NCBI GenBank assembly: GCA_017626045.1 | Contig: JAGAJP010000063.1 | Coordinates: 1-64,000, forward strand | Direction: 5' to 3' | DNA from: Muribaculaceae bacterium | GTDB taxonomy: Bacteria > Bacteroidota > Bacteroidia > Bacteroidales > Muribaculaceae | DNA: 64,000 nt | In this document: one piece after another, positions 1-64,000 of the stretch | Layout: every line of letters starts with the position of its first letter | How positions within the stretch are numbered: position 1 is the first letter of the stretch | Position numbers and translations under genes: made by a program | Notes under the pieces: generated by a model | What the model saw: the letters and a program-made list of their open reading frames with translations, nothing else | The model's database searches: none | What the model was told of the DNA's origin: nothing

Positions 1-222
1 AAATCCGAATTCACCCACTACGACACATCTACCGGCAGAAGGGAGCCGGTGACGATCGACGGATCGGACCGTATCGACGCCGGATTCGCATTCGGGGGCA
101 ATGTCAGGTTCAGGAGCGTCAGGCTACGCGCTCTCTATCAGCTGGGACTGAACAAGACTATATATGACATCGCGGCTCCCCGCACTTTCGTGCTGTCGCT
201 CTGCTATGACTTCAGACTTTAG
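1..222 (+). CDS. C-terminal end of an outer-membrane beta-barrel protein (partial)
   Basis: The reading frame is open from the first base and ends with TAG at 220-222, giving 73 residues. The sequence alternates polar and hydrophobic residues in strand-like blocks (for example VRFRSVRLRALYQLGL) and ends in FVLSLCYDFRL. An aromatic-rich last strand at the extreme C terminus is typical of outer-membrane barrels inserted by the BAM machinery. The start lies outside the window, so family and length cannot be given. A small PorT-like barrel or the end of a larger receptor are both possible. Confidence 0.7.
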   Translation, partial: KSEFTHYDTSTGRREPVTIDGSDRIDAGFAFGGNVRFRSVRLRALYQLGLNKTIYDIAAPRTFVLSLCYDFRL

Positions 223-230
223 ACTTGACT

Positions 231-301
231 GGGGGCGAGGATTTACACTTGCTTTAGCTTGACCGAAGGTAAATCCTTGCCCCCATTAAATCCTCGCCCC
301 C
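231..301. terminator. Hairpin-forming repeat with two alternative right arms
   Basis: A left arm at 231-246 (GGGGGCGAGGATTTAC) can pair with 269-284 (one mismatch, C to T) and, over 14 bases without mismatch, with 288-301. The second pairing is followed by a short A-rich stretch. The position just after the barrel gene stop suits a transcription terminator or a short intergenic repeat. There is no clear T-run on the plus strand, so terminator activity is only inferred. Confidence 0.45.
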
Positions 302-405
302 GGTAAAAAACTGTTGAATGTGTGTCGTGAAGGTTATGTAGAATGACTGCATCGACTCCATCTGCCGAAAAGAATGACATTCATATTGCATGATGCAATA
401 CTTAG

Positions 406-1689
406 TTACAGGGATTCAGCGGCATATAGAGGGAGGTTGGTCATCCAGGATTCCCGTCGGTAGTCAGACATCGAGAGCCGAAAAGCATCGACCGGGGAAT
501 AATCAGCAACAAACTGACGCAAGCTTCTTGCCCTTAAGTTTTCCTCTGCCTTGACTTCAATGGGAATGACTTTCCCTTTTTTCTGAATCAGAAAATCTAT
601 CTCCATCTGAGAATTGGTTTTGGAAAAATAGAAAGGCTCGTTGTGCAATAGCAATTCTTGAAACACATACTGCTCTGTTAATGCGCCTTTAAACTCTGTG
701 AAAATACGGCTGCCTTCTACTACCGTCTCGGAATCAAGGGAAGCCATGGCTCCAAGCAATCCCACATCAAGGGCAAAAAGTTTAAAGGCAGATGCATCCT
801 CATAACTTTTCAAAGGAATACGCGGAGCCGCGACATTATTGACTTTATTAATCATTCCGCCGTCGATCAGCCATTGAAGAGCGCACTCATATTCCCTTGC
901 GCGAGCACCCTCCTTAACGAGTCCATATATAAACTTACGGTTTTCTTTTGAAAGCTGTGCCGGTAAAGAATTCCACAATTGACGAATCCTCGGCACGATA
1001 TCAATCGGCGCATGCTTTGAGAAGTCATAATCATAACTATGAAGTATGTCGTTCTGAATTTCTCTTACCTCTTCAAAATTCCGCGTAAGGCTAAATGCCA
1101 AGACAGCCTCCGGCATACCACCCACATAATAATACATCTTAAGGAATTCCTTAAGTTTTGAGGCAAAGAGAGAGAGATTGACCCAATCCTCATCCTCGAG
1201 CATTTTTTCCAGCCTATCCTCTCCCAACGCAATTAAGAACTCATAAAAGGACATAGGGCGAAGCGTTAAAAAACGTACTTTCCCTACAGGAAATGAGGAA
1301 TTGCGGTACAGTTCTATGCCTAAAAGACTCCCGGCAGCCACAATGTGTTGTTCCGGCGCATTTTCTTTAAAATATTTCAACGCTGTCAATCCATTTTCCG
1401 CTTCTTGAATCTCATCAAAAAAAATAAGGGTCTCACCGGGTATTACCTCCTGATGAGCAGTAGCCTTAACTGCTGTCAAAATCCTCGTGGTATCATAGTC
1501 CACTTTGAAGATATCCCTAAGATTCCTCTGCTCCTCAAAATTCACATAAACAAGGTTTTTATAATGAGTTGAAGCAAACTCCTTTATAAGCCAGGTCTTT
1601 CCCACCTGACGTGCGCCCTCTACTATAAGTGGTTTCCTTACGGCGGAATCCTTCCATTCTTTCAGTTCCCTAATTGCAAATCTTTTCAT
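406..1689 (-). CDS. AAA_14/DUF4143 ATP-binding protein
   Basis: This 427-residue protein has the two-domain architecture of the AAA_14 plus DUF4143 family, which is abundant in Bacteroidales and has no settled function. The Walker A motif GARQVGKT is at residues 25-32 and a Walker B LIFFDE at 88-93. The C-terminal domain has a nuclease-like core (IDFLIQ followed by IPIEVKAE near residue 380), resembling PD-(D/E)XK folds. Length is normal for the family and no catalytic motif is missing. It stands alone, between a barrel gene and a repeat-rich region. A TAAATTTG -7 element lies 22 bases upstream of the start codon and a four-unit tandem array lies behind that, so transcription may be controlled by the array. 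A DNA-related or defence-related role is inference only. Confidence 0.85.
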   Translation of the reverse strand: MKRFAIRELKEWKDSAVRKPLIVEGARQVGKTWLIKEFASTHYKNLVYVNFEEQRNLRDIFKVDYDTTRILTAVKATAHQEVIPGETLIFFDEIQEAENGLTALKYFKENAPEQHIVAAGSLLGIELYRNSSFPVGKVRFLTLRPMSFYEFLIALGEDRLEKMLEDEDWVNLSLFASKLKEFLKMYYYVGGMPEAVLAFSLTRNFEEVREIQNDILHSYDYDFSKHAPIDIVPRIRQLWNSLPAQLSKENRKFIYGLVKEGARAREYECALQWLIDGGMINKVNNVAAPRIPLKSYEDASAFKLFALDVGLLGAMASLDSETVVEGSRIFTEFKGALTEQYVFQELLLHNEPFYFSKTNSQMEIDFLIQKKGKVIPIEVKAEENLRARSLRQFVADYSPVDAFRLSMSDYRRESWMTNLPLYAAESL

Positions 1690-1710
1690 ACTTCATTCGT
1701 CTTTATAGTG

Positions 1711-1738
1711 CAAATTTACACAAAAACTTTTATCCAAA
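1711..1738 (-). promoter_or_regulatory. Candidate promoter of the AAA_14 gene
   Basis: Read on the minus strand, 1718-1711 is TAAATTTG, a full match to the Bacteroidetes -7 consensus TAnnTTTG. A TTTG lies at 1738-1735, but the spacing is 16 bases rather than the usual 19-21. The -33 element is therefore poor, and activation through the adjacent tandem array is possible. Confidence 0.4.
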
Positions 1739-1750
1739 CAATACTCTATC

Positions 1751-1867
1751 ACATTTTATGTACATACTTTGTGGAGATTCTCACATTTTATGGACATACT
1801 TTGTGGAGATTCTCACATTTTATGGACATACTTTGTGGAGATTCTCACATTTTATGGACATACTTTG
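1751..1867. repeat. 32-base tandem repeat, about 3.6 copies
   Basis: Units begin at 1751, 1783, 1815 and 1847 (the last is partial). Each reads ACATTTTATG(G/T)ACATACTTTG and then GTGGAGATTCTC. The first unit differs from the others at one base. There are no unique spacers, so this is not a CRISPR array. It sits directly behind the promoter of the minus-strand AAA_14 gene. Confidence 0.9.
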
Positions 1868-1923
1868 ATATACTTAGCCTGCATTATTCATACAGTTCCG
1901 TAGAATTACCGATAACCCGGTAG

Positions 1924-1944
1924 GGACGCTCGAATCGAGCGTCC
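1924..1944. repeat. Perfect palindrome GGACGCTCGA-A-TCGAGCGTCC
   Basis: Two 10-base arms (1924-1933 and 1935-1944) flank a single A. It lies in the 578-base gap between the AAA_14 gene and the next barrel gene. Palindromes of the GGGACGC type are common small intergenic repeats in Bacteroidales genomes. No clear T-run follows, so a terminator role is uncertain. Confidence 0.6.
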
Positions 1945-1980
1945 TTAAATCAATAAAATAACCGTCTGATAATGAGGGCA

Positions 1981-2121
1981 CACGAGCCGTGCGTCCCTAT
2001 CAGGTTATGTGTAATGCTTCGGGGGATGACCGCTATTTGAACCGCATTGCACGAGCAGTGCGTCCCTGCTCGGTTATTTGTAATGCTTCGGGGGAGATGA
2101 CCGCTAATTTGAATTGCATTG
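1981..2121. repeat. Two direct copies of a 69-72 base intergenic repeat
   Basis: Copy A is 1981-2049 and copy B is 2050-2121. Both run from CACGAGC through GTGCGTCCCT and TAATGCTTCGGGGG to GCATTG. The start of a third, decayed copy (CATGAGC) follows at 2122. The copies differ by a few substitutions and a 2-3 base indel. With the palindrome at 1924, they account for most of the non-coding gap; the remaining bases to 2267 show nothing else recognisable. Confidence 0.8.
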
Positions 2122-2267
2122 CATGAGCTGGGCTATACGGTTAAAGTACGGTTACGGGGTCTTTTCATTAACATTTTTTATGGGAAAGGATGCTATCCGT
2201 AATGGCTTTACATATTGTTATATTAGAGTAGTCGTTAGACTTTTCAAGATGTATAAGACGAGGTACT

Positions 2268-4760
2268 ATGAAATGCCTGCAATATCAAGCTACAGCAATG
2301 ACAACAACAAAATGCTTTTCAGGAACACAAAATCTGTTAAAAAATCTTCTTTTTCTGACTTTTTTCCTTACCACGATTCCGCTGTTTTCCGCCAGTTATA
2401 AGATAACCGGGGCTGTCGCCGACTCAATCGGCAATCCCGAAAGTTTCGCTACTGTCAGAGTCTTCGCCCTCAACGACACCATACACCCCATCAAGGGGAG
2501 CGTAGCCGACGATGCCGGCCGATTCACAGTTGACCTCGCATCTCCCGGATCATATCGGGTAAACATACTTGCTTTCGGAAAAACTCCGGAAAATAAAGAC
2601 ATCACCCTGTCGGAAGCACATCCTAATGTGGACCTCGGGCAGATAAAGGTGCGCGAAGCCATAAACCTACTCCAGGAAGTGACGGTGACCGCCCAGAAAC
2701 CGCTTGTAAGCAAAGAAATAGACCGTATCGGCTATGACGTGCAGTCTGACCCCGACTCCAAGACCAGCCAGCTCGACGACATGCTCAAACGCGTGCCCCT
2801 CGTGAGCGTCGACCCGGACGGCACGATAAAAGTAAAGGGAAGCACTGACTTCAAGATATATAAAAACGGACGCCCCAACAACTCCTTCTCACGCAACGCC
2901 AAGGAAATATTCAAGTCGATACCCGCCTCCATGATAAAGAAGATAGAGGTGATAACCGACCCGGGAGCCCGCGAGGACGCCGAAGGGACAAGTGCCATCC
3001 TCAACATAGTGACGATGGAAAACACCACCGTGAGGGGCGTAATGGGAAGCGCAGGCCTCAACTACAGGATGCCGGGCTACCCCACACCAAACATCTGGCT
3101 CTCCTCACAGATCGACAAGGTGTCGTTTTCCGTATATGCCGGCGGCTCCATCATGTCGGAAAAGCAGATGAGAGGGAAGTCGGAATCCATGACACACTAC
3201 AACGACTCCGGCAATGAACTCTCGTCTTCCGACGAATCATCCGGCAAGGGATACCTAACATATTTCGGCACAGACCTGAGCTATGAAGTCGACTCCCTGA
3301 ATCTTGTGACAGCCGAATTCGGCGGATATCTATATGACTTCCGCAACAACAGCTACGGCAACACCTCAATGAAAGACGCATTGGGCAACCTCATATACTC
3401 CTACAACACCTCATCCCTCGCAAAGCCCAACAGATACCTTGACTTCAACGGAGGCATCAACTATCAGCGTTCCACACGCCGTAAAGGAGAATCAATCACC
3501 CTCTCATACCTCATATCGACCACCGACCAGAAGCAGCACTCAGAGACGGACTATGAAGAAATCCTGAACATGCCGGTGACGTATACGGGAGTAGACAATA
3601 TCTTCAACCTCAACTTCATCGAGCACACCGGCCAGATAGACTGGACACGCCCCATAAACGACTACAACAAATTCGACATAGGCTCAAAATATATCAACCG
3701 CCGCAACCATTCAGTCAACGACATAGACTATATCAACGACCACACGGAGCATTCCGACTTCTCCCACATCACGCAGGTGCTCGCGTTCTACGCCGACTAC
3801 CGTTTCAACTACAAGAAATTCGGCGCCAGGGCAGGACTGCGATACGAATACTCGCGCCTCTCGGCAAAGTATAAGGACGGCTCAAACGAACCCTTCCACA
3901 GCAATCTCAACGACTGGGTGCCCAACGCCGCCATATCCTACAACATCAATGACGCCAACTCCCTTAAGCTCTCCTACTCCTCCCGCATCAACCGACCGGG
4001 AATATCGCAACTGAATCCCGCAGTCGTCGAGTCGCCAACAAGCATCTCCTCGGGAAATCCACACCTCGGCTCGTCGCGCCATCAGTCGCTGTCGCTCAAC
4101 TACAACTTCATAACGCGCCGCCTGAGCCTTGATGTGAACGCCGGATACAGTTTCTCAAACAACTCCGTGACATCAGTGCAGAACCTGCTTGAAAACGATA
4201 TAATCCAGCATACATACGCCAACGCCGGGCGCCAGCGCTCCGTGAACCTCGGCGCATGGATGCAATGGCAGGCGACCGACAAGACTTCGGTAATGATCAA
4301 CATGAGCGCCAACTGGAGAAAATATGAAAACAGGTCACTCGCCATCTCGGAGCAAGGTTGGGGAATGGATATCTTCGGAAGGATACGTCAGCGCCTGCCA
4401 TGGGACGTGGACCTGACCGTATTTGTCAGCGAATGGAAACCGGGAGTGTCTCTATATTCCAAAAACACCTCCTCATGGAGCGACAATCTCTTCTACGGCC
4501 TTGACCTGCAGAAATCATTCCTTAAGGAGAAACGTCTGAGCGTGAGAATCGGCATCTCCAACCCCTTCAAGAATTCCGCAAGGGTATATACCTCGGAGCC
4601 CATCAACGCAGGCTACAGCGGTTATACGAAAGGGTGGCAGTATAATCAAGCCAACAATCTCTCGCTCTCAATCAGCTACCGCTTCGGCTCGCTCAACGTG
4701 CAGGTGAAGAAAACATCCAAATCCATCACCAACGACGACGTGGAGAACAGACGGAATTAA
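2268..4760 (+). CDS. TonB-dependent-receptor-like outer-membrane beta-barrel protein
   Basis: The 830-residue product has a signal peptide whose hydrophobic core is LLFLTFFLTTIPLF, ending near residue 43. A carboxypeptidase-regulatory-like beta-sandwich follows (about 45-120), then a plug-like region with RIGYDVQSDP and IEVITDPGAREDAEGTSAILNI (about 135-225). The rest is a long barrel resembling the outer-membrane beta-barrel family 3, with alternating aromatic strands to the end. Proteins of this type import unknown small ligands or act in envelope assembly; no substrate can be read from the sequence. The ATG at 2268 has a GAGG four bases upstream; the in-frame ATG at 2298 would give a shorter signal peptide and is a reasonable alternative. 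The next gene converges on it from the minus strand 21 bases away. Confidence 0.85.
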   Translation: MKCLQYQATAMTTTKCFSGTQNLLKNLLFLTFFLTTIPLFSASYKITGAVADSIGNPESFATVRVFALNDTIHPIKGSVADDAGRFTVDLASPGSYRVNILAFGKTPENKDITLSEAHPNVDLGQIKVREAINLLQEVTVTAQKPLVSKEIDRIGYDVQSDPDSKTSQLDDMLKRVPLVSVDPDGTIKVKGSTDFKIYKNGRPNNSFSRNAKEIFKSIPASMIKKIEVITDPGAREDAEGTSAILNIVTMENTTVRGVMGSAGLNYRMPGYPTPNIWLSSQIDKVSFSVYAGGSIMSEKQMRGKSESMTHYNDSGNELSSSDESSGKGYLTYFGTDLSYEVDSLNLVTAEFGGYLYDFRNNSYGNTSMKDALGNLIYSYNTSSLAKPNRYLDFNGGINYQRSTRRKGESITLSYLISTTDQKQHSETDYEEILNMPVTYTGVDNIFNLNFIEHTGQIDWTRPINDYNKFDIGSKYINRRNHSVNDIDYINDHTEHSDFSHITQVLAFYADYRFNYKKFGARAGLRYEYSRLSAKYKDGSNEPFHSNLNDWVPNAAISYNINDANSLKLSYSSRINRPGISQLNPAVVESPTSISSGNPHLGSSRHQSLSLNYNFITRRLSLDVNAGYSFSNNSVTSVQNLLENDIIQHTYANAGRQRSVNLGAWMQWQATDKTSVMINMSANWRKYENRSLAISEQGWGMDIFGRIRQRLPWDVDLTVFVSEWKPGVSLYSKNTSSWSDNLFYGLDLQKSFLKEKRLSVRIGISNPFKNSARVYTSEPINAGYSGYTKGWQYNQANNLSLSISYRFGSLNVQVKKTSKSITNDDVENRRN

Positions 4761-4781
4761 TTTAGAATTGAGAATTTAAAT

Positions 4782-5453
4782 TTATTTTTTGGTTGCGCCG
4801 GTCTTGGTGTAGACGAGGATTGCTCCGTTGGCTCCCCTTGAGCCGTAGATGGATGCATCCTTCAGCACTTCCACATGGTCGACGTCGTGAAGATTGATGC
4901 CGCTGAAATCGTAGACCACCACTCCGTCCACGAGATACAGAGGCTCACTGGAAAGCATGAAACTGTGGACACCCCTTATCGTGACGCCACCGGAACCTAT
5001 CTCCAGTCCGGGCACGAGTCCCTTCAGGGCAGACAAAACATCGCGCTGCCCGGTGCGCACAAGCGTCTCGCCGCTGATTCCGTTTCTTACACCGGTAGAC
5101 TCACGCTTCTTTACGAACCCATAGCCATAGCTTACGAGCTGCTCATCCTCCTCTGAACGCACATTCTCGTCGGCAAGGTATATCTTCATGCTCTTGCGTC
5201 CCGCCACCGGAACCACATAGGGCAATTTGCGCTTCTTCACCTTTACGTGCAGTGTGTCGTCGGGCTGAACATCCGTGAGTCCGAAGCGTCCCTGCTTGTC
5301 GGAAGTGGCGCAGCGCGCCGGATTGCGGGTATAGATACGCGCACCCTTCACAGGCGCGCCCTGGCTGTCGAAAACCATGCCGTTGAAAGGCTCATCGGCA
5401 AAAGCGCCGACTACGCAAACGGCTGAAAGCAGTATGGATATAAATCTTTTCAT
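4782..5453 (-). CDS. Plug-only TonB-receptor-like protein without barrel
   Basis: This 223-residue protein has a signal peptide (residues 1-19), a carboxypeptidase-regulatory-like domain (about 22-92) and then a complete SusC-type plug (about 100-218), with VSYGYGFVKKRESTGVRN, LKGLVPGLEIGSGGVTIRG, PLYLVDGVVV and IEVLKDASIYGSRGANG-like signatures. It then stops, with no beta-barrel. It is therefore either a decayed SusC or a free-standing periplasmic or surface protein; the frame is intact and the gene has its own start, which favours a real short product. It lies 81 bases after the last glycosidase of the utilisation locus and may be co-transcribed with it. Function is unknown. The short plug-only form is recognisable from the domain order, but no partner can be named. 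Confidence 0.8.
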   Translation of the reverse strand: MKRFISILLSAVCVVGAFADEPFNGMVFDSQGAPVKGARIYTRNPARCATSDKQGRFGLTDVQPDDTLHVKVKKRKLPYVVPVAGRKSMKIYLADENVRSEEDEQLVSYGYGFVKKRESTGVRNGISGETLVRTGQRDVLSALKGLVPGLEIGSGGVTIRGVHSFMLSSEPLYLVDGVVVYDFSGINLHDVDHVEVLKDASIYGSRGANGAILVYTKTGATKK

Positions 5454-5473
5454 GATGCGGTTGTTATATGGTT

Positions 5474-5502
5474 TTCCGCAGGAACAGTCAAGTCCTGCGG
5501 AA
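5474..5502. terminator. Hairpin after the GH3 operon
   Basis: TTCCGCAGGA (5474-5483) pairs perfectly with TCCTGCGGAA (5493-5502) around a 9-base loop. It lies between the last GH3 gene and the plug-only gene. On the minus strand it is followed by AACC rather than a T-run, so it may be a weak terminator or an mRNA end-stabilising element. Confidence 0.45.
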
Positions 5503-5507
5503 ATAAT

Positions 5508-5543
5508 GGTATATTATTCCAAAATAAGGGTATATTATTCCAA
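5508..5543. repeat. Direct repeat of the GH3 gene end
   Basis: GGTATATTATTCCAAA occurs at 5508-5523 and again at 5528-5543. The second copy contains the stop codon and last codons of the GH3 gene, so the gene end has been duplicated once downstream. Confidence 0.75.
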
Positions 5544-7823
5544 AGTAAACGAGAGAGTCCGGAGCCGGCGGCTGTCGGGACCCGCCATGACACGGAACTC
5601 ACCGGGCTCAGCCACATACTCAAGAGCAGAGTTGTAAAACTTAAGGTTCTCGGGAGTAATGGTGAAACTGACGGTCTTAGACTCTCCGGGAGCAAGGCTT
5701 ATCCTCTCGAAATGCTTCAGTTCCTTCACGGGACGCGCCACACTTGCCTTCATGTCGCGGATGTAGAACTGCACTATCTCGTCACCCTTCCTTGATCCGG
5801 TATTGGAGACAGTGACCGACGCAGTCACGCAACCACCCGGCTTAAGGACATCCTTATCAAGCTTGAAATCGCCGTAGGTGAAGTCGGTATAACTGAGTCC
5901 GAAACCGAACGGATAAAGGGGCTCATTGGGAGCGTCGATGAAGTTGGAGCGATATTGCTGGAAAGAGGTGGCGTCGGGGCTCTTGGGGCGACCGGTGTTG
6001 AAATGGTTGTAGTATACCGGAATCTGTCCCTCATTGTAAGGCATCGAGGCAGTCAGTTTTCCCGACGGACACACATCGCCAAACACCACATCCGCAATAG
6101 CGTCGCCAGCCTCTGAGCCCGGGAACCACACATTCATTATTGCGGGCACATGCTCGGACTCCCAGGTCATCACGGTAGGACGCCCGGAGAAGTTCAGCAT
6201 CACCACCGGTTTGCCGGTGGCGAGAAGCGCCTCGAGCAGACGCCTCTGAGTATCGGGAAGCGTCAGCACTGTTCTCGACGAAGACTCACCGCTCGACTCC
6301 GCGCCCTCGCCCAATGCCGCCACAATGACATCTGCCTTTGCAGCCACCTCAAGCGCCTCGGCGAGCAATTCCTCTTCCGGGCGAGGGTCGCGCATGGAGT
6401 GCCCGAATACCGAGCATGCCGCCTCCAGCACCGGGTCGGCATAAAGGTTCGAACCCTTGGCATAAAGCACCTCAGCCTTTCCTCTCAGAGCGTCTTCAAA
6501 CCCGGCTCTGACCGACCTGCACTTCGAATGGTCGGCGGCGACGCTCCATGTACCGAACATATTGGAACCGGTGTCGGCAAGCGGGCCTATAAGCGCCACC
6601 TTACCCTTCTTGGCAAGGGGGAGGACACTTCCCTCATTTTTCAGGAGCACAAACGACTGCGCGGCAAGCCTGCGAGCCACCTCGCGATGTGCCGCAGTAT
6701 AGATCATCTCGGTCTCGCGGCTCAGGTCGTTGTATTTATACGGATCATTGAAGAGCCCAAGTTTATACTTAGCCTCAAGAATCCTTCTGACCGCCCTGTC
6801 GATATCCTCCATGCTCACCTTGCCCTCCTCAAGACTCTTCTTCAGAGTGCCGCTGAAACCATTGGAGCACATATCCATATCGGAGCCGGCTAAAAGAGCG
6901 TTGACAGACGCCTCAGGAAGCGACTCAAGCCCATGTACGGCTATTTCTCCTATCGAGCCATAGTCTGTCACCACGAAGCCGTCGAAACGCCACTGGTGGC
7001 GCAACACATCGTCGAGCAGCCATTTGTTTTCAGTAGCGGGGATCCCGTTGATGAGATTAAACGAAGACATCACCGAACCCACCCCGGCATCAACCGCCGC
7101 CTTATAGGGCGGAAAATATTCGTTATACATCCGGAATTTGCTCATATCTACCGTATTGTAGTCCCTGCCGGCTTCAGAGGCACCGTAAAGCGCGAAATGC
7201 TTCACACACGCCATCACCTCGTCGTGGCGACACATGTCCTTTCCCTGATATCCGCGCACCATAGCCTCGGCTATGCGCGAGCCTAAATACGGGTCCTCGC
7301 CCGAGCCTTCCGCCATGCGGCCCCAGCGGGGATCGCGACAGATGTCAACCATAGGGCTGAACGTCCAGTTGACGCCAGCGGCAGACATCTCTTCCGCCGC
7401 GACACGCGACGACTCCTCGATGCCCGCAAGATTCCATGTGCACGACATGCCGAGAGGAATAGGAAACACCGTCTCATATCCGTGGATAACGTCCATGCCA
7501 ATCAGGAGGGGAATCCCGAGACGGCTCTCCTCCACGGCAAGACGCTGAAGTTCGCGAACTTTCGCGGCGCCCTTCACATTGAACGTGCCGCCTGCCTCAC
7601 CCGCCACAACAGCCTTTCCGATATTGCTCTTTATCGACTGCCCGGTGACGATGTCGTCGGAGGCGGGAAGATTAAGCTGACCGATTTTCTCATCCACGGT
7701 CATGCGGTCCATAAGCTTCGTGATGAACGCATCCATCTCCTCCGAGCCGGAAGCGGCAAAAACCGCGCCTGCGGAAACAGCGGCGCATACTGCCAAAACA
7801 GTTTTTCTACCCAATGCTATCAT
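5535..7823 (-). CDS. Glycoside hydrolase family 3, BglX-like beta-glucosidase
   Basis: The 762-residue protein has a signal peptide (ending AVFAA near residue 24), an N-terminal (beta/alpha)8-like domain, a second alpha/beta sandwich, and a C-terminal fibronectin type III-like domain (ending SFTLE). The GH3 hallmarks KHFALYGA and GFVVTDYGS are present, and the Asp in VTDYG (D287) is the expected nucleophile. Length is typical of periplasmic BglX enzymes, which remove glucose from the non-reducing end of beta-glucan oligosaccharides. Its ATG overlaps the stop of the preceding GH3 gene by four bases (ATGA), so the two are translationally coupled. Within this locus it likely finishes degradation of imported oligosaccharides in the periplasm. 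Exact linkage preference cannot be told from sequence. Confidence 0.92.
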   Translation of the reverse strand: MIALGRKTVLAVCAAVSAGAVFAASGSEEMDAFITKLMDRMTVDEKIGQLNLPASDDIVTGQSIKSNIGKAVVAGEAGGTFNVKGAAKVRELQRLAVEESRLGIPLLIGMDVIHGYETVFPIPLGMSCTWNLAGIEESSRVAAEEMSAAGVNWTFSPMVDICRDPRWGRMAEGSGEDPYLGSRIAEAMVRGYQGKDMCRHDEVMACVKHFALYGASEAGRDYNTVDMSKFRMYNEYFPPYKAAVDAGVGSVMSSFNLINGIPATENKWLLDDVLRHQWRFDGFVVTDYGSIGEIAVHGLESLPEASVNALLAGSDMDMCSNGFSGTLKKSLEEGKVSMEDIDRAVRRILEAKYKLGLFNDPYKYNDLSRETEMIYTAAHREVARRLAAQSFVLLKNEGSVLPLAKKGKVALIGPLADTGSNMFGTWSVAADHSKCRSVRAGFEDALRGKAEVLYAKGSNLYADPVLEAACSVFGHSMRDPRPEEELLAEALEVAAKADVIVAALGEGAESSGESSSRTVLTLPDTQRRLLEALLATGKPVVMLNFSGRPTVMTWESEHVPAIMNVWFPGSEAGDAIADVVFGDVCPSGKLTASMPYNEGQIPVYYNHFNTGRPKSPDATSFQQYRSNFIDAPNEPLYPFGFGLSYTDFTYGDFKLDKDVLKPGGCVTASVTVSNTGSRKGDEIVQFYIRDMKASVARPVKELKHFERISLAPGESKTVSFTITPENLKFYNSALEYVAEPGEFRVMAGPDSRRLRTLSFTLE

Positions 7824-10081
7824 TCCAGTTTAAATTTCAAGGTTGACTGTATGTTGTCGGAAGCATTGCCCACAGACGCCACGAAAACGCCCGGCTCAGC
7901 CACCCATTCATGACGGGCCGCATCAAAATATGACAGTGCGGACCTGTCTATCTTCATGCTGACCACACGGGATTCCCCCGGCTCAAGATAAACCTTCGAG
8001 AAAGCCTTCAGTTCCTTGGCAGGGCGAAGCACGCTGCATTCCGCATCGGATATATACAGCTGCACCACCTCCGCTCCGGCGACGTCGCCCGTATTGGTCA
8101 CCTCTACGCTGAATGTAACGTTTTCATCTGCTGAAATATTGTTGCGATCCGCCTTTAGTTTGCCAAGTTTGAATGAAGTATAGCTGAGCCCGTGTCCGAA
8201 CGCGAAGAGAGGCTTCACTTTCTTTGTGTCGTGCCAACGATATCCCACAAGCACACCCTCCTTGTATTCAAGATCAAAGACAGGGGAATCGGGACGCTTC
8301 ACACCCGGATAGGCTCCGAGAGCATGGGCAGAATTGTCGCCGAGCGCCACCGGGAATGTGAACGGTAGTTTCCCGGAGGGATTAACCTTCCCAAAGATAA
8401 CATCGGCGATAGAGTTGCCTGCCTCCGAGCCTAAGAACCAAGCCTGGACTATGCCCCTCACGGAATTGACCCACGGCATAGCTACTGCATTTCCGCTTAT
8501 GTTGACCACAACAACATTGGGATTAGCCTTGGCGAGAGCTTTTATCACATCATCCTGGCCGTAGGGAAGACCGAGACCCGCGCGGTCCGAGTCCTCGCAA
8601 TCCTGACCATAGCTTTTATTGAGTCCCCCGACGAATATCACATAGTCGGCATCCTTCGCCTTCGCGCACGCCTCGGCAATCAGTTCCTCCGGAGAGCGGG
8701 AATCGGAAAGATCCTGTCCGGTCACCACACCGTTGTACTCACCCGACACGTCACCGACATAGCCACGAGCGAAATCCACTATGGCTCCCGCCTCAGCGGC
8801 GGCAGCGGATATACCCTCAAATGGCGACATCTCGCGCTGCACCTTCAGTGAGCTGCTTCCGCCGCCCACGGTCATCATCTTCAATGCATTCTCTCCGACC
8901 ACGAGGATTCTCTTTCCCCCGGCGGCGGAGATGGGAAGCACGTTGCCCTTGTTGCGCAACAGCACTATGCCGGCATCGCCTATGGTACGCGCCGCCTCAT
9001 AATGGCTGTCGCTGCAGAGAGCTCCGTGACCTTTGCCGTCTGCCATCGACGTGCGCATCATGAGCCTCAGAACGCGCCGCACCTTGTCGTCAAGTTCATC
9101 GGTACCGACCTCGCCTTTCTTAATCAAATCCAGATAAGGGTCTGCCAGATAATAACTGTCATACGCGTTGCTCTTACCGTTTGACAGACCATTGGTCCAG
9201 CTACCGAATTCCAGATCGAGACCGTTTGCAATCGCCTGACGGGTATCGTGCGTGCCGCCCCAGTCGCTGACCACGGCTCCGTCGAATCCCCATTCTTTCT
9301 TTAGAATATCATTGAGCATACGCCGGTTGTGACACAGATGCTCATCGCCATAGAGATTGTAAGCCGCCATAATGCTCCACGCGCCACCGTCCTGTACCGC
9401 CGCCTTGAAGGCTGGAAGATATATCTCATAGAGGGTTCGGTCGTCGACAATCACGTTCGTGTTGTGGCGGTTGACCTCGTTGTTGTTGAGTGCGTAATGT
9501 TTCACGCATGCCGCCACACCGTTGCCCTGAAGACCTTGGATATAGGGCACCACCATCCTGGATGCGAGATACGGGTCCTCGCCCATATATTCGAAATTCC
9601 TGCCGTTAAGGGGCGTCCGGTAGATATTGACACCGGGACCGAGAAGGATATCCTTCCCTCTGTATAGAGCCTCCTCGCCAATCGACCTGCCATAGAGCCT
9701 CGACATCTCGGGATCCCAGGTAGCGGCAAGACAAGTGAGCGCGGGAAAAGCCACACATGAGTCGTTGGTCCATCCCGCCTGGTCCCATTCGTCCCAGAGC
9801 ACTTCCGGACGTATTCCGTGAGGTCCGTCGGTGGTCCACAATTCAGGAATCCCAAGCCTCGGGACACCTCGGGAACAGAACTTCGACTGAGCGTGAAGGA
9901 CACCGATCTTCTCCCTTAGCGTCATACGCGAGAGAGCGTCCTCCACCCGTTGTTCAATCGGAAGTGAAGAGTCCAGATATGGGGGAACTTCCGCCTTCTG
10001 AGCCGACATCGCGGCAGAAAGCGCCATGGACGCCACGGCTGTCATCAAAAAATATTTCATATCAGACATATTAACTTTCAT
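7820..10081 (-). CDS. Glycoside hydrolase family 3 beta-glucosidase
   Basis: This 753-residue GH3 protein has a signal peptide whose core is YFLMTAVASMALSAAM. The motifs MGEDPYLASRM, KHYALNNNE and GAVVSDWGGTHD are clear, and D273 in SDWG is the expected nucleophile. A PA14 insertion is not apparent; a fibronectin type III-like domain closes the protein. The start chosen (10081) abuts the stop codon of the GH16 gene without any gap; the in-frame ATG at 10060 (MKYFLMTAV) would give a shorter and also credible signal peptide. It differs substantially from the downstream GH3 protein, so the pair is not a recent duplication and the two probably differ in chain length or linkage preference. GH3 enzymes with this arrangement in Bacteroidales act on beta-1,3- or mixed beta-glucan oligosaccharides. 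Confidence 0.92.
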   Translation of the reverse strand: MKVNMSDMKYFLMTAVASMALSAAMSAQKAEVPPYLDSSLPIEQRVEDALSRMTLREKIGVLHAQSKFCSRGVPRLGIPELWTTDGPHGIRPEVLWDEWDQAGWTNDSCVAFPALTCLAATWDPEMSRLYGRSIGEEALYRGKDILLGPGVNIYRTPLNGRNFEYMGEDPYLASRMVVPYIQGLQGNGVAACVKHYALNNNEVNRHNTNVIVDDRTLYEIYLPAFKAAVQDGGAWSIMAAYNLYGDEHLCHNRRMLNDILKKEWGFDGAVVSDWGGTHDTRQAIANGLDLEFGSWTNGLSNGKSNAYDSYYLADPYLDLIKKGEVGTDELDDKVRRVLRLMMRTSMADGKGHGALCSDSHYEAARTIGDAGIVLLRNKGNVLPISAAGGKRILVVGENALKMMTVGGGSSSLKVQREMSPFEGISAAAAEAGAIVDFARGYVGDVSGEYNGVVTGQDLSDSRSPEELIAEACAKAKDADYVIFVGGLNKSYGQDCEDSDRAGLGLPYGQDDVIKALAKANPNVVVVNISGNAVAMPWVNSVRGIVQAWFLGSEAGNSIADVIFGKVNPSGKLPFTFPVALGDNSAHALGAYPGVKRPDSPVFDLEYKEGVLVGYRWHDTKKVKPLFAFGHGLSYTSFKLGKLKADRNNISADENVTFSVEVTNTGDVAGAEVVQLYISDAECSVLRPAKELKAFSKVYLEPGESRVVSMKIDRSALSYFDAARHEWVAEPGVFVASVGNASDNIQSTLKFKLE

Positions 10082-11191
10082 TTATTTTTTCTGAAACACC
10101 CTAACGTAATCTACCTCCATAGTGACGGGAAGACATTTTTCATCGACACCCTGTGCGCCACCCCAGTCGCCACCCCACGCAAGATTCAGAATCGGGTAGA
10201 AAGCGCGGTTGAAAGGCCATGTGGAGATGTTTCCCTTACCGTCGTTGGCAAAATTGAGGAGCAGTGAACCATCCACATAAGTGCGGATATAGTCTTCAGT
10301 CCATTCCAGACGATAAACATGGAAATCGTCTTCAGCACCCTTCGTGAAGCGCTCAGCCGTCTTCTGCGTCCCCTTCACGTGGTTGTAGCTGTCGCAATGG
10401 ATTGAAGAAGAAGTGTAGTCGGGATGATATCCCACTTCCTCCATGATATCTATCTCGCCACACATTGGCCAGGGTGTCTTGCTCCAGTCATTAGCCACCG
10501 GCATCATCCAGAACGCAGGCCATGTGCCTTTGCCTTTAGGCAGCCTGATCGAAGCCTCGATTATGCCGTATTTCCACCCGGAATTGACATGGGCATATAT
10601 TCTTGCCGAGCAAATCTTGCCGTCCGAAGCCTTGAAACAGTGAATCTTCAGACTGCCGTCGCCAACCTCTGTTACCGGTTTCCCATCATAGGCAGCGCTG
10701 ACGTATGTCTGCAGTTCATTGTTGACCCATCCCGGTCCCTGCACCTCATAGGTCCAGTCGGCGCGGCTTAGTTCCTTGCCGTCGAACTCGTCACTCCACA
10801 CCAGCGAATAGCCATCAGGCTCATCGACCGGACCGGAAGGCATCTCCTTCCCCTCCTGTGAAATCTTGATTTCGGCACGACTCGACCGGCTTTGCACCAG
10901 CACAGAGCCGGATCGCGCATTTCGCAATCCGTTTGGCTCGACCTCGACCTTGATCTCACCTTTAGATGAAAGGGTTCCCGTCTTCACCACCCTGATCCAT
11001 GCATCGGAAGGAGTGGCGTCCCATTCGCCGGGAGCCGTCACTTCCACGGAGGCATCGCCTCCCGAGGCTGTAAAAGACAGAATGGAGGATGAGAGCGCGA
11101 TGTCGGCGTCGACATCCGTCGACGAAGAATTACCGCAGGCTGTGAGTGAAATCAACAATAACTGCCCAAGAATCAAACAAAATTTTTTCAT
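10082..11191 (-). CDS. GH16 laminarinase-like lipoprotein with BACON domain
   Basis: The 369-residue protein starts with a lipoprotein signal (LTAC, Cys19), so it is predicted to be lipid-anchored and probably surface exposed. Residues about 33-113 form a BACON domain, often found in Bacteroidales surface glycosidases. The GH16 catalytic domain follows (about 126-369) with the active-site motif GEIDIMEEVG: E246 nucleophile, D248 and E251 acid/base. The motif and the flanking WPAFWMMP and NLAWGGDWGG segments look most like endo-beta-1,3-glucanases or mixed-linkage glucanases. It would cut polysaccharide at the cell surface to give oligosaccharides for SusC import. It sits between the glycan-binding lipoprotein (66-base gap with a hairpin) and the GH3 pair (no gap). 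Other GH16 activities such as agarase are less likely but not excluded. Confidence 0.93.
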   Translation of the reverse strand: MKKFCLILGQLLLISLTACGNSSSTDVDADIALSSSILSFTASGGDASVEVTAPGEWDATPSDAWIRVVKTGTLSSKGEIKVEVEPNGLRNARSGSVLVQSRSSRAEIKISQEGKEMPSGPVDEPDGYSLVWSDEFDGKELSRADWTYEVQGPGWVNNELQTYVSAAYDGKPVTEVGDGSLKIHCFKASDGKICSARIYAHVNSGWKYGIIEASIRLPKGKGTWPAFWMMPVANDWSKTPWPMCGEIDIMEEVGYHPDYTSSSIHCDSYNHVKGTQKTAERFTKGAEDDFHVYRLEWTEDYIRTYVDGSLLLNFANDGKGNISTWPFNRAFYPILNLAWGGDWGGAQGVDEKCLPVTMEVDYVRVFQKK

Positions 11192-11208
11192 AATTCTAAT
11201 ACCTTGAA

Positions 11209-11240
11209 GCCGGCACTCCGCTTCGTCGCGGAATGCCGGC
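11209..11240 (-). promoter_or_regulatory. Intercistronic hairpin between the glycan-binding and GH16 genes
   Basis: GCCGGCACTCCG (11209-11220) pairs with CGGAATGCCGGC (11229-11240), with one internal mismatch. No T-run follows on the minus strand, so it is not a classical terminator. It may set the different expression levels of the SusCD-side and enzyme-side genes by mRNA processing or partial termination; that is inference. Confidence 0.5.
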
Positions 11241-11257
11241 GTCGAACCTACATGAAA

Positions 11258-12658
11258 TTAATCGTGATGAACCTGGAAAATTATATTACTAACCTTAATC
11301 TCTGTATTATCCGGGCATGTTCCGAAGTCAAGGACAAGCGTGACAGCCTGCATAGCCTTACCCTCTGCGGGAGTCAAAGAGGCTCTCCAGAACTTGTTGG
11401 TTCCGGCAGCCACAGGCATCTCGTCGGCACAGAAGAAGTTGCCGTCATGCTTATTGTCCGGGCCCTCGTCGGTTTGCACGAGTTTGACCATCACCGCAGG
11501 GATGTCAACATTCGATTCGATGGTGCATGTGAAATCGTATGGCACCGTCGGGTCATCGATGCGGATGTCGGTATTGAGCATGCACTGCGCCTGCCATCTC
11601 TCGGGAGCCGCCACCGGAAGAGCGAATGTGTATGTTCCGGCGCCGTCATCGGAGAACTCCGGGTCTGCGATCTGCGCCCATCCGGGAGCGTACCAGAACG
11701 ACGGAGTGCAGGTAATACCATGGAAAAGGTTGTCGGGGCTGTCCCATGCCACCCAGTTCGGCTCCGGCTCGGAGGGGAGTTCCGGAAGCACTGTCCCATC
11801 GTCATCCTTATGATTCTTGAGCACAATGTTTTCAATCATTATCTCCACGCCTGCAGGATTGCCGCCGAAGTCGAAAGTATATACGAGATTGTTCATGTCT
11901 ACGGCAGCCTCGAGATCGCTGAAGAAGAATGCAGCCGGCTCGTCAGCCTTAAGGTTGATCTTCTGGCTGCAGAAGAATGAGTGGGAGTCGTCGTCGTCGC
12001 CGTCGGGGTGAATCTTCATCGTAATGTTGTTCATATCCATGTTTGCTGTGAAGATTACCGACCCGTCATAGTGTTCTCCCGCCGGAAGCGAGATATCGGT
12101 GCCAACGTGCATCTGCGCCTGCCACTGGTCGGTAGTTGCCTCGGGGAGGGTGAGGGAAATCATATCAGTGGAGAAACTGCAGGAAGGATCGGCAATCTGG
12201 TTCCAGCCCGGGGCATACCAGAAGCTGTTGATCTTATGCTCGGATTTCGGCCAGAGGTTAAACTCGCTGTCGTATACAAAGCCGGCGAAACCGGTCATCT
12301 TGGTCTTGTCTACGGTAAAGGTCTTGGTGATTGTGCCCTTGGATACGCCGTTGCCGTTTCCGACCTTCACTTCCACGCTATATTCACCCGCCTTGCGGTA
12401 ATAGCGAGAGAAAGACATATTGGTGGAATAAGACTTGCCGTCGATAATCCATACAGGGTATGTTCCCTTGCCGTTGAATTCGAAATATGCGGTGTTGGTT
12501 TCCTGGTCGACTGTGATGTTTACGGCGTCGACATAAGCGGAAGCCTCGGGAACGTCGTTGATATTGACCTCATAATAGTCCTGTTCGGAGCAGGAGGTGA
12601 TCAGCAGGGGCGAAACCGCCAGAACTGCCGCGAGGATTTTTGATATGTTGGGTTTCAT
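11258..12658 (-). CDS. Surface glycan-binding lipoprotein (SusE/F-position), two-domain
   Basis: The 466-residue protein begins with a lipoprotein signal (LITSC, Cys23). A PKD-like Ig domain follows at about 35-117 (YSVEVKVGNGNG). Two copies of a beta-sandwich module come next: each starts with FWYAPGW, x, QIADP (F146 and F321, 175 residues apart) and contains WQAQ and a TDI segment. Their conserved aromatic residues suit sugar stacking. It follows susD after 11 bases, the usual place for a surface glycan-binding protein, and precedes the GH16 enzyme. It would hold polysaccharide at the surface for cutting and transfer to SusC. The modules look like family 4-type carbohydrate-binding folds, but I cannot name a family firmly. 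Confidence 0.82.
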   Translation of the reverse strand: MKPNISKILAAVLAVSPLLITSCSEQDYYEVNINDVPEASAYVDAVNITVDQETNTAYFEFNGKGTYPVWIIDGKSYSTNMSFSRYYRKAGEYSVEVKVGNGNGVSKGTITKTFTVDKTKMTGFAGFVYDSEFNLWPKSEHKINSFWYAPGWNQIADPSCSFSTDMISLTLPEATTDQWQAQMHVGTDISLPAGEHYDGSVIFTANMDMNNITMKIHPDGDDDDSHSFFCSQKINLKADEPAAFFFSDLEAAVDMNNLVYTFDFGGNPAGVEIMIENIVLKNHKDDDGTVLPELPSEPEPNWVAWDSPDNLFHGITCTPSFWYAPGWAQIADPEFSDDGAGTYTFALPVAAPERWQAQCMLNTDIRIDDPTVPYDFTCTIESNVDIPAVMVKLVQTDEGPDNKHDGNFFCADEMPVAAGTNKFWRASLTPAEGKAMQAVTLVLDFGTCPDNTEIKVSNIIFQVHHD

Positions 12659-12669
12659 GATTGTGAAAA

Positions 12670-14189
12670 TTAATAAGGATTTTGTTTAAGGGTTCCTTTC
12701 GCGCGGTCAATCTCGCTCTGCGGGATCGGCAGGTACTTCTTGTTGGGAGTCCACGAGTTCGTTCTGTATCCGTATTCATCCGGAATGAGCGTGGAAGCCG
12801 CTTTGTCGGTGCGTATAAGGTCCCAGTAACGTTTACCCTCGCCCACAAATTCAAGATGACGCTCTTCGATGATGTTGTCGATTGTGGGTTCGAGCTCAGT
12901 CCGGAGACCGGCGCGCCGGCGCACCTCGTTGAGATAAGATTTAGCCTCAGCTGCGCTGCCACCGGTCAACACGAGGAGTTCAGCAGCGTTAAGCAGGGTC
13001 TCGGAGTAGCGGTAGATACGCCAGTTGTTGTTGTAGTTGAGTTCGCCGGAAGCCACCTGACCGGCATTGCCGTCGGCACGTGCGGAATATTTCTGAAGGA
13101 AGAAACCGAAGTCCTGGTAACGCTTGTTGTAAGTGCCGTCAAATCCACGAACGTCCCAGCATGTGGCGTCGCGACACGAGCGTCGTCGGGAGAATAACGG
13201 TCGTATGTCTCGAGTCTCAGCGGACAGAAGCCCCATCCCGTGTTGTGACCATCCTGCCCGGCAGGCCAGTTGTTGGGGCTGATCAGGGTCGGAAGCACAG
13301 TGCCTCCTGCCGTGAGGGGAGCCCCCCAGTCGCGAGCCGCGTTTTCGGAGATGTAGTTTATCTCATAGATCGACTCACAGCACCATTCTCCGGACTGCTC
13401 GAAAATATCGGCAAAGACAGGTGCAAGTGAATAATCGGGAGAGTCGATGATTTCCTTCATGTATTTGAGAGCGGTCGGATACCTTTTGTCGTCTTTCTGG
13501 TACATCACGACTTCAGCATAAAGCATGTATGCCATAGCGGTCGTGACGCGTCCGAAAGTAGCGGCGTCACCCTTCCAGGGGAGCACTCCGAGCGCTATAG
13601 CCTCCTCAAGGTCGCCGACAATGTGGGAATACAGCTCGTCGGCACTCAATTGCTCTGCTACGTACGGCTCTGTAAGATTCTCTGTGTAGTACGGTACGTT
13701 GCCATAGAATTTCCACAGCCAGTTGGCATAGAAAGCCCGTAGCACGAGAGCCTGAGCCCTCCAAGACTTGATGTCGCTCTCAGTGGCACCCGCGATGTCT
13801 TTGGCAAGATAGCCAAACACGTCGTTGCATCTCTTCACGCCACTGAATCCGTCGATCCAGATGCTTGTGATCACTTTCATAGGTGTTGCCTCATAGTTAG
13901 CCATGAGGTGCCAGTTCTGATTGTCGTTCTTGTCGGAACCACCCACCCACATGTCGTCGGCCATAATGTCAGACATAAGGATGAACGGCTCGTAGTTGTC
14001 CATGCTCCAGTCGGTCCAGTGCATGGGGTCGTAGGCTGCCACTATCCCTTCCTCCACATGCTCTTTAGTGGAGAAATATTCCGAAGCGTCTTCCTGAGTC
14101 GGGGAAGTCACCGTGAGGAATTCATCGCCGCAGGATGTCAGGACAAGGGCAAACGCGGCAGATGCCAAGGCCTTATATATAGTTTTCAT
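12670..14189 (-). pseudogene. susD: SusD-family nutrient-binding lipoprotein, frameshifted
   Basis: Two overlapping frames together give one SusD protein of about 505 residues. The N-terminal part starts at 14189 with a lipoprotein signal (LTSC, Cys20) and SusD hallmarks such as FLTVTSPTQ and QALVLRAFYANWLWKFYGNV; it stays in frame to YSPDDAR. The true continuation RDATCWDVRGFDGTYN lies in another frame and runs to the stop at 12670 with the usual SusD end (RGLRTELEP-like, IIEERHLEFVGEGKRYWDLIR). The break is at the ACAC at 13174-13177: removing one AC restores the frame (DARRDATCWD). As read, the protein would lose its C-terminal third. The cause could be a real recent mutation, a phase-variable dinucleotide, or a sequencing error. 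Gene order (33 bases after susC) is normal. Confidence 0.85.
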
Positions 14190-14222
14190 ATCTTTCAGGA
14201 TATAATATTAGATTAGTATGCT

Positions 14223-17200
14223 TTAAAACTCGATATTGAATCCCACAGTCCAAGTGCGAGCCTGGGGGTATACTCCGAAGTCAATGCCGTTTGACCTGTC
14301 GGAACCCGAAGATATTTCGGGGTCATATCCGTGATACTTTGTCCACGTGGCGAGGTTTTCGACTGCCACATAGGCACGGAATTTCTGGACTCCGATTTTC
14401 TTGGTGATGTCGGCGGGCACCGTGTAGCCGAGCTGCATGTTCTTGAGCCTGCAGTAACTTCCGTCATAGACGTAGAGGTCCGAACTCTGCCAGTTGTAGC
14501 CGTCGCCAATCACGAAGCGCGGTATTCTGTCGGAAGTTCCCTCACCGGTCCATCGGTCGAGCATCCACGACGGGAGATTGACCGAACGGGCATCTACACG
14601 TCTTGTGGCATCGAATATGTCGTTGCCGGCAACTCCCTGGAAGAATATATTGAAGTCAAATCCCTTCCAGGCGAGATTCAGAGAGGCGCCATAGGTCCAG
14701 TCCGGAGTACCGTTGCCGATATTCGTGCGGTCGTCTTCATTGATGGATCCATTACCGTCGGTGTCTACGAAACGAACGTCGCCGGGTACGAGAGAGGTTC
14801 CGTATTTCGTGTTGTATTCATTAGCCTCCGCCATGTTCTGTATGATGCCGTCGGTCTTGTAACCGTAGAAATACGGGAAAGGCAGGCCATTCTGCGCCCT
14901 GAGGATAGTGCCTACGCCCTGGAAGCTGTCGAGGTTTGCCCAGCCCTGTTCATTACCGTAGGCTATAAGTTTGTTTTTGAGATACGACAGGTTTGCGGAG
15001 ACTCCAACGGTGAGCTGATTGAAGAATTCATGACGGAAGCCGAGATCAAACTCAAGGCCCCAGTTCTGCATCTTGCCCACGTTGCCCACAGGAATCGACT
15101 CACCCACATACTGCGGAAGCGACATGGTCATAAGCATTCCGTTTGTTTTCTTAAGGAACCAGTCGGCGGAGAAAGTCAGCGTATTGCTGAGGAAGCCGAA
15201 ATCAAGACCCACGTCATAAGACTCTGATTCTTCCCAGCGGAGGTCGGGATTGGCGAGCTGCGATGGCTTGGTGCCGATGGTTATAGAACCGGGATTGCCG
15301 AAGATGGCGTTGTTGTTGGTGCTTGTAAGCGCCACATACTGGAAATTGCCGATGTTCTCATTACCATTCTTACCCCAAGACGCACGCAGTTTCATGTTGT
15401 TGAGCCAGTTGGCGGAGGACTCCATGAAATGCTCGTTCATAATGTTCCATCCTGCCGACACTGACGGGAATGTAGCCCAGTGGTTGTTGGCACCGAATCG
15501 GCTTGAGCCGTCCCGGCGAACAGTCGCCTGAATCATATAACGGGAATCGTAGTCGTAGCTGACTCGGGCGAAATAGGAAGCGAGTTTGGACTTCACCTGC
15601 GGCGCGCCCCATACAGTCATGTCGCCATTGGCTGCAAGACCGGTACAGCCGTCGATCCATGGGCGGTCATAGTTGATGATGTTGTTGCGCGATCCGCCGA
15701 GATACTGGCCGCTGCTTTCCTTAGCCGACTGACCGAGGAGGACGCTGAAGGAGTGTGCACCTATTGTCTTGTCGTAGGACAGTATATTCTCAATCTGCCA
15801 TACGAGACCGCGCTCGCTTGTGGATGTAGCCGATGAATGGCTCGATGATCCACCGTCGCGAAGATAATAGAGGGGAGTGTAGCCGTCATATCCCCAGAAT
15901 GAGAGGTCGGCACCGTAGCTGATGCGGTAGTGGAGATTGTCCCAGATCTGGAGGTCGCCGCTGAAATTGCCCACAAACTTATGGCTCCAGTTCTTGTTGC
16001 CCGGAAGCATGAGGTTTGCGATGGGGTTGCTCATCTCCTGGAAGTTGCCGAAAGCAGTCGGCACCATCACGAGGCGTCCGTCGTCACCATACATAGGCAC
16101 ATAGTCGGGCTGATTCGAGAGATAGCTTAACTGCGCGGCCTCTTCGGCGCTCCCCTTTTCAAGATATGGCGTCAGGATCGGAGACATAGCGAGAGCAGAG
16201 CCGAGCGGCGAACCCCATGTGGAGTTTGCCTCGATACCATGGCTCTTGATACGGGTGTATGCAAGGTTTGTCTGAATTGTAGCCTTGTTGAGCCATGAGC
16301 GCTTGCTCGATTGGTCGAACAGTGTGATTCCGAGATTCGAGCGAAGCGTGAGGCGGTTGTAGTCCGAACGGTTGAAATTGCCTCCGACAATACCGTCCTG
16401 GTCATAATAGCCGAGAGAAAGCATGTATTTGACAGCCTCTGAGCCGCCGCTTACCGCCACCTGATGGTTCATTACCGGTGCATTGTCGTTGAAGACCTCT
16501 TCCTGCCAGTCGGTGCCTTCGCCATACGAAGCCGGATCGGCATACAGAGGAGCGACACCGGAATTCAGATAGCCTTCGTTAATCATCATTGCATACTCAC
16601 TTGCGTTGAGCACGCTACGCTTCTTTGCCACGCTCTGCCAGCCGTAGCTGAAGCCGTATGTGACTTTGGCTCGTCCTGTCTGTCCCTGCCTTGTCGTGAC
16701 GAGCACTACACCATTGGCGGCACGCGCGCCATACACTGCTCCTGAGGCAGCGTCCTTGAGCACCTCTATCGATACGATGTCGGCGGGATTCAGATAATCG
16801 AGACCTCCCTCAATAGGCATACCGTCAACTATATATAGAGGATCCGAATTGTTGATTGTGCCGATACCGCGGATACGCACTCTTGCAGCAGCGCCGGGCT
16901 GTCCGGAAGAGGAAGTGACCGTGACACCTGATGCAAGACCCTTAAGGGCATTGTCTACCCTCACAGGAGCCGTCATCTCAAGATCGTCGGAACTGATGCT
17001 TGAAATCGCTGCAGTGACAACGCTTTTCTTCTGCGTGCCATATCCGATCACCACCAGGTCGTCGAGCATATCGGCGCTCTCCTTAAGCACAATCTTCATC
17101 GAAGACTCTGCCTTCGCGTCTTTGACTTCATATCCGACGGCGCTGAACCGCAGGATGGAATTGTCAGGAACCGTTATTTTGAAATTTCCGTCAATATCGG

Positions 17201-17366
17201 TAGCGGTTCCTTTAAGAGTTGATTTCTCCAGGACAGACGCGCCGATGATCGGTTCGCCTGCAGTGTCGGTCACAGTGCCTCTGACATCTATGTCGGCATA
17301 AGAAGAACCAATGCCGAGCATCGCAGCAGTCAGGGCGGTCAGATACCTTGCTTTGAACTTTTTCAT
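14223..17366 (-). CDS. susC: SusC/RagA-family TonB-linked outer-membrane transporter
   Basis: The 1047-residue protein has a signal peptide (ending SSYA near residue 24), a carboxypeptidase-regulatory-like domain (about 26-105), a TonB-box-like segment DDLVVIGYGTQKK near residue 100-115, a plug (about 115-235, with LKGLASGVTV, DPLYIVDGMPIEGG and IEVLKDAASGAVYGARAANG) and a C-terminal barrel ending VGFNIEF. Length and order are those of the SusC family, which imports oligosaccharides across the outer membrane using TonB energy with SusD as lid. The frame is intact. It starts a transcription unit: a terminator ends the upstream regulator gene, and a -7 box with an adjacent palindrome lies 50-77 bases upstream. 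The likely substrate, from the neighbouring GH16 and GH3 enzymes, is a beta-1,3-glucan oligosaccharide. Confidence 0.95.
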   Translation of the reverse strand: MKKFKARYLTALTAAMLGIGSSYADIDVRGTVTDTAGEPIIGASVLEKSTLKGTATDIDGNFKITVPDNSILRFSAVGYEVKDAKAESSMKIVLKESADMLDDLVVIGYGTQKKSVVTAAISSISSDDLEMTAPVRVDNALKGLASGVTVTSSSGQPGAAARVRIRGIGTINNSDPLYIVDGMPIEGGLDYLNPADIVSIEVLKDAASGAVYGARAANGVVLVTTRQGQTGRAKVTYGFSYGWQSVAKKRSVLNASEYAMMINEGYLNSGVAPLYADPASYGEGTDWQEEVFNDNAPVMNHQVAVSGGSEAVKYMLSLGYYDQDGIVGGNFNRSDYNRLTLRSNLGITLFDQSSKRSWLNKATIQTNLAYTRIKSHGIEANSTWGSPLGSALAMSPILTPYLEKGSAEEAAQLSYLSNQPDYVPMYGDDGRLVMVPTAFGNFQEMSNPIANLMLPGNKNWSHKFVGNFSGDLQIWDNLHYRISYGADLSFWGYDGYTPLYYLRDGGSSSHSSATSTSERGLVWQIENILSYDKTIGAHSFSVLLGQSAKESSGQYLGGSRNNIINYDRPWIDGCTGLAANGDMTVWGAPQVKSKLASYFARVSYDYDSRYMIQATVRRDGSSRFGANNHWATFPSVSAGWNIMNEHFMESSANWLNNMKLRASWGKNGNENIGNFQYVALTSTNNNAIFGNPGSITIGTKPSQLANPDLRWEESESYDVGLDFGFLSNTLTFSADWFLKKTNGMLMTMSLPQYVGESIPVGNVGKMQNWGLEFDLGFRHEFFNQLTVGVSANLSYLKNKLIAYGNEQGWANLDSFQGVGTILRAQNGLPFPYFYGYKTDGIIQNMAEANEYNTKYGTSLVPGDVRFVDTDGNGSINEDDRTNIGNGTPDWTYGASLNLAWKGFDFNIFFQGVAGNDIFDATRRVDARSVNLPSWMLDRWTGEGTSDRIPRFVIGDGYNWQSSDLYVYDGSYCRLKNMQLGYTVPADITKKIGVQKFRAYVAVENLATWTKYHGYDPEISSGSDRSNGIDFGVYPQARTWTVGFNIEF

Positions 17367-17415
17367 GAGTTATAATTTAGGTTAAGTATTTTTAATTGCC
17401 TATAACTGTTTTTTG

Positions 17416-17443
17416 CAAAATTACTGCTAATTTGAACCGGTTC
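17416..17443 (-). promoter_or_regulatory. susC promoter region with palindromic operator candidate
   Basis: On the minus strand 17423-17416 reads TAATTTTG, a full match to the -7 consensus TAnnTTTG. No TTTG is found 19-21 bases further upstream, as expected for a promoter that needs an activator. A perfect 10-base palindrome, GAACCGGTTC, occupies 17434-17443, in the spacer. Its sequence resembles operators of LacI-type regulators. Confidence 0.5.
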
Positions 17444-17474
17444 GGTAGGATGTAAGGATATTGGTAAGGCAAAG

Positions 17475-17507
17475 CAAAAAGCATTACCTTGACAATCAAG
17501 ACAATGC
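17475..17507 (-). terminator. Terminator after the regulator gene
   Basis: On the minus strand GCATTGTCTTGA pairs with TCAAGGTAATGC around a TTG loop, with one internal GT/GT mismatch pair, and TTTTT follows at 17480-17476. This would end the lacZ-regulator transcript before susC. Confidence 0.6.
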
Positions 17508-17559
17508 CTTTTATTCTGAATCAATATAGGTAAATTGCGAATACTGCTGAAGAGTTCCT

Positions 17560-19350
17560 TCAGCCATCGATTTTGCCTAGTTTTGCGACAGCTTCGGCGA
17601 AATGTTCGCGTCCTGCAGCCGCCTTGTTGCGTGTGCGCTGGCGTGTGTTGTATACAGTCTGGACCGAGCAATGCAGGAACTTCGCGATCTTGACGCTGTC
17701 GTTGAGTCCGAGCCTCACGAGGGCATATATGCGTAGCTCAGTGGTCAGTTTTTTCGGATTCCGTAGCTTTATGTGCTCCTCCGGACGCAGAAGTGTATTG
17801 AAGTCGTCCACGAAATGGGGATATATTTTGAGGAATATCTCATCGAAAGTCTCATATAGCTCCCTGATTTCATCATAGGAAAGTTCGGGCGACTTCACTA
17901 TGTCTATCACCTTGTCAAATTTTTTGTCGACGAGGAGCCGATGGATGTTGAGGCGGAATTCATCCATCTTGTTGATATAGTTGCTGCAGATTGCAAACAT
18001 ATCGGCTATATGCCTCTCCTTCTCTTCATTGACCTCGGCGAGTTCCCTCGCGCTGGCACGCGCCTTCTGATACATCTCATGGAGCTTTTCATTCGCCTCA
18101 TTGAGCTGTACGCGTATACCGGAGAGCTCCTGAACCTTTTCGTTAAGTTCACTGTTTGCCTCGTTTAGCGTTGCCCTGGACTGCTTAAGCAGTCTGTTCT
18201 GACGCATGATATAGAATATCGACGCGTTGATGATCACGATTATCACTATGAGAAGCACCAGATAGATATGATTGATACGTATCTGCCGCTCGCTTCTTTC
18301 CTGGATGCCCTGCAGGATATCTTTCTGCAGACGTGCCAGATTTCCCGTGCGCACACGGCTCTTGTATTCATTGGCACATGCAATGCAGAAGTTCACGTAT
18401 TGGTTTGCGTGGTCAAGGTCGTCGAGTTGATATAATATCCTCGCCGCCTCTTCAAGCGAGGCTATCTCCTTGTTGCATGCCCGTATGTCGGCCATCGCCG
18501 ACACAAGCAGAAATTTGAGGTAATTCTGTCTGTCGCCCGTGAGTTCATAGAGCTTTGCGAGCACCCACGACATCATGGCGAAGTCTCGGGTGCAGTTGTC
18601 GGAGGACTCCACATTCTTTTTGAGCAGAGGAATAGCCTCAGAAGCCTTTTTACGGTTATTGAGGCTGCTCCAGCCGGTGAGCCAGTAGTAGCCGGAGTCT
18701 TCCCGCTTCAGATCCTTGGTCATCACGTGCAGGATGCTGTCTGCCATCTGAGAATACATTCCCATTTCATATTCGACTCCCATGTAAAGGTCCTGATGAG
18801 TGGAAAGGAACAGCATTCGGTCGCAGTATTTAAGTGCGAGTTCGGGAGAAAGAGACGCGGGATCGATGGAATCGATGACGGCGGAAGCCTTCTCAAGGAA
18901 CCCTGTCGCCGAGAGAAGATAAACCTTATTGAGCTTCATCTCTGACTCAAGATCCGACCGTCCGAGGCTCTGCGCCGTGGCAAGAGCCTCGTCGGCGTAT
19001 TTCATGGCAAGGTCGGAGTCATAGGCGCTATATTCATCATAGAGCGACGACTGCAGCCAATAGCGCTGCTCCATGTTTCCGGTTGCGTCAAGTTTCCGGA
19101 GATAACTGTCTATACGACCTTCCTTTTCCTTGATTATTTCCGGGAACTTCAGCAAAAGCGAGTCCACATCCGCAAGCATCTTCCTAATCTCGGGCGTAAG
19201 TCGCGCCGGTATCTCCCGGTTCTGTGCATCTATCTGAAATGTCGTGTTAATCACGACACACAACAGACCTATAACGACCGCTATATGCCGTACAGGGAGC
19301 GGCAGACGAACCGCCGCTCCCCATATCGTATGGAAAAATGAAGGTTTCAT
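17560..19350 (-). CDS. Membrane-spanning DUF6377/SusR-like regulator
   Basis: The 596-residue protein has an N-terminal membrane anchor (about 21-41, IAVVIGLLCVVI), a periplasmic helical region rich in TPR-like repeats (about 42-360), a second membrane segment (about 365-390, IYLVLLIVIIVIINASIF), a cytoplasmic coiled coil (about 392-450) and a C-terminal domain with a helix-turn-helix-like stretch (NDSVKIAKFLHCSVQTVYNTR, near 555-575). This order matches the DUF6377 family, found next to susCD genes, and resembles the SusR idea of a one-protein sensor that binds oligosaccharide outside and DNA inside. No histidine kinase or receiver domain is present, so it is not a hybrid two-component system. 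It follows the lacZ-type gene by 13 bases and precedes susC, which it probably activates. Sugar specificity is unknown. Confidence 0.8.
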   Translation of the reverse strand: MKPSFFHTIWGAAVRLPLPVRHIAVVIGLLCVVINTTFQIDAQNREIPARLTPEIRKMLADVDSLLLKFPEIIKEKEGRIDSYLRKLDATGNMEQRYWLQSSLYDEYSAYDSDLAMKYADEALATAQSLGRSDLESEMKLNKVYLLSATGFLEKASAVIDSIDPASLSPELALKYCDRMLFLSTHQDLYMGVEYEMGMYSQMADSILHVMTKDLKREDSGYYWLTGWSSLNNRKKASEAIPLLKKNVESSDNCTRDFAMMSWVLAKLYELTGDRQNYLKFLLVSAMADIRACNKEIASLEEAARILYQLDDLDHANQYVNFCIACANEYKSRVRTGNLARLQKDILQGIQERSERQIRINHIYLVLLIVIIVIINASIFYIMRQNRLLKQSRATLNEANSELNEKVQELSGIRVQLNEANEKLHEMYQKARASARELAEVNEEKERHIADMFAICSNYINKMDEFRLNIHRLLVDKKFDKVIDIVKSPELSYDEIRELYETFDEIFLKIYPHFVDDFNTLLRPEEHIKLRNPKKLTTELRIYALVRLGLNDSVKIAKFLHCSVQTVYNTRQRTRNKAAAGREHFAEAVAKLGKIDG

Positions 19351-19363
19351 TCCTTTTACAATA

Positions 19364-22507
<3,144 letters not shown>

Positions 22508-23065
22508 TTACACTGTAAGGATCTCCTTCTCCTTGGCGGCGAAAATTTCGTCGATTTTCTTCAGATACTTGTCATGAAGTTTCTGTACATTTCCTTCAGC
22601 GTCCTTCTCGGCATCCTCGCTCAGGCCCTGCTTGATTTCCTTTTTCAGTCCGTCGATAGCCTCGCGGCGAGCGTTGCGCACCGACACCTTCGCATTCTCA
22701 GCCTCAGCCTTGCACTGCTTCACGAGCTGCTTTCTGCGGTCTTCCGTAAGCGGGGGAATGCATAGTCTGATAACTTCACCGTTGTTTTCGGGTGTCACAC
22801 CAAGTTCGGAATCAATGATTGCCTTCTCAATAACGCGAAACATTGATTTCTCCCATGGTGTTATGGCGATAGTGCGAGCATCGGGCACCGACACATTAGC
22901 CACATTGGAAATCGGGGCCTGGCTGCCGTAATAGTCCACGCGAATGCCGTCGAGGAGTTTTGCAGATGCCTTTCCGGCGCGGATTCGTGCCAGAGTTTCT
23001 TCAAGATAGTCAGCAGCGAGTTCCATCGACTCCTGCGCATTGTCAAGATATTCCTTTACCTCCAT
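22508..23065 (-). CDS. frr: Ribosome recycling factor
   Basis: The 185-residue protein matches the RRF family from [14 protein letters not shown] to the end, with the conserved [33 protein letters not shown] and [19 protein letters not shown] segments. RRF splits post-termination ribosomes together with EF-G. An upstream in-frame ATG (23089) would add eight residues read from an AT-rich repeat; the start at 23065 agrees with the family length and is chosen. In most relatives frr directly follows pyrH. Here an inverted-repeat element of about 660 bases lies between them, and its near end comes to within ten bases of this start codon. Confidence 0.96.
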
Positions 23066-23074
23066 AATTTTATT

Positions 23075-23160
23075 CAATGCATAATGCATAATTCATAATG
23101 CATAATTAAATGCCGACACTTAATCTAATTCATAATGCATAATTCATAATTGAATGCCGA
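23075..23160. repeat. Left heptamer repeat block
   Basis: GCATAAT/TCATAAT heptamers fill 23075-23107 and again 23126-23150. The two blocks form a roughly 44-base tandem repeat, each ending in AATGCCGA (23109-23116 and 23153-23160). Confidence 0.8.
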
Positions 23161-23230
23161 TCCTTTATTCAATGCAATATTTATAATGCGTAATGCAAAA
23201 TTAAAAGTTTATATTAATAATATTTATTTA

Positions 23231-23620
23231 CTAACCACCATATCTGTTGTTTGATAATGCATTTTTACAGAAGGTTGTTTTAACGATAGATGTCAATAGC
23301 TTAATTAATTCCCTGCAATCAATTATCATTGAATTAAAACTGGGATTGTCGATATAGCCGGATTCAAATAGGATTTCAAGCCAATATTCAGACTCGCTTG
23401 CCTCTTTCAAAGCTATATTCATTTTTGCACCGAAGTCAGCTTTTGACTGACCTCTGATAGCCTCCTTAACATTTGCACCAATACTTGTACCACTTCTAAG
23501 AAGTTGTTTGGATAAATCATATTCATGACGCTCTTACCTCAAATACTTACGCAGTTTAATGGTTCTTATGGCAAATGCCTTAGATTTTAAGACTATGACA
23601 TTACTCTCATTACCCTTCAT
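23231..23620 (-). pseudogene. Four-helix-bundle (S23/TIGR02436-type) protein with in-frame stop
   Basis: Read from ATG at 23620, the frame encodes 129 residues of a four-helix-bundle protein of the kind first seen in 23S rRNA intervening sequences: NVIVLKSKAFAIRTIKLRKYLR, then a TAA (23536-23534), then ERHEYDLSKQLLRSGTSIGAN, VKEAIRGQSKADFGAKMNIAL and KEASESEYWLEILFESGYID, to the end NNRYGG. Apart from that single stop the frame is continuous and family hallmarks are well kept, so the inactivation looks recent. Restart at the internal ATG (23422) would leave only 63 residues. The family is related to the Avd accessory protein of diversity-generating retroelements, but no reverse transcriptase is near. 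It is flanked by inverted heptamer repeats. Confidence 0.85.
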
Positions 23621-23703
23621 AATTCAATGCAACGCACAATGTATAATTTTTACTACTTATTACACCCTATTATAGCCACAAAATACTGATTCACAATAGC
23701 AAT

Positions 23704-23736
23704 AATTATGCATTATGCATTATGAATTATGCATTG
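23704..23736. repeat. Right heptamer repeat block overlapping the pyrH end
   Basis: The block is the inverted counterpart of 23075-23107. It supplies the pyrH stop codon (23729-23727) and its last two codons (Asn-Ala). Confidence 0.8.
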
Positions 23737-24437
23737 TATACCAGTGTTCCTACGTTTTCGCCGGATATCATTTTCTTCAGGTTGCCCTCCTTGTCCATGT
23801 TGAAGACATAGATGGGCATGCCGTTTTCCTTGCAAAGGGCGGTGGCTGTCAGGTCCATAACCTTGAGTCCGGCAGAGATTACGGCATCATAAGTGATTTT
23901 GTCAAACTTGGTGGCTTTCGGATCCTTTTCGGGGTCGGCGGTGTAGACGCCGTCGACGCGTGTACCTTTCAGCATCACGTCCGCCTCAATCTCAATGGCA
24001 CGGAGGGCGGAGCCGGTGTCGGTAGTGAAGAACGGCTGGCCGGTGCCACAGCTCATGATGGCGATCTTCCCTTCCTTCATCGCCGCTATTGCCTCCCATT
24101 TGCTATATGGCTTTCCAATGGGAAACATGGGGATTGCGGTGAACACCTGCGCCGGCTGCCCCACCGACTCGAGAGCCGACGAAAGAGCGAGAGAATTGAT
24201 AACTGTGGCGAGCATACCCATCTGGTCACCCTTCACGCGGTCGAAACCTTTCGCGGCACCCTGAAGTCCTCGGAAGATATTGCCTCCGCCAATCACTATT
24301 CCTATCTCAACACCCGTCAAGGCTATCTCTTTGATCTGACGCGCATAGGACTCCAGACGGTCGCGGTCGATACCGTAGCCCTGGGCTCCCATGAGCGACT
24401 CTCCGGAGAGTTTCAGAAGAATTCTTTTGTATTCCAT
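23727..24437 (-). CDS. pyrH: UMP kinase
   Basis: The 236-residue protein is a bacterial UMP kinase of the amino-acid-kinase fold: KRILLKLSGESL at the start, VIGGGNIFRG, a DHMGMLAT-like GDQMGMLATVINSLAL, and DGVYTADPEKDPKA. It phosphorylates UMP to UDP with ATP and is usually allosterically controlled by GTP and UTP. The start at 24437 (MEYKRILL) agrees with the family; the longer frame to 24491 would add residues that do not match. A full-consensus promoter lies upstream (24461-24492). Its last two residues are encoded by the inserted repeat block, so the native C terminus was probably altered slightly. Confidence 0.96.
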   Translation of the reverse strand: MEYKRILLKLSGESLMGAQGYGIDRDRLESYARQIKEIALTGVEIGIVIGGGNIFRGLQGAAKGFDRVKGDQMGMLATVINSLALSSALESVGQPAQVFTAIPMFPIGKPYSKWEAIAAMKEGKIAIMSCGTGQPFFTTDTGSALRAIEIEADVMLKGTRVDGVYTADPEKDPKATKFDKITYDAVISAGLKVMDLTATALCKENGMPIYVFNMDKEGNLKKMISGENVGTLVYNA

Positions 24438-24460
24438 GAGATGATTCGTTTTGGTTTTCA

Positions 24461-24492
24461 CAAAATTATTAAAAAAATCCCATCTTCCCAAA
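24461..24492 (-). promoter_or_regulatory. pyrH promoter, Bacteroidetes consensus
   Basis: On the minus strand TTTG (24492-24489), a 20-base spacer and TAATTTTG (24468-24461) match the -33/-7 consensus fully. The leader to the pyrH ATG is about 17-20 bases. Confidence 0.8.
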
Positions 24493-24516
24493 TTTGCCGG
24501 ATATAAATATGAAAAA

Positions 24517-24548
24517 TTTGTGTATATCGCAAAAAATCCCTACTTTTG
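24517..24548 (+). promoter_or_regulatory. GH97 gene promoter, Bacteroidetes consensus
   Basis: TTTG (24517-24520), a 20-base spacer and TACTTTTG (24541-24548) match the -33/-7 consensus fully. It is divergent from the pyrH promoter, with 24 bases between the two -33 elements. The leader to the ATG at 24614 is about 58 bases. Confidence 0.82.
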
Positions 24549-24613
24549 CATATCATTCATTGGAGAGCTGAAAGAAACAGATCAGGCTCTCACAAGCCCA
24601 CTCTAACTAAATT

Positions 24614-26548
24614 ATGAAATACCGAAGCACACTTCTGACTCTTCTGGCAGTTTCCTTGGCAGGAAACGCAGCGACAGTAAGCAGTCCCGACAGCCGTCTG
24701 ACGCTTACCACTTCAATTAAAGACGGCAAGGCCGTATATTCCGTCAGCTACGACGGCAAACCGATTCTTTTTGACTCTCCGCTGGGTTTTGAGTCCAATA
24801 TCGGAAATTTTTCCGACAATCTCACGAGCGTCGGAAGCACCACCGGCGATATATCGCGTTCTTTCAATCAGGACCGCATAAAGAAAAGCCATATAGACTG
24901 GTCTGCCAAATCACTGACAGAAGAATACAGCACTCCCGACGGGAAAAAGTTTACCATTCAGTGGGAAGTAGGCAACAACGACATTGCCTTCCGATATCTG
25001 ATTCCGGCACAAGGCGATACCCGCAGCATGATAATCACCAAAGAAGCCACAGGATACAGATTCCCCGACTTCACCACAACCTTCCTTACTCCCCAGAGCC
25101 ACGCCATGATAGGCTGGAAGCGCTCAAAACCCTCCTATGAGGAGTTTTACTCACCTGACGCGCCCCTTGACAAGCCTTCACAATATGGACACGGCTTCAC
25201 CTTCCCGGCTCTCTTCCATGTGGGAGACAACGGATGGGCACTCCTGACGGAAACCGGAGTGGACGGCGGTTTCTGCGGCAGCAGACTCAGCGACTATAAA
25301 GACGGAGTGTTTACCGTCGAATTCCCAATGCCGGAGGAAAACAACGGAAACGGAACTGCGGCACCGGGCATTCCCCTTCCAGGAAAAACACCCTGGCGCA
25401 CCATTACAGTTGGCAACGAACTGAAACCGATAGTTGAGACTACTATTCCATGGAATGTCGTGGAGCCTCTCTACGAAGCCACCGGAGAGGTACGTCCGGG
25501 CAGAGGCACATGGAGCTGGATTATCTGGCAAGACAATTCCATCAATTATGAAGATCAGATAAAATATATCGACTTAGCCGCCGACATGGGCTACGAAAAC
25601 GTGCTGGTAGATGCGGCATGGGACGTGAACATAGGGCGCGACCGCATGGCGCAGCTCGCCAAATACGCCAAAAGCAAAGGAGTGAACCTTATCGTATGGT
25701 ATTCATCATCGGGCTGGTGGAACGATATAGTGCAGAGTCCCGTCAACGTCATGTCTCGCCCCATCCCGCGCAAGGAGGAGATGAAGTGGCTCAAGTCGAT
25801 AGGAGCGACCGGTATAAAGGTAGACTTCTTCGGCGGCGACAAGCAGGAGACAATGCGCCTCTACGAGGATATCCTCAGCGATGCCAACGACTATGGAATC
25901 AGCGTGATTTTCCACGGCTGCACCATGCCGAGAGGCTGGGAGCGTATGTATCCCAACTATGTGGGCAGCGAGGCTGTGCTGGCATCGGAAAACCTTGTGT
26001 TCAGCCAGGACTTCTGCGACAAGGCGCCTTTCCACGCCGCTCTTCATCCTTTCATACGCAACGCCGCGGGCTCCATGGAATATGGCGGCACAGTGCTCAA
26101 CAAACGCCTTGACCGCACCAACGAGAAAGGCACTATCCGACGCACGACCGATGCCTTTGAGATTGCAACCGCAATTCTCTTCCAGAATCCGGTGCAGAAT
26201 TTCGCCCTTGCGCCCAACAATCTCACAGACGCTCCCGCCGATGCCATACAGTTCATGAAGGATGTGCCCACCACCTGGGACGAGACCCTCTTAGTCGACG
26301 GATATCCCGGTAAATATGTGGTGCTCGCGCGCCGACATGCCGACAAATGGTACATTGCCGGAGTCAACGCCCTCGACAAGCCACTCAAGCTGACTCTCGA
26401 CCTTCCGATGCTTAACGCCGGCGACGAGGCGACCCTCTATTCGGAGAAGAAAGGGAAGGGAATGACAGCAAGTCCGCTCAAAATCAAGAATCCGGGAAAG
26501 GTACAGGTTTCCATCGATCCTGCAGACGGATTCGTCATTGTAGACTAA
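24614..26548 (+). CDS. Glycoside hydrolase family 97 (SusB-like) alpha-glycosidase
   Basis: The 644-residue protein has a signal peptide (ending GNAA near residue 20) and the three GH97 parts: an N-terminal beta-sandwich (about 22-275), a catalytic TIM barrel (about 285-560, with RGTWSWIIWQDNSINYEDQIKYID-type sequence and WDVNIGRDRM) and a C-terminal beta domain. Family 97 includes inverting alpha-glucosidases such as SusB and retaining alpha-galactosidases. Here TGIKVDFFGGD places an Asp (D404) where the retaining members have their nucleophile, but I cannot align it firmly, so substrate is left open. The product is likely periplasmic. It has its own strong promoter and a terminator and so forms a single-gene unit. 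Confidence 0.92.
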   Translation: MKYRSTLLTLLAVSLAGNAATVSSPDSRLTLTTSIKDGKAVYSVSYDGKPILFDSPLGFESNIGNFSDNLTSVGSTTGDISRSFNQDRIKKSHIDWSAKSLTEEYSTPDGKKFTIQWEVGNNDIAFRYLIPAQGDTRSMIITKEATGYRFPDFTTTFLTPQSHAMIGWKRSKPSYEEFYSPDAPLDKPSQYGHGFTFPALFHVGDNGWALLTETGVDGGFCGSRLSDYKDGVFTVEFPMPEENNGNGTAAPGIPLPGKTPWRTITVGNELKPIVETTIPWNVVEPLYEATGEVRPGRGTWSWIIWQDNSINYEDQIKYIDLAADMGYENVLVDAAWDVNIGRDRMAQLAKYAKSKGVNLIVWYSSSGWWNDIVQSPVNVMSRPIPRKEEMKWLKSIGATGIKVDFFGGDKQETMRLYEDILSDANDYGISVIFHGCTMPRGWERMYPNYVGSEAVLASENLVFSQDFCDKAPFHAALHPFIRNAAGSMEYGGTVLNKRLDRTNEKGTIRRTTDAFEIATAILFQNPVQNFALAPNNLTDAPADAIQFMKDVPTTWDETLLVDGYPGKYVVLARRHADKWYIAGVNALDKPLKLTLDLPMLNAGDEATLYSEKKGKGMTASPLKIKNPGKVQVSIDPADGFVIVD

Positions 26549-26575
26549 CATTCAGATCGAATAGCAAAACACTCT

Positions 26576-26622
26576 AAGGCTCCGTTCCCACGAAATCGTC
26601 AAAGCCGTGGGAATGGAGCCTT
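26576..26622 (+). terminator. Terminator after GH97
   Basis: AAGGCTCCGTTCCCACG (26576-26592) pairs with CGTGGGAATGGAGCCTT (26606-26622) with a single G-T wobble around a 13-base loop. The sequence TTGTCTT follows rather than a strong T-run. Confidence 0.7.
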
Positions 26623-26676
26623 AATGTTGTCTTAAACGCCATTATTTTTGTTATATAAGTAATCAAGAAAATTTAA

Positions 26677-27453
26677 AGACGCTTCGGAAAAAGCCTCTTT
26701 CTGTCTACCCTTGACTATTTCTTCCGAGGGGAAAGAGAACTCTTCAGAGGACTCTCTGCCGACACAATGCAGTGGGACTGGGAGGAATACCCGGTGCTCC
26801 GCCTCGACCTGAACATTAGCCGATATGAAGAACCGGGGATGCTCGACAAGATAATTGACAATCTTTTTTCGGAATGGGAAAAGAAATATGAGGTCGAGGC
26901 TCAAAGCGATGATATGTCGGTAAGGTTCCGCAACATCATTAAGACTGCCCACGAGAAGACAGGGCGTCAGGTGGTGATTCTCGTCGACGAATACGACAAG
27001 CCATTGGTCGTGAATCTCAACAAGAATGACCTCTTTGAGCACTACCGTGCGAAACTGGCGGGTGTATACGCCAATTTCAAGAGCGGCGCGGAGCATATCA
27101 GGCTGGTGTTCCTGACAGGCGTGAGCCGCTTCAGCAAACTCAGCGTGTTTTCCGACCTGAACAATATCCAGGACATTACCTTTCTCAACGAGTATGCAGA
27201 CATCTGCGGCATTACCGAACAGGAACTTACAGACTACTTGTGGCCCGGCATCGACAGTCTTGCGGAAAAATACCGTGTGACGGCTGATGAGGCTCACACT
27301 CTCTTGAAACAGAACTATGACGGCTACAGATTCGCCGAGGAGGGTAGTGATATCTACAATCCATGGTCTCTGCTGAATTGTCTTTCCCAACGCAAGATCG
27401 GCAATTATTGGAACGAGACGGGACTGCCGACGCTGCTGGCGGAGACCCGATAA
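26677..27453 (+). pseudogene. AAA-ATPase-like/PD-(D/E)XK family gene, both ends lost
   Basis: The frame opens at RRFGKSLFLSTLDYFFRG, which is the middle of the P-loop of the AAA-ATPase-like family (PF09820 type); a TAA stands right before it, and the roughly 45 N-terminal residues, including the first part of the P-loop, are missing. The remainder is well preserved: VVILVDEYDKPL (Walker B region), RLVFLTGVSRFSKLSVFSDLNN, and YDGYRF with IYNPWSLLNCL. It stops at GLPTLLAETR, before the C-terminal nuclease-like domain. Translation from the ATG at 26767 would lack the ATP site, so it is called a remnant. Families like this occur in many copies in Bacteroidales. A C-terminal piece of the same family lies at 35578-35811. 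Confidence 0.8.
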
Positions 27454-28004
27454 AGGATGAAGACAGGCGCATGCGGCGACTGCTCCTTCTGGCGATATTG
27501 CGAGGGAAACGGTATGCACCTGAGGGATTCGGAAGAAAACCTCATGCATTGCCATTTAGGCAAACTTTCACAATGAAGTTGTTTTTACTTATTTCCAAAC
27601 GATAAAAATCTGGCAAAAGTTGAAACTTATACCAGATTACACAAAAACCGGACGCCTCATCGGAAGCGTCCGTTAAATTTTATACACTCTAAAACTTAAA
27701 ACTCGAGCAGGCGATGCCTTTGGAAACCGGTTCATGAACGGCCGGGGGGAAAAGGAGGGATAAACATGGCAGTAAGATTTTATGGAGTTTGGGATTCAGT
27801 TGTATATTGATAGAACACCGTGCAATATCATTTTGTTCAATCAATTTAAAGATTTTGCAAACATTTACACATAATTCCCCAAATCCATATAATATTGCTC
27901 CGCCCACTTTTTGAGACCGGTAATATTCATACTCGTTTTCAGTACAAAAAGCTTGCGTCCTCGCGCTATTTTGCGAGATGGGTCTAAGTTTAAACTGCTT
28001 CAAT
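27454..28004. other. Intergenic stretch, 551 bases
   Basis: The stretch holds a CGGACGC/GCGTCCG hairpin (27649-27672) followed by TTAAATTTT and an AAACCGGTTC half-palindrome near 27727. The minus-strand frame across 27689-28198 has no recognisable domain. Nothing else is supported. Confidence 0.5.
27649..27680 (+). terminator. Short GC hairpin followed by T-rich tract
   Basis: CGGACGC (27649-27655) pairs with GCGTCCG (27666-27672) around a 10-base loop; TTAAATTTT follows. It may end readthrough from the remnant gene upstream. Confidence 0.5.
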
Positions 28005-28035
28005 TTTGAAGTTTCACCAAAATATGCTATTTTTG
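28005..28035 (+). promoter_or_regulatory. Promoter of the TPR/outer-membrane pair
   Basis: TTTG (28005-28008), a 19-base spacer and TATTTTTG (28028-28035) match the -33/-7 consensus. The downstream ATG at 28053 is about 11 bases from the expected transcription start, which supports choosing 28053 rather than 27978 as gene start. Confidence 0.82.
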
Positions 28036-28052
28036 CGGTAAAATACACCGCA

Positions 28053-31000
28053 ATGAATTTAGATAGCATCTCACAAAGATACAGGCTTCTGGGATTGGCC
28101 GTTGCCGCCGCCCTGACTCCGATACCGGCGAATTCACAGGCTTTCGGAACGGCGGGAGACCTCGACCCGCTATGTCCCGGATACATAATGCGTGCCACAA
28201 GAATGCTTCAGACAGGCAATCCGCTTGGCACCATCGGACAAATCGACCTGACGTCGATGGATTTCGAGTTTCTCTCCGATATGGAAAAAGCCGAATGGCT
28301 TGCCGCCAAGGGAGCGGCACTTTTCGACAGAGGAGACGCCGACTGCCTGAAAACGCTGCTGAGTCTGGCTTCCGAGTTTCCGGAATCGCCCAAAGCCGTC
28401 CCCGCCATCCTCACCGCAGGCGACTGGCACTGGTTTCATTCCGAATGGCATGACGCCCTCGAACTATACTCACGGGTAGACATCAAAAGCCTCCCCGACG
28501 CGGAACGCCGACTATACACATACCGCAAGGCTCTCGCATATCTGAAATGCGGAATGCCGGAAAACGCCACACCCCTTCTCTCCACTCTTGTCGGAACCGA
28601 GGGATACGACACGGCAGCGCGCTACTATCTCGCCTACGCCGCATACCTGAACGCCGACTACGACACAGCCTACTCCGAGATGAAGAGAATAGCGGAAGAG
28701 ATCTCCGGGACCACCTCCACCTCGAGGAGCGGCAGAGGACAACGACTCGCACGCGCCGAACACACCTATGTCAGCGACGGCATCGAGCCGCTATACTATA
28801 TGGCGCAGATCGAATACCTGAGAGGGGAATATCAAAAAGTCATTGACCACACCGCCACACTCATGGCAAAGCGCCCGGTAGATGAACTGCTGCCGGAAAT
28901 TCACCGCATCGCAGGCCTTAGCCTGTTCAAGACCGGCGACATCGACAATGCCCGCGCCCATCTCACTGAATACGTAGGGTCTACCGACTCCCCCAACGAC
29001 GACGCTGTCTATGCCCTGGGAGCAATACAGTATGCCGACAACGACCTTGCGGCATCAGCGAAAAAGATGCAGACTCTCACCGACCGCAACAATGTCCTGG
29101 CGCAGGGAGCGTATCTATACCTCGGACAGATAGCCGAACGCGAGGGAGACATGAACGCCGCCGCCATCGCCTTCGGGAAAGCCGCCGGAATGGCTTTCGA
29201 CAGAAAAGTGGCGGAGACCGCGGCATACAACCGCATAGTCGCCATCTCAAAAGGCGGGGGGACCCCGTTTGCAAGCAGCATATCGATGCTTGAGGATTTT
29301 CTCGCGAAATATCCGGACTCACCATACGCCTCCGAAGTGGAGGAGAGTCTCGCCACAGCATACTTCCATGAAAATGACTTTCAGAAGGCTCTTGCCGCCA
29401 TCAACCGGGTAAAAAACACATCGGACGCAACTCTCGCCACCAAACAGAAGATTCTCTACCGCTATGGAATAAGCGACATATCGGCGGGTAAGCCCGCCAA
29501 TGCCATAAAGCATCTTCAGGAAGCCGCCGCCATGACGTCGACCGACCCTGCTTTGGCAAACGACGCCCGGGTATGGTTAGGAGAGGCTCTCTACCGGACG
29601 GAAGACTACAAAGGAGCCGTATCCGCCTACGAGACAGCGCTGAAAAGCACGCTTTCCGCCTCCAACAAGAGAATGGCGCGCTATGGACTTGCCTATTCAG
29701 AATTTCAGCGCGGAGACTGGAAAAAAGCGCAGAAAGACTTCGCCATGATAGCAGACGACACTTCCGCTCCCGAATCCATGAGGAGCGACGCCCTGATACG
29801 CGACGCCGACTGCCTCCACTATCTCGGCAGACATAAAGATGCCGGCACGAAATATCTCGCTGCATCTCGCGCCGGCGGCCCCGACGCCGACTATGCCGCA
29901 TTCCGGCACGCGGTGGTGGCAGGACTCACAGACGGAACCGACGCCAAGATGAGGGAACTTGACATATTCCTCGAAAACCGCCGGAACTCACCGTGGACCC
30001 CCCAAGTGCTTCTCGAAGCGGGACGCACCATGGCGGCTCTCGAGCGTCCAGACAAAGCTGCCCCATATCTTGAGAGACTGCGACGCGACTATCCCCGCGA
30101 CGCCAAGAGCAGGGAGGGAGCCATGTCGCTCGCACTTGCATACATGAAGCAAGGGAAGCAGCGCGAAGCACAAGATGCATACCGCGACATCATACGCACA
30201 TGGCCCACCAGCGAAGAGGCGGCACTTGCCAACGACGACATGAAGCGACTCACGGCAGCCGACGGAACCCTTCAGGAGTATGCCGAATTCCTTTCGACAA
30301 TAAAAGGTGCTCCGCAGATCAACCCCGACGAAATGGACACCTTCACCTTCGAGGCAGCGGAGACAGCGTATGCCGAAGATCCCGCCAACACACATCTTCT
30401 CGAGAAATACGTGGAACGCTACCCCGACGGACGCTGGCTCTCCAACGCCCTGATGGACCTTGCGGAAGCCGCCGACCGCGCCGGAAACTCAGAGAAAGCC
30501 CTCTCATGGCTCGAACGGCTCCTCTCTGCCCGCGGTGACTCGCAGCAGGCTCCCGCAGCCCTTTTCCTCCAGGCTGAGATTCTTGAAGACTCGGGAGAAA
30601 AAGACAAGGCTCTCGAATCGTACAGGGCTCTCGCCACAAGAGGAAGCACCGATTTCGCGGCAGAGTCTACCGCCGGTATAATGAGATGTACCTCCGATGC
30701 CCGCGAGCGCACCGAATACGCGCGTCGCCTGCTCGCCATGGGAGGGGTTGCCGACACCGATGCCGAAGACGCCCGATTCTACGAGGCTTCCGGCCTTCTC
30801 CACTCCGGAGACGCAGAAGCCGGACAACGCTCTCTGCGGGAACTCGCAAAGAATCCCGACACCCTGTCAGGCGCAAAGGCTGCAGTAGAGTTAGGGGAGT
30901 GGCAACTCGCGCAGGGAAACACTAAGGATGCCCTCGCCACACTTGAGAAATTTACCGACGCCGGCTCTGTACACGCCTATTGGCTCGCACGCGGATTCAT

Positions 31001-31148
31001 AGATCTCGCCAAGGCATACCATGCCGAAGGCAACGACTATCTCGCCTCCGAATATCTTAAGAGCCTGCGCGACAACTATCCGGGCAATGAACCGGACATA
31101 CTGGAAGCAATAGAATCCGGAATCTCAGAATATAATACGAAGCACTGA
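28053..31148 (+). CDS. Large exported tetratricopeptide-repeat protein
   Basis: The 1031-residue product has a signal peptide (LLGLAVAAALTPIPANSQA) and is otherwise almost entirely helix-pair repeats of the TPR type, recognisable by recurring patterns such as AARYYLAYAAYLNADYDTAY, GAYLYLGQIAEREGDMNAAA and ARVWLGEALYRTEDYKGAVS. TPR solenoids bind protein partners; in the periplasm they often serve outer-membrane assembly or envelope complexes. Its stop overlaps the start of the next gene, an outer-membrane barrel, by one base (TGATG), which points to equal amounts of the two and a shared complex. The start at 28053 is chosen because the consensus promoter ends at 28035. No enzyme motif is visible. 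Function is not known. Confidence 0.85.
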   Translation: MNLDSISQRYRLLGLAVAAALTPIPANSQAFGTAGDLDPLCPGYIMRATRMLQTGNPLGTIGQIDLTSMDFEFLSDMEKAEWLAAKGAALFDRGDADCLKTLLSLASEFPESPKAVPAILTAGDWHWFHSEWHDALELYSRVDIKSLPDAERRLYTYRKALAYLKCGMPENATPLLSTLVGTEGYDTAARYYLAYAAYLNADYDTAYSEMKRIAEEISGTTSTSRSGRGQRLARAEHTYVSDGIEPLYYMAQIEYLRGEYQKVIDHTATLMAKRPVDELLPEIHRIAGLSLFKTGDIDNARAHLTEYVGSTDSPNDDAVYALGAIQYADNDLAASAKKMQTLTDRNNVLAQGAYLYLGQIAEREGDMNAAAIAFGKAAGMAFDRKVAETAAYNRIVAISKGGGTPFASSISMLEDFLAKYPDSPYASEVEESLATAYFHENDFQKALAAINRVKNTSDATLATKQKILYRYGISDISAGKPANAIKHLQEAAAMTSTDPALANDARVWLGEALYRTEDYKGAVSAYETALKSTLSASNKRMARYGLAYSEFQRGDWKKAQKDFAMIADDTSAPESMRSDALIRDADCLHYLGRHKDAGTKYLAASRAGGPDADYAAFRHAVVAGLTDGTDAKMRELDIFLENRRNSPWTPQVLLEAGRTMAALERPDKAAPYLERLRRDYPRDAKSREGAMSLALAYMKQGKQREAQDAYRDIIRTWPTSEEAALANDDMKRLTAADGTLQEYAEFLSTIKGAPQINPDEMDTFTFEAAETAYAEDPANTHLLEKYVERYPDGRWLSNALMDLAEAADRAGNSEKALSWLERLLSARGDSQQAPAALFLQAEILEDSGEKDKALESYRALATRGSTDFAAESTAGIMRCTSDARERTEYARRLLAMGGVADTDAEDARFYEASGLLHSGDAEAGQRSLRELAKNPDTLSGAKAAVELGEWQLAQGNTKDALATLEKFTDAGSVHAYWLARGFIDLAKAYHAEGNDYLASEYLKSLRDNYPGNEPDILEAIESGISEYNTKH

Positions 31149-32782
31149 TGAAAACACGAATATACAGCATATTTACCACTATGGTTGCAGCAGCTCTGCT
31201 GACTGCGGCAGCCAACGCGCAGTCTCTTGAGGAATCGGTGACGGTAGAAGGCAAATACAGGCCAGAGATCATCAAGGCTGACCGACTTCCCATTCTCCCC
31301 GCCACCGCCACTCTCACACCTCCGGAAAGCAGCCTTGACTACGACCGTAAAGGGGTCTTCGCCAATTTCGCTCCCGACGCTCTTCCCATGCCCTCCACCG
31401 GCTGGCGCACCTCCCGGAAATACAACCGCAGCAAAGGGTATCTCGACCTGCGGCTCGGCAGCTGGCTCAACTCATCGCTTTCAGCAGGAGTGGCGGCGGT
31501 TGACAATGCCGACACACGTCTCGGAATAGCCCTGCAGCACAACTCCACCTCCCTATGGCAGGCATGGACCGGGAAGCAGGGACAACCGGACGCCGACAAG
31601 AGATTCCGGTATGACGAGACAATCAACGCAGCCCTCTCCCACCGCTTCCACAGCGCCTGCGTCCTCAGTGCCGACGTGCGTTACCATCTCGGATATTTCA
31701 ACTATTACGGCACAACCGCCGCTCCAAGCGGCGAATCACGAGTCAAGGCACCAACCCAGACCATCAACGACATCTATGCCGGAGCCGACTGGACCGCAAA
31801 AGCATCCGATGCCCTGACATATTCCGTAAATGCCAATGCAAGACATTTCGCCTACAGGGAAGGGGAGCGGGAAACTGCCGTCAACGCGGGAGCAGGGCTT
31901 CGACACTCACTCTCCTCCTCATCAGGACTCGAGGCGGAACTGCTCTACTCCGGTGTAGTCAACGATATAGCCAGCAATGTAAACCGGGTGAAGCTAACCC
32001 CTGCCTACACTTTGGCACGCGACGGCATGAGTCTTCGTATAGGAATGGAGCTTGCCTTAGTCAACGGAGACAGGACCCGCTTCAGAATGGCTCCCGACGT
32101 GAAAATGACCGTCAATGCCGGTATTGCGGCAATCTCAGCGGCAGTAGGGGGGGGCACAAGCCTCCGCACCCTTGCATGGATGCACAATATGGACTATTAC
32201 TCCAATCCCTATGCCGGATGCACCCGGGCGGCATACTCGCCCATCGACGCTCGCGCGGGCGTGCAGCTGAACCCTGCCGGCAAATGGACTTTCGGAATCC
32301 ACGGAACATGGAAGACCACGCTCGATGAAAGTCTCGGCGGATTCTATCAGGCATACCTCAACGGCGAGACCATACCGGAGAAAGCACTCCCGTCGAGACT
32401 CCACGGCGTCAGCGTGGAAGTGAACGCGGGCTATGACTTCTGCAAGGAACTCAAGATCCACGGCAACGCCACCTGGCAGCCGCAACACGGAACCGTGGGT
32501 GTGCTCAACGGGTTTGACAGACCTCGCTTCACCGCCGATCTATCAGCAGAGTCGCACCCGATTGAGAAACTCGGGCTCGCCCTATCCTACAGGCTGCGGG
32601 CATGCCGGCAACTCGTGAAGGGAAACATCAGCCGTCTTGACCTCTCGGCGGATTATTCTATCAGTGATCGAATCTCTGTCGGCGCGGAGTTCAACAATCT
32701 TCTCAACCGCCATGAGGAGATGCTGCCGGGGCTTGCCCTCGAAGGATTCAACGCCGCGGCAGGAGTGCAGATAATCTTCTGA
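31148..32782 (+). CDS. Outer-membrane beta-barrel protein paired with the TPR protein
   Basis: The 544-residue protein has a signal peptide ending AANAQ near residue 25, then a short motif SVTVEGKYRPEIIKADRLP, then alternating beta strands to the final GVQIIF, typical of a barrel of about 18-22 strands. There is no plug domain, so it is not a full TonB receptor; the EGKYRPEI motif resembles the start of receptor-like proteins that pair with TPR genes in Bacteroidales. It is translated from an ATG overlapping the TPR gene stop and probably works with it. Transport or assembly roles are both possible. Confidence 0.8.
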   Translation: MKTRIYSIFTTMVAAALLTAAANAQSLEESVTVEGKYRPEIIKADRLPILPATATLTPPESSLDYDRKGVFANFAPDALPMPSTGWRTSRKYNRSKGYLDLRLGSWLNSSLSAGVAAVDNADTRLGIALQHNSTSLWQAWTGKQGQPDADKRFRYDETINAALSHRFHSACVLSADVRYHLGYFNYYGTTAAPSGESRVKAPTQTINDIYAGADWTAKASDALTYSVNANARHFAYREGERETAVNAGAGLRHSLSSSSGLEAELLYSGVVNDIASNVNRVKLTPAYTLARDGMSLRIGMELALVNGDRTRFRMAPDVKMTVNAGIAAISAAVGGGTSLRTLAWMHNMDYYSNPYAGCTRAAYSPIDARAGVQLNPAGKWTFGIHGTWKTTLDESLGGFYQAYLNGETIPEKALPSRLHGVSVEVNAGYDFCKELKIHGNATWQPQHGTVGVLNGFDRPRFTADLSAESHPIEKLGLALSYRLRACRQLVKGNISRLDLSADYSISDRISVGAEFNNLLNRHEEMLPGLALEGFNAAAGVQIIF

Positions 32783-32853
32783 TGGACTCTTAAAACGATT
32801 TACGTTGCGGAATTGTTAATTTGTTAGCATAATGCCACACCGGCAGAAATGAA

Positions 32854-32883
32854 GTAGAAACAACTTCAGTAGAAAGAACTTCA
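32854..32883. repeat. Two adjacent 15-base repeats upstream of a conserved gene
   Basis: GTAGAAACAACTTCA (32854-32868) is followed directly by GTAGAAAGAACTTCA (32869-32883). The TGAAGT just before and ACTTCA inside give the first unit partial dyad symmetry. It lies 23 bases upstream of the next start codon and could be an operator. Confidence 0.6.
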
Positions 32884-32905
32884 TTGGCAAAATATAATTG
32901 CAAAT

Positions 32906-33451
32906 ATGAAAACCACAGAAAACGAAAATACGCTCACACTTCAATATTCCAATGAAGACGACCGGGCATACGGACTCGCCGGAATGGCGATATCGCTTGC
33001 CGCCCTCGACGCCTTCGACCGCATTGCGGAGATAAACCTTGACGGAGAGCCGTCGATGGTGGAGTTCTCCAACGAATATTATTTCTCGGGAAGTCCTTCG
33101 ATATCGCCCAAGAGCACATGGGACAACATGGTGCAGAATTTCCATATCACGGCATCTATGGTGATAAGTAACGTGATGTCGAGAGCCATGGTCAGGATGC
33201 ATCGCGAGATACCGGCGGAAGTGCTCGGCGCAGTACACACCGCGATCCTTGACGAGGGGCGCGACAGCTGCGGTCTGGAAGACGATGAGATCGACACCCT
33301 CTTCAACCGCACGCTCTCATATTCCCGCCGCATTTTCGCCAACCCTCGCCTGCATCCCGCCATCGAGGAGTTTGCGCGAGTGCTGTCGAGAAAACGAGTT
33401 CTATCAGGCAACGAGCTGCGCGATGAGCTCCGGATTCTTCAACTCATCTGA
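32906..33451 (+). CDS. Conserved hypothetical protein
   Basis: The 181-residue soluble protein has no signal peptide or membrane segment. It is rich in helix-forming and acidic residues, with a central NMVQNFHITASMVISNVMSRAM segment and a C-terminal ARVLSRKRVLSGNELRDELR segment. I do not recognise a family. It is followed after 12 bases by the MazG-like gene, so the two may be co-expressed. Codon use and length look like a normal gene, and its coding status is well supported by the long frame and fitting spacing. Confidence 0.7.
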   Translation: MKTTENENTLTLQYSNEDDRAYGLAGMAISLAALDAFDRIAEINLDGEPSMVEFSNEYYFSGSPSISPKSTWDNMVQNFHITASMVISNVMSRAMVRMHREIPAEVLGAVHTAILDEGRDSCGLEDDEIDTLFNRTLSYSRRIFANPRLHPAIEEFARVLSRKRVLSGNELRDELRILQLI

Positions 33452-33463
33452 AACGGATAAGAT

Positions 33464-33793
33464 ATGGAGCAACTGACTTTGGCAGACCTTCAGCGCCGGG
33501 TCGACGATTGGATTCGGGAAATAGGGAAAGGGTATTTCCCTCCGCTTGCCAATATGGCGATTCTGACCGAAGAGACGGGCGAGCTGGCACGCGTAATCGT
33601 GCGGAAATACGGACCGCAGGTGCCGAAGCCGGGAGACCTTGACAAAAGTCTTGAAGAGGAGCTTGCCGATGTGTTGTGGGTGGTGGCATGTCTTGCCAAC
33701 CAGACCGGCGTTGACCTCACGGAGGCATTCCGGAAGGCCATGAAGAAAAAGACAGAACGCGACCGGACGCGATTCCGTAATACGGAATCGTAA
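33464..33793 (+). CDS. MazG-like nucleotide pyrophosphohydrolase
   Basis: The 109-residue protein is a single MazG-fold domain. The metal-binding motifs are EETGE (residues 37-41) and EEELADVLW (about 65-73), the EExxE and ExxD arrangement of all-alpha NTP pyrophosphatases. Such proteins hydrolyse nucleoside triphosphates to monophosphates and pyrophosphate, often clearing non-canonical nucleotides. The length is typical of short single-domain forms. It follows the conserved hypothetical gene by 12 bases and precedes ftcD with an 89-base gap. Substrate preference cannot be told from sequence. Confidence 0.88.
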   Translation: MEQLTLADLQRRVDDWIREIGKGYFPPLANMAILTEETGELARVIVRKYGPQVPKPGDLDKSLEEELADVLWVVACLANQTGVDLTEAFRKAMKKKTERDRTRFRNTES

Positions 33794-33882
33794 TTTAGAA
33801 TTTTGAATTTTTCAGACGGCATGAAGGCCTTCCGGTCTTCATCAGATAAAACAATAAATTTACGCCTAAATTTTTTTGCATC

Positions 33883-35577
33883 ATGAAGAAAGCGATAGTA
33901 GAATGCGTGCCCAATTTCAGCGAAGGGCGCGACAAAGCGAAAATAAAGGAAATCACCGATGCCATTGAGTCAATCGAAGGGATAAGCCTTCTCGACGTGG
34001 ATCCGGGAGAGGCCACCAACCGCACCGTGGTTACGTTTGTGGGAAGTCCGGAAGCCGTTGTCGAGGCAGCCTTTCAGGGAATCCGCAAGGCGTCGGAAGT
34101 AATTGACATGCGTCAGCACCACGGCGCGCATCCGCGCATGGGCGCTACCGATGTTTGCCCCCTTATTCCTGTATCGGGGATTACACTCGAAGAGTGCGCC
34201 GCACTTGCCCGCAGGCTTGCCGAAAGGGTTGCCACTGAACTCGGCATACCGACATACTGCTACGAGGCGGCAGCCTTCCGCCCCGAGCGAAAGAACCTTG
34301 CGGTATGCCGCGAAGGGGAATACGAGGCTTTGGCAGTAAAGATGGACTCAGAGGAGAAGGGGCCCGACTTCGGACGCCGTCCGTTTGACGAGGCTGCCGC
34401 CCGAACCGGTGCCACCACCATCGGCGCCCGCGACTTCCTTATCGCCGTAAACTTCAATCTCAACACCACCTCCACGCGCCGCGCGAATGCCATAGCGTTT
34501 GATGTTCGAGAAAAGGGTCGCCCCATGCGCGAGGGAGGCAAAGTGACCGGAAAACCCGTGAAGGATGAAGAGGGCAAGACTGTGATGATACCCGGCACCC
34601 TCAAGGGTACCAAGGCTATAGGATGGTATATCGATGAATACGGTATCGCCCAGGTATCGATGAATATCACAGACATCGCGAAGGTACCGCTTCATGTGGC
34701 ATTCGACGAAGTATGCCGGAAGGCAGACGAACGGGGCGTACGAGTGACAGGGACCGAGATTGTGGGTCTCGTGCCGAAACGCACCCTCATCGATGCCGGA
34801 AAATATTTCCTCCGCAAGCAGCGTCGCAGTGTGGGCATACCCGACCGCGAGATAATAAGAATCGCCATAAAGTCGATGGGACTCGACCAGCTGTCAGAGT
34901 TCGATCCGCGCCAGAAGGTGATTGAATATCTGATCGAAGACCATGAGGAAAAGAAACTCACCGACCTCACGGCAAGAGGACTGGCGGAGGAGACGGCGTC
35001 GGAGTCGCCGGCACCCGGCGGTGGCAGCATCTCGGCATACATGGGAGCCTTGGGAGCTGCGCTCGGCACTATGGTCGCCAACCTTTCCGCGCACAAGGCG
35101 GCATACGATGACCGCTGGGAGGAATTCTCTGACGTGGCTGAGAAGGGTCAGGAACTGATGGAGGACCTACTCCATCTCGTGGACGAGGATACCGCTGCCT
35201 TCAACCGCATAATGGCAGTTTTCGGTATGCCGAAGAAGACTGAAGAGGAGAAAAAGGCACGGGCGGAAGCATTGGAGGCAGCAACACTCTATGCTACACA
35301 GGTGCCTCTCCGCACCATGAAAAAGGCATATGAGGTGTTTGACATTGTAGAGAAAATGGCAGCCACCGGAAATCCGGCGTCAGTGACGGATGCCGGCGTA
35401 GGAACGCTTGCGGCACGCGCCGCCGTAAGGGGAGCAGGTCTCAACGTGCGCATCAACGCCGCCGGACTCAAGGACCGCTCGGCCGCCGACGCTCTCGTGG
35501 CGGAGGCATCCGAAATCGAGAAATCAGCGGAATCACGCGAAAACGCCATCCTTGCAATAGTCCACTCCAAAATGTAA
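33883..35577 (+). CDS. ftcD: Bifunctional glutamate formimidoyltransferase / formiminotetrahydrofolate cyclodeaminase
   Basis: The 564-residue protein joins two enzymes of histidine breakdown. The N-terminal transferase (about 1-325) starts VECVPNFSEGRDK and includes QHHGAHPRMGATDVCPLIP and the FTCD domain with NITDIAKVPLHVAFDEV. The C-terminal cyclodeaminase (about 345-560) has the SPAPGGGSISAYMGALGAAL motif. The first moves the formimino group from formiminoglutamate to tetrahydrofolate; the second releases ammonia and yields methenyl-tetrahydrofolate. Length equals that of fused forms. No hut genes are near. The stop codon abuts a remnant of another gene, yet the protein end appears intact. 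Confidence 0.95.
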   Translation: MKKAIVECVPNFSEGRDKAKIKEITDAIESIEGISLLDVDPGEATNRTVVTFVGSPEAVVEAAFQGIRKASEVIDMRQHHGAHPRMGATDVCPLIPVSGITLEECAALARRLAERVATELGIPTYCYEAAAFRPERKNLAVCREGEYEALAVKMDSEEKGPDFGRRPFDEAAARTGATTIGARDFLIAVNFNLNTTSTRRANAIAFDVREKGRPMREGGKVTGKPVKDEEGKTVMIPGTLKGTKAIGWYIDEYGIAQVSMNITDIAKVPLHVAFDEVCRKADERGVRVTGTEIVGLVPKRTLIDAGKYFLRKQRRSVGIPDREIIRIAIKSMGLDQLSEFDPRQKVIEYLIEDHEEKKLTDLTARGLAEETASESPAPGGGSISAYMGALGAALGTMVANLSAHKAAYDDRWEEFSDVAEKGQELMEDLLHLVDEDTAAFNRIMAVFGMPKKTEEEKKARAEALEAATLYATQVPLRTMKKAYEVFDIVEKMAATGNPASVTDAGVGTLAARAAVRGAGLNVRINAAGLKDRSAADALVAEASEIEKSAESRENAILAIVHSKM

Positions 35578-35811
35578 TCACGTTTTGACAGGCTCAAGGG
35601 GCTCGACCTGCTGAATCCGGACCCCACCGCCCTCATGTACCAGACGGGATACCTCACAATCAAGTACTACGATCCGGAGCTCGGAATGTTCCTGCTCGGC
35701 ATCCCTAACAGGGAGGTCAAGAAAGGAATCTTCGACCAGCTGCTGCCGCTCTACACCCGCAGCGCCTCCGGAGCGGACGCTTCCATTGTGTCCCATGCCC
35801 TACCGCACTGA
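35578..35811 (+). pseudogene. C-terminal remnant of an AAA-ATPase-like/PD-(D/E)XK family gene
   Basis: In frame directly after the ftcD stop, 77 codons read LLNPDPTALMYQTGYLTIKYYDPE-type sequence with GMFLLGIPNREVKKGIFDQLLPLYT, which belongs to the region after the ATPase domain in the AAA-ATPase-like family, and then end at TGA. There is no start codon and the N-terminal 450 or so residues are absent. The part present does not overlap the piece at 26677-27453. It is therefore a fragment, either of the same ancestral gene or of another copy. Confidence 0.8.
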
Positions 35812-35996
35812 TCCTCGTAAGGTTTTTCTCATCGGAGCCAACTTCTCGTCTCAGACTCGGACTGTCGAAGATTGGCAAATTGAATATTAATCAAATTGGG
35901 AAAAGGGTTTGCGGGATGTGTAGATAAGTTTTTTGCGAAAAAACGAGAAAATTTGCAGTTTGCATTCGCAAATTCCAAAATATTTATGTAATTTTA

Positions 35997-36035
35997 CGCT
36001 TGAATTTCCTTATCGGAAATTCAAGCGATTTTTTT
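35997..36035 (+). terminator. Strong intrinsic terminator in front of the dcw cluster
   Basis: CGCTTGAATTTCC (35997-36009) pairs perfectly with GGAAATTCAAGCG (36015-36027) around TTATC, and seven T follow at 36029-36035. It shields the dcw cluster from upstream transcription or, if a promoter lies in 35950-35990, acts as an attenuator 42 bases before the rsmH start. Confidence 0.85.
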
Positions 36036-36048
36036 ATAGATATTCAAG

Positions 36049-36056
36049 TAAATTTG
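36049..36056 (+). promoter_or_regulatory. Candidate -7 element of the dcw cluster
   Basis: TAAATTTG matches TAnnTTTG, but no TTTG is found 19-21 bases upstream because the terminator occupies that place. It would give a leader of about 14 bases before the rsmH ATG. The 265-base gap before rsmH holds no gene. Confidence 0.4.
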
Positions 36057-36076
36057 AAGCTACAAAACCGACAGCC

Positions 36077-36994
36077 ATGCCTGAGCAGACCTACCATATA
36101 CCGGCACTCTTGCCCCAGACGCTCGAATGCCTCGACATAAAGCCCGATGGCATCTATGTCGACGCCACGTTTGGCGGCGGAGGGCACTCGCGTGCCATTC
36201 TGGAACGTCTCGGAAGCAACGGCCGTCTGTTTGGCTTCGACCAGGACGCCGATGCCGCCGCCAACGCTCCCGACGACCCGCGATTCACTTTCGTAAGAAG
36301 CAACTTCCGGTATATTCGCAACTTCCTGCGCTTTCACGGCATGGGAAAAATCGACGGCATACTCGCCGACCTCGGAGTATCCTTCCATCACTTCGACGAT
36401 GCATCGCGGGGGTTCTCATTCCGCAGCGACGCCCCTCTCGACATGCGCATGAACCGGAACGCTACCCTGTCGGCAACGCAACTGCTTGCCGACTGCGACG
36501 AGCGACGGATTACCGAGCTGCTGCGCTCATACGCCGACCTGAAGAATCCGGCGAAAGCCGCAAAGGCGATAATCAAAGCCCGTGACGCCGCTCCGATTCA
36601 GACGACACTGCAGCTTGCCGACGCCGTAAGGCCTGCCCTCAATCCGAAAGCGGAAAAGAAAGAGATGGCTCAGGTATTCCAGGCACTGCGCATAGCCGTC
36701 AACTCAGAGACGGAGGCACTTTGCGAACTGCTCGACGCCGCCCCGCAGGTGCTGAAAAAGGAGGGTAGGGCTGTGATACTGACCTACCACTCAGTGGAAG
36801 ACAGGATAGTGAAAAACTTCTTCCGCTCAGGAAACACGGAAGGCAAGATAGAAAAGGACTTCTATGGGAAAGTGATATGTGACTGGACTCCCGTGACCCG
36901 CTCGCCCATCACTGCCGATGAAGAGGAAGTGAGCCGGAATCCCAGAAGCCGGAGCGCCAAACTCCGAGCCGCGGCATACACACCGGAATCCTGA
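36077..36994 (+). CDS. rsmH: 16S rRNA (cytosine-1402-N4)-methyltransferase
   Basis: The 305-residue protein is a MraW/RsmH-family methyltransferase. The SAM site YVDATFGGGGHSRAIL, the LADLGVSFHHFDDASRGFSFR motif and the C-terminal VILTYHSVEDRIVKNFF and SRSAKLRAA match the family well. It methylates C1402 of 16S rRNA with RsmI. A longer frame starts at 35933, but it reads through the terminator and adds unrelated residues, so the ATG at 36077 (MPEQTYHIPALL) is chosen. It begins the dcw cluster, as in most bacteria, though mraZ is not present before it. Confidence 0.95.
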   Translation: MPEQTYHIPALLPQTLECLDIKPDGIYVDATFGGGGHSRAILERLGSNGRLFGFDQDADAAANAPDDPRFTFVRSNFRYIRNFLRFHGMGKIDGILADLGVSFHHFDDASRGFSFRSDAPLDMRMNRNATLSATQLLADCDERRITELLRSYADLKNPAKAAKAIIKARDAAPIQTTLQLADAVRPALNPKAEKKEMAQVFQALRIAVNSETEALCELLDAAPQVLKKEGRAVILTYHSVEDRIVKNFFRSGNTEGKIEKDFYGKVICDWTPVTRSPITADEEEVSRNPRSRSAKLRAAAYTPES

Positions 36995-37103
36995 CGAAAT
37001 CTTAACAACGAAATAATAAGAAACAACTTCAACGACAAAAACAAAACAAAAAATAAGCAAGAATTTCATAACAAAAGACCACAACATATAACGACAAGGG
37101 AGG

Positions 37104-37475
37104 ATGGCAAAAAAAGATAACGACAAAAAGGGCTTTGGATCCGCCGTCAGGAAGACGGTGAAGAAGAATACCGACGACCTGAGGATGGGACGCGCTGTTT
37201 CGATTGACTTTTTCAAACGGAACGCCTGGTTGCTGATAGCCATCATGACTGCCATCATCAGCGTGATGGGACTCCGCTACCGCACCAAGACCAGGATGTC
37301 GGAAATCAAAAGTCTTACAAGAGAACTCCAGAGGGCGGAAAGCGAGAAACTGCAGGAGAAGGCATCATACATGACCCTCATAAGGGAGACGGAGCTGACA
37401 CGGCTTACAGCGGAGAAAAATCCGGGACTTGCCTTCCAGGAAGAGCCCCCCATAGTGGTGGAATGCGAACAATAA
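37104..37475 (+). CDS. FtsL-like division protein
   Basis: The 123-residue protein has a basic, charged N terminus, one membrane segment (about 39-60, NAWLLIAIMTAIISVMGL) and a following coiled-coil helix rich in Glu, Lys and Leu, the topology of FtsL/DivIC-type proteins. It sits between rsmH and the transpeptidase gene, the normal place of ftsL. FtsL bridges FtsQ and FtsB in the divisome. Sequence similarity across phyla is low, so the call rests on position, size and topology. GGGAGG directly precedes the ATG, a Shine-Dalgarno-like motif placed too close. Confidence 0.75.
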   Translation: MAKKDNDKKGFGSAVRKTVKKNTDDLRMGRAVSIDFFKRNAWLLIAIMTAIISVMGLRYRTKTRMSEIKSLTRELQRAESEKLQEKASYMTLIRETELTRLTAEKNPGLAFQEEPPIVVECEQ

Positions 37476-37490
37476 CGACAGGAGGGAAAG

Positions 37491-39626
37491 ATGACTAAGA
37501 AAGGCAACAAAAGACGCATATTCGTACGCTACGGACTTATCACGGCATTCTTCCTGCTGATTGCCATCGGCATAGTGTGGAACATGTTTCGCACCACAGT
37601 GATCGAGGCTCCGGCATGGAACGAACGGGCGCGTCGCGAACTGTCGAAAATCGACACCATACAGCCCGAGCGGGGAAGCATCATCGCCGCCAACGGCAAC
37701 ATTCTCGCCTGCAACGTCAAGGTATGCGACATCAAGATCGACATGCGGCATGAGAAGATTAAGAAACTAAGCAAAAAAAGCCTTACGGAAAAACTCGACT
37801 CCCTCGCTGAGTTCCTTGATGTACGATATCCGCGCTTCGACCCCAAAACCGCCGACCGCGCCACCAGAACAGCCAAGTCATGGAAGGTACGCTTCAAGAA
37901 GGAAATCGACAAGGATCCCGACCGCAGGACCCGCGCCCTCGTAATAGCGAAAAACCGTCCACTCGAGGAATACGACTCCGCAAGAAAATTCATATTCATA
38001 CGCGACTTCAAGGGAGCCGGCTTCAGATGCCCCTTATATAAAGAGGAGCACTCCCGCCGCATATATCCATACGGCAAGATGGCAAACCGAAGCATCGGCA
38101 GGGTACACGAAAAGGCATCCGGCATTCCGGGGAAGAAAGGAGAGATTCGAGGATATTCCGGACTTGAGAAAGACCTTGACTCCCTGCTCTACGGGAAGCC
38201 CGGATTCGCAAAAAAGGTAGCACTCACCAAAGGCTACGGCAACTGGACCACCACTCCCCCGCAGCGTGGCTACGACCTTCTCACCACCATCGACATCGAC
38301 CTCCAGGACATAGTGGAGGAAAGCCTCACCGACATCTGCGCGGAACACGGATGCAAGTGGGGGACCGCCATACTAATGGAGGTCGCGACAGGAGAGATCA
38401 AGGCAATATCGAGCATAGAGCGGATGGACGACGGCTCCTACGGCGAGGCGCTAAACCGCGCCGTGCTCCCCTTTGAGCCCGGCTCGGTCATCAAGCCCAT
38501 CTCAATGATGATAGCCTTTGAAGACGGACTTGTCAGGGGCGTCGACGAGACTGTGGACTGCTCTCCTTTCCAGCGCACGAAAGACCCTCACGCCCCGTCG
38601 GTCAAGACCATGAAGCAGGTAATCGAGATGTCGAGCAACACCGGCATTGCACGAATCATATTCCGCGGCTACTCCGCCGACCCCTCGAAATACTACGACC
38701 GACTCGCCTCGATAGGATTTTTCGACCGCATAGGCTCGGGAATCGCCGGCGAGCAGACTCCACAGGTGAGACGCCTGCTGCCCACCGACAGCCGAGGCAA
38801 CAACATCACCATGACCTCAAGACACCTGGACCTCGCGCGTCAGGCATACGGCTACAATACAATGATACCGCCACTCTACACTCTGGCATACTACAACGCC
38901 ATCGCAAACCACGGGCGGCTTGTGCGACCGCACCTCGTGCGCGGGCTTCGCTCTGAAAAAGGGGACTCCATAATCCCCGTCAGCTACATACGCGAGCAGG
39001 TATGCTCTCCGGAAACCGCCGAAAAGGTCAAGCAATGCATCCACGAAGTGGTGTGGGGAGAGCACGGCACCGCACGCATGGTGCGCGACGACCGCGTGAA
39101 GATCGCAGGAAAGACCGGAACAGTGTTTCCTGTGGAAAAAGGGCAGTACAACACCTCCAAGCGCCGCCTCGCCTTCGCGGGCTTCTTCCCCTACGACGAA
39201 CCGAAATATTCGTGTATGGTGCTCGTGGAGGGTCCCGCGGGCCTAAGCGCCAACCGCTCGTCGGGGCAGGTGATGAAACGCATAGCCCTCATGATGCACG
39301 CGCGCGGCATGATATCCGACTCTCCGCGGCTTCAGCGCACGGCGGCCGCCGGCAAGCCGACCCTCGCCGCCAGCACGTCGCATCCGGCGGAAAAGACCGC
39401 CGCCACACTGCGCTGTGCCGTAAAAACCGTGTCTCCCAAAAGTGCCGCCCCCGAAGGGAAGGTGCCGGACGTGACCGGCTACGACCTCCGGTCGGCGATA
39501 CGGATTCTTGAAGACCGCGGACTAAATGTGGATATCGCGGGAGCGGGACGCGTGATACACCAGTCGATAGCCCCCGGCTCGCCGATAAAAAGAGGTCAGA
39601 GAATCCGGCTTACACTGAAAGTATAG
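37491..39626 (+). CDS. ftsI: Division transpeptidase (class B PBP, FtsI-type) with PASTA domain
   Basis: The 711-residue protein has one N-terminal membrane segment (about 12-32), a dimerisation domain and a transpeptidase domain with the three penicillin-binding motifs: SVIK (S332), SSN (381-383) and KTG (K541). A long linker rich in Ala, Ser and Lys and a single PASTA domain (about 650-711, VPDVTGYDLRSAIRIL) follow. It cross-links septal peptidoglycan with FtsW. PASTA-bearing FtsI forms are known in Bacteroidetes. The ATG has AGGAGG 4 bases upstream, a rare clear ribosome site in this phylum. The gene is flanked by ftsL-like and murE. Confidence 0.93.
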   Translation: MTKKGNKRRIFVRYGLITAFFLLIAIGIVWNMFRTTVIEAPAWNERARRELSKIDTIQPERGSIIAANGNILACNVKVCDIKIDMRHEKIKKLSKKSLTEKLDSLAEFLDVRYPRFDPKTADRATRTAKSWKVRFKKEIDKDPDRRTRALVIAKNRPLEEYDSARKFIFIRDFKGAGFRCPLYKEEHSRRIYPYGKMANRSIGRVHEKASGIPGKKGEIRGYSGLEKDLDSLLYGKPGFAKKVALTKGYGNWTTTPPQRGYDLLTTIDIDLQDIVEESLTDICAEHGCKWGTAILMEVATGEIKAISSIERMDDGSYGEALNRAVLPFEPGSVIKPISMMIAFEDGLVRGVDETVDCSPFQRTKDPHAPSVKTMKQVIEMSSNTGIARIIFRGYSADPSKYYDRLASIGFFDRIGSGIAGEQTPQVRRLLPTDSRGNNITMTSRHLDLARQAYGYNTMIPPLYTLAYYNAIANHGRLVRPHLVRGLRSEKGDSIIPVSYIREQVCSPETAEKVKQCIHEVVWGEHGTARMVRDDRVKIAGKTGTVFPVEKGQYNTSKRRLAFAGFFPYDEPKYSCMVLVEGPAGLSANRSSGQVMKRIALMMHARGMISDSPRLQRTAAAGKPTLAASTSHPAEKTAATLRCAVKTVSPKSAAPEGKVPDVTGYDLRSAIRILEDRGLNVDIAGAGRVIHQSIAPGSPIKRGQRIRLTLKV

Positions 39627-39682
39627 AGACAACGTCATTCATTGCCACAACAATCATCAGAAAGAAAAATCCTCAATATATT

Positions 39683-41140
39683 ATGACTACCAAACTATCA
39701 ACCCTGCTAAAGGAAATCGATACACTCGAGACAGTGGGAGATATCGACAAAAATATCGTGGCTCTCGAAAGCGACTCACGCAAAGTGCAGAAAGACGGCA
39801 TGTTCGTTGCCGTGAAAGGCGTCACTACCGACGGCCACAAATATATCCCCGTAGTTGCATCCGCCCACGTTGGCGCTATCGTCTGCGAGGAGATGCCGTC
39901 GCAGTTCGAGCCGGGCATCACCTATATCCGTGTGGCAGACTCTTCCGAAGCCCTTGGACGCCTGGCGTCGGCATGGTACGGACACCCGTCGCGCGCCCTG
40001 AAACTCATTGGCGTCACCGGCACCAACGGAAAGACCACCACCGCTACCCTGCTCTACGAGATGGCACGTTTCGAAGGATATGAGGCGGGACTCATATCCA
40101 CAGTTATGAACTATGTGGGCACACGCGCCATTCCCACCACCCACACCACCCCCGACCCCCTCACGCTCAACTCACTCCTCGCGGAGATGGTAGAAGCAGG
40201 CTGCGCCTACGCCTTCATGGAGGTTTCAAGCCATGCGGCGCAGCAGAAGAGAATCGCCGGGCTTGAATTTGCCGGCGCCGTCTTCTCCAACCTGACACGC
40301 GACCACCTCGACTATCACGGCACTGTGGAAAACTACATGAATGCAAAGAAAGCGTTTTTCGACATGTTGCCCGCCACCGCTTTCGCACTTGTCAACATCG
40401 ACGACAAGGCGGGACGCTATATGATACAGAACACTAAAGCCCGCACCTACACCTATTCGCTCCGCAGCGACGCCGACTTCCGCGGCAGGGTCGTGGAGAG
40501 CCGTCTTGACGGCACACTGCTGTCGTTCAACGGACGCGAGGTTGAGGTGCAGTTCACCGGACGTTTCAACGCCTACAACCTGACCGCCGTCTACGGAGCC
40601 GCCATCCTCGCCGGATTCGACAAAGAGGAGGTACTCGTCAACATGAGCCGTCTTGTGCCGGTAGCCGGCAGGTTCCAGACATTCCGGGGAGGAGACGGCG
40701 TGACCGCCATCGTGGACTACGCCCATACTCCCGACGCGCTGGTCAACGTGCTCGACACCATACGCGAGGTATTGGGAAGCGAAGGATACATCTGCACGGT
40801 GGTGGGAGCCGGCGGCAACCGCGACCACGGCAAGCGTCCGATGATGGCGCAGGAGGCGGCGTGCCGCTCCGACAGGCTCATACTCACATCCGACAATCCG
40901 CGCGATGAAGACCCCGACGAGATAATAGCGATGATGAAGGCGGGACTCAGCGCCGAGGAGATGCGGAGGACCCTCAGCATCACCGACCGCCGCGAGGCGA
41001 TACGCGCCGCCCTCTCCACATGCCCTCCCGGGGGAGTGGTGCTGATAGCCGGGAAGGGGCACGAGCCGTATCAGGAAGTGAAAGGCGTTCGTCACCATTT
41101 CGACGACAGGGAGCAGGTAATGGAATATTTCAATTCATAA
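39683..41140 (+). CDS. murE: UDP-MurNAc-L-Ala-D-Glu:meso-diaminopimelate ligase
   Basis: The 485-residue Mur ligase has GTNGKTTTATLLYEMA as the ATP site (near residue 115), HTTPDPL, and DNPRDEDP (DNPR at 404-407), the motif that marks meso-diaminopimelate rather than lysine specificity. It adds the third residue of the stem peptide in the cytoplasm. Length is normal. It follows ftsI by 57 bases and precedes mraY by 12. The neighbour murF is not in this window. Confidence 0.96.
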   Translation: MTTKLSTLLKEIDTLETVGDIDKNIVALESDSRKVQKDGMFVAVKGVTTDGHKYIPVVASAHVGAIVCEEMPSQFEPGITYIRVADSSEALGRLASAWYGHPSRALKLIGVTGTNGKTTTATLLYEMARFEGYEAGLISTVMNYVGTRAIPTTHTTPDPLTLNSLLAEMVEAGCAYAFMEVSSHAAQQKRIAGLEFAGAVFSNLTRDHLDYHGTVENYMNAKKAFFDMLPATAFALVNIDDKAGRYMIQNTKARTYTYSLRSDADFRGRVVESRLDGTLLSFNGREVEVQFTGRFNAYNLTAVYGAAILAGFDKEEVLVNMSRLVPVAGRFQTFRGGDGVTAIVDYAHTPDALVNVLDTIREVLGSEGYICTVVGAGGNRDHGKRPMMAQEAACRSDRLILTSDNPRDEDPDEIIAMMKAGLSAEEMRRTLSITDRREAIRAALSTCPPGGVVLIAGKGHEPYQEVKGVRHHFDDREQVMEYFNS

Positions 41141-41152
41141 TACATCACGACG

Positions 41153-42517
41153 ATGCTATACGCGCTATTCGACTATCTTGAATCAACGGCACTCGACTTT
41201 CCGGGACTGCGCCTGATGACCTATATCTCGTTCCGCTCCGGCATCACTTTCACGCTCGCTCTTCTGATAGCGCTCGTGTTCGGACGCCGCGTCATCGACC
41301 GCCTGCAGAAGATGCAGGTAGGCGAGGTGGTCCGCAATCTCGGACTTGAGGGACAGATGAAAAAGACCGGCACCCCCACCATGGGCGGCGTGATAATCAT
41401 CATGTCGATAATGGTGCCCTGTCTGCTGATCGGCAACCTTGCCAATATCTATATGCTGCTGATGCTTGTCGCAACAGTATGGACAGGCGCCATCGGATTT
41501 CTCGACGACTATCGCAAAATCAAATACCACAACAAAGACGGTCTGCAGGGTAAATACAAGGTGATAGGGCAGATCGGACTCGGATTGCTGATCGGACTCG
41601 CCATGTGGCTGTCGCCTGACATCATGATGAGCAGCGCTCCTTCAGTCGACCGCCAGACAGCAGCCCGGGAACTCGCGCAGGCGGAGGTAATAACCGTGGA
41701 GCAGGGAGACGGCTCGTCGATTGTACTCGCCTCGAGCGCCTACGACGAGACAGAAAACGAAGGCACCGTACAGCCGGTCAAGGTATACAAGACTCCGGAA
41801 ACAACGATACCGTTTGTGAAAAACAACAACTTCAACTATCAGTGGCTCACATCCTGGATACCCGACAAAGAAGCCGCGTCCACCGCAGGATGGATAATCT
41901 TCGTGATAGTGGTGATCTTCGTGGTGACCGCAGTAAGCAACGGCGCCAACCTTACCGACGGACTCGACGGACTATGCGCGGGGACCTCGGCAATCATAGG
42001 CGTTGCGCTCGCCATTATGGCATATCTCGGCGGCAACGTGATATATTCGGGATACCTCAACATAATGTATATCCCGGGCTCGGAGGAACTCGTGGTGTAT
42101 GCCGCAGCCTTCATCGGGGCGCTCGTAGGATTCCTGTGGTATAACGCCTTTCCGGCGCAGGTATTCATGGGCGACACCGGCTCGCTGATGCTCGGAGGCA
42201 TTCTGGCGGTCTTCGCCATCCTGATACGCAAGGAACTGCTGATACCGCTCCTCTGCCTCATCTTCTTCATCGAAGACCTCTCGGTGGTGGTGCAGGTGGC
42301 ATATTTCAAGATGACGAAACGCAGATACGGCGAGGGACGGCGCATATTCAAGATGACTCCGCTCCACCATCATTTCCAGAAAGCCGGCGACGGCAGCATC
42401 CGCTGCCTTGTCAACATCCCGAAGCATCCCATACCGGAATCGAAGATTGTGGTCCGCTTCTGGATTATCGGCATTCTGCTCGCCACCATCACATTCGTGA
42501 CACTCAAGATAAGATAA
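41153..42517 (+). CDS. mraY: Phospho-MurNAc-pentapeptide transferase
   Basis: The 454-residue polytopic membrane protein has MraY hallmarks: KTGTPTMGGV, GFLDDYRKI, NLTDGLDGLC, WYNAFPAQVFMGDTGSL and the final MTPLHHHFQKAG. It transfers phospho-MurNAc-pentapeptide to undecaprenyl phosphate to make lipid I. It is about 90 residues longer than the E. coli enzyme because of a polar insertion (about residues 160-245), rich in acidic residues, between two membrane segments. Insertions here are usual in Bacteroidetes, though this one is on the long side. Confidence 0.96.
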   Translation: MLYALFDYLESTALDFPGLRLMTYISFRSGITFTLALLIALVFGRRVIDRLQKMQVGEVVRNLGLEGQMKKTGTPTMGGVIIIMSIMVPCLLIGNLANIYMLLMLVATVWTGAIGFLDDYRKIKYHNKDGLQGKYKVIGQIGLGLLIGLAMWLSPDIMMSSAPSVDRQTAARELAQAEVITVEQGDGSSIVLASSAYDETENEGTVQPVKVYKTPETTIPFVKNNNFNYQWLTSWIPDKEAASTAGWIIFVIVVIFVVTAVSNGANLTDGLDGLCAGTSAIIGVALAIMAYLGGNVIYSGYLNIMYIPGSEELVVYAAAFIGALVGFLWYNAFPAQVFMGDTGSLMLGGILAVFAILIRKELLIPLLCLIFFIEDLSVVVQVAYFKMTKRRYGEGRRIFKMTPLHHHFQKAGDGSIRCLVNIPKHPIPESKIVVRFWIIGILLATITFVTLKIR

Positions 42518-42578
42518 CGACACAACAACAAACATTCACCGCCGGCACCCGGAAAGGGACCGGCGAGGACATATCAAA

Positions 42579-43940
42579 ATGAAAGACAAGAAAGACTTTA
42601 AAGACAAGACTCTCATAGTGCTGGGCGCCGGAGAAAGCGGCGTGGGCGCTGCCGTGCTCGGCGAGTCCATCGGCATGCGCGTGCTCGTCAGCGACAGCGG
42701 CACAGTGCCCGACAAATACCGCGCCGAACTCCTGCGCCGCGGCATACCGTTTGAGGAGGGGGGCCACGACACCCGTCGCGCCCTCGCCGCCGACTATATA
42801 GTGAAAAGCCCCGGAATACCTCCCACTGCCCCACTCGTGAAGGCGGCGCTGGAGGCGGGCATACCCGTGCTCTCCGAGATTGAGTTCGCCGGATGGTTTA
42901 CAGACTCGAAGATGGTGTGCATCACCGGCTCCAACGGCAAGACCACCACTACCCTACTCATCCACCACATCCTGTGTAAGGCGGGACTGAACGCCGGGCT
43001 TGCCGGAAACGTTGGCAGAAGCCTCGCGCTCCAGGTGGCGGAAGAGCCGCATGACATATACGTGATAGAGCTTTCAAGTTTCCAGCTTGAGAACATGTAT
43101 GAGTTCAAGGCAAACATCGCCGTGATGCTCAACATCACTCCCGACCATCTGGACCGCTACGACCACAAGATGGAAAACTACACACGGGCAAAGTTCCGCA
43201 TCACTCGCAACCAGCAGCCCGACGACTATTTCGTCTATTGGCTCGGCGACCCCATAGTGTCGTCGCAGGTGAAGGCACTTCAGTCGGAGGCTACCCTGAT
43301 GCCCTTCTCTGAGGAATACGACCCGGACGCCGTGGCATGGAAAGACGAGGACGGCATAGTGCATTTCGAGATTCCCGGCGAGGTGTGGCAGATACCCCGC
43401 GACAACATCTCGCTGCCCGGCAAGCACAACCTTTACAATTCAATGGCGGCGGGCATCTCCGCGAGCCTTCTGCGCATCAAGAGCGATACCATACGCGAGG
43501 CGCTCGGCGATTTTGAGGCGGTTGAGCACCGGCTGGAGTTTGTCCGCGAGCTTGACGGCGTAAGATGGATCAACGACTCCAAGGCGACCAATGTCAACTC
43601 CACATGGTATGCGCTTGAAAGCATGCGCACCCCGGTGGTGCTTATACTCGGAGGCAAAGACAAGGGCAACGACTACAGCGAAATCCTCCCGCTCGTGAAA
43701 GAGAAGGTGAAGGCTATCGTATGCATGGGCAAGGACAACACAAAACTCCTCGACTTCTTCAGCGGAGAAGTGGGAGAAATCCGCGACACCCATTCACTCG
43801 CCGATGCCGTGGCGGCATGCCGCGACCTGGCTGCGGAGGGAGATACCGTGCTTCTGTCGCCCTGCTGCGCGAGCTTCGACCTTTTCTCCAGTTATGAAGA
43901 CAGGGGCAGGAAATTCAAGGATGCGGTGGCACGCCTTTAA
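42579..43940 (+). CDS. murD: UDP-MurNAc-L-Ala:D-Glu ligase
   Basis: The 453-residue Mur ligase has GAGESGVGAAVL near the start, the ATP motif GSNGKTTTT (from G117), the metal-site ELSSFQLE and NDSKATNVNSTWYAL. It adds D-glutamate to UDP-MurNAc-L-alanine. Length is normal. A 61-base gap to mraY holds no other feature, and ftsW starts 16 bases after it. Confidence 0.95.
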   Translation: MKDKKDFKDKTLIVLGAGESGVGAAVLGESIGMRVLVSDSGTVPDKYRAELLRRGIPFEEGGHDTRRALAADYIVKSPGIPPTAPLVKAALEAGIPVLSEIEFAGWFTDSKMVCITGSNGKTTTTLLIHHILCKAGLNAGLAGNVGRSLALQVAEEPHDIYVIELSSFQLENMYEFKANIAVMLNITPDHLDRYDHKMENYTRAKFRITRNQQPDDYFVYWLGDPIVSSQVKALQSEATLMPFSEEYDPDAVAWKDEDGIVHFEIPGEVWQIPRDNISLPGKHNLYNSMAAGISASLLRIKSDTIREALGDFEAVEHRLEFVRELDGVRWINDSKATNVNSTWYALESMRTPVVLILGGKDKGNDYSEILPLVKEKVKAIVCMGKDNTKLLDFFSGEVGEIRDTHSLADAVAACRDLAAEGDTVLLSPCCASFDLFSSYEDRGRKFKDAVARL

Positions 43941-43955
43941 CCAACAGACACAATT

Positions 43956-45332
43956 ATGAAAAATCCGGAACAAGACGGCATCTTCATACGCGAGACGATA
44001 GGCGGAGTGGAAACACCCGCCGCCGTGGCGCGACCCGTCCGCACCAAGAAGTCGAAAGTGGTCAGCACCTTTAAGAGCGACCCGTATATATGGGGCATCT
44101 ACCTCATGCTGCTGCTCATATCGGTGATAGAGCTCTACAGCGCGTCGGCGTCGGAGGTGGTGGGAAGCAACGTGTATGCCCCTCTCATAAGACACGGCAT
44201 GTTTCTCGGCATCGGGTTTGCGATACTCTACATCATCCAGCGCACCCACTACGGCTACATAGCGCGACTGTCGGTGCTGATAGGCGTCCTGTCGTGGCTC
44301 GCCCTCGCCTACTCCACGTTCTTCGGAGTGGAGATCAACGGGGCGCAGCGTGCGTTTATGATAGGTCCATTCACCGTGCAGCCGCCGGAAATAGTGAAAC
44401 TGACGGTCATCGTATGGCTTGCGGCGGTGCTCGCCAAGAGCCAGATGAGCCATGACGTGAAGACATGGGGCATCGTCTACTCTGCCGTCATCGTGGCGGC
44501 GTTCGGCGGTCTTCTGGCGCTGAACGGACTCACCAACACCGCGCTCGTGATGCTCGTGAGTCTCTCGATGTTCCTTATCTGCGGAATCCCGATGAAGAAG
44601 ATATGCATCGTGATGGCGGTATATGCCGCCCTCTTCGGAGTTTTCTACGTTGGATCGAAGGTCATCAACACCACCACGGAGTTTGACAAGGTCGGCACCG
44701 AACAGACCGACGAAATCGCGAACTCATCCATAGGAGGCGAGCACTCCTTGGGGTCTGAGACGCAGATCAACCGCGTAATCCGCTTCCTGGAGGGAGTGCA
44801 TCCAGACGACGACCTCAACGACCTCAACAGGCAGGTGATCATGGCGAAACTCGCGCAGGCGCGCGGAGGCGTCTATGGCAAAGGTCTGGGCAACTCGAGG
44901 GAAAGCGTTCGCCTTCCCCTCGCCTTCTCCGACTATATCTACAGCATCGTGATAGAGGAGAGCGGCCTCATCGGAGGCATATTCCTGATGGTGCTCTACC
45001 TTCTTCTATTGGCGAGGGCGGGATATGTGGCATACCACGTCAAGAGGGCGCTTCCGGCGTTTCTCATCCTCGGGTGTGCCATTCTGATAGTGTTTCAGGC
45101 ACTCGTGCACATGGCAATTGTGACCGGACTTTTCCCGGTGTCGGGACAGCCGCTGCCCCTTATATCCAAAGGTGGCACGTCGGTGCTGGTGATGAGCGCT
45201 GCCATCGGCATCATGCTCTCGGTGTCGCGCCATGCGGCACGCAAGGATGAAGGAAGGTCTGACAACGACCGCAACGAGGCAAAACAGCTTGGCGACGACA
45301 TGGGAGCCATCAACGCCGCGGCTGACAATTAA
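43956..45332 (+). CDS. ftsW: Septal peptidoglycan polymerase (SEDS)
   Basis: The 458-residue protein has about ten membrane segments after a 50-residue cytoplasmic, basic N terminus. SEDS family features include GVEINGAQR (the loop region), QARGGVYGKGLGNSRE and the late VSGQPLPLISKGGTS segment. FtsW makes glycan strands from lipid II at the septum, together with the FtsI-type transpeptidase upstream. A charged tail (KDEGRSDNDRNEAK) ends the protein. Position between murD and murG is standard. Confidence 0.95.
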   Translation: MKNPEQDGIFIRETIGGVETPAAVARPVRTKKSKVVSTFKSDPYIWGIYLMLLLISVIELYSASASEVVGSNVYAPLIRHGMFLGIGFAILYIIQRTHYGYIARLSVLIGVLSWLALAYSTFFGVEINGAQRAFMIGPFTVQPPEIVKLTVIVWLAAVLAKSQMSHDVKTWGIVYSAVIVAAFGGLLALNGLTNTALVMLVSLSMFLICGIPMKKICIVMAVYAALFGVFYVGSKVINTTTEFDKVGTEQTDEIANSSIGGEHSLGSETQINRVIRFLEGVHPDDDLNDLNRQVIMAKLAQARGGVYGKGLGNSRESVRLPLAFSDYIYSIVIEESGLIGGIFLMVLYLLLLARAGYVAYHVKRALPAFLILGCAILIVFQALVHMAIVTGLFPVSGQPLPLISKGGTSVLVMSAAIGIMLSVSRHAARKDEGRSDNDRNEAKQLGDDMGAINAAADN

Positions 45333-45360
45333 TTGTTACTTAAGAATTATAGAATAAAAA

Positions 45361-46461
45361 ATGTATAAGATCCTCATAAGCGGAGGTGGCACGGGAGGAC
45401 ACATCTTTCCCGCCCTCAGCATCGCAAACGCCTTGAAACGTAGGCTTGACGCCGAAATACTCTTCGTGGGCGCCGACAACAGAATGGAGATGGAGAAAGT
45501 GCCGGCGGCAGGCTACAACATAAAGGGGCTGCCGGTGGCGGGCTTCGACCGCCGCAACCTGCTCCGCAACTTCGGAGTGCTTCTGAAGCTCCGCAAGTCA
45601 ATGGCGATCGCCCGCCGCATCGTCAAGGACTTCCGGCCCGACATCGCCATCGGCGTGGGAGGCTATTGCTCGGGTCCGACACTGAAGGCGGCACAGAAGG
45701 CAGGTGTACCAACACTGCTTCAGGAACAGAACTCCTATGCCGGAGTCACCAACAAACTCCTGGCAAAGAAGGCAAAAAAAATATGCGTGGCATATCCTGA
45801 GATGGAACGCTTCTTTCCGGCAGGCAAAATAGTGATGACCGGCAACCCCGTCAGAAAAGACCTTCTTGACGCTGAAGTGACAGCGGAAAAGGCAAGAGGC
45901 CGTTTTGGGCTGAATCCGAAACTCCCCACAGTGCTGGTGGTAGGAGGCAGCCTCGGCGCCCGAACCCTCAACGAGAGTCTGGAGTCCGGCATCAAAAAGC
46001 TCCACGACAGCGGAATACAGGTGATATGGCAGACAGGTAAGAATTTCGGCGACCGCGGACCGGCAGCCGCCAAAGGTCTTCACGGAATCGTTGTCACCAA
46101 GTTCATCTCCGACATGGCATCGGCATACGCGGCGGCAGACCTCGTGGTGTCACGAGCGGGAGCCGGCTCCATAAGCGAACTGGAACTGCTCGGAAAGCCA
46201 TGTATCCTCGTGCCCAGCCCCAATGTGGCGGAAGACCATCAGACGAAAAACGCCCGCGCGCTCTCCGACAAAGGGGCAGCCATGCTCGTGGAAGACTCAG
46301 CCGCGCGCGATATTCTCGTAGACAGCATCATTACCCTTATCGGGCAACCCGACAGACTCAGGCAGATGAGCGATGAAATCAAGAAACTCGCACTCCCGGA
46401 ATCTGATGAGAAAATAGTGGACGAAATTGTCAATATACTGAAAAATGAACATACCGCATAA
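45361..46461 (+). CDS. murG: UDP-GlcNAc:lipid I N-acetylglucosaminyltransferase
   Basis: The 366-residue protein is a GT28-family transferase. GGGTGGH (8-14) binds the lipid phosphate and the C-terminal SRAGAGSISELELLGKP binds UDP-GlcNAc. It converts lipid I to lipid II on the inner face of the membrane. Its 3' end overlaps murC by 17 bases, so the two are translationally coupled. Confidence 0.96.
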   Translation: MYKILISGGGTGGHIFPALSIANALKRRLDAEILFVGADNRMEMEKVPAAGYNIKGLPVAGFDRRNLLRNFGVLLKLRKSMAIARRIVKDFRPDIAIGVGGYCSGPTLKAAQKAGVPTLLQEQNSYAGVTNKLLAKKAKKICVAYPEMERFFPAGKIVMTGNPVRKDLLDAEVTAEKARGRFGLNPKLPTVLVVGGSLGARTLNESLESGIKKLHDSGIQVIWQTGKNFGDRGPAAAKGLHGIVVTKFISDMASAYAAADLVVSRAGAGSISELELLGKPCILVPSPNVAEDHQTKNARALSDKGAAMLVEDSAARDILVDSIITLIGQPDRLRQMSDEIKKLALPESDEKIVDEIVNILKNEHTA

Positions 46462-47836
46462 CATATATTTCGTAGGGGCAGGCGGCATCGGCATGGCAAA
46501 CCTGGTGAGATACTGCCTGAGCAAGGGATGCAGGGTGGCAGGCTATGACAGGACACGCACACAGTTAACCGACGCGCTCTCGGAAGAAGGCGCGGAAATA
46601 GTCTACACCGACAGTCCCGACCTTGTGCCGCAGGAAATGCTCGACCCGGCGGATACCCTCGTGGTCTACACTCCGGCAGTCGGCGACGACAACAACATAC
46701 TCAACACATTCCGGGCAAAGGGCTTCACACCCGTGAAGCGAGCCGCTCTCCTCGGGATGATCACCGGACACACGGACGCCATCTGCGTGTCGGGCTCCCA
46801 CGGCAAGACCACCACTTCTTCGATGACGGCTTGGATCTTGGAGCAGACACCCGGCGGCTGCAACGCGTTTCTCGGCGGCATACTGAGAAACACCGGCAGC
46901 AACCTCATGCTCTCGCGCGGCAGCCGTTATTCCGTAGTTGAGGCGGATGAATACGACCGTTCGTTTCACAGACTGAGCCCCTGGCTGGCTGTGGTGACGT
47001 CGGTAGACCCCGACCATCTCGACATATACGGCGACGAAGAGGGATACCTCGAGGGTTTCGCCCACTTCACTTCCCTGATCAGGGAAGACGGCATACTCCT
47101 GATGCACACGGGGCTGAAACTGAAGCCTCGGGTACGCGAAGGAGTGCGCATCCTGACCTACAGCGGACATGACCAAAGCATGAAAGGGGACTGGTATGCC
47201 GACAATATCCGTTGGACACCTGGACACATCACCATCGACATTGTGGGTCCCGACACAAGAATCGACAACGTCAGCCTCGGAGTGCCGGTGGAAATCAACA
47301 TCGACAATGCCGTTGCCGCGGCGTCTGCGGCATACTACGCCGGCGCCGACACCGACGCCATCCGCAAAGGAATAGCGACTTTCTTAGGGGCTGAGAGACG
47401 TTTTCAGATATGGCTCGACGGAGAGAGCGACGGCTCCACAGTGGTAATCGACGACTACGCCCATTCGCCACAGGAGATACGCGCCTCCATAAGGTCGGTA
47501 AGGAAACTCTATCCGGGCAAGAGGATATCGGTGATTTTCCAGCCTCACCTGTATACGCGCACACGCGATTTCGCTCCGGAATTCGCCGAGGCGCTCTCTC
47601 ATGCCGACGAAGTGATCATGACCGAAATATATCCGGCACGCGAGGCACCCATCGAGGGTGTTGACTCGCAGATGGTGCTCAGGCAGGTGGATTGCAAAAA
47701 TAAAGTGTTTTGCGAAAGAAAAAATTTGCTCAATTTGATAAAAAATAGTAACTTTGAGGTGCTTATGACTTTAGGAGCGGCCGATTTAAACGTGCTGCTG
47801 CCTGAGATATGCGGCATAGTCAAATCAAAGAACTGA
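46445..47836 (+). CDS. murC: UDP-MurNAc:L-alanine ligase
   Basis: The 463-residue Mur ligase has the MurC nucleotide fold FVGAGGIGMANL, the ATP site GSHGKTTTSS (from G117), EADEYDRSFHRL and the VIDDYAHSP motif. It attaches L-alanine to UDP-MurNAc, the first stem-peptide step. It overlaps murG by 17 bases. The last 130 bases become AT-rich, but the frame and the final NVLLPEICGIVKSKN are as expected. Confidence 0.96.
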   Translation: MNIPHNIYFVGAGGIGMANLVRYCLSKGCRVAGYDRTRTQLTDALSEEGAEIVYTDSPDLVPQEMLDPADTLVVYTPAVGDDNNILNTFRAKGFTPVKRAALLGMITGHTDAICVSGSHGKTTTSSMTAWILEQTPGGCNAFLGGILRNTGSNLMLSRGSRYSVVEADEYDRSFHRLSPWLAVVTSVDPDHLDIYGDEEGYLEGFAHFTSLIREDGILLMHTGLKLKPRVREGVRILTYSGHDQSMKGDWYADNIRWTPGHITIDIVGPDTRIDNVSLGVPVEINIDNAVAAASAAYYAGADTDAIRKGIATFLGAERRFQIWLDGESDGSTVVIDDYAHSPQEIRASIRSVRKLYPGKRISVIFQPHLYTRTRDFAPEFAEALSHADEVIMTEIYPAREAPIEGVDSQMVLRQVDCKNKVFCERKNLLNLIKNSNFEVLMTLGAADLNVLLPEICGIVKSKN

Positions 47837-47893
47837 TATACAAACCCATAGAAACCGCCACAAGGCGAAGGACTGCAAATATAGGAAACCGAG

Positions 47894-48742
47894 ATGTGGA
47901 AGACTGCCCTCAAATGGATCATCTGCGTGATGCTGCTGGCGTATGTGGCGCTGGCTTTTGCGTTCGGGCGTCAGGAAAACGGCATGCGCAAATGCACCGG
48001 CATAGACCTCCGCATTGAGGGAAACACACTTCCCGACAGCGTGCTGAGGCAAGGAGTCGCGTCTCAGCTCGCCAGATACGGAAAGCCGCTTAAGGGAGAG
48101 CGTCTCGAGCGCATCGACCTCCAGAGGCTGGAAAACTATTTAGGACAGTTCTCCAACTTCGAATGGGTGGAATGCAGCTTCGACCCCGACAGCCGACTCC
48201 GCATCACGGTATCACCCATAAGCCCGGAAGTGAGGGTTTTCGCCTCCGACGGCAAAAGCTACTACATCAACCGCAGCGGAAAACGCATAGATGCCGACGC
48301 GGAGTTCTATGTCGACGTTCCGGTGCTGATAGCCTCCCGAGGGACTGAGGAATATTTCGGCAGCGCACTGTCGGTGATACGGTTCGTCACATCCGATTCC
48401 GACCTAAACTCTCTTATAACAGCATTCAAGATCGACGGGCCCAACGACATCATACTGATACCGCGCATCCAGGGACATGTGATAAACTTCGGAGACTCAA
48501 CGCAGCGTGCGGAGAAAAAAGCCGCCATCATGACCGCATACCGGAGCATCCTTGACGCGAGGGGCTGGAACACATACGACACAGTGTCGGTGAAATTCCG
48601 GGGTCAGATAGTGGCGACGCGACGCGACAAGTCTGTCAACAACCACGGCTCAATGCCGGAGGAGGGTGAAGACCTCGAGGAGGCAACGCTTCCCGATGTT
48701 GCGGAAATGACTACAGAACATTCTACTGAAGAGAACGGTTAA
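47894..48742 (+). CDS. ftsQ: Cell-division protein FtsQ
   Basis: The 282-residue protein has one N-terminal membrane segment (about 7-25, WIICVMLLAYVALAFAF) and a periplasmic part with a POTRA-like domain (IDLRIEGNTLPDSVLRQGV) and the FtsQ beta domain (RLENYLGQFSNFEWVECSF). FtsQ joins the FtsL/FtsB-like proteins in the divisome. Position between murC and ftsA is conserved. The C-terminal 35 residues are acidic and probably disordered. Confidence 0.88.
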   Translation: MWKTALKWIICVMLLAYVALAFAFGRQENGMRKCTGIDLRIEGNTLPDSVLRQGVASQLARYGKPLKGERLERIDLQRLENYLGQFSNFEWVECSFDPDSRLRITVSPISPEVRVFASDGKSYYINRSGKRIDADAEFYVDVPVLIASRGTEEYFGSALSVIRFVTSDSDLNSLITAFKIDGPNDIILIPRIQGHVINFGDSTQRAEKKAAIMTAYRSILDARGWNTYDTVSVKFRGQIVATRRDKSVNNHGSMPEEGEDLEEATLPDVAEMTTEHSTEENG

Positions 48743-48750
48743 TATATATA

Positions 48751-50070
48751 ATGAGCAAAGACAAATACATAGCTGCCATAGAAATCAGCAGTTCGAAGGT
48801 GATCGGTGCCGTGGGAATATCCGGCAAAAGCGGTCAGCTTGAGATAATTGCCGCTGAACAGGAGAAATCCACCGACACCGTGCGGTATGGGCAGATACAG
48901 AATACAGAAGAGACCTTCAACCTTACCAACTACGTACTGGAGCGGCTGGAAAGGCGCCCCAACGTGTCGCCGCGCGAAATCACCGGAGTATATATCGGAC
49001 TCTCCGGAAGGTCGCTGCGCAGCATCCCCATCGACGTGAGCCTCAGCCTCCCGGACGACACGGAGATTTCCGAGTCGATAGTGGAAAGGCTGCGCTCAAA
49101 CGCCCTCGCCGCCGACATCGACAACTCTCTGGAGATAATCGACGCGGTGCCGCGAGTGTTCAAGGTAGGGAAAACCGAGACACACCGCCCCATCGGCATG
49201 ATGGGAAACAGCATCTTCGCCACCTACGACCTGATAGTGGCGCGCCCGGCGATTCAGGCAAATCTGAAACGTGTGATCAAAGACAAGCTCGGACTTGAGA
49301 TCATGGGCATCGTGGTGACCCCGCTCGCCACCGGATATGTCGCCCTGAGCGAGCAGGAGAAGAAACTCGGATGCATGCTCGTGGACCTCGGCGCAGAGAC
49401 CACCACCGTCACCATCTACACGAAAGGAAACATGGTCTACTTCGCCACCCTTCCGTTGGGAGGTAGAAACATCACGCGCGACCTCACCACTCTCAACGAA
49501 CTTGAGGAGAAAGCCGAGGAATACAAGCAGAATTTCGGCAACGCCATAGCACCCGCCACGCCGTCGCAGGTAAAGGTGGGGCGCCACAAGCAGTCCGACA
49601 TCAGCAACATCGTGGTGGCGCGCTCCGAAGAAATCGTGGCAAACATAGTGGAGCAGATACAATACGCCGGACTCTCGGAAAGCGACCTTCCCGAAGGCAT
49701 AGTGCTGTGTGGCGGCGGAGCCCGCCTCAATGGCATGATGGAACTGATAGGGAAATACAGCGGACTTAAGGTGCGCATGGCGGGGCTCCCTCCGTTCATA
49801 CGCATGAACGACACGATGGGACAGGGCATGGACTCGCTCCAGGTTGCCGCCATAATGTATGCCGGCGCAGAGAAATGCGACGAGGAGTGCCTCGCGCTGC
49901 CGGTGAAGCAGGAGGAAATGCCGGAAACCGAGACCGCGGCAGTCGTGGAGCAGGCGGCAGCCGTGCAGCCGAAGACAAGAAAGAATTCATTCTTCAGCTC
50001 TATCGGCAATAAACTGAGCCGTATGTTCACCCCCATCGACGACGATGACGACGGCGAAGAACTGAATTGA
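48751..50070 (+). CDS. ftsA: Cell-division protein FtsA
   Basis: The 439-residue actin-like ATPase has the phosphate loops (IEISSSKVIGAVG; VDLGAETTTVTIYTKG) and adenosine motif (GIVLCGGGARLNGM), and the SHS2 1C domain between them. FtsA anchors FtsZ to the membrane through a C-terminal amphipathic helix; here the end reads FFSSIGNKLSRMFTP followed by a short acidic tail, which fits. It starts 8 bases after ftsQ and precedes ftsZ by 16. Confidence 0.95.
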   Translation: MSKDKYIAAIEISSSKVIGAVGISGKSGQLEIIAAEQEKSTDTVRYGQIQNTEETFNLTNYVLERLERRPNVSPREITGVYIGLSGRSLRSIPIDVSLSLPDDTEISESIVERLRSNALAADIDNSLEIIDAVPRVFKVGKTETHRPIGMMGNSIFATYDLIVARPAIQANLKRVIKDKLGLEIMGIVVTPLATGYVALSEQEKKLGCMLVDLGAETTTVTIYTKGNMVYFATLPLGGRNITRDLTTLNELEEKAEEYKQNFGNAIAPATPSQVKVGRHKQSDISNIVVARSEEIVANIVEQIQYAGLSESDLPEGIVLCGGGARLNGMMELIGKYSGLKVRMAGLPPFIRMNDTMGQGMDSLQVAAIMYAGAEKCDEECLALPVKQEEMPETETAAVVEQAAAVQPKTRKNSFFSSIGNKLSRMFTPIDDDDDGEELN

Positions 50071-50086
50071 AAAGCCACTCATAACT

Positions 50087-51463
50087 ATGGAAGAAAATTA
50101 CAACGACATAACCAATACGGCTGAATTCACCGACAACCGTCCCAAGTCTATCATCAAAGTGATCGGAGTAGGCGGCGGCGGTGACAATGCCGTGAACTAT
50201 ATGTTCCGGCAAAACATACCGTATGTAAACTTCGTGGTGTGCAATACCGATGAGCAGGCGCTCAACATGTCGCCGGTGCCCAACAAACTGGTGCTCGGCT
50301 GGGATGTGACCCACGGCCGCGGAGCCGGCAACGACCCGGCGGTGGGCCGGCAATGTGCCGAGGCTTCCGCCGACGAGATACGCAACCTTTTCGACGACAG
50401 CACCGAGATGGTGTTCATCACCGCCGGAATGGGCGGAGGCACCGGAACAGGCGCGGCACCCGTAGTGGCGAGGATTGCCAAGGAAGAGGGGAAACTGACC
50501 ATCGGCATCGTCACGGTGCCATTCCTCTTCGAAGGTAAAAAGAAAATCCTCAAGGCTTTCGAAGGCGCGAAGGAGATGCAGAAAAACGTCGACGCCCTTC
50601 TGGTGATCAACAACGAGAACCTTATCGAGATATATCCGGACTACGATTTCTTCAACGCGTTTGAGAAAGCCGACGACACTCTCGCCAACGCCGCGAGGTC
50701 AATCTCGGAAATCATCAGCGAGGAGTGCTACATCAATGTGGACTTCGAGGATGTGAAGACCACCCTCAAGGGGTCCGGGACCGCGATTATCTCCACCGCA
50801 TACGGCGAGGGCGAGAACCGCATCTCGAGCGCCATTCGCAATGCCATACACTCGCCTCTGCTCCGGCAGCACGACATCAACACCTCACAGCGCCTTCTGC
50901 TGAAGTTCTCCTGCAGCCGCACGAGCAGCCGTCCGATAACCGCCGCGGAAATGACCGAGATATACAACTTCACCTCACAGCTCTCGGACTCCATCGACGT
51001 GAAGTGGGGCATAGCCGACAATCCGGATCTCGGCGACAAACTGAAGGTGACGATACTCGCCTCGGGATTCAACCTGACTCTGGTCGACGGCAACAAGACC
51101 TCGAAAGAGGGTCAGGAGAAAGACGACAATATAGTGATATTCGGAGGAGAGCATGAGAACCCGGAAGTAGTCGCCGCTCAGGCAAAGGCCGTCGACGACG
51201 AGATTGTCAAGATGTATGGCGCCGAGAAACTGAAGCAGCAGATGCGCGACGCCAACAAGGCGAAGTATGCCGTGCTCGAGCCGTCCCAGTTCGACAACCA
51301 TGAGGTGGCGGCGCTCCTCGAAAGGACACCCGCCTATAACCGTCCCGCAGACTTTCTGGAAGAACTGCGTAAGACCACTGACGGCAAAGACTCCCGCATG
51401 ACTCAGAAACCTAATGCCAAAGACACCTCCTCTTCTTCTACCAATGTAATTAATTTCGGCTGA
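50087..51463 (+). CDS. ftsZ: Cell-division GTPase FtsZ
   Basis: The 458-residue tubulin homologue has [13 protein letters not shown] at the start, the GTP-binding signature GGGTGTG (116-122), [11 protein letters not shown] and the T7-loop region [15 protein letters not shown]. It polymerises at the division site as the scaffold of the divisome. The last 80 residues are variable and polar, as in Bacteroidetes. It is the final gene of the dcw cluster here; an RNA methyltransferase gene follows after 7 bases and may be read through. Confidence 0.97.
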
Positions 51464-51470
51464 AATACGA

Positions 51471-53123
51471 ATGGAAAATAAATTTACTATGGTCGCCAAG
51501 ACCTTCCAGGGCCTGGAGGATGTGTTGTGCGACGAACTTGTGGCCCTCGGGGCTGAAAACGTGGAGACCGGCAAGCGCATGGTGCAGTTTGAGGGAGACC
51601 TCGCCATGATGTATAAGGCAAACCTGTGCTGCCGCACGGCTCTGAGGATTCTCAAACCCATCGTGAAGTTCACTGCCTCAAACCCCGACGACCTTTACGA
51701 TGCCGTAAGGGAAATAGAATGGGAGAAATACATGACGGCAGACTCCACCTTCTCCATCGACTCCACCGTTAGCAGCGCGGACTTCACCCATTCCAAATTT
51801 GTGACCTACCGCGTGAAAGACGGCATAGTGGACCATTTCAACGACATTTGCGGACGCCGCCCCTCGATAAGGCTGCAGGGCGCAGACATCCAGCTTAATG
51901 TGCATATATCGGAAGACCGGGTGACGATATCGCTCGACTCCAGCGGCGAACCGCTCTCGAAACGCGGCTATAAGGTGGAGAACACTGAGGCGCCAATCAA
52001 CGAGGTGCTTGCCGCCGGAATAATACTGAAGACCGGCTGGCGCGGCGAATGCGACTTCGCCGACCCGATGTGCGGATCAGGCACATTCCTTACGGAGGCT
52101 GCCCTGATTGCCGCAAATATCAATCCGGGCATATACAGAGAGCATTTCGCTTTCGAGACATGGGACAATTTCGACCGCGACCTCTTTGAGGAAATATACA
52201 ATGACGACAGCGGTGAAAGAGACTTCGCATATAAGATCTACGGAGGCGACATCGACCCCGAGGCAGTGAAGATAGCACGCAAGAACGTCAGGAGCGCCAA
52301 GGTGGAGAATATGGTGGAGATTTCATGCAAAAGCATAGAGGACTGGACCGACAACGCTCCCGAGGGTGTTCTCGTGACCAATCCGCCTTACGGACAGCGC
52401 ATCAATCCCTCCAATATGACGGCGCAGATTCTCTACAAGACCATCGGCTCATGCCTTAAGAAAAACTTCGAGGGATGGCATGCATGGATAATAGGACTTG
52501 AGGAGGGCAACATGCAGGACATTGGTCTCAAGCCGTCGGTGAAGTATCCTCTTCTCAACGGCTCGCTGGAATGCACCCTCAACGAGTATGTGATGTTTAG
52601 CGGTAACTACAACGACTTCCGCGCCGACGGGGGAGTAGTGAAACACGCGTCTCCTAAAGACGAGCAGCCGAAAGTGCGCCGAATGTCAGACCGAGAATGG
52701 GAGGATGACGCCCGCAGATTTGACGGCAAAAGCCGCAAGAAAGACAACACCCGCAAAGACTTCTCAAAAGGTGGCAAGTCCGGCCGCTTCGACAGCGACG
52801 ACCGCAAGCCGAGACGTTTCGGCGACGACGACCGCAAGCCGAGACGTTTCGGCGACGACGACCGCAAGCCGAGACGCTTCGACAATGACCGTAAACCAAA
52901 ACGCTTCGGCGACGATGACCGCAAGCCGAGACGCTTCGACGACGACCGCAAGCCCAAACGTTTCGGTGATGATGACCGCAAGCCAAGGCGCTTCGGCGAC
53001 GAACCGCGAAAAATATCCGACAAAGGACCGAGACTTACCCAGTATGAGGAAACACGCGCACCGGGCAAGATGCGCTCACGCCGCAACAACGGCAGGGACT
53101 TCCGCAACGATGACGAAGACTGA
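51471..53123 (+). CDS. THUMP-domain rRNA methyltransferase (RlmL-type) with repetitive tail
   Basis: The 550-residue protein has an N-terminal THUMP domain (about 50-165) and an UPF0020 class I methyltransferase domain with [17 protein letters not shown], the SAM motif [12 protein letters not shown] and the catalytic NPPYGQRI motif. It thus resembles the N-terminal half of E. coli RlmL (m2G2445 of 23S rRNA). Residues after about 400 are an unusual, highly charged tail: [16 protein letters not shown], seven [10 protein letters not shown]-type repeats (443-510), then [18 protein letters not shown]. Such a tail suits RNA or ribosome binding. It starts 7 bases after ftsZ. Exact target nucleotide is not proven. 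Confidence 0.9.
52797..53000 (+). repeat. Tandem 27-30 base coding repeats in the methyltransferase tail
   Basis: Seven units of [10 protein letters not shown], with D, K and F/D variants, alternate between 10 and 9 residues and total 68. The first two 30-base units are identical at the DNA level, and a third shares 20 or more bases, so expansion by slippage or unequal exchange is recent. Confidence 0.92.
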
Positions 53124-53145
53124 CCTGAAAGAAGACTGACCTGAA

Positions 53146-54126
53146 ATGAGCAACTACCGCACTGCCGGCCCCGCATCCATCATAACAGGCGCTGTCGCGG
53201 CTGTCGCCATGATTGCCGCCACAGCGCTCCTGCTGCCCAATCTCGCGCCGGAAGGCAACTATGGAATATGCCTTCCGTCGCCCAACCAGTGGGTGATACC
53301 ATACGCCGAGGTCCCGATTAATGCCGTTCTGATACTGATTGCCGTCACCGCCGCATTTTTCATCAACCGGAGATATTCGTTTGTAAAAGGCACCGAAGGC
53401 ATTCTCCCGACATCTCTGGCAGTGCTTCTTGCATCGAATCCTGTCAACACGTCATATCTCGGCATACCGGTCATAATGCTTATCGTCAACCTCGTATGCC
53501 TTGACATCATGATGAAGGCGTACCGTTCGCCCAACGCCACGACGCAAATGTTTGCCGTGGCGACCTATCTCTCACTCGGGTCGATGATACAGTATGCCTT
53601 CCTGCCCATGATGCTCGTGTATCCCGTAATAGCCCTAATGGCAAAGGTGCTTCGACCTAAGGAAACCATAGCATACGTAATGGGTCTGCTGGCGCCATAC
53701 TGGGTGCTTCTCGGTTTCGGGATCATCTCCCCTCAAGACTTCCGGATGCCTCAGTTTCTCGCCATAATGCCTCAATACGGCACAGGGTTCATGCTCTTCA
53801 TATTCATCTCGCTGGGCACATTGGCGCTGACATGCCTGATGATGTCGCTCAACAACGTAATGCTGATATATTCAGGCAACATACGGGAAAGGACTTTCAA
53901 CAACATGATCACGCTGCTCGGACTGGCGTGCCTTGCATGCATGCTTGCGGACTTTGACAATTTCCAGGCTTATTCCACGACTTTCTGCTTCACGGCGGCG
54001 GTACAGATTTCCAATTTCTTCGCCATGCGCCGCATACCCCGGAGCCATATATGGTTCTGGTCGCTTATGTCGCTCTTTATCGTATTCTATATTCTTATGG
54101 TCGTGGACGCCACGATTGCAAAATAA
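53146..54126 (+). CDS. Polytopic membrane protein of unknown function
   Basis: The 326-residue protein has about nine or ten hydrophobic segments (for example IITGAVAAVAMIAATALLL, INAVLILIAVTAAFFI and MIVNLVCLDIMM-like stretches) with short polar loops. It resembles the uncharacterised DUF6427-type membrane proteins of Bacteroidetes, but I cannot assign it firmly. It lies between the RNA methyltransferase and pdxB with 22- and 11-base gaps, so it is probably in the same operon. No transporter or enzyme motif is visible. Confidence 0.75.
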   Translation: MSNYRTAGPASIITGAVAAVAMIAATALLLPNLAPEGNYGICLPSPNQWVIPYAEVPINAVLILIAVTAAFFINRRYSFVKGTEGILPTSLAVLLASNPVNTSYLGIPVIMLIVNLVCLDIMMKAYRSPNATTQMFAVATYLSLGSMIQYAFLPMMLVYPVIALMAKVLRPKETIAYVMGLLAPYWVLLGFGIISPQDFRMPQFLAIMPQYGTGFMLFIFISLGTLALTCLMMSLNNVMLIYSGNIRERTFNNMITLLGLACLACMLADFDNFQAYSTTFCFTAAVQISNFFAMRRIPRSHIWFWSLMSLFIVFYILMVVDATIAK

Positions 54127-54137
54127 ATGTACACATC

Positions 54138-55130
54138 ATGAAAATAGTAATCGACGACAACATACCTTTCATCGACGGAAGGATACCCGGAGCCGATATC
54201 CGGATTCTTCCGGCAGGAAAAATCTGTCGCGAAACGGTTCATGACGCCGATGCCGTTATGGTAAGGACGCGAACCCGCTGCGACGCATCGCTGCTCGAGG
54301 GGTCGAACGTCAGGGTTGTGGCAACCGCCACCATCGGACTGGACCATATAGACATCCCCTGGTGTGAGAGCCACGGAATTGCGGCGCGGAACGCCCCGGG
54401 ATGCAACGCGCCCGGAGTTGCGGTGTATGTATGGGCATCACTCCTCCGCTCCGGTTTCGACCCCCGGAAGCATACCCTTGGAGTGGTCGGATGCGGACAC
54501 GTGGGGGGAATAGTGGCGCAGTGGGGCAGACGGCTTGGCGCAAAAGTGCTGGTATGCGACCCGCCGAGGGCTGCCGCCGAATATACCGACCATGAGTATA
54601 TTTCACTGGAGGAACTTTTGGAGCAAAGCGACGCTGTGACCCTCCACACGCCACTCACGCGAAGCGGTGACTGCCCGACATTCCATCTGATCAACGAGAA
54701 GACGCTGCGTTTCCTGAAAGAAGGTGCGATATTTGTCAACGCCGCGAGGGGAGAGGTGGCGGAGACCCGCGCTCTGTGTGACGCCATACGCTCACACCGC
54801 ATTTCGAAGGCAATCATCGACACCTGGGAAGGAGAACCTGTCATAGACCGTGAACTTCTTGAACTCGCCGACGTGGCGACATGCCATATAGCAGGCTACA
54901 GCCGGCAGGGCAAGGAGCGCGCCACACGCATGGCTCTCGAGGCGGTGGGGGAGTGCCTCGGCATTCCGGTTATTACCGACGGACTGCAGGGGGCATATAC
55001 CGAACCAAGCATCATCACACGTGAAATACTAATGGAGAAATTCGACCCGGCACCCCTCACGGCAGAACTGAAATCTCACCCGGAGAAGTTCGAGTCGATG
55101 CGAAACGGGTATCCGCTGCATAATGAATAA
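54138..55130 (+). CDS. pdxB: Erythronate-4-phosphate dehydrogenase
   Basis: The 330-residue protein is a D-isomer-specific 2-hydroxyacid dehydrogenase of the PdxB type: MKIVIDDNIPFI, VVATATIGLDHIDI, the NAD motif GVVGCGHVGGIV, FVNAARGEVAE and DTWEGEP with the later HIAGYS. It oxidises 4-phosphoerythronate in the vitamin B6 (deoxyxylulose-5-phosphate-dependent) pathway. The longer frame from 54051 overlaps the membrane gene, so the ATG at 54138 is chosen. Confidence 0.92.
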   Translation: MKIVIDDNIPFIDGRIPGADIRILPAGKICRETVHDADAVMVRTRTRCDASLLEGSNVRVVATATIGLDHIDIPWCESHGIAARNAPGCNAPGVAVYVWASLLRSGFDPRKHTLGVVGCGHVGGIVAQWGRRLGAKVLVCDPPRAAAEYTDHEYISLEELLEQSDAVTLHTPLTRSGDCPTFHLINEKTLRFLKEGAIFVNAARGEVAETRALCDAIRSHRISKAIIDTWEGEPVIDRELLELADVATCHIAGYSRQGKERATRMALEAVGECLGIPVITDGLQGAYTEPSIITREILMEKFDPAPLTAELKSHPEKFESMRNGYPLHNE

Positions 55131-55163
55131 TTAGTAATTAGTAATTAGTAGTTAGTAAGTAGT
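55128..55163. repeat. TAATTAG heptamer run
   Basis: Four TAATTAG/TAGTTAG-like heptamers follow the pdxB stop and lead up to the phosphatase start. They are short AT-rich slippage repeats. Confidence 0.6.
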
Positions 55164-55174
55164 AATTTAATTTT

Positions 55175-56569
55175 ATGAAAAGAGTTTTTTTTGCCTTTTT
55201 GATGCTTGCATCGGCTATGGGCATGACGGCTAATGATGCCAGATATATTTTCTATTTTATCGGCGACGGCATGGGTATGGGCCATGTAAATGCCACGGAG
55301 ATATACAACCGGGATGTTCTGAAAAGCGAACGCCCCCTGCTGATGCTTACCTTCCCGGTAGCGTCGCAGGCACGCACATATTCAGCCTCGAGTCCCATAA
55401 CCGACAGCGCGGCAGCAGGCACAGCCCTGTCAACGGGCCACAAGACCAAAAACTCAATGATCGGAATGAATCCCGACTCAGTGGCGGTGGAAAGCATCGC
55501 CGTCGACTTCATGAAGGCAGGTTTCCCGGTGGGCGTGGGCACGACAGTTCAGGCTGACGACGCCACTCCTGCCGCATGGTACGCACATGCAGCCAACCGC
55601 TCCATGAAAGAGGACATAGCCCCCCAGGCGGCCCAAAGCGGACTCACTTTCCTCGCAGGAGGAGACTTCAAGCTCCGCGGCGCCGGAGAGGAGGCGTTTG
55701 AGGATTTCGTGAAGGTGATGCAGAAAGGCGACTATCAGATATGCGAGGGTTTCGAGGCTTTCCGGCAACTGCGCGACAAGGGGAAGGCTCCCCACAAGGT
55801 GCTTCTCTATTCCGACAACCCCACGTGGGGCCAGGTGGGCTACACCATAGACTCCATTCCCGGCGCTATGACCTGCGCGCAGATCACTGAGGCATGTCTC
55901 TCCACACTGCGCAGCGCCGATGCCGACAAGTTCCTCATGATGATAGAGGGCGGAAATATCGACTGGGCGGCGCATGCCAACGACGGCGGAGCCGTGATTA
56001 AGGAAATCCTCAACTTTCAGGATGCCGTCAACGTGGCATACCAGTTCTACCTGCGCCATCCCGACGAGACCCTTATCGTGATTACCGCCGACCATGACAC
56101 GGGAGGCATGGCATACGGAAGAAACGGAATGAAGGGAGCAGACATCGGATATGCCGACTTCCAGCGGATATCGAAGGACGTTTTCGGCGAATGGACCCGC
56201 AACTGGGGCAGCCGGACAGAGAATCCCTCCTGGGACGAGATGGAGAAGACACTCCGGGAAAAACTCGGATTCTGGAACGGCGTGCCGGTAAGCGACATAG
56301 AGACTGAAGAACTCAAGGCACTCTTCACCAAGACTTTCATCAACCGTGAGGCAGAAGACCAGAAGACCCTGTATCACACCTTCAACGCATTTACAGCCAA
56401 GGTGTTTGATGTGCTCAACGCCCACATGGGCATTGGATGGACATCAACGTCACACACCGGAAACTTCGTGCCGGTATATGCCGTGGGTGCCAACTCCCAC
56501 TACTTTACGGGCAACCTTGACAACACCGAAATTCCTAAACTGATCAAACGAGCCGCCGGCGTGAAATAA
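55175..56569 (+). CDS. Alkaline phosphatase
   Basis: The 464-residue protein has a signal peptide (about 1-19) and the alkaline-phosphatase fold: metal site FIGDGMGMGH, nucleophile TDSAAAGTA (S78), metal ligand region MMIEGGNIDWAAHAND and DHDTGGMAYGR, and a late HTGNFVPVYAVG. It hydrolyses phosphate monoesters in the periplasm using zinc and magnesium. Length is normal and no catalytic residue is missing. It is followed after one base by the RNase H gene. Confidence 0.93.
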   Translation: MKRVFFAFLMLASAMGMTANDARYIFYFIGDGMGMGHVNATEIYNRDVLKSERPLLMLTFPVASQARTYSASSPITDSAAAGTALSTGHKTKNSMIGMNPDSVAVESIAVDFMKAGFPVGVGTTVQADDATPAAWYAHAANRSMKEDIAPQAAQSGLTFLAGGDFKLRGAGEEAFEDFVKVMQKGDYQICEGFEAFRQLRDKGKAPHKVLLYSDNPTWGQVGYTIDSIPGAMTCAQITEACLSTLRSADADKFLMMIEGGNIDWAAHANDGGAVIKEILNFQDAVNVAYQFYLRHPDETLIVITADHDTGGMAYGRNGMKGADIGYADFQRISKDVFGEWTRNWGSRTENPSWDEMEKTLREKLGFWNGVPVSDIETEELKALFTKTFINREAEDQKTLYHTFNAFTAKVFDVLNAHMGIGWTSTSHTGNFVPVYAVGANSHYFTGNLDNTEIPKLIKRAAGVK

Positions 56570-56570
56570 T

Positions 56571-57227
56571 ATGGGAAAACAGAAATTCTATGTAGTGTGG
56601 GCGGGACGCGAACCCGGTGTCTACGACAACTGGAGCGACTGCGAGGAGCAGATACTGAACTTTCCCGGCGCACGCTATAAGGGGTTCTCGTCGGCAGCCG
56701 AGGCAGCCGCGGCATTCCGCGAGGGGGAGGGCTCTACCGAAGACCTCGGCTCTTTCCTCATCGCCGCCGCCGACCACCGCGAAAGCATTCCCCATACCCC
56801 CGCTTACATGTCGAATCCCGACATCGACAAAGACGCATGGGCGGTAGACGCCTCCTGTCAGGGCAACCCGGGAATAATGGAATACAAGGGGGTGGAGGTA
56901 GCCACAGGACGCGTCATCTTCCGTATGGGTCCCTTCGCACAGGGCACCAACAACATCGGTGAGTTTCTCGCGATTGTGCACGCATTGGCGGAGATGCGCC
57001 GCCGCAACGACTGGCACAACATCTACAGCGATTCCAAGACCGCCATGGCATGGATCCGCAACCGCCAGGTGAAGACACAGCTGAAACCCACGAAAGAAAA
57101 CGCGAGACTCTTCGAGCTTATGGGGCGCGCGCTCGTATGGATCCGAAGCAACTCGTGGCCCGTCAAGATCATGAAATGGCAGACCGACCTATGGGGAGAG
57201 ATTCCCGCCGACTTCGGTCGCAAATGA
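56571..57227 (+). CDS. Ribonuclease H with N-terminal viroplasmin domain
   Basis: The 218-residue protein has a viroplasmin-like double-stranded-nucleic-acid-binding domain (about 5-50, KFYVVWAGREPGVYDNWSDC and KGFSSAAEAAAAF) and an RNase H1 domain (about 80-218) with acidic residues in WAVDASCQGNPG, NIGEFLAIVHA and IYSDSKTAMAW. It cuts RNA in RNA-DNA hybrids. Bacteroidetes commonly use this viroplasmin form of RNase HI. The ATG follows the phosphatase stop by one base. Confidence 0.92.
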   Translation: MGKQKFYVVWAGREPGVYDNWSDCEEQILNFPGARYKGFSSAAEAAAAFREGEGSTEDLGSFLIAAADHRESIPHTPAYMSNPDIDKDAWAVDASCQGNPGIMEYKGVEVATGRVIFRMGPFAQGTNNIGEFLAIVHALAEMRRRNDWHNIYSDSKTAMAWIRNRQVKTQLKPTKENARLFELMGRALVWIRSNSWPVKIMKWQTDLWGEIPADFGRK

Positions 57228-57269
57228 TATAAAATCCACACCTGACCACCCACAACAACACCATTCGCC

Positions 57270-58478
57270 ATGCTGCTGAAAAAATGGATTACCGAGTTGC
57301 TGAACTCATGTGTGGCGCCGGATACAGCCGCCACCCTCACCACACCGCTTCTGATTGCGGCTATAGCCGTGATATCGGTGGTGTCCTACTATCTCTGTGT
57401 CAAGATACTCACGCCGCTCGTGAAAATCATCACAAAAAAGTCGAAGACCGAGTGGGACAACGATATCTTCGAAGAGAAGGCAATGAAGGCATTCTCGCAG
57501 CTTGCGCCCGCCTGCCTTCTCTCATGGATGCTTCCCGAGGCTTTCACCGGGCATGAATGGGGTGTATCCACTATCGAGAAACTCACCGACGTCTATATCG
57601 TATATGCGGTAATCAACCTTCTGGCGCGCCTTATGTCAAACACTGTGGATGCTTTCGAGAAGCGCGACAAGGCAAGCCAGCACAATCTCACCCTGCTTGA
57701 AGACGCCATGAAACTGATTATGGTGATAGTGGGAGTGATAATCGCGCTGAGCATTCTTTTCGACAAGAAGCCGGGCATGGTGCTTACCGGATTCGGAGCG
57801 TCAGCCGCTGTGCTGATGCTGGTGTTTCAGGACACGATCAAAGGCTTTGTGGCAGGTGTGCAGCTCTCGCTCAACAAGATGTTGAAGAAGGGCGACTGGA
57901 TAGTATGCGAGAAGGCGGGAGCCGACGGAGAGGTGCAGGAAGTGAAGCTCACCACCGTGAAGGTGCGCAACTGGGACAACTCCATCGTCACCATTCATCC
58001 CTACACTCTCATCAGCGACTCTTTCCGCAACTATCAGAATATGCGCGAGGTGGGGGCTCGCCGCGTGGCTCGGTCCATATACATCGACTTCGACACGGTC
58101 CGCTTCCTGAGGGCGGAGGAAGTGAACACTCTTCTGGAGCGCGGCTTCATCTCCGAGCATGAACTGAAGCATGCCGAGAGAGAGGTCAACCTGTCGCTCT
58201 TCCGAAAATACCTCATCCGCTATCTCACGTCGCATCCGGAAGTAATCAAACGGCATCCGGACTCGGCAGTGATTCTGATGGTGCGCCAGCTGGCGCCGAA
58301 GCCGCAGGGGCTTCCGCTTGAGCTCTATTTCTTCACGCGCATCACGGCATGGAGCGCCTTCGAGCGCCTGCAGGCGGACATCTTCGACCATGTATACGCC
58401 AGCGTCAGGGAATTCGGACTGCGCATATACCAGGCGCCCTCCGGCGACGACGTGCGCTACCGCCTACCGGAAAAATAA
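57270..58478 (+). CDS. MscS-family mechanosensitive channel
   Basis: The 402-residue protein has three or four N-terminal membrane segments, then the MscS core: the pore-helix segment GFGASAAVLMLVFQDTIKGFVAGVQLS and the beta domain with LKKGDWIVCEKAGADGEVQEVKLTTVKVRNWDNSIVTIHPYTLIS. It opens under membrane tension to release solutes in hypo-osmotic shock. The C-terminal part is cytoplasmic. The next gene converges on it, with a weak AAGGA/TCCTT hairpin between. Confidence 0.9.
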   Translation: MLLKKWITELLNSCVAPDTAATLTTPLLIAAIAVISVVSYYLCVKILTPLVKIITKKSKTEWDNDIFEEKAMKAFSQLAPACLLSWMLPEAFTGHEWGVSTIEKLTDVYIVYAVINLLARLMSNTVDAFEKRDKASQHNLTLLEDAMKLIMVIVGVIIALSILFDKKPGMVLTGFGASAAVLMLVFQDTIKGFVAGVQLSLNKMLKKGDWIVCEKAGADGEVQEVKLTTVKVRNWDNSIVTIHPYTLISDSFRNYQNMREVGARRVARSIYIDFDTVRFLRAEEVNTLLERGFISEHELKHAEREVNLSLFRKYLIRYLTSHPEVIKRHPDSAVILMVRQLAPKPQGLPLELYFFTRITAWSAFERLQADIFDHVYASVREFGLRIYQAPSGDDVRYRLPEK

Positions 58479-58546
58479 AGGAATGCCCCGGCTTTCTACA
58501 CCGGAACACTCCTTATGCGACAATCGGGATTTATCCGTAATATCTG

Positions 58547-61408
58547 CTATTTCAGCATCACTTTCGACTTCGTGCCGTCGGCATGGACAGCCACGTATAT
58601 GCCGGGTGCGGACGGTTTTTCTATTCTTGTACCCTCAAGTGTATAGTATGCCACCACGGGCGCACCGGAAACGTCTTCCACGCCTTCCACTCCATTGGGG
58701 TCTGTTACCGTCACCAGGCACTCAGCCTTGAACTCTGGAGCAAGGGCGATGGTGGCGGTTATCACGGCGTTGCCGGGAGCCACACCAATAACGTCACCTC
58801 TTGTGCTCACGGTGGCTACGGACGGGTCTGAAGTGGACCACTCGATACCCATCTCGCTGCATTCAGCCGGAGCAATGCGGGCTATCAGATAGTCGGCGCC
58901 GTTTACATTAAGACCGAGAGCACTCTTGTCGAGCATCACCGACTCTATGCGGTATGGCACCACATTGTTGCCCGACATAGCGGAGCGATATTCCGACTCG
59001 GCATCGGCAGGCACATAGACAGTGGCAGTCCTCTGGATGGCATTCGAGCCTGCTGCGGGAGCTTCAGCTCCATGGAAATAAACCGTCGATAGCTGGTCGC
59101 AGCCATTGAAGGCACTTTCACCAAGAGAAGTAAGTCCGGCAGGAAACTCCACGCAATAGAGATTGCTGTTGTTGCTAAAGGCGTTTTTGCCGATACTGAG
59201 AGAAGACGCCGCGCGAGTCTGCGGACGAGGAGCGAACACTACCGTGTTGATACGGGAAGATTCAAAAAGAGATTCGGGTATAACCTCCACATTCTTTCCT
59301 ATCACCAGAGAGTCAAGAGCATTCTCGTAATGTAACGAGATCAACGGATACACATAGTCGTATTGAGGCACCCTCTTGAGATTCGGGATATCGAAAATAA
59401 CCTTGCGAAGGTCCGGCATTGACTCGCAAACCGGCAAGTACTCCGGAAGACTTTCAATCCCGGAATGCAGGTCCATCTCTATGACACCCGAAACATTATA
59501 CAACGCCCTATCGCCCAAATGCTTCATATTAGGCAGAGATAGTTTTGTGCCGAAAGGAAACTCCAGACCGGAAAGCGCCTCCTCTCCAAGACTGACGACC
59601 CTGTCGATGGATCCTTTCACCTTAGCCGGATTATCGCTATAAGCCCATATGGCTTTATTGCCGATTTCGAGAGGGACATCCGAATCCTCAAACTCCACAC
59701 GCGCCAGAGAACCTCCTATACTAAACAGTCCGTCCGGAATATTCTCCACACCGGCTCCAATAACAAGCTTCTCTATATTACACCCTGAAAACGGCACGTA
59801 TGAGCCTATATAGTCACCATAATCAAGTGTGCGGGAATCAAGACGCACGGTAGAAAGATACGGACAGCCCATAAATGCTGTTCCACCAATTTCCTCAAGT
59901 GAGGCGGGGAGTGTGACTGATGTTATTTTTGTATTGCCGAATGTGCTGTAAAACTCATTCTGACCACTGCTTTTAATCACTTTCAATCCCTCCGGCAATT
60001 TTAAAGAGGTAATGCCTGACATACAGAAAGCGTTGTCGCCGATATACTCGACTGTGGAGGGAATCTCGATGCTTGTCAGTTTCGGTGAACTGTAGAATAC
60101 ATTATCGCCGATGATGCGAAGACCATCGTTGAGTGTGGCGCTCTCAAGATTCTCGTAATAGCCACCAGCGGCATACAAGGACTCTACGGAAGAGGGGAGC
60201 GTAAAGCTACGCACCGATGACATGTCGAAGTTGGCGGCTATGGAAACGGTACCGTCGCGGAATGTAATATCAGTAGGCTTATTGACCGCCTTATAAGCCA
60301 CATTGCCGAGATAAACGACACCATCGACGGCTGTGGTGTTCAGGTTCCGGTCCCAAGGAGTGTCCTTGAAGGCTCTGTCGCCAATAAAGGAGACAGAGAC
60401 GGGAATCTCAACATCGGAGAGTGCCGTGCCCTCAAAGGCAGACGCACCGATACTCTCTGTCCCTTCCGGAAATATGAGTTCCGTCAGTTTTACCTTTTCC
60501 CTAAGACTCCAGTTTTCAAGATAGAATGCACGGTCGCCTATCTCACGCAGATTTGCAGACAGTTTCAGCTCGCTTATCGGGCAGTCCATAAAAGCCGCGG
60601 AAGAAATCTTTTCAACATTTGAGAGGTCGGCTGAAGAGAGGGCTGTTGCCTTGAACGCCTCATCGCCAATGGCGTTGACATTCTCAAGATTGATTGACGA
60701 GAGGGATTCCACTCGCCAGAAGGCGCGGTCACCGATAGCCACGGGATGCGCAGGCAGAGTGACTGATGTCAAAACGGTTCTGTAGAATGCGTTGGAACCT
60801 ATTTTCTTAAGGGCGGAGGGCATGTTGACGGAGGCAAGACCGAAACAGTCCTCGAAGCAGGATTCGCCTATTTCCTCGACATTGTCGGGGAGCACCGCCT
60901 CCTTGAGGCCCATGCTCTTGAAGCAGATGTAGTCAGCTATTCTGTTGTCTTTTGCCGGGAGAGTGACTTTTTCAAATTCAGTGTTTGCGAGCAGACCGGC
61001 GAGGTCGTCGCCATAAATGCTGTAGACAGCAACCGGCATACCGAGACCTCCGGTGGAGGTGGAGACTTCTTCTCTCTTGTTTTTCGAGTAATAGAACTTG
61101 GCATACGTTCCGCCTCCCGCCTCGGCGAAGATTGTCACCTTACGGTATGGTTCAGTCTCCGACTCCACCAGTTTAACATCGGTGATGTCGAGATGCTTCA
61201 CCTGCATGATCTTACCGGAGTTTCCGGTGAGATATTCCACGTCGGCGGCATTGAGCGTGCCGGAAAGGCGCAACGTGGAGATGTCTGCCTCTGTGTCGAT
61301 AAGCAGATCCTTGAATGAGCCCGGCTCGGACACATTCAGGTCGAATGCAAAGACCTCGGCGAGCGACACAACCATCGCCGATATCAGCAAAAACAATCTA
61401 ATTTTCAT
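58547..61408 (-). CDS. BspA-type leucine-rich repeat surface protein
   Basis: The 953-residue protein has a signal peptide (ending SLAEVFA near residue 21), then many LRR_5-type repeats such as GLKEAVLPDNVEEIGESCFED, NAFYRTVLTSVTLPAHPVAIG and SIEIPSTVEYIGDNAF (roughly residues 120-790). A Big_2-like Ig domain (about 830-905) and a C-terminal YTLEGTRIEKPSAPGIYV-type segment with DGTKSKVMLK close the protein, reminiscent of type IX secretion tails in Bacteroidales. BspA-type proteins mediate adhesion to host or bacteria. Its promoter (61439-61470) is nearly consensus. Confidence 0.88.
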   Translation of the reverse strand: MKIRLFLLISAMVVSLAEVFAFDLNVSEPGSFKDLLIDTEADISTLRLSGTLNAADVEYLTGNSGKIMQVKHLDITDVKLVESETEPYRKVTIFAEAGGGTYAKFYYSKNKREEVSTSTGGLGMPVAVYSIYGDDLAGLLANTEFEKVTLPAKDNRIADYICFKSMGLKEAVLPDNVEEIGESCFEDCFGLASVNMPSALKKIGSNAFYRTVLTSVTLPAHPVAIGDRAFWRVESLSSINLENVNAIGDEAFKATALSSADLSNVEKISSAAFMDCPISELKLSANLREIGDRAFYLENWSLREKVKLTELIFPEGTESIGASAFEGTALSDVEIPVSVSFIGDRAFKDTPWDRNLNTTAVDGVVYLGNVAYKAVNKPTDITFRDGTVSIAANFDMSSVRSFTLPSSVESLYAAGGYYENLESATLNDGLRIIGDNVFYSSPKLTSIEIPSTVEYIGDNAFCMSGITSLKLPEGLKVIKSSGQNEFYSTFGNTKITSVTLPASLEEIGGTAFMGCPYLSTVRLDSRTLDYGDYIGSYVPFSGCNIEKLVIGAGVENIPDGLFSIGGSLARVEFEDSDVPLEIGNKAIWAYSDNPAKVKGSIDRVVSLGEEALSGLEFPFGTKLSLPNMKHLGDRALYNVSGVIEMDLHSGIESLPEYLPVCESMPDLRKVIFDIPNLKRVPQYDYVYPLISLHYENALDSLVIGKNVEVIPESLFESSRINTVVFAPRPQTRAASSLSIGKNAFSNNSNLYCVEFPAGLTSLGESAFNGCDQLSTVYFHGAEAPAAGSNAIQRTATVYVPADAESEYRSAMSGNNVVPYRIESVMLDKSALGLNVNGADYLIARIAPAECSEMGIEWSTSDPSVATVSTRGDVIGVAPGNAVITATIALAPEFKAECLVTVTDPNGVEGVEDVSGAPVVAYYTLEGTRIEKPSAPGIYVAVHADGTKSKVMLK

Positions 61409-61438
61409 GTGTTCAAGTATTATGAATTAAACAATACG

Positions 61439-61470
61439 CAAAATTAGCATTTTACTGATAACACGTCAAT
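61439..61470 (-). promoter_or_regulatory. Promoter of the BspA-type gene
   Basis: On the minus strand ATTG (61470-61467, one mismatch to TTTG), a 20-base spacer and TAATTTTG (61446-61439) fit the -33/-7 consensus. The leader is about 25 bases. Confidence 0.65.
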
Positions 61471-61539
61471 TACGGAATTCCGTGATTTTTCAGGAAATTT
61501 TAAGCCGACCGCGCAGTGCCCGGCATTGCAAGCGGGCGT

Positions 61540-61571
61540 AAAAAATCCGGCATCAAACGAATGATGCCGGA
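61540..61571 (-). terminator. rpsO terminator
   Basis: On the minus strand TCCGGCATCA pairs perfectly with TGATGCCGGA (arms 61562-61571 and 61546-61555) around a six-base loop, followed by six T (61545-61540). Confidence 0.88.
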
Positions 61572-61600
61572 CTAAATCTACCGATACAGGCAGTATGACA

Positions 61601-61876
61601 TTATCTGCGGATACCGAGTTCCTTCTTGGCGATGATGGCGCGATAGCGGTTGATATCCTTGCGCTTCAGGTAGTCGAGAAGGCTGCGGCGCTGGCCTACG
61701 AGCATTTTCAGAGCGCGGGCTGTAGCGAAGTCCTTGTGGTTTTCCTTCAGGTGCTCTGTAAGGTGCTTGATACGGATAGAGAAGAGTGCGATCTGGCTTT
61801 CAGGGCTGCCGGTGTCGGTTGCGCCCTGGCCATACTTCTCGAAAATTGCCTGTTTTTCTTCTGTTGAAAGATGCAT
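61601..61876 (-). CDS. rpsO: Ribosomal protein S15
   Basis: The 91-residue protein matches S15 throughout: GATDTGSPESQIALFSIRIKHL, HLKENHKDFATARAL and GQRRSLLDYLKRKD. S15 binds the central domain of 16S rRNA early in small-subunit assembly. The gene stands alone with a consensus promoter, a structured leader of roughly 100 bases and its own terminator. The leader suggests autoregulation, as known for rpsO in several phyla. Confidence 0.97.
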   Translation of the reverse strand: MHLSTEEKQAIFEKYGQGATDTGSPESQIALFSIRIKHLTEHLKENHKDFATARALKMLVGQRRSLLDYLKRKDINRYRAIIAKKELGIRR

Positions 61877-61920
61877 TTTTGTGAGAGTTAATTGGTTAAT
61901 GAATGTTTATGCCTTTCTGA

Positions 61921-61966
61921 AAAAGGATGTTTCCGAGGTCTCTCTCCTCCTGTCGGAAACCCCTTT
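61921..61966 (-). ncRNA. Structured 5' leader of rpsO
   Basis: In the leader, GTTTCCGA and TCGGAAAC (61929-61936 and 61953-61960) pair perfectly over eight bases around a 16-base loop; an outer AAAGG/CCTTT stem (61922-61926 and 61962-61966) extends it after a small internal loop. Leaders of rpsO in other phyla bind S15 and block translation. A similar role here is inferred. Confidence 0.55.
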
Positions 61967-61981
61967 CGGCAAAAGACACTG

Positions 61982-62012
61982 CAAAATTAATAAAAATCTC
62001 CGAAACTACAAA
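61982..62012 (-). promoter_or_regulatory. rpsO promoter, Bacteroidetes consensus
   Basis: On the minus strand TTTG (62012-62009), a 19-base spacer and TAATTTTG (61989-61982) match the -33/-7 consensus fully. Transcription would start near 61975, about 100 bases before the ATG. Confidence 0.82.
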
Positions 62013-62189
62013 ATATCACCTCTTTCCCGCTCCCTAAATCGACCCTCCGGGCTGCCCGGTCCATTCCCGACCAAACAAATTCAAATCAGATTTGCAAATT
62101 TGAAAAAATAATTGTAACTTGCAGTCGTAAAACATCAACGGCTGCCGCTGCCCGGTTTTCGGACATAGTGTAGCCTAACCGATACAGTT

Positions 62190-62891
62190 ATGAAGAAACC
62201 GAAATTAGTGATAAGCTCCGGAGCGGGGATAAGCGCCGAGTCCGGCATAAAGACCTTCCGCGACGCCGGAGGCCTCTGGGAAAACTATCCCGTTATGGAT
62301 GTGGCGTCCGCCGACGGTTTCCGCAGAAACCCGAAACTCGTGCATGACTTCTACAACGCGCGCCGCCACGACCTGCTGAAGGCGCAGCCCAACGCCGCAC
62401 ACCGCGCACTCGTAGACCTCGAAAAGCATTTCGATGTCTACATCATAACCCAGAACGTTGACGACCTGCACGAAAGAGCCGGCTCGAAAAACGTGCTTCA
62501 CCTGCATGGCGAACTCATGAAGATACGCTCCATAATCCATCCCGAATATGTAGAGACACTCGACCCGGACCACCTTGACACCACCCCGGAGACACGCGGG
62601 GCAAACGGAGACCCCATGCGTCCGCATATAGTATTCTTCCAGGAGGCGGTCCCAAATATCGAGAAAGCCATGCAGCTGGTGAGCGAAGCCGACATCTTCT
62701 GCATCATCGGCACGAGCCTCGCCGTGTATCCCGCCGCCGGCCTCCTCTACAGCGTGCGCCCCGGCACTCCTATATATTATATAGACCCGCACCCCGCCGC
62801 CACCCCCGACATCCCTAACCTCACGGTAATCCCGCAGACAGCCTCCGAAGGAATGAAAACCCTCACCTCCCTCCTCTGCCATGATACCTGA
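62190..62891 (+). CDS. Sirtuin (NAD-dependent protein deacylase), no zinc cysteines
   Basis: The 233-residue protein is a Sir2-family enzyme: SSGAGISAESGIKTFRDAGGL (NAD loop), TQNVDDLHERAG, the catalytic histidine in HLHGE (H106) and GTSLAVYPAAGLL. The YxxR motif YNAR (Y55, R58) is the signature of class III members that prefer succinyl or malonyl groups, such as CobB and SIRT5. The region where four zinc-binding cysteines normally lie (KIRSIIHPEYVETL) has none, so no structural zinc is expected. It overlaps the next gene by 11 bases. Confidence 0.9.
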   Translation: MKKPKLVISSGAGISAESGIKTFRDAGGLWENYPVMDVASADGFRRNPKLVHDFYNARRHDLLKAQPNAAHRALVDLEKHFDVYIITQNVDDLHERAGSKNVLHLHGELMKIRSIIHPEYVETLDPDHLDTTPETRGANGDPMRPHIVFFQEAVPNIEKAMQLVSEADIFCIIGTSLAVYPAAGLLYSVRPGTPIYYIDPHPAATPDIPNLTVIPQTASEGMKTLTSLLCHDT

Positions 62892-64000
62892 GTTTAAGAA
62901 ATGTCTGCCGGCAATACTGATGTTCATCGCCGCTTCAGGATTCATTCAGCTCAATGCCGAAGAGACTGTCGTGACCGACAACGTAGTCATCGACACTGAA
63001 TTTAAGGAATACGAGATCAAAGACAATCATGGTGAAATCTCTTGCGTAAAGGTGATAGATGAAACCACCTACAGCGCATTGCGCTCTGACTCCTATGCCG
63101 ACGCACTGACCATGTATAGCGACCACATCTCAGTCGACAAAGCATCCGCTCCCGGAGCAAAAGCATATTACAGAAGCTGGGAAAGTTCCGATGTCTTCTA
63201 CGACGGCTCAAGAATATGCTACATGAGGGTACCGCTTAAAAAAGGGAAAAAAGCCAAGGCTACCTTTAATCTCACATACAAGGATCCGGAGCATTTTTGC
63301 CGGATATTATTGGTATCTCCATACTATACGTTCAACTCGAAAACGGTTGTAAGGGTTCCTGCAAGTCTCGCCGCGAGGATCCACGTGACTCCACGCAACC
63401 TGACAGATGATATAACCTTCCGGTCAGAGACACTTTCCGACGGGAGCGTGACGTATACGGCGGAAACATCCAACAGGCAACGCTATCCTGTTGACCCCGG
63501 AGCACCATCTCTTGCAGTAAGCGCTCCCCAACTCATAGTGACAGGCGCATTCCGGGATCTCGGTTCCCTATACCGATATATAAAAAAATTTGCCGGCAAC
63601 GAAGAGTACGATGCATCCCTGACTAAACTTGCATCGGATATCGCAGCTCGCTGTAAAGACAGGAAGGCTGTAATCGACAGCATAACAGACTGGGTCAGGT
63701 CCAACATACGCTACCTCGCCATTGAGCACGGCGAATATGCGTTTCGTCCCGACGACGCTTCCGAAGTCTTACGAAAAAGAGCCGGAGACTGCAAGGGCTC
63801 AGCAAATCTCATAAAGGCACTTTTGCGCCTAAACGGGCTTGACGGACGTCTTGTCTGGATTGGCACGCGAGATGAGGTGCCGTATGACTGGGATTCCGTA
63901 CCCGCACTCTGTTCCGGCAACCATGTCATAGCCGCATGTATGCTGCCTGACACCATCCTCTATATTGACGGCACCGCCACATGGGCACGACCGGGTTATA
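62881..64000 (+). CDS. Exported transglutaminase-like protein (partial, runs past window end)
   Basis: The frame starts at ATG 62881, inside the sirtuin gene end, and is open to the window edge (373 codons). A signal peptide-like core (LPAILMFIAASGFIQLNA) is followed by a beta-rich N-terminal domain as in DUF3857 proteins, and then a transglutaminase-like core with Cys in RAGDCKGSANL (C304), His in GNHVIAA (H348) and Asp in LYIDGTATW (D363). The triad is complete, so it may be a peptidase or act on envelope proteins; the target is unknown. The 11-base overlap with the sirtuin suggests co-translation. Confidence 0.85.
   Translation, partial: MIPEFKKCLPAILMFIAASGFIQLNAEETVVTDNVVIDTEFKEYEIKDNHGEISCVKVIDETTYSALRSDSYADALTMYSDHISVDKASAPGAKAYYRSWESSDVFYDGSRICYMRVPLKKGKKAKATFNLTYKDPEHFCRILLVSPYYTFNSKTVVRVPASLAARIHVTPRNLTDDITFRSETLSDGSVTYTAETSNRQRYPVDPGAPSLAVSAPQLIVTGAFRDLGSLYRYIKKFAGNEEYDASLTKLASDIAARCKDRKAVIDSITDWVRSNIRYLAIEHGEYAFRPDDASEVLRKRAGDCKGSANLIKALLRLNGLDGRLVWIGTRDEVPYDWDSVPALCSGNHVIAACMLPDTILYIDGTATWARPGY

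Follow-up and report, generated by a model that had tools for sequence, protein, structure and literature searches.

The window analysed here, the first 64,000 nucleotides of contig JAGAJP010000063.1 from a Muribaculaceae bacterium (GCA_017626045.1), carries a gene for a THUMP-domain RNA methyltransferase that directly follows an ftsZ-like gene and ends in a long, highly charged tail containing a tandem array of short peptide units (Table 1). A match to the window FtsZ is found upstream of the methyltransferase in all same-genus loci tested.

Table 1. Features of the methyltransferase locus (window coordinates)
Feature	Position	Strand	Basis or remark
ftsA-like gene	48751-50070		precedes the ftsZ-like gene
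ftsZ-like gene	50087..51463	+	genomic context; 7-base gap to the methyltransferase gene
RlmL/YpsC-type THUMP-domain class I RNA methyltransferase gene, 550 aa	51471..53123	+	Pfam; solved relatives
Enzyme core, conserved, residues 1-385	51471..52625	+	mean column identity 0.82 (32 relatives)
Proximal tail motif SDxEW, conserved, residues 400-417	52668..52721	+	identity 0.61 (32 relatives)
Array of seven 9-10 residue units (D/G)xDDRKP(R/K)RF, residues 441-508	52791..52994	+	Tandem Repeats Finder (TRF), shuffles, codon test
Two identical 30-base units	52797..52856	+	exact self-match
Distal motif GPxL...MRSRK, conserved, residues 519-538	53025..53084	+	identity 0.60 (32 relatives)

The initial annotation recognised a THUMP rRNA methyltransferase in this gene, an identity upheld by its Pfam domains and by its structural relatives. 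Residues 6-370 contain the RlmL ferredoxin-like, THUMP and RMKL-like methyltransferase domains in the same order as in RlmL (RlmL_1st, THUMP and UPF0020; PF22020, PF02926 and PF01170 with 64.6, 70.5 and 144.9 bits, each above its cut-off), which is the domain content of the COG0116 RlmL/YpsC type, and an NPPY motif is present in the methyltransferase. The best solved relatives are the Escherichia coli RlmL structures 3v97/3v8v (E 3.5e-58, residues 7-374), and the stand-alone proteins 3ldu, 3k0b and 3ldg are also among the nearest. The fused RlmK domain is missing: the match to the NCBIfam RlmK/L model stops at position 386 of 704 and scores 340 bits, below the cut-off of 466, which sets the protein apart from the bifunctional RlmKL enzymes. 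Homology suggests that the window enzyme would methylate G2445 of the 23S rRNA. The core ends close to the point, at about 390 residues, where many tail-less homologues end. At the other end of the gene, an exact 16-base tandem duplication (GAAGACTGACCTGAAA, 53115-53146) spans the stop codon. The window also holds tandem repeats outside the methyltransferase gene, namely a 32-base repeat at 1749-1867 (TCACATTTTATGGACATACTTTGTGGAGATTC, 3.7 copies, 98% matches) and two clusters of AT-rich 7-base repeats (AATGCAT / ATTATGC) at 23076-23735.

The tail extends over approximately 52626-53120, and a count over 169 residues gives 36 R, 21 K, 35 D and 7 E. The feature initially delimited at 52797-53000 thus captured the array, which we place at 52791-52994, and understated the extent of the tail as a whole. 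The description of the tail as strongly charged and spaced by phenylalanine holds well: of the 51 open reading frames in the window that reach 200 aa or more, this one ranks highest in charged fraction (0.72; next 0.50) and lowest in 60-residue entropy (2.44 bits; next 3.28). Such a composition predicts an intrinsically disordered region. An AlphaFold2 model built from 13 aligned sequences (the window protein and 12 relatives) is uninformative even for the core, with a mean pLDDT of 33 and a pTM of 0.19.

The array consists of five units of 10 residues and two of 9, in agreement with the initial count of seven units, of which the first two had been reported as identical in DNA. In the original register these are units 1 (52797-52826) and 2 (52827-52856), and both identical 30-mers lie within an exact self-match of 51 bases at an offset of 30. 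Tandem Repeats Finder calls the array with periods of 30, 57 and 87 (scores 205-270), and the best self-match of the tail reaches 0.90 against 0.29 in shuffled sequences (z 20.8; 0 of 300 shuffles). Where different units have the same residue, the codon is also the same 69% of the time, whereas the codon usage of the window predicts 42% (none of 5000 simulations reaches this value). Synonymous codons therefore agree beyond what protein similarity requires, which indicates that the units arose by duplication of DNA, as the initial annotation had proposed in describing the repeats as expanding.

Differences that have since accumulated between the units are mostly silent, 56 synonymous against 16 non-synonymous. 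The resulting pN/pS of 0.073, calculated over the last 8 codons for 21 non-independent unit pairs registered by unit boundaries, shows that the peptide is kept between the window units. Estimates from other species depend on the register: pooled pN/pS is 0.17 when the register is chosen by protein similarity, a choice biased low, and 0.44 over 15 species when it is chosen by third-position identity, which allows mis-registered units. Because of the latter value, purifying selection on the units is clear in the window and not equally so in all species.

We rejected the possibility that the minus strand is coding here (ORF 52607-53176, 189 aa), since other frames too stay open across a repeat with a 27-30 base unit; openness by frame across the array is erratic among relatives, and the 189-codon antisense frame is a by-product of a repeat period divisible by three. 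When the array was used to search the genome, it matched only its own antisense strand and no second copy appeared, although this was a loose first look that missed the similar tail of polynucleotide phosphorylase (PNPase) described below, and further tails of looser grammar are possible.

Comparison across 32 relatives divides the tail into blocks of very different conservation. The two motif blocks have mean identities of 0.60-0.61, while the array and the stretch preceding it reach 0.33-0.35. Within the proximal block the SDxEW pattern occupies residues 406-410, and W410 is retained in 97% of the relatives; in the distal block P520, R535 and R537 are invariant. In the seven closest sequences, the conservation of the blocks flanking the array almost equals that of the enzyme itself. 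A profile of the distal motif matches this gene alone in the genome (E 2.5e-16). The 32 complete same-genus tails range in length from 116 to 267 aa, with charged fractions of 0.42-0.66, an aromatic content of 0.052-0.117 and a net charge of +0.052 to +0.148, whereas the enzyme cores are net negative (-0.062 to -0.007).

Within the genus the gene is found in 31 of the 36 other genomes, the five without a match being 70-89% complete, and the tail is present in every relative whose tail was read. Significant tandem periodicity, reached by none of 300 shuffles, is displayed by 29 of the 37 same-genus tails tested, some of them cut by contig ends, and the units differ by lineage: DDRKDFRR (L017), DDRPSRSNF (L018), KFDKGDR (L009), KFDKGDRKFNSDGR and GGDRRFNDDRRQ all occur, while the closest clade carries a KPRRFNDD-like unit in varying number. 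The remaining 8 tails, three of them cut by contig ends, have no significant array, which implies that repetition itself is not essential. Array 15-mers recur within a genome far more often than they are shared between species (0.31 vs 0.03 in L001, 0.57 vs 0.09 in L017, 0.48 vs 0.02 in L018). Tail length changes even between close relatives, from 196 to 188 residues between species with 98.7% identical cores (L034 and L036) and from 215 to 175 between species with 96.1% identical cores (L002 and L032). All these comparisons of repeat number are between species, each represented by a single genome, and they agree with the anticipated variation in the number of units and show that the kind of unit varies as well. 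Tail chemistry is kept while the unit, its period and its sequence turn over from species to species. The flanking motifs and the arrays of differing units across the genus go beyond what had been noted initially.

Beyond the genus the picture changes. Among 295 Bacteroidales genomes, tails also occur in families outside Muribaculaceae, mostly without arrays; of 25 tails from outside the genus, a total that includes four sequences from other genera of the same family, 5 show a periodicity that no shuffle reached. Many Bacteroidales homologues have open frames of only about 380-440 residues and hence little or no tail, which implies that the tail is not needed for the basic reaction. The initial annotation had made absence of the tail from other genomes a reason to doubt its biological meaning: such absence is common among the more distant Bacteroidales, and within the genus it is not seen in any relative read. 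On a tree of 54 cores the presence of the tail needs three changes, and a single origin may be compatible with this tree, in which only four tail-less sequences are included and which therefore says little on the age of the tail.

What could be the role of an array whose unit is replaced from lineage to lineage within a tail that persists? We consider it somewhat more probable than all other readings together that the array is the variable middle of a disordered, arginine-rich mixed-charge C-terminal tail that tethers the enzyme to RNA and is rebuilt by repeat duplication. Clusters of R and K would bind pre-rRNA or nascent ribosomes through weak multivalent contacts, D residues might limit over-binding by the tail, and F and Y residues could serve as stickers. 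A ribosomal protein, another RNA enzyme or the enzyme itself would be contacted specifically by the conserved end motifs; the array between them would bind RNA and act as a spacer, with its exact sequence of little weight. Repeat duplication would lengthen and rebuild the tail under selection on its composition.

Another possibility for the nature of the array is that it represents a largely neutral product of replication slippage in a tolerant tail whose function does not exceed that of a solubility linker. The fast turnover of units and periods between species would be expected under such a process, as would members without arrays and the existence of tail-less homologues. Neutrality is difficult to reconcile with the pN/pS between the window units, with the narrow limits on charge and aromatic content that persist although the unit is replaced, and with the conservation of both end motifs in the 32 relatives, so that we regard this explanation as unlikely, if a serious contender. 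The conservation of the end motifs, with their invariant or nearly invariant residues and a distal profile unique to this gene in the genome, could instead mean that the tail is mainly a protein-docking arm in which SDxEW and GPxL...MRSRK bind a partner or fold back, the array being a mere spacer. A pure spacer, however, need not keep high charge or regularly spaced aromatics, tail length varies more than twofold, and the partner is hypothetical, which makes this an improbable account. That repeat number is an artefact of collapsed or expanded short-read contigs is very hard to believe: although arrays of this gene do break short-read assemblies, as seen from the related metagenome-assembled contigs that end inside the tail (4 of 13; L039, L041, L042 and L043) or carry a run of N there (L035), the window array is just 204 bases long with many synonymous differences between its units, lies within a 76-kb contig with both flanks aligning with relatives, and has counterparts in many independent assemblies.

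Several other RNA-associated proteins of the same genome carry low-complexity tails of charged or polar character, in keeping with the tethering reading; these were picked as candidates and do not derive from an unbiased proteome scan. The PNPase ends in GERPRRDGDRPRRDGDRGPRGPRRDGGNDRGPRGPRRD, and its tail, GERPRRDGDRPRRDGDRGPRGPRRD, has a grammar similar to that of the methyltransferase tail; the gene (L097, G000:C27, approximately 16827-18182) encodes PRRDGDR/RGPRGPRRD repeats, and a related RRxG...RGPRRF tail is found on the PNPase of a relative (G008, L075). An RluB-like pseudouridine synthase (L093, region G000:C64:17874-18272) has an N-terminal tail of about 200 residues in which Y, Q, N, R and G are abundant and GGYQQRPRQNGYNR-like repeats occur. 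Low-complexity sequence is also found at the N terminus of Rho, as a long region, and at the C termini of two DEAD-box helicases, as basic tails (the loci of these three proteins are L094 in G000:C59, L077 in G000:C50 and L078 in G000:C64). One might speculate that, in these Bacteroidales, an RNA-associated compartment or pre-ribosome hub gathers the RlmL-type enzyme, PNPase, the RluB-like protein, Rho and the helicases through tails whose physical grammar, rather than sequence, is inherited through tandem duplication, forming a bacterial convergent counterpart of eukaryotic eIF3a and arginine-rich mixed-charge domains (R-MCDs); we hold this broader scenario to be doubtful.

Disordered tails on RNA enzymes are already known. 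The present case offers a natural series in which one enzyme, across dozens of related species, bears the same tail chemistry with a different repeat between conserved motif bounds. Such a series lets one test directly in bacteria whether a disordered region owes its function to composition rather than to sequence, and it also bears on how such tails grow. It further hints that rRNA modification may be spatially organised in Bacteroidales.

How does this tail relate to systems described previously? E. coli RlmL shares the domain order and the NPPY motif, whereas the window protein lacks the C-terminal RlmK domain and has the repeat-bearing charged tail instead. A search of the open-access literature on RlmL/THUMP proteins in Bacteroides and on disordered extensions of 23S rRNA methyltransferases found no paper. 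The resemblance to RGG tails suggested initially does not stand: the tail contains no RGG triplet, its unit being made of D, R, K, P and F, and we therefore rejected the RGG/RG-rich class in favour of an arginine-rich mixed-charge repeat that is closest in sequence to eIF3a. Among sequences of solved structures, the array is matched best by the human eIF3a repeat DDDRGPRRG (E 1e-16 with the tail as query), which shares a period near 10, a D-D-R-x-P-R-R skeleton and a host factor that works on ribosomes; eIF3a differs in having G or other residues where the window tail has F, and in its many more units. Common descent was rejected because the low-complexity stretch alone matches, with no other eIF3a domain, and the likeness is one of low-complexity convergence.

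Disordered regions are also described on other bacterial RNA proteins. The C-terminal noncatalytic region of RNase E is described as mostly disordered with microdomains (PMC4435900), and in this respect resembles the predicted disordered tail of the window protein, albeit on a different enzyme. The disordered region of Rho in Bacteroides thetaiotaomicron drives RNA-dependent condensation via short charged motifs in a ppGpp-responsive manner (PMC13269538). As a charged region that is disordered and carries short conserved motifs, on an RNA enzyme from within the Bacteroidales, it provides a precedent for the proposed tail; it has KE-rich and prion-like subdomains and no sequence relationship to the window tail, and the word 'repeat' is absent from the main text of that paper (PMC13269538). 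The nearest described class is that of the eukaryotic arginine-rich mixed-charge domains of nuclear speckle proteins, in which R and D are interspersed at high charge in an RNA-related host protein (PMC9324279, PMC12629991). The window tail has the corresponding sequence character, a low-complexity stretch where R lies among acidic and further basic residues, and differs from these domains in being bacterial, in its regular F/Y and P residues and in its clustered KPRR blocks.

Follow-up and report, generated by a model that had tools for sequence, protein, structure and literature searches.

A candidate S15-responsive leader with a predicted loop-to-start pseudoknot upstream of rpsO in one genus of Muribaculaceae

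The leader of rpsO, the gene for ribosomal protein S15, carries in one genus of the family Muribaculaceae a predicted conserved fold with covariation between paired positions, a complementarity between its apical loop and the stretch just before the start codon, and an association with rpsO, as read from sequence. The genome concerned, from which the window (i.e., the whole stretch of 64,000 nucleotides that was analysed) is taken, probably belongs to the genus Candidatus Amulumruptor. The element is likely, in our judgement, to be a cis-acting S15-responsive translational operator. With somewhat less assurance, though still on the favourable side, it may represent a new S15-responsive RNA class gained in one genus, where an apical loop would close a non-Shine-Dalgarno start through an independently evolved pseudoknot, possibly with changes at the RNA-binding face of S15. 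The S15 leaders are a model case for unrelated RNAs answering the same protein. The present element looks recent, detected as it is in close to 90 species-level genomes, all from a single genus, and in none of the sampled relatives, so that its gain, its loss and its change alongside S15 should be traceable among close relatives. If the proposed operator is real, it would be a leader controlling initiation without a Shine-Dalgarno sequence.

The rpsO locus and the predicted fold of its leader

At the level of the locus, the following features are considered, all on the minus strand:

62012-62009 and 61989-61982, minus strand: promoter-like pair, TTTG and TAATTTTG, 19 nt apart (from sequence)
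61981-61874, minus strand: whole element, leader and ATG (covariance model R1, 78.1 bits, E 1e-10)
61876-61601, minus strand: rpsO, ribosomal protein uS15, 91 aa (open reading frame, 47-96% identity with relatives)
61573-61544, minus strand: terminator-like hairpin followed by a T run, directly 3' of rpsO (12-bp stem when 61535-61600 is folded)

The terminator-like hairpin right behind rpsO, which was not among the sites listed by a pattern scan for terminators, suggests that the gene is transcribed alone, the next open reading frame on its strand beginning at 61408. As such, S15 would be the only ribosomal protein that the leader regulates and, hence, its natural ligand. That long reading frame (58547-61408, same strand) presumably encodes a leucine-rich-repeat surface protein, and the divergent neighbour of rpsO (62190-62891) what we take to be a Sir2-type deacylase. 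We further take the pair TTTG / TAATTTTG to fit the Bacteroides-type promoter consensus; a scan for sigma-70 promoters upstream of rpsO gave no match. From the position of this pair, the leader is about 100-105 nt long, in line with the original prediction of a roughly 100-base rpsO leader. With a permissive pattern, the promoter-like box is found in 93 of the 94 rpsO loci of the genus, being misplaced in at least four of them.

Within the leader, four stems are distinguished:

61977-61972 with 61916-61911, minus strand: stem P1, GTCTTT with AAAGGC (from the fold)
61967-61961 with 61927-61921, minus strand: stem P2, GAAAGGG with TCCTTTT (from the fold)
61960-61953 with 61936-61929, minus strand: stem P3, GTTTCCGA with TCGGAAAC (from sequence and fold)
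61947-61946 with 61938-61937, minus strand: P4, GG with CC (by analogy with relatives)

The perfect eight-base stem from which the analysis started, namely P3, is present exactly as described, and so is the outer stem around it, where AAAGG (61966-61962) pairs with CCTTT (61926-61922) on the minus strand. The hairpin is thus real, but the original prediction had seen only part of it, missing P1 and, more tellingly, a predicted GAGAG/CTCTC pseudoknot. In the minimum-energy fold, P1 is followed by a small internal loop and P2, beyond which lie P3 and the short P4; the fold is better than expected by chance, its energy of -28.2 kcal/mol (z -2.34) being equalled by 3 of 200 dinucleotide shuffles. 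P4 is assigned on the basis of relatives where it is longer, e.g., L099 and L102; the minimum-energy fold places its GG at 61950-61949 instead.

As P3 forms a perfect inverted repeat, it could also be a DNA-level operator for a DNA-binding protein, or a chance occurrence. This reading is hardly credible: the sequence of P3 varies widely among relatives while stems recur at the same place, and the strand next to the start codon changes together with the loop, the two lying more than 50 nt apart in the window.

Conservation of pairing across the genus

The relatives are nearly all metagenome assemblies, in which a protein search recovered rpsO from 113 of 119 genomes of the family and 96 of 111 of the genus. 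The loci analysed comprise 94 from the genus and 83 from other genera of the family, the latter drawn from 106 other-genus genomes with an rpsO match. The genus matches in genomes G121 and G218, whose genes are cut by contig ends, stand outside the 94, although by eye the leader of G121 carries the element. Sixty-three genus leaders (alignment A1) served as the seed of the covariance model R1, in which P1 and P2 are the only modelled pairs; the 31 loci omitted from this seed were long, truncated, misplaced or aberrant, one was without a promoter match and one was a near-duplicate. At E ≤0.015, the model recovers 87 of the 94 genus loci, including 24 of the 31 outside the seed. The seven below the threshold (L002, L115, L117, L118, L121, L133 and L146), which were excluded from pair counts, indicate that loss or alteration of the element does occur; in three of these (L115, L117 and L118), P1/P2-like pairing seems by eye to be kept without GAGAG/CTCTC.

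Among the 87 aligned leaders, paired cells make up 99.8% in P1, with double changes at two of six pairs, 93.3% in P2, with double changes at four of five pairs, and 94.0% in the loop-to-start helix, with a double change at one of five pairs; for the three jointly, the figure is 96.0%. P1 and P2 are favoured here, the alignment having been fitted to them, and the loop helix was unmodelled, its register not being followed by the columns. Covariation in related rpsO leaders, the check named in the original prediction, came out positive for P1, P2 and the pseudoknot, since the covariation score of 0.226 exceeds both that of shuffles (0.154, with 0 of 500 as high) and that of slid partners (at most 0.119). 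Likewise, two-sided changes affect 58 cells, where shuffles give 9.4 and none of 500 comes as high; seven pairs show a double change against 3.8, a count of seven being reached by 7 of 500 shuffles.

Folding statistics set the genus apart from the rest of the family. Averaged over 89 of the 94 genus leaders (those of 80-160 nt), the folding z is -1.92, with 43 of the 89 below -2, versus -0.23 in the 83 leaders of other family genera, with four below -2. Folded as single sequences, 84 of the 87 leaders form P1, 52 form P2 in the aligned register and 51 form both. Where both are folded, 43 leaders form a single hairpin and eight form two hairpins, so that a conserved three-way junction is not general among these 51.

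Four segments of the leader, i.e., CTTTT, AAAAG, CTTTT and AAAAG, are compatible either with long-range pairing or with two local hairpins. In 85 leaders, the mean number of pairs out of five is 4.99 and 4.69 for the long-range helices, and 4.56 and 4.64 for the local hairpins; in some 20 leaders, P2 as defined is without its fifth pair and the local hairpin of the third and fourth segments keeps five. The means are close, and the clearest deviants (L147, L153, L170 and L174), in which the long-range pairing is better kept, are the only leaders that clearly favour the long-range fold; on these, the fold with two local hairpins was set aside. The same repeats bear on transcription attenuation, in which the leader would compete with a terminator hairpin, as the two local hairpins could form and CTTTTT follows shortly after P3 in the window. 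We regard attenuation as very improbable given the four deviant leaders and a pattern scan that listed no terminator-like site on the leader strand, although this silence weighs little, the scan having also missed the hairpin behind rpsO.

The predicted contact between the apical loop and the region of the start codon completes the architecture:

61944-61940, minus strand: 5' strand of the pseudoknot, GAGAG, in the loop closed by P4 (pseudoknot swap test)
61887-61883, minus strand: 3' strand of the pseudoknot, CTCTC, at -11 to -7 before ATG (pairing kept through two-sided changes)

An overlapping register of GAGAG, at 61946-61942, is also possible. Most genus leaders combine an apical loop resembling GAGAG with a complementary stretch, resembling CTCTC, immediately ahead of ATG. 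With the part inside P2 as donor and positions -18 to -4 as tail, at least five contiguous Watson-Crick pairs are found in 83 of the 87 leaders, and the tail strand ends between -8 and -4 in 80 of these 83. When tails are swapped among species, a mean of 65.8 of 87 leaders still pair and 0 of 20,000 swaps reach 83; shuffled tails give 13.1. Among the 20 leaders whose tail is without CTCTC, 17 pair with their own loop against a swap mean of 7.7 (0 of 20,000). Extending the tail to -1 brings the count to 85 of 87, the leaders that fail with the tail to -4 being L114, L151, L154 and L176. The variant loop/tail pairs include GAGATT/AATCTC (L004), GGAGAT/ATCTCC (L131), CTGAG/CTCAG (L136-L138), GTGAAGT/ACTTCAC (L149), GAGTG/CACTC (L172) and TGTGAGA/TCTCACA (L140). 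Not all cases are double substitutions, since in some leaders (e.g., L123, L126 and L140) GAGAG is retained in the loop and the register of the pairing shifts. Because species are not independent events, co-change of loop and tail was also counted under control of the rpsO tree, which gives three independent pairs on supported branches and nine on all branches; the supported pairs average 2.6 in the expected direction and 0.0 in the opposite one, with a median p of 0.25, too few for significance.

Some leaders depart from the common layout. Four (L125, L129, L132 and L142) have extra sequence, partly hairpins, between the element and the start codon, and each retains a loop-complementary stretch beside ATG, as though the insertions had left the pairing intact. 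In two others (L151 and L154), the S15 gene has an unusual start (ATGTTC), and P1-like pairing is kept with GAGAG/CTCTC absent; L151 may pair through another 5-bp helix.

Distribution of the element and candidate ligand

In the window's genome, where 150 of 716 first-look candidates were scored, one significant R1 site was reported; the next match (23.4 bits, E 1.8) lies antisense at the same place. Across 397 genomes of the family, R1 matches occur in 69, of which 67 are in the genus (84 genus genomes), and all 67 end at the rpsO start codon when compared by eye. Among some 313 other family genomes, none has a match at rpsO and two have weak matches elsewhere, both taken as chance. The first (G702, another genus, E 0.0013) precedes a different gene and has an AT-rich, ATG-adjacent tail as its visible likeness, the 135-aa reading frame behind it being presumably DUF4332-like; the second (G065, E 0.0059) precedes a 136-aa reading frame on a contig other than that of its rpsO. 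At E ≤0.001, the search of 295 genomes of the order returned the window's own match only. Since just the best 9-13 first-look candidates per genome were scored, under strict filters, weak copies could be missed in these searches. Applied to the 83 rpsO loci outside the genus, the model gave 29 matches of low significance (E from 0.0076 to 1); none was counted, the five best aligning to the AT-rich sequence around the start, with the stems absent or disrupted.

The length of the leader follows the same boundary, the distance from promoter-like box to ATG having a median of 107 nt in the genus against 51 nt in other family genera, where 6 of 83 reach at least 80 nt. Among the best-scoring 29 rpsO loci of the order (from 116 genomes with a match), leaders are 25-52 nt long in 25. 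Considering the match-poor relatives and the short rpsO leaders outside the genus, the element is genus-level, most simply through a gain in the lineage of the genus. The “Bacteroidales type” put forward in the original prediction is therefore too wide, as in the other genera and families sampled rpsO leaders are mostly short and R1 fails to recover the element. An rpsO tree with 177 rows accounts for the genus label in two changes and for the presence of the element in six, which points to some losses or threshold misses. At two loci from other Bacteroidales families, the rpsO leader is longer and has a favourable predicted fold (L294, 110 nt, -21.5 kcal/mol; L306, 114 nt, -36.0 kcal/mol); neither is recognisably of the same type, and both are possibly separate leaders.

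Given the association with the gene, S15 is most likely the ligand. Regulation by a factor other than S15, be it another ribosomal protein, temperature, a small RNA or a protein acting at the start, would draw on the weakness of the 5-bp pseudoknot, which could be heat-labile, and on the identification of the ligand from the gene alone. It appears improbable in view of the confinement of all 67 genus matches to rpsO, the absence of a second significant site among the candidates scored in the window's genome and the lack of any known RNA class reaching its cut-off in the leader.

The E. coli leader offers a reference for recognition, its U-G/C-G motif being read by S15 residues His42, Asp49 and Ser52, as described in PMC8470358. 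The counterparts in the window's S15 are His42, Asp49 and Thr52, which are shared by 92 of 94 members of the genus and by 82-83 of 83 other family members and thus do not discriminate between them. In P1 of the window, a U-G lies next to a C-G, but 20 of 87 leaders are without a wobble in the first four P1 pairs, and a universal rRNA-like U-G/C-G site for S15 was not found in these pairs across the 87 leaders. The internal-loop TGACG, which we had likened to the 16S rRNA near the S15 site, was discarded, as it occurs in 14 of the 87 only. At S15 residues 17, 27, 37, 62 and 65, the genus departs from other members of the family (e.g., K62Q and R65S). These differences could reflect co-evolution with the leader; residues 62 and 65 were nevertheless dismissed as tracking the element within the genus, since six of the seven loci without it have the typical Q and S.

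The missing universal rRNA-like site would also fit a structured leader serving a constant purpose, such as mRNA stability, a fixed low translation or a standby site, with no S15 feedback. The pseudoknot could by itself lower initiation without a ligand, and the evidence consists of structure and gene association. We hold such a constant role to be rather unlikely, because the pairing is kept through changes on the start side, as would be expected of a switch more than of a passive stem, and because rpsO is feedback-regulated in several phyla.

For the S15-responsive operator, the following course may be proposed. The rpsO leader would fold as a long interrupted hairpin, with P1, the internal loop, P2 and P3/P4. 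S15 in excess of free 16S rRNA would bind it and stabilise the pairing of the loop GAGAG with CTCTC at -11 to -7, thereby structuring a stretch that Bacteroidia ribosomes need open, so that initiation at the rpsO AUG would fall. With S15 engaged by rRNA, the pseudoknot, which is weak at 5 bp, would open and translation proceed. Both the favouring of the pseudoknot by S15 and repression as the outcome are inferred. According to PMC9976891, Bacteroidia ribosomes generally do without Shine-Dalgarno use, and initiation relies on reduced structure together with adenines at -3, -6, -12 and -13; a pseudoknot at -11 to -7 would then interfere.

Relation to known S15 leaders

In several bacteria, S15 acts as a repressor of its own mRNA via unrelated leaders, pseudoknots being described in those of E. 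coli and mycobacteria (PMC10931766, PMC8470358), and S15-responsive RNAs are reported to arise readily in selection experiments (PMC5100602). As regards the S15 leaders in general, the genus element is, in its predicted features, a conserved structured rpsO leader with covariation, which is placed at rpsO and not elsewhere among the best first-look candidates scored per genome. The proposal of a distinct class of autoregulatory leader is strengthened by the covariation and by the fact that no Rfam cut-off is reached, but it has to be narrowed to the genus.

In 4 kb around rpsO, a search with Rfam 15 gave just two matches, both at the level of chance (E 4.7 and 9.6) and both outside the leader. 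The only ribosomal leader reported at rpsO among 20 relatives is the E. coli type RF00114, in three of them and below its cut-off of 39.5 (35.2, 29.1 and 20.7 bits); membership in this family was rejected, as the matches lie largely over the coding start and break the pairs of the second helix. For Flavobacteria, i.e., the same phylum and the same gene, an S15 leader candidate is rated “?” by Eckert and Weinberg 2020 (PMC7247131), whose table gives none for Bacteroidales. The genus element is set apart from it by this listing, and no Flavobacteria S15 family came up in the Rfam scans of the window and the 20 relatives. In the main text of Slinger 2014 (PMC4137082), no word starting with “Bacteroid” occurs, nor does “S15” in the main text of the human-microbiome survey PMC8040213, and the literature search returned no recognised description of an rpsO leader in Muribaculaceae.

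The leaders of Geobacillus/B. stearothermophilus and Thermus are likewise rpsO leaders and are reported to repress translation on binding S15, through a three-way junction resembling the 16S rRNA site (PMC10931766, PMC4684408), whereas in the genus element two hairpins appear in 8 of the 51 folds with both P1 and P2. The mycobacterial and actinobacterial leader likewise has a pseudoknot upstream of the start codon, as predicted in PMC4137082 and, in M. smegmatis, needed for repression by S15 (PMC8470358); it differs in phylum and helices and in having a Shine-Dalgarno sequence and the U-G/C-G motif. With the E. coli leader (RF00114), the genus element shares its place at rpsO and a pseudoknot engaging the initiation region, which S15 stabilises there and would be expected to stabilise here. 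By its sequence complementarity, the putative loop-to-start pseudoknot is of another make, with different helices, an apical loop reaching to -11 to -7 and a phylum without Shine-Dalgarno pairing. By analogy, the S15 operator would most likely work like the pseudoknots of E. coli and mycobacteria.
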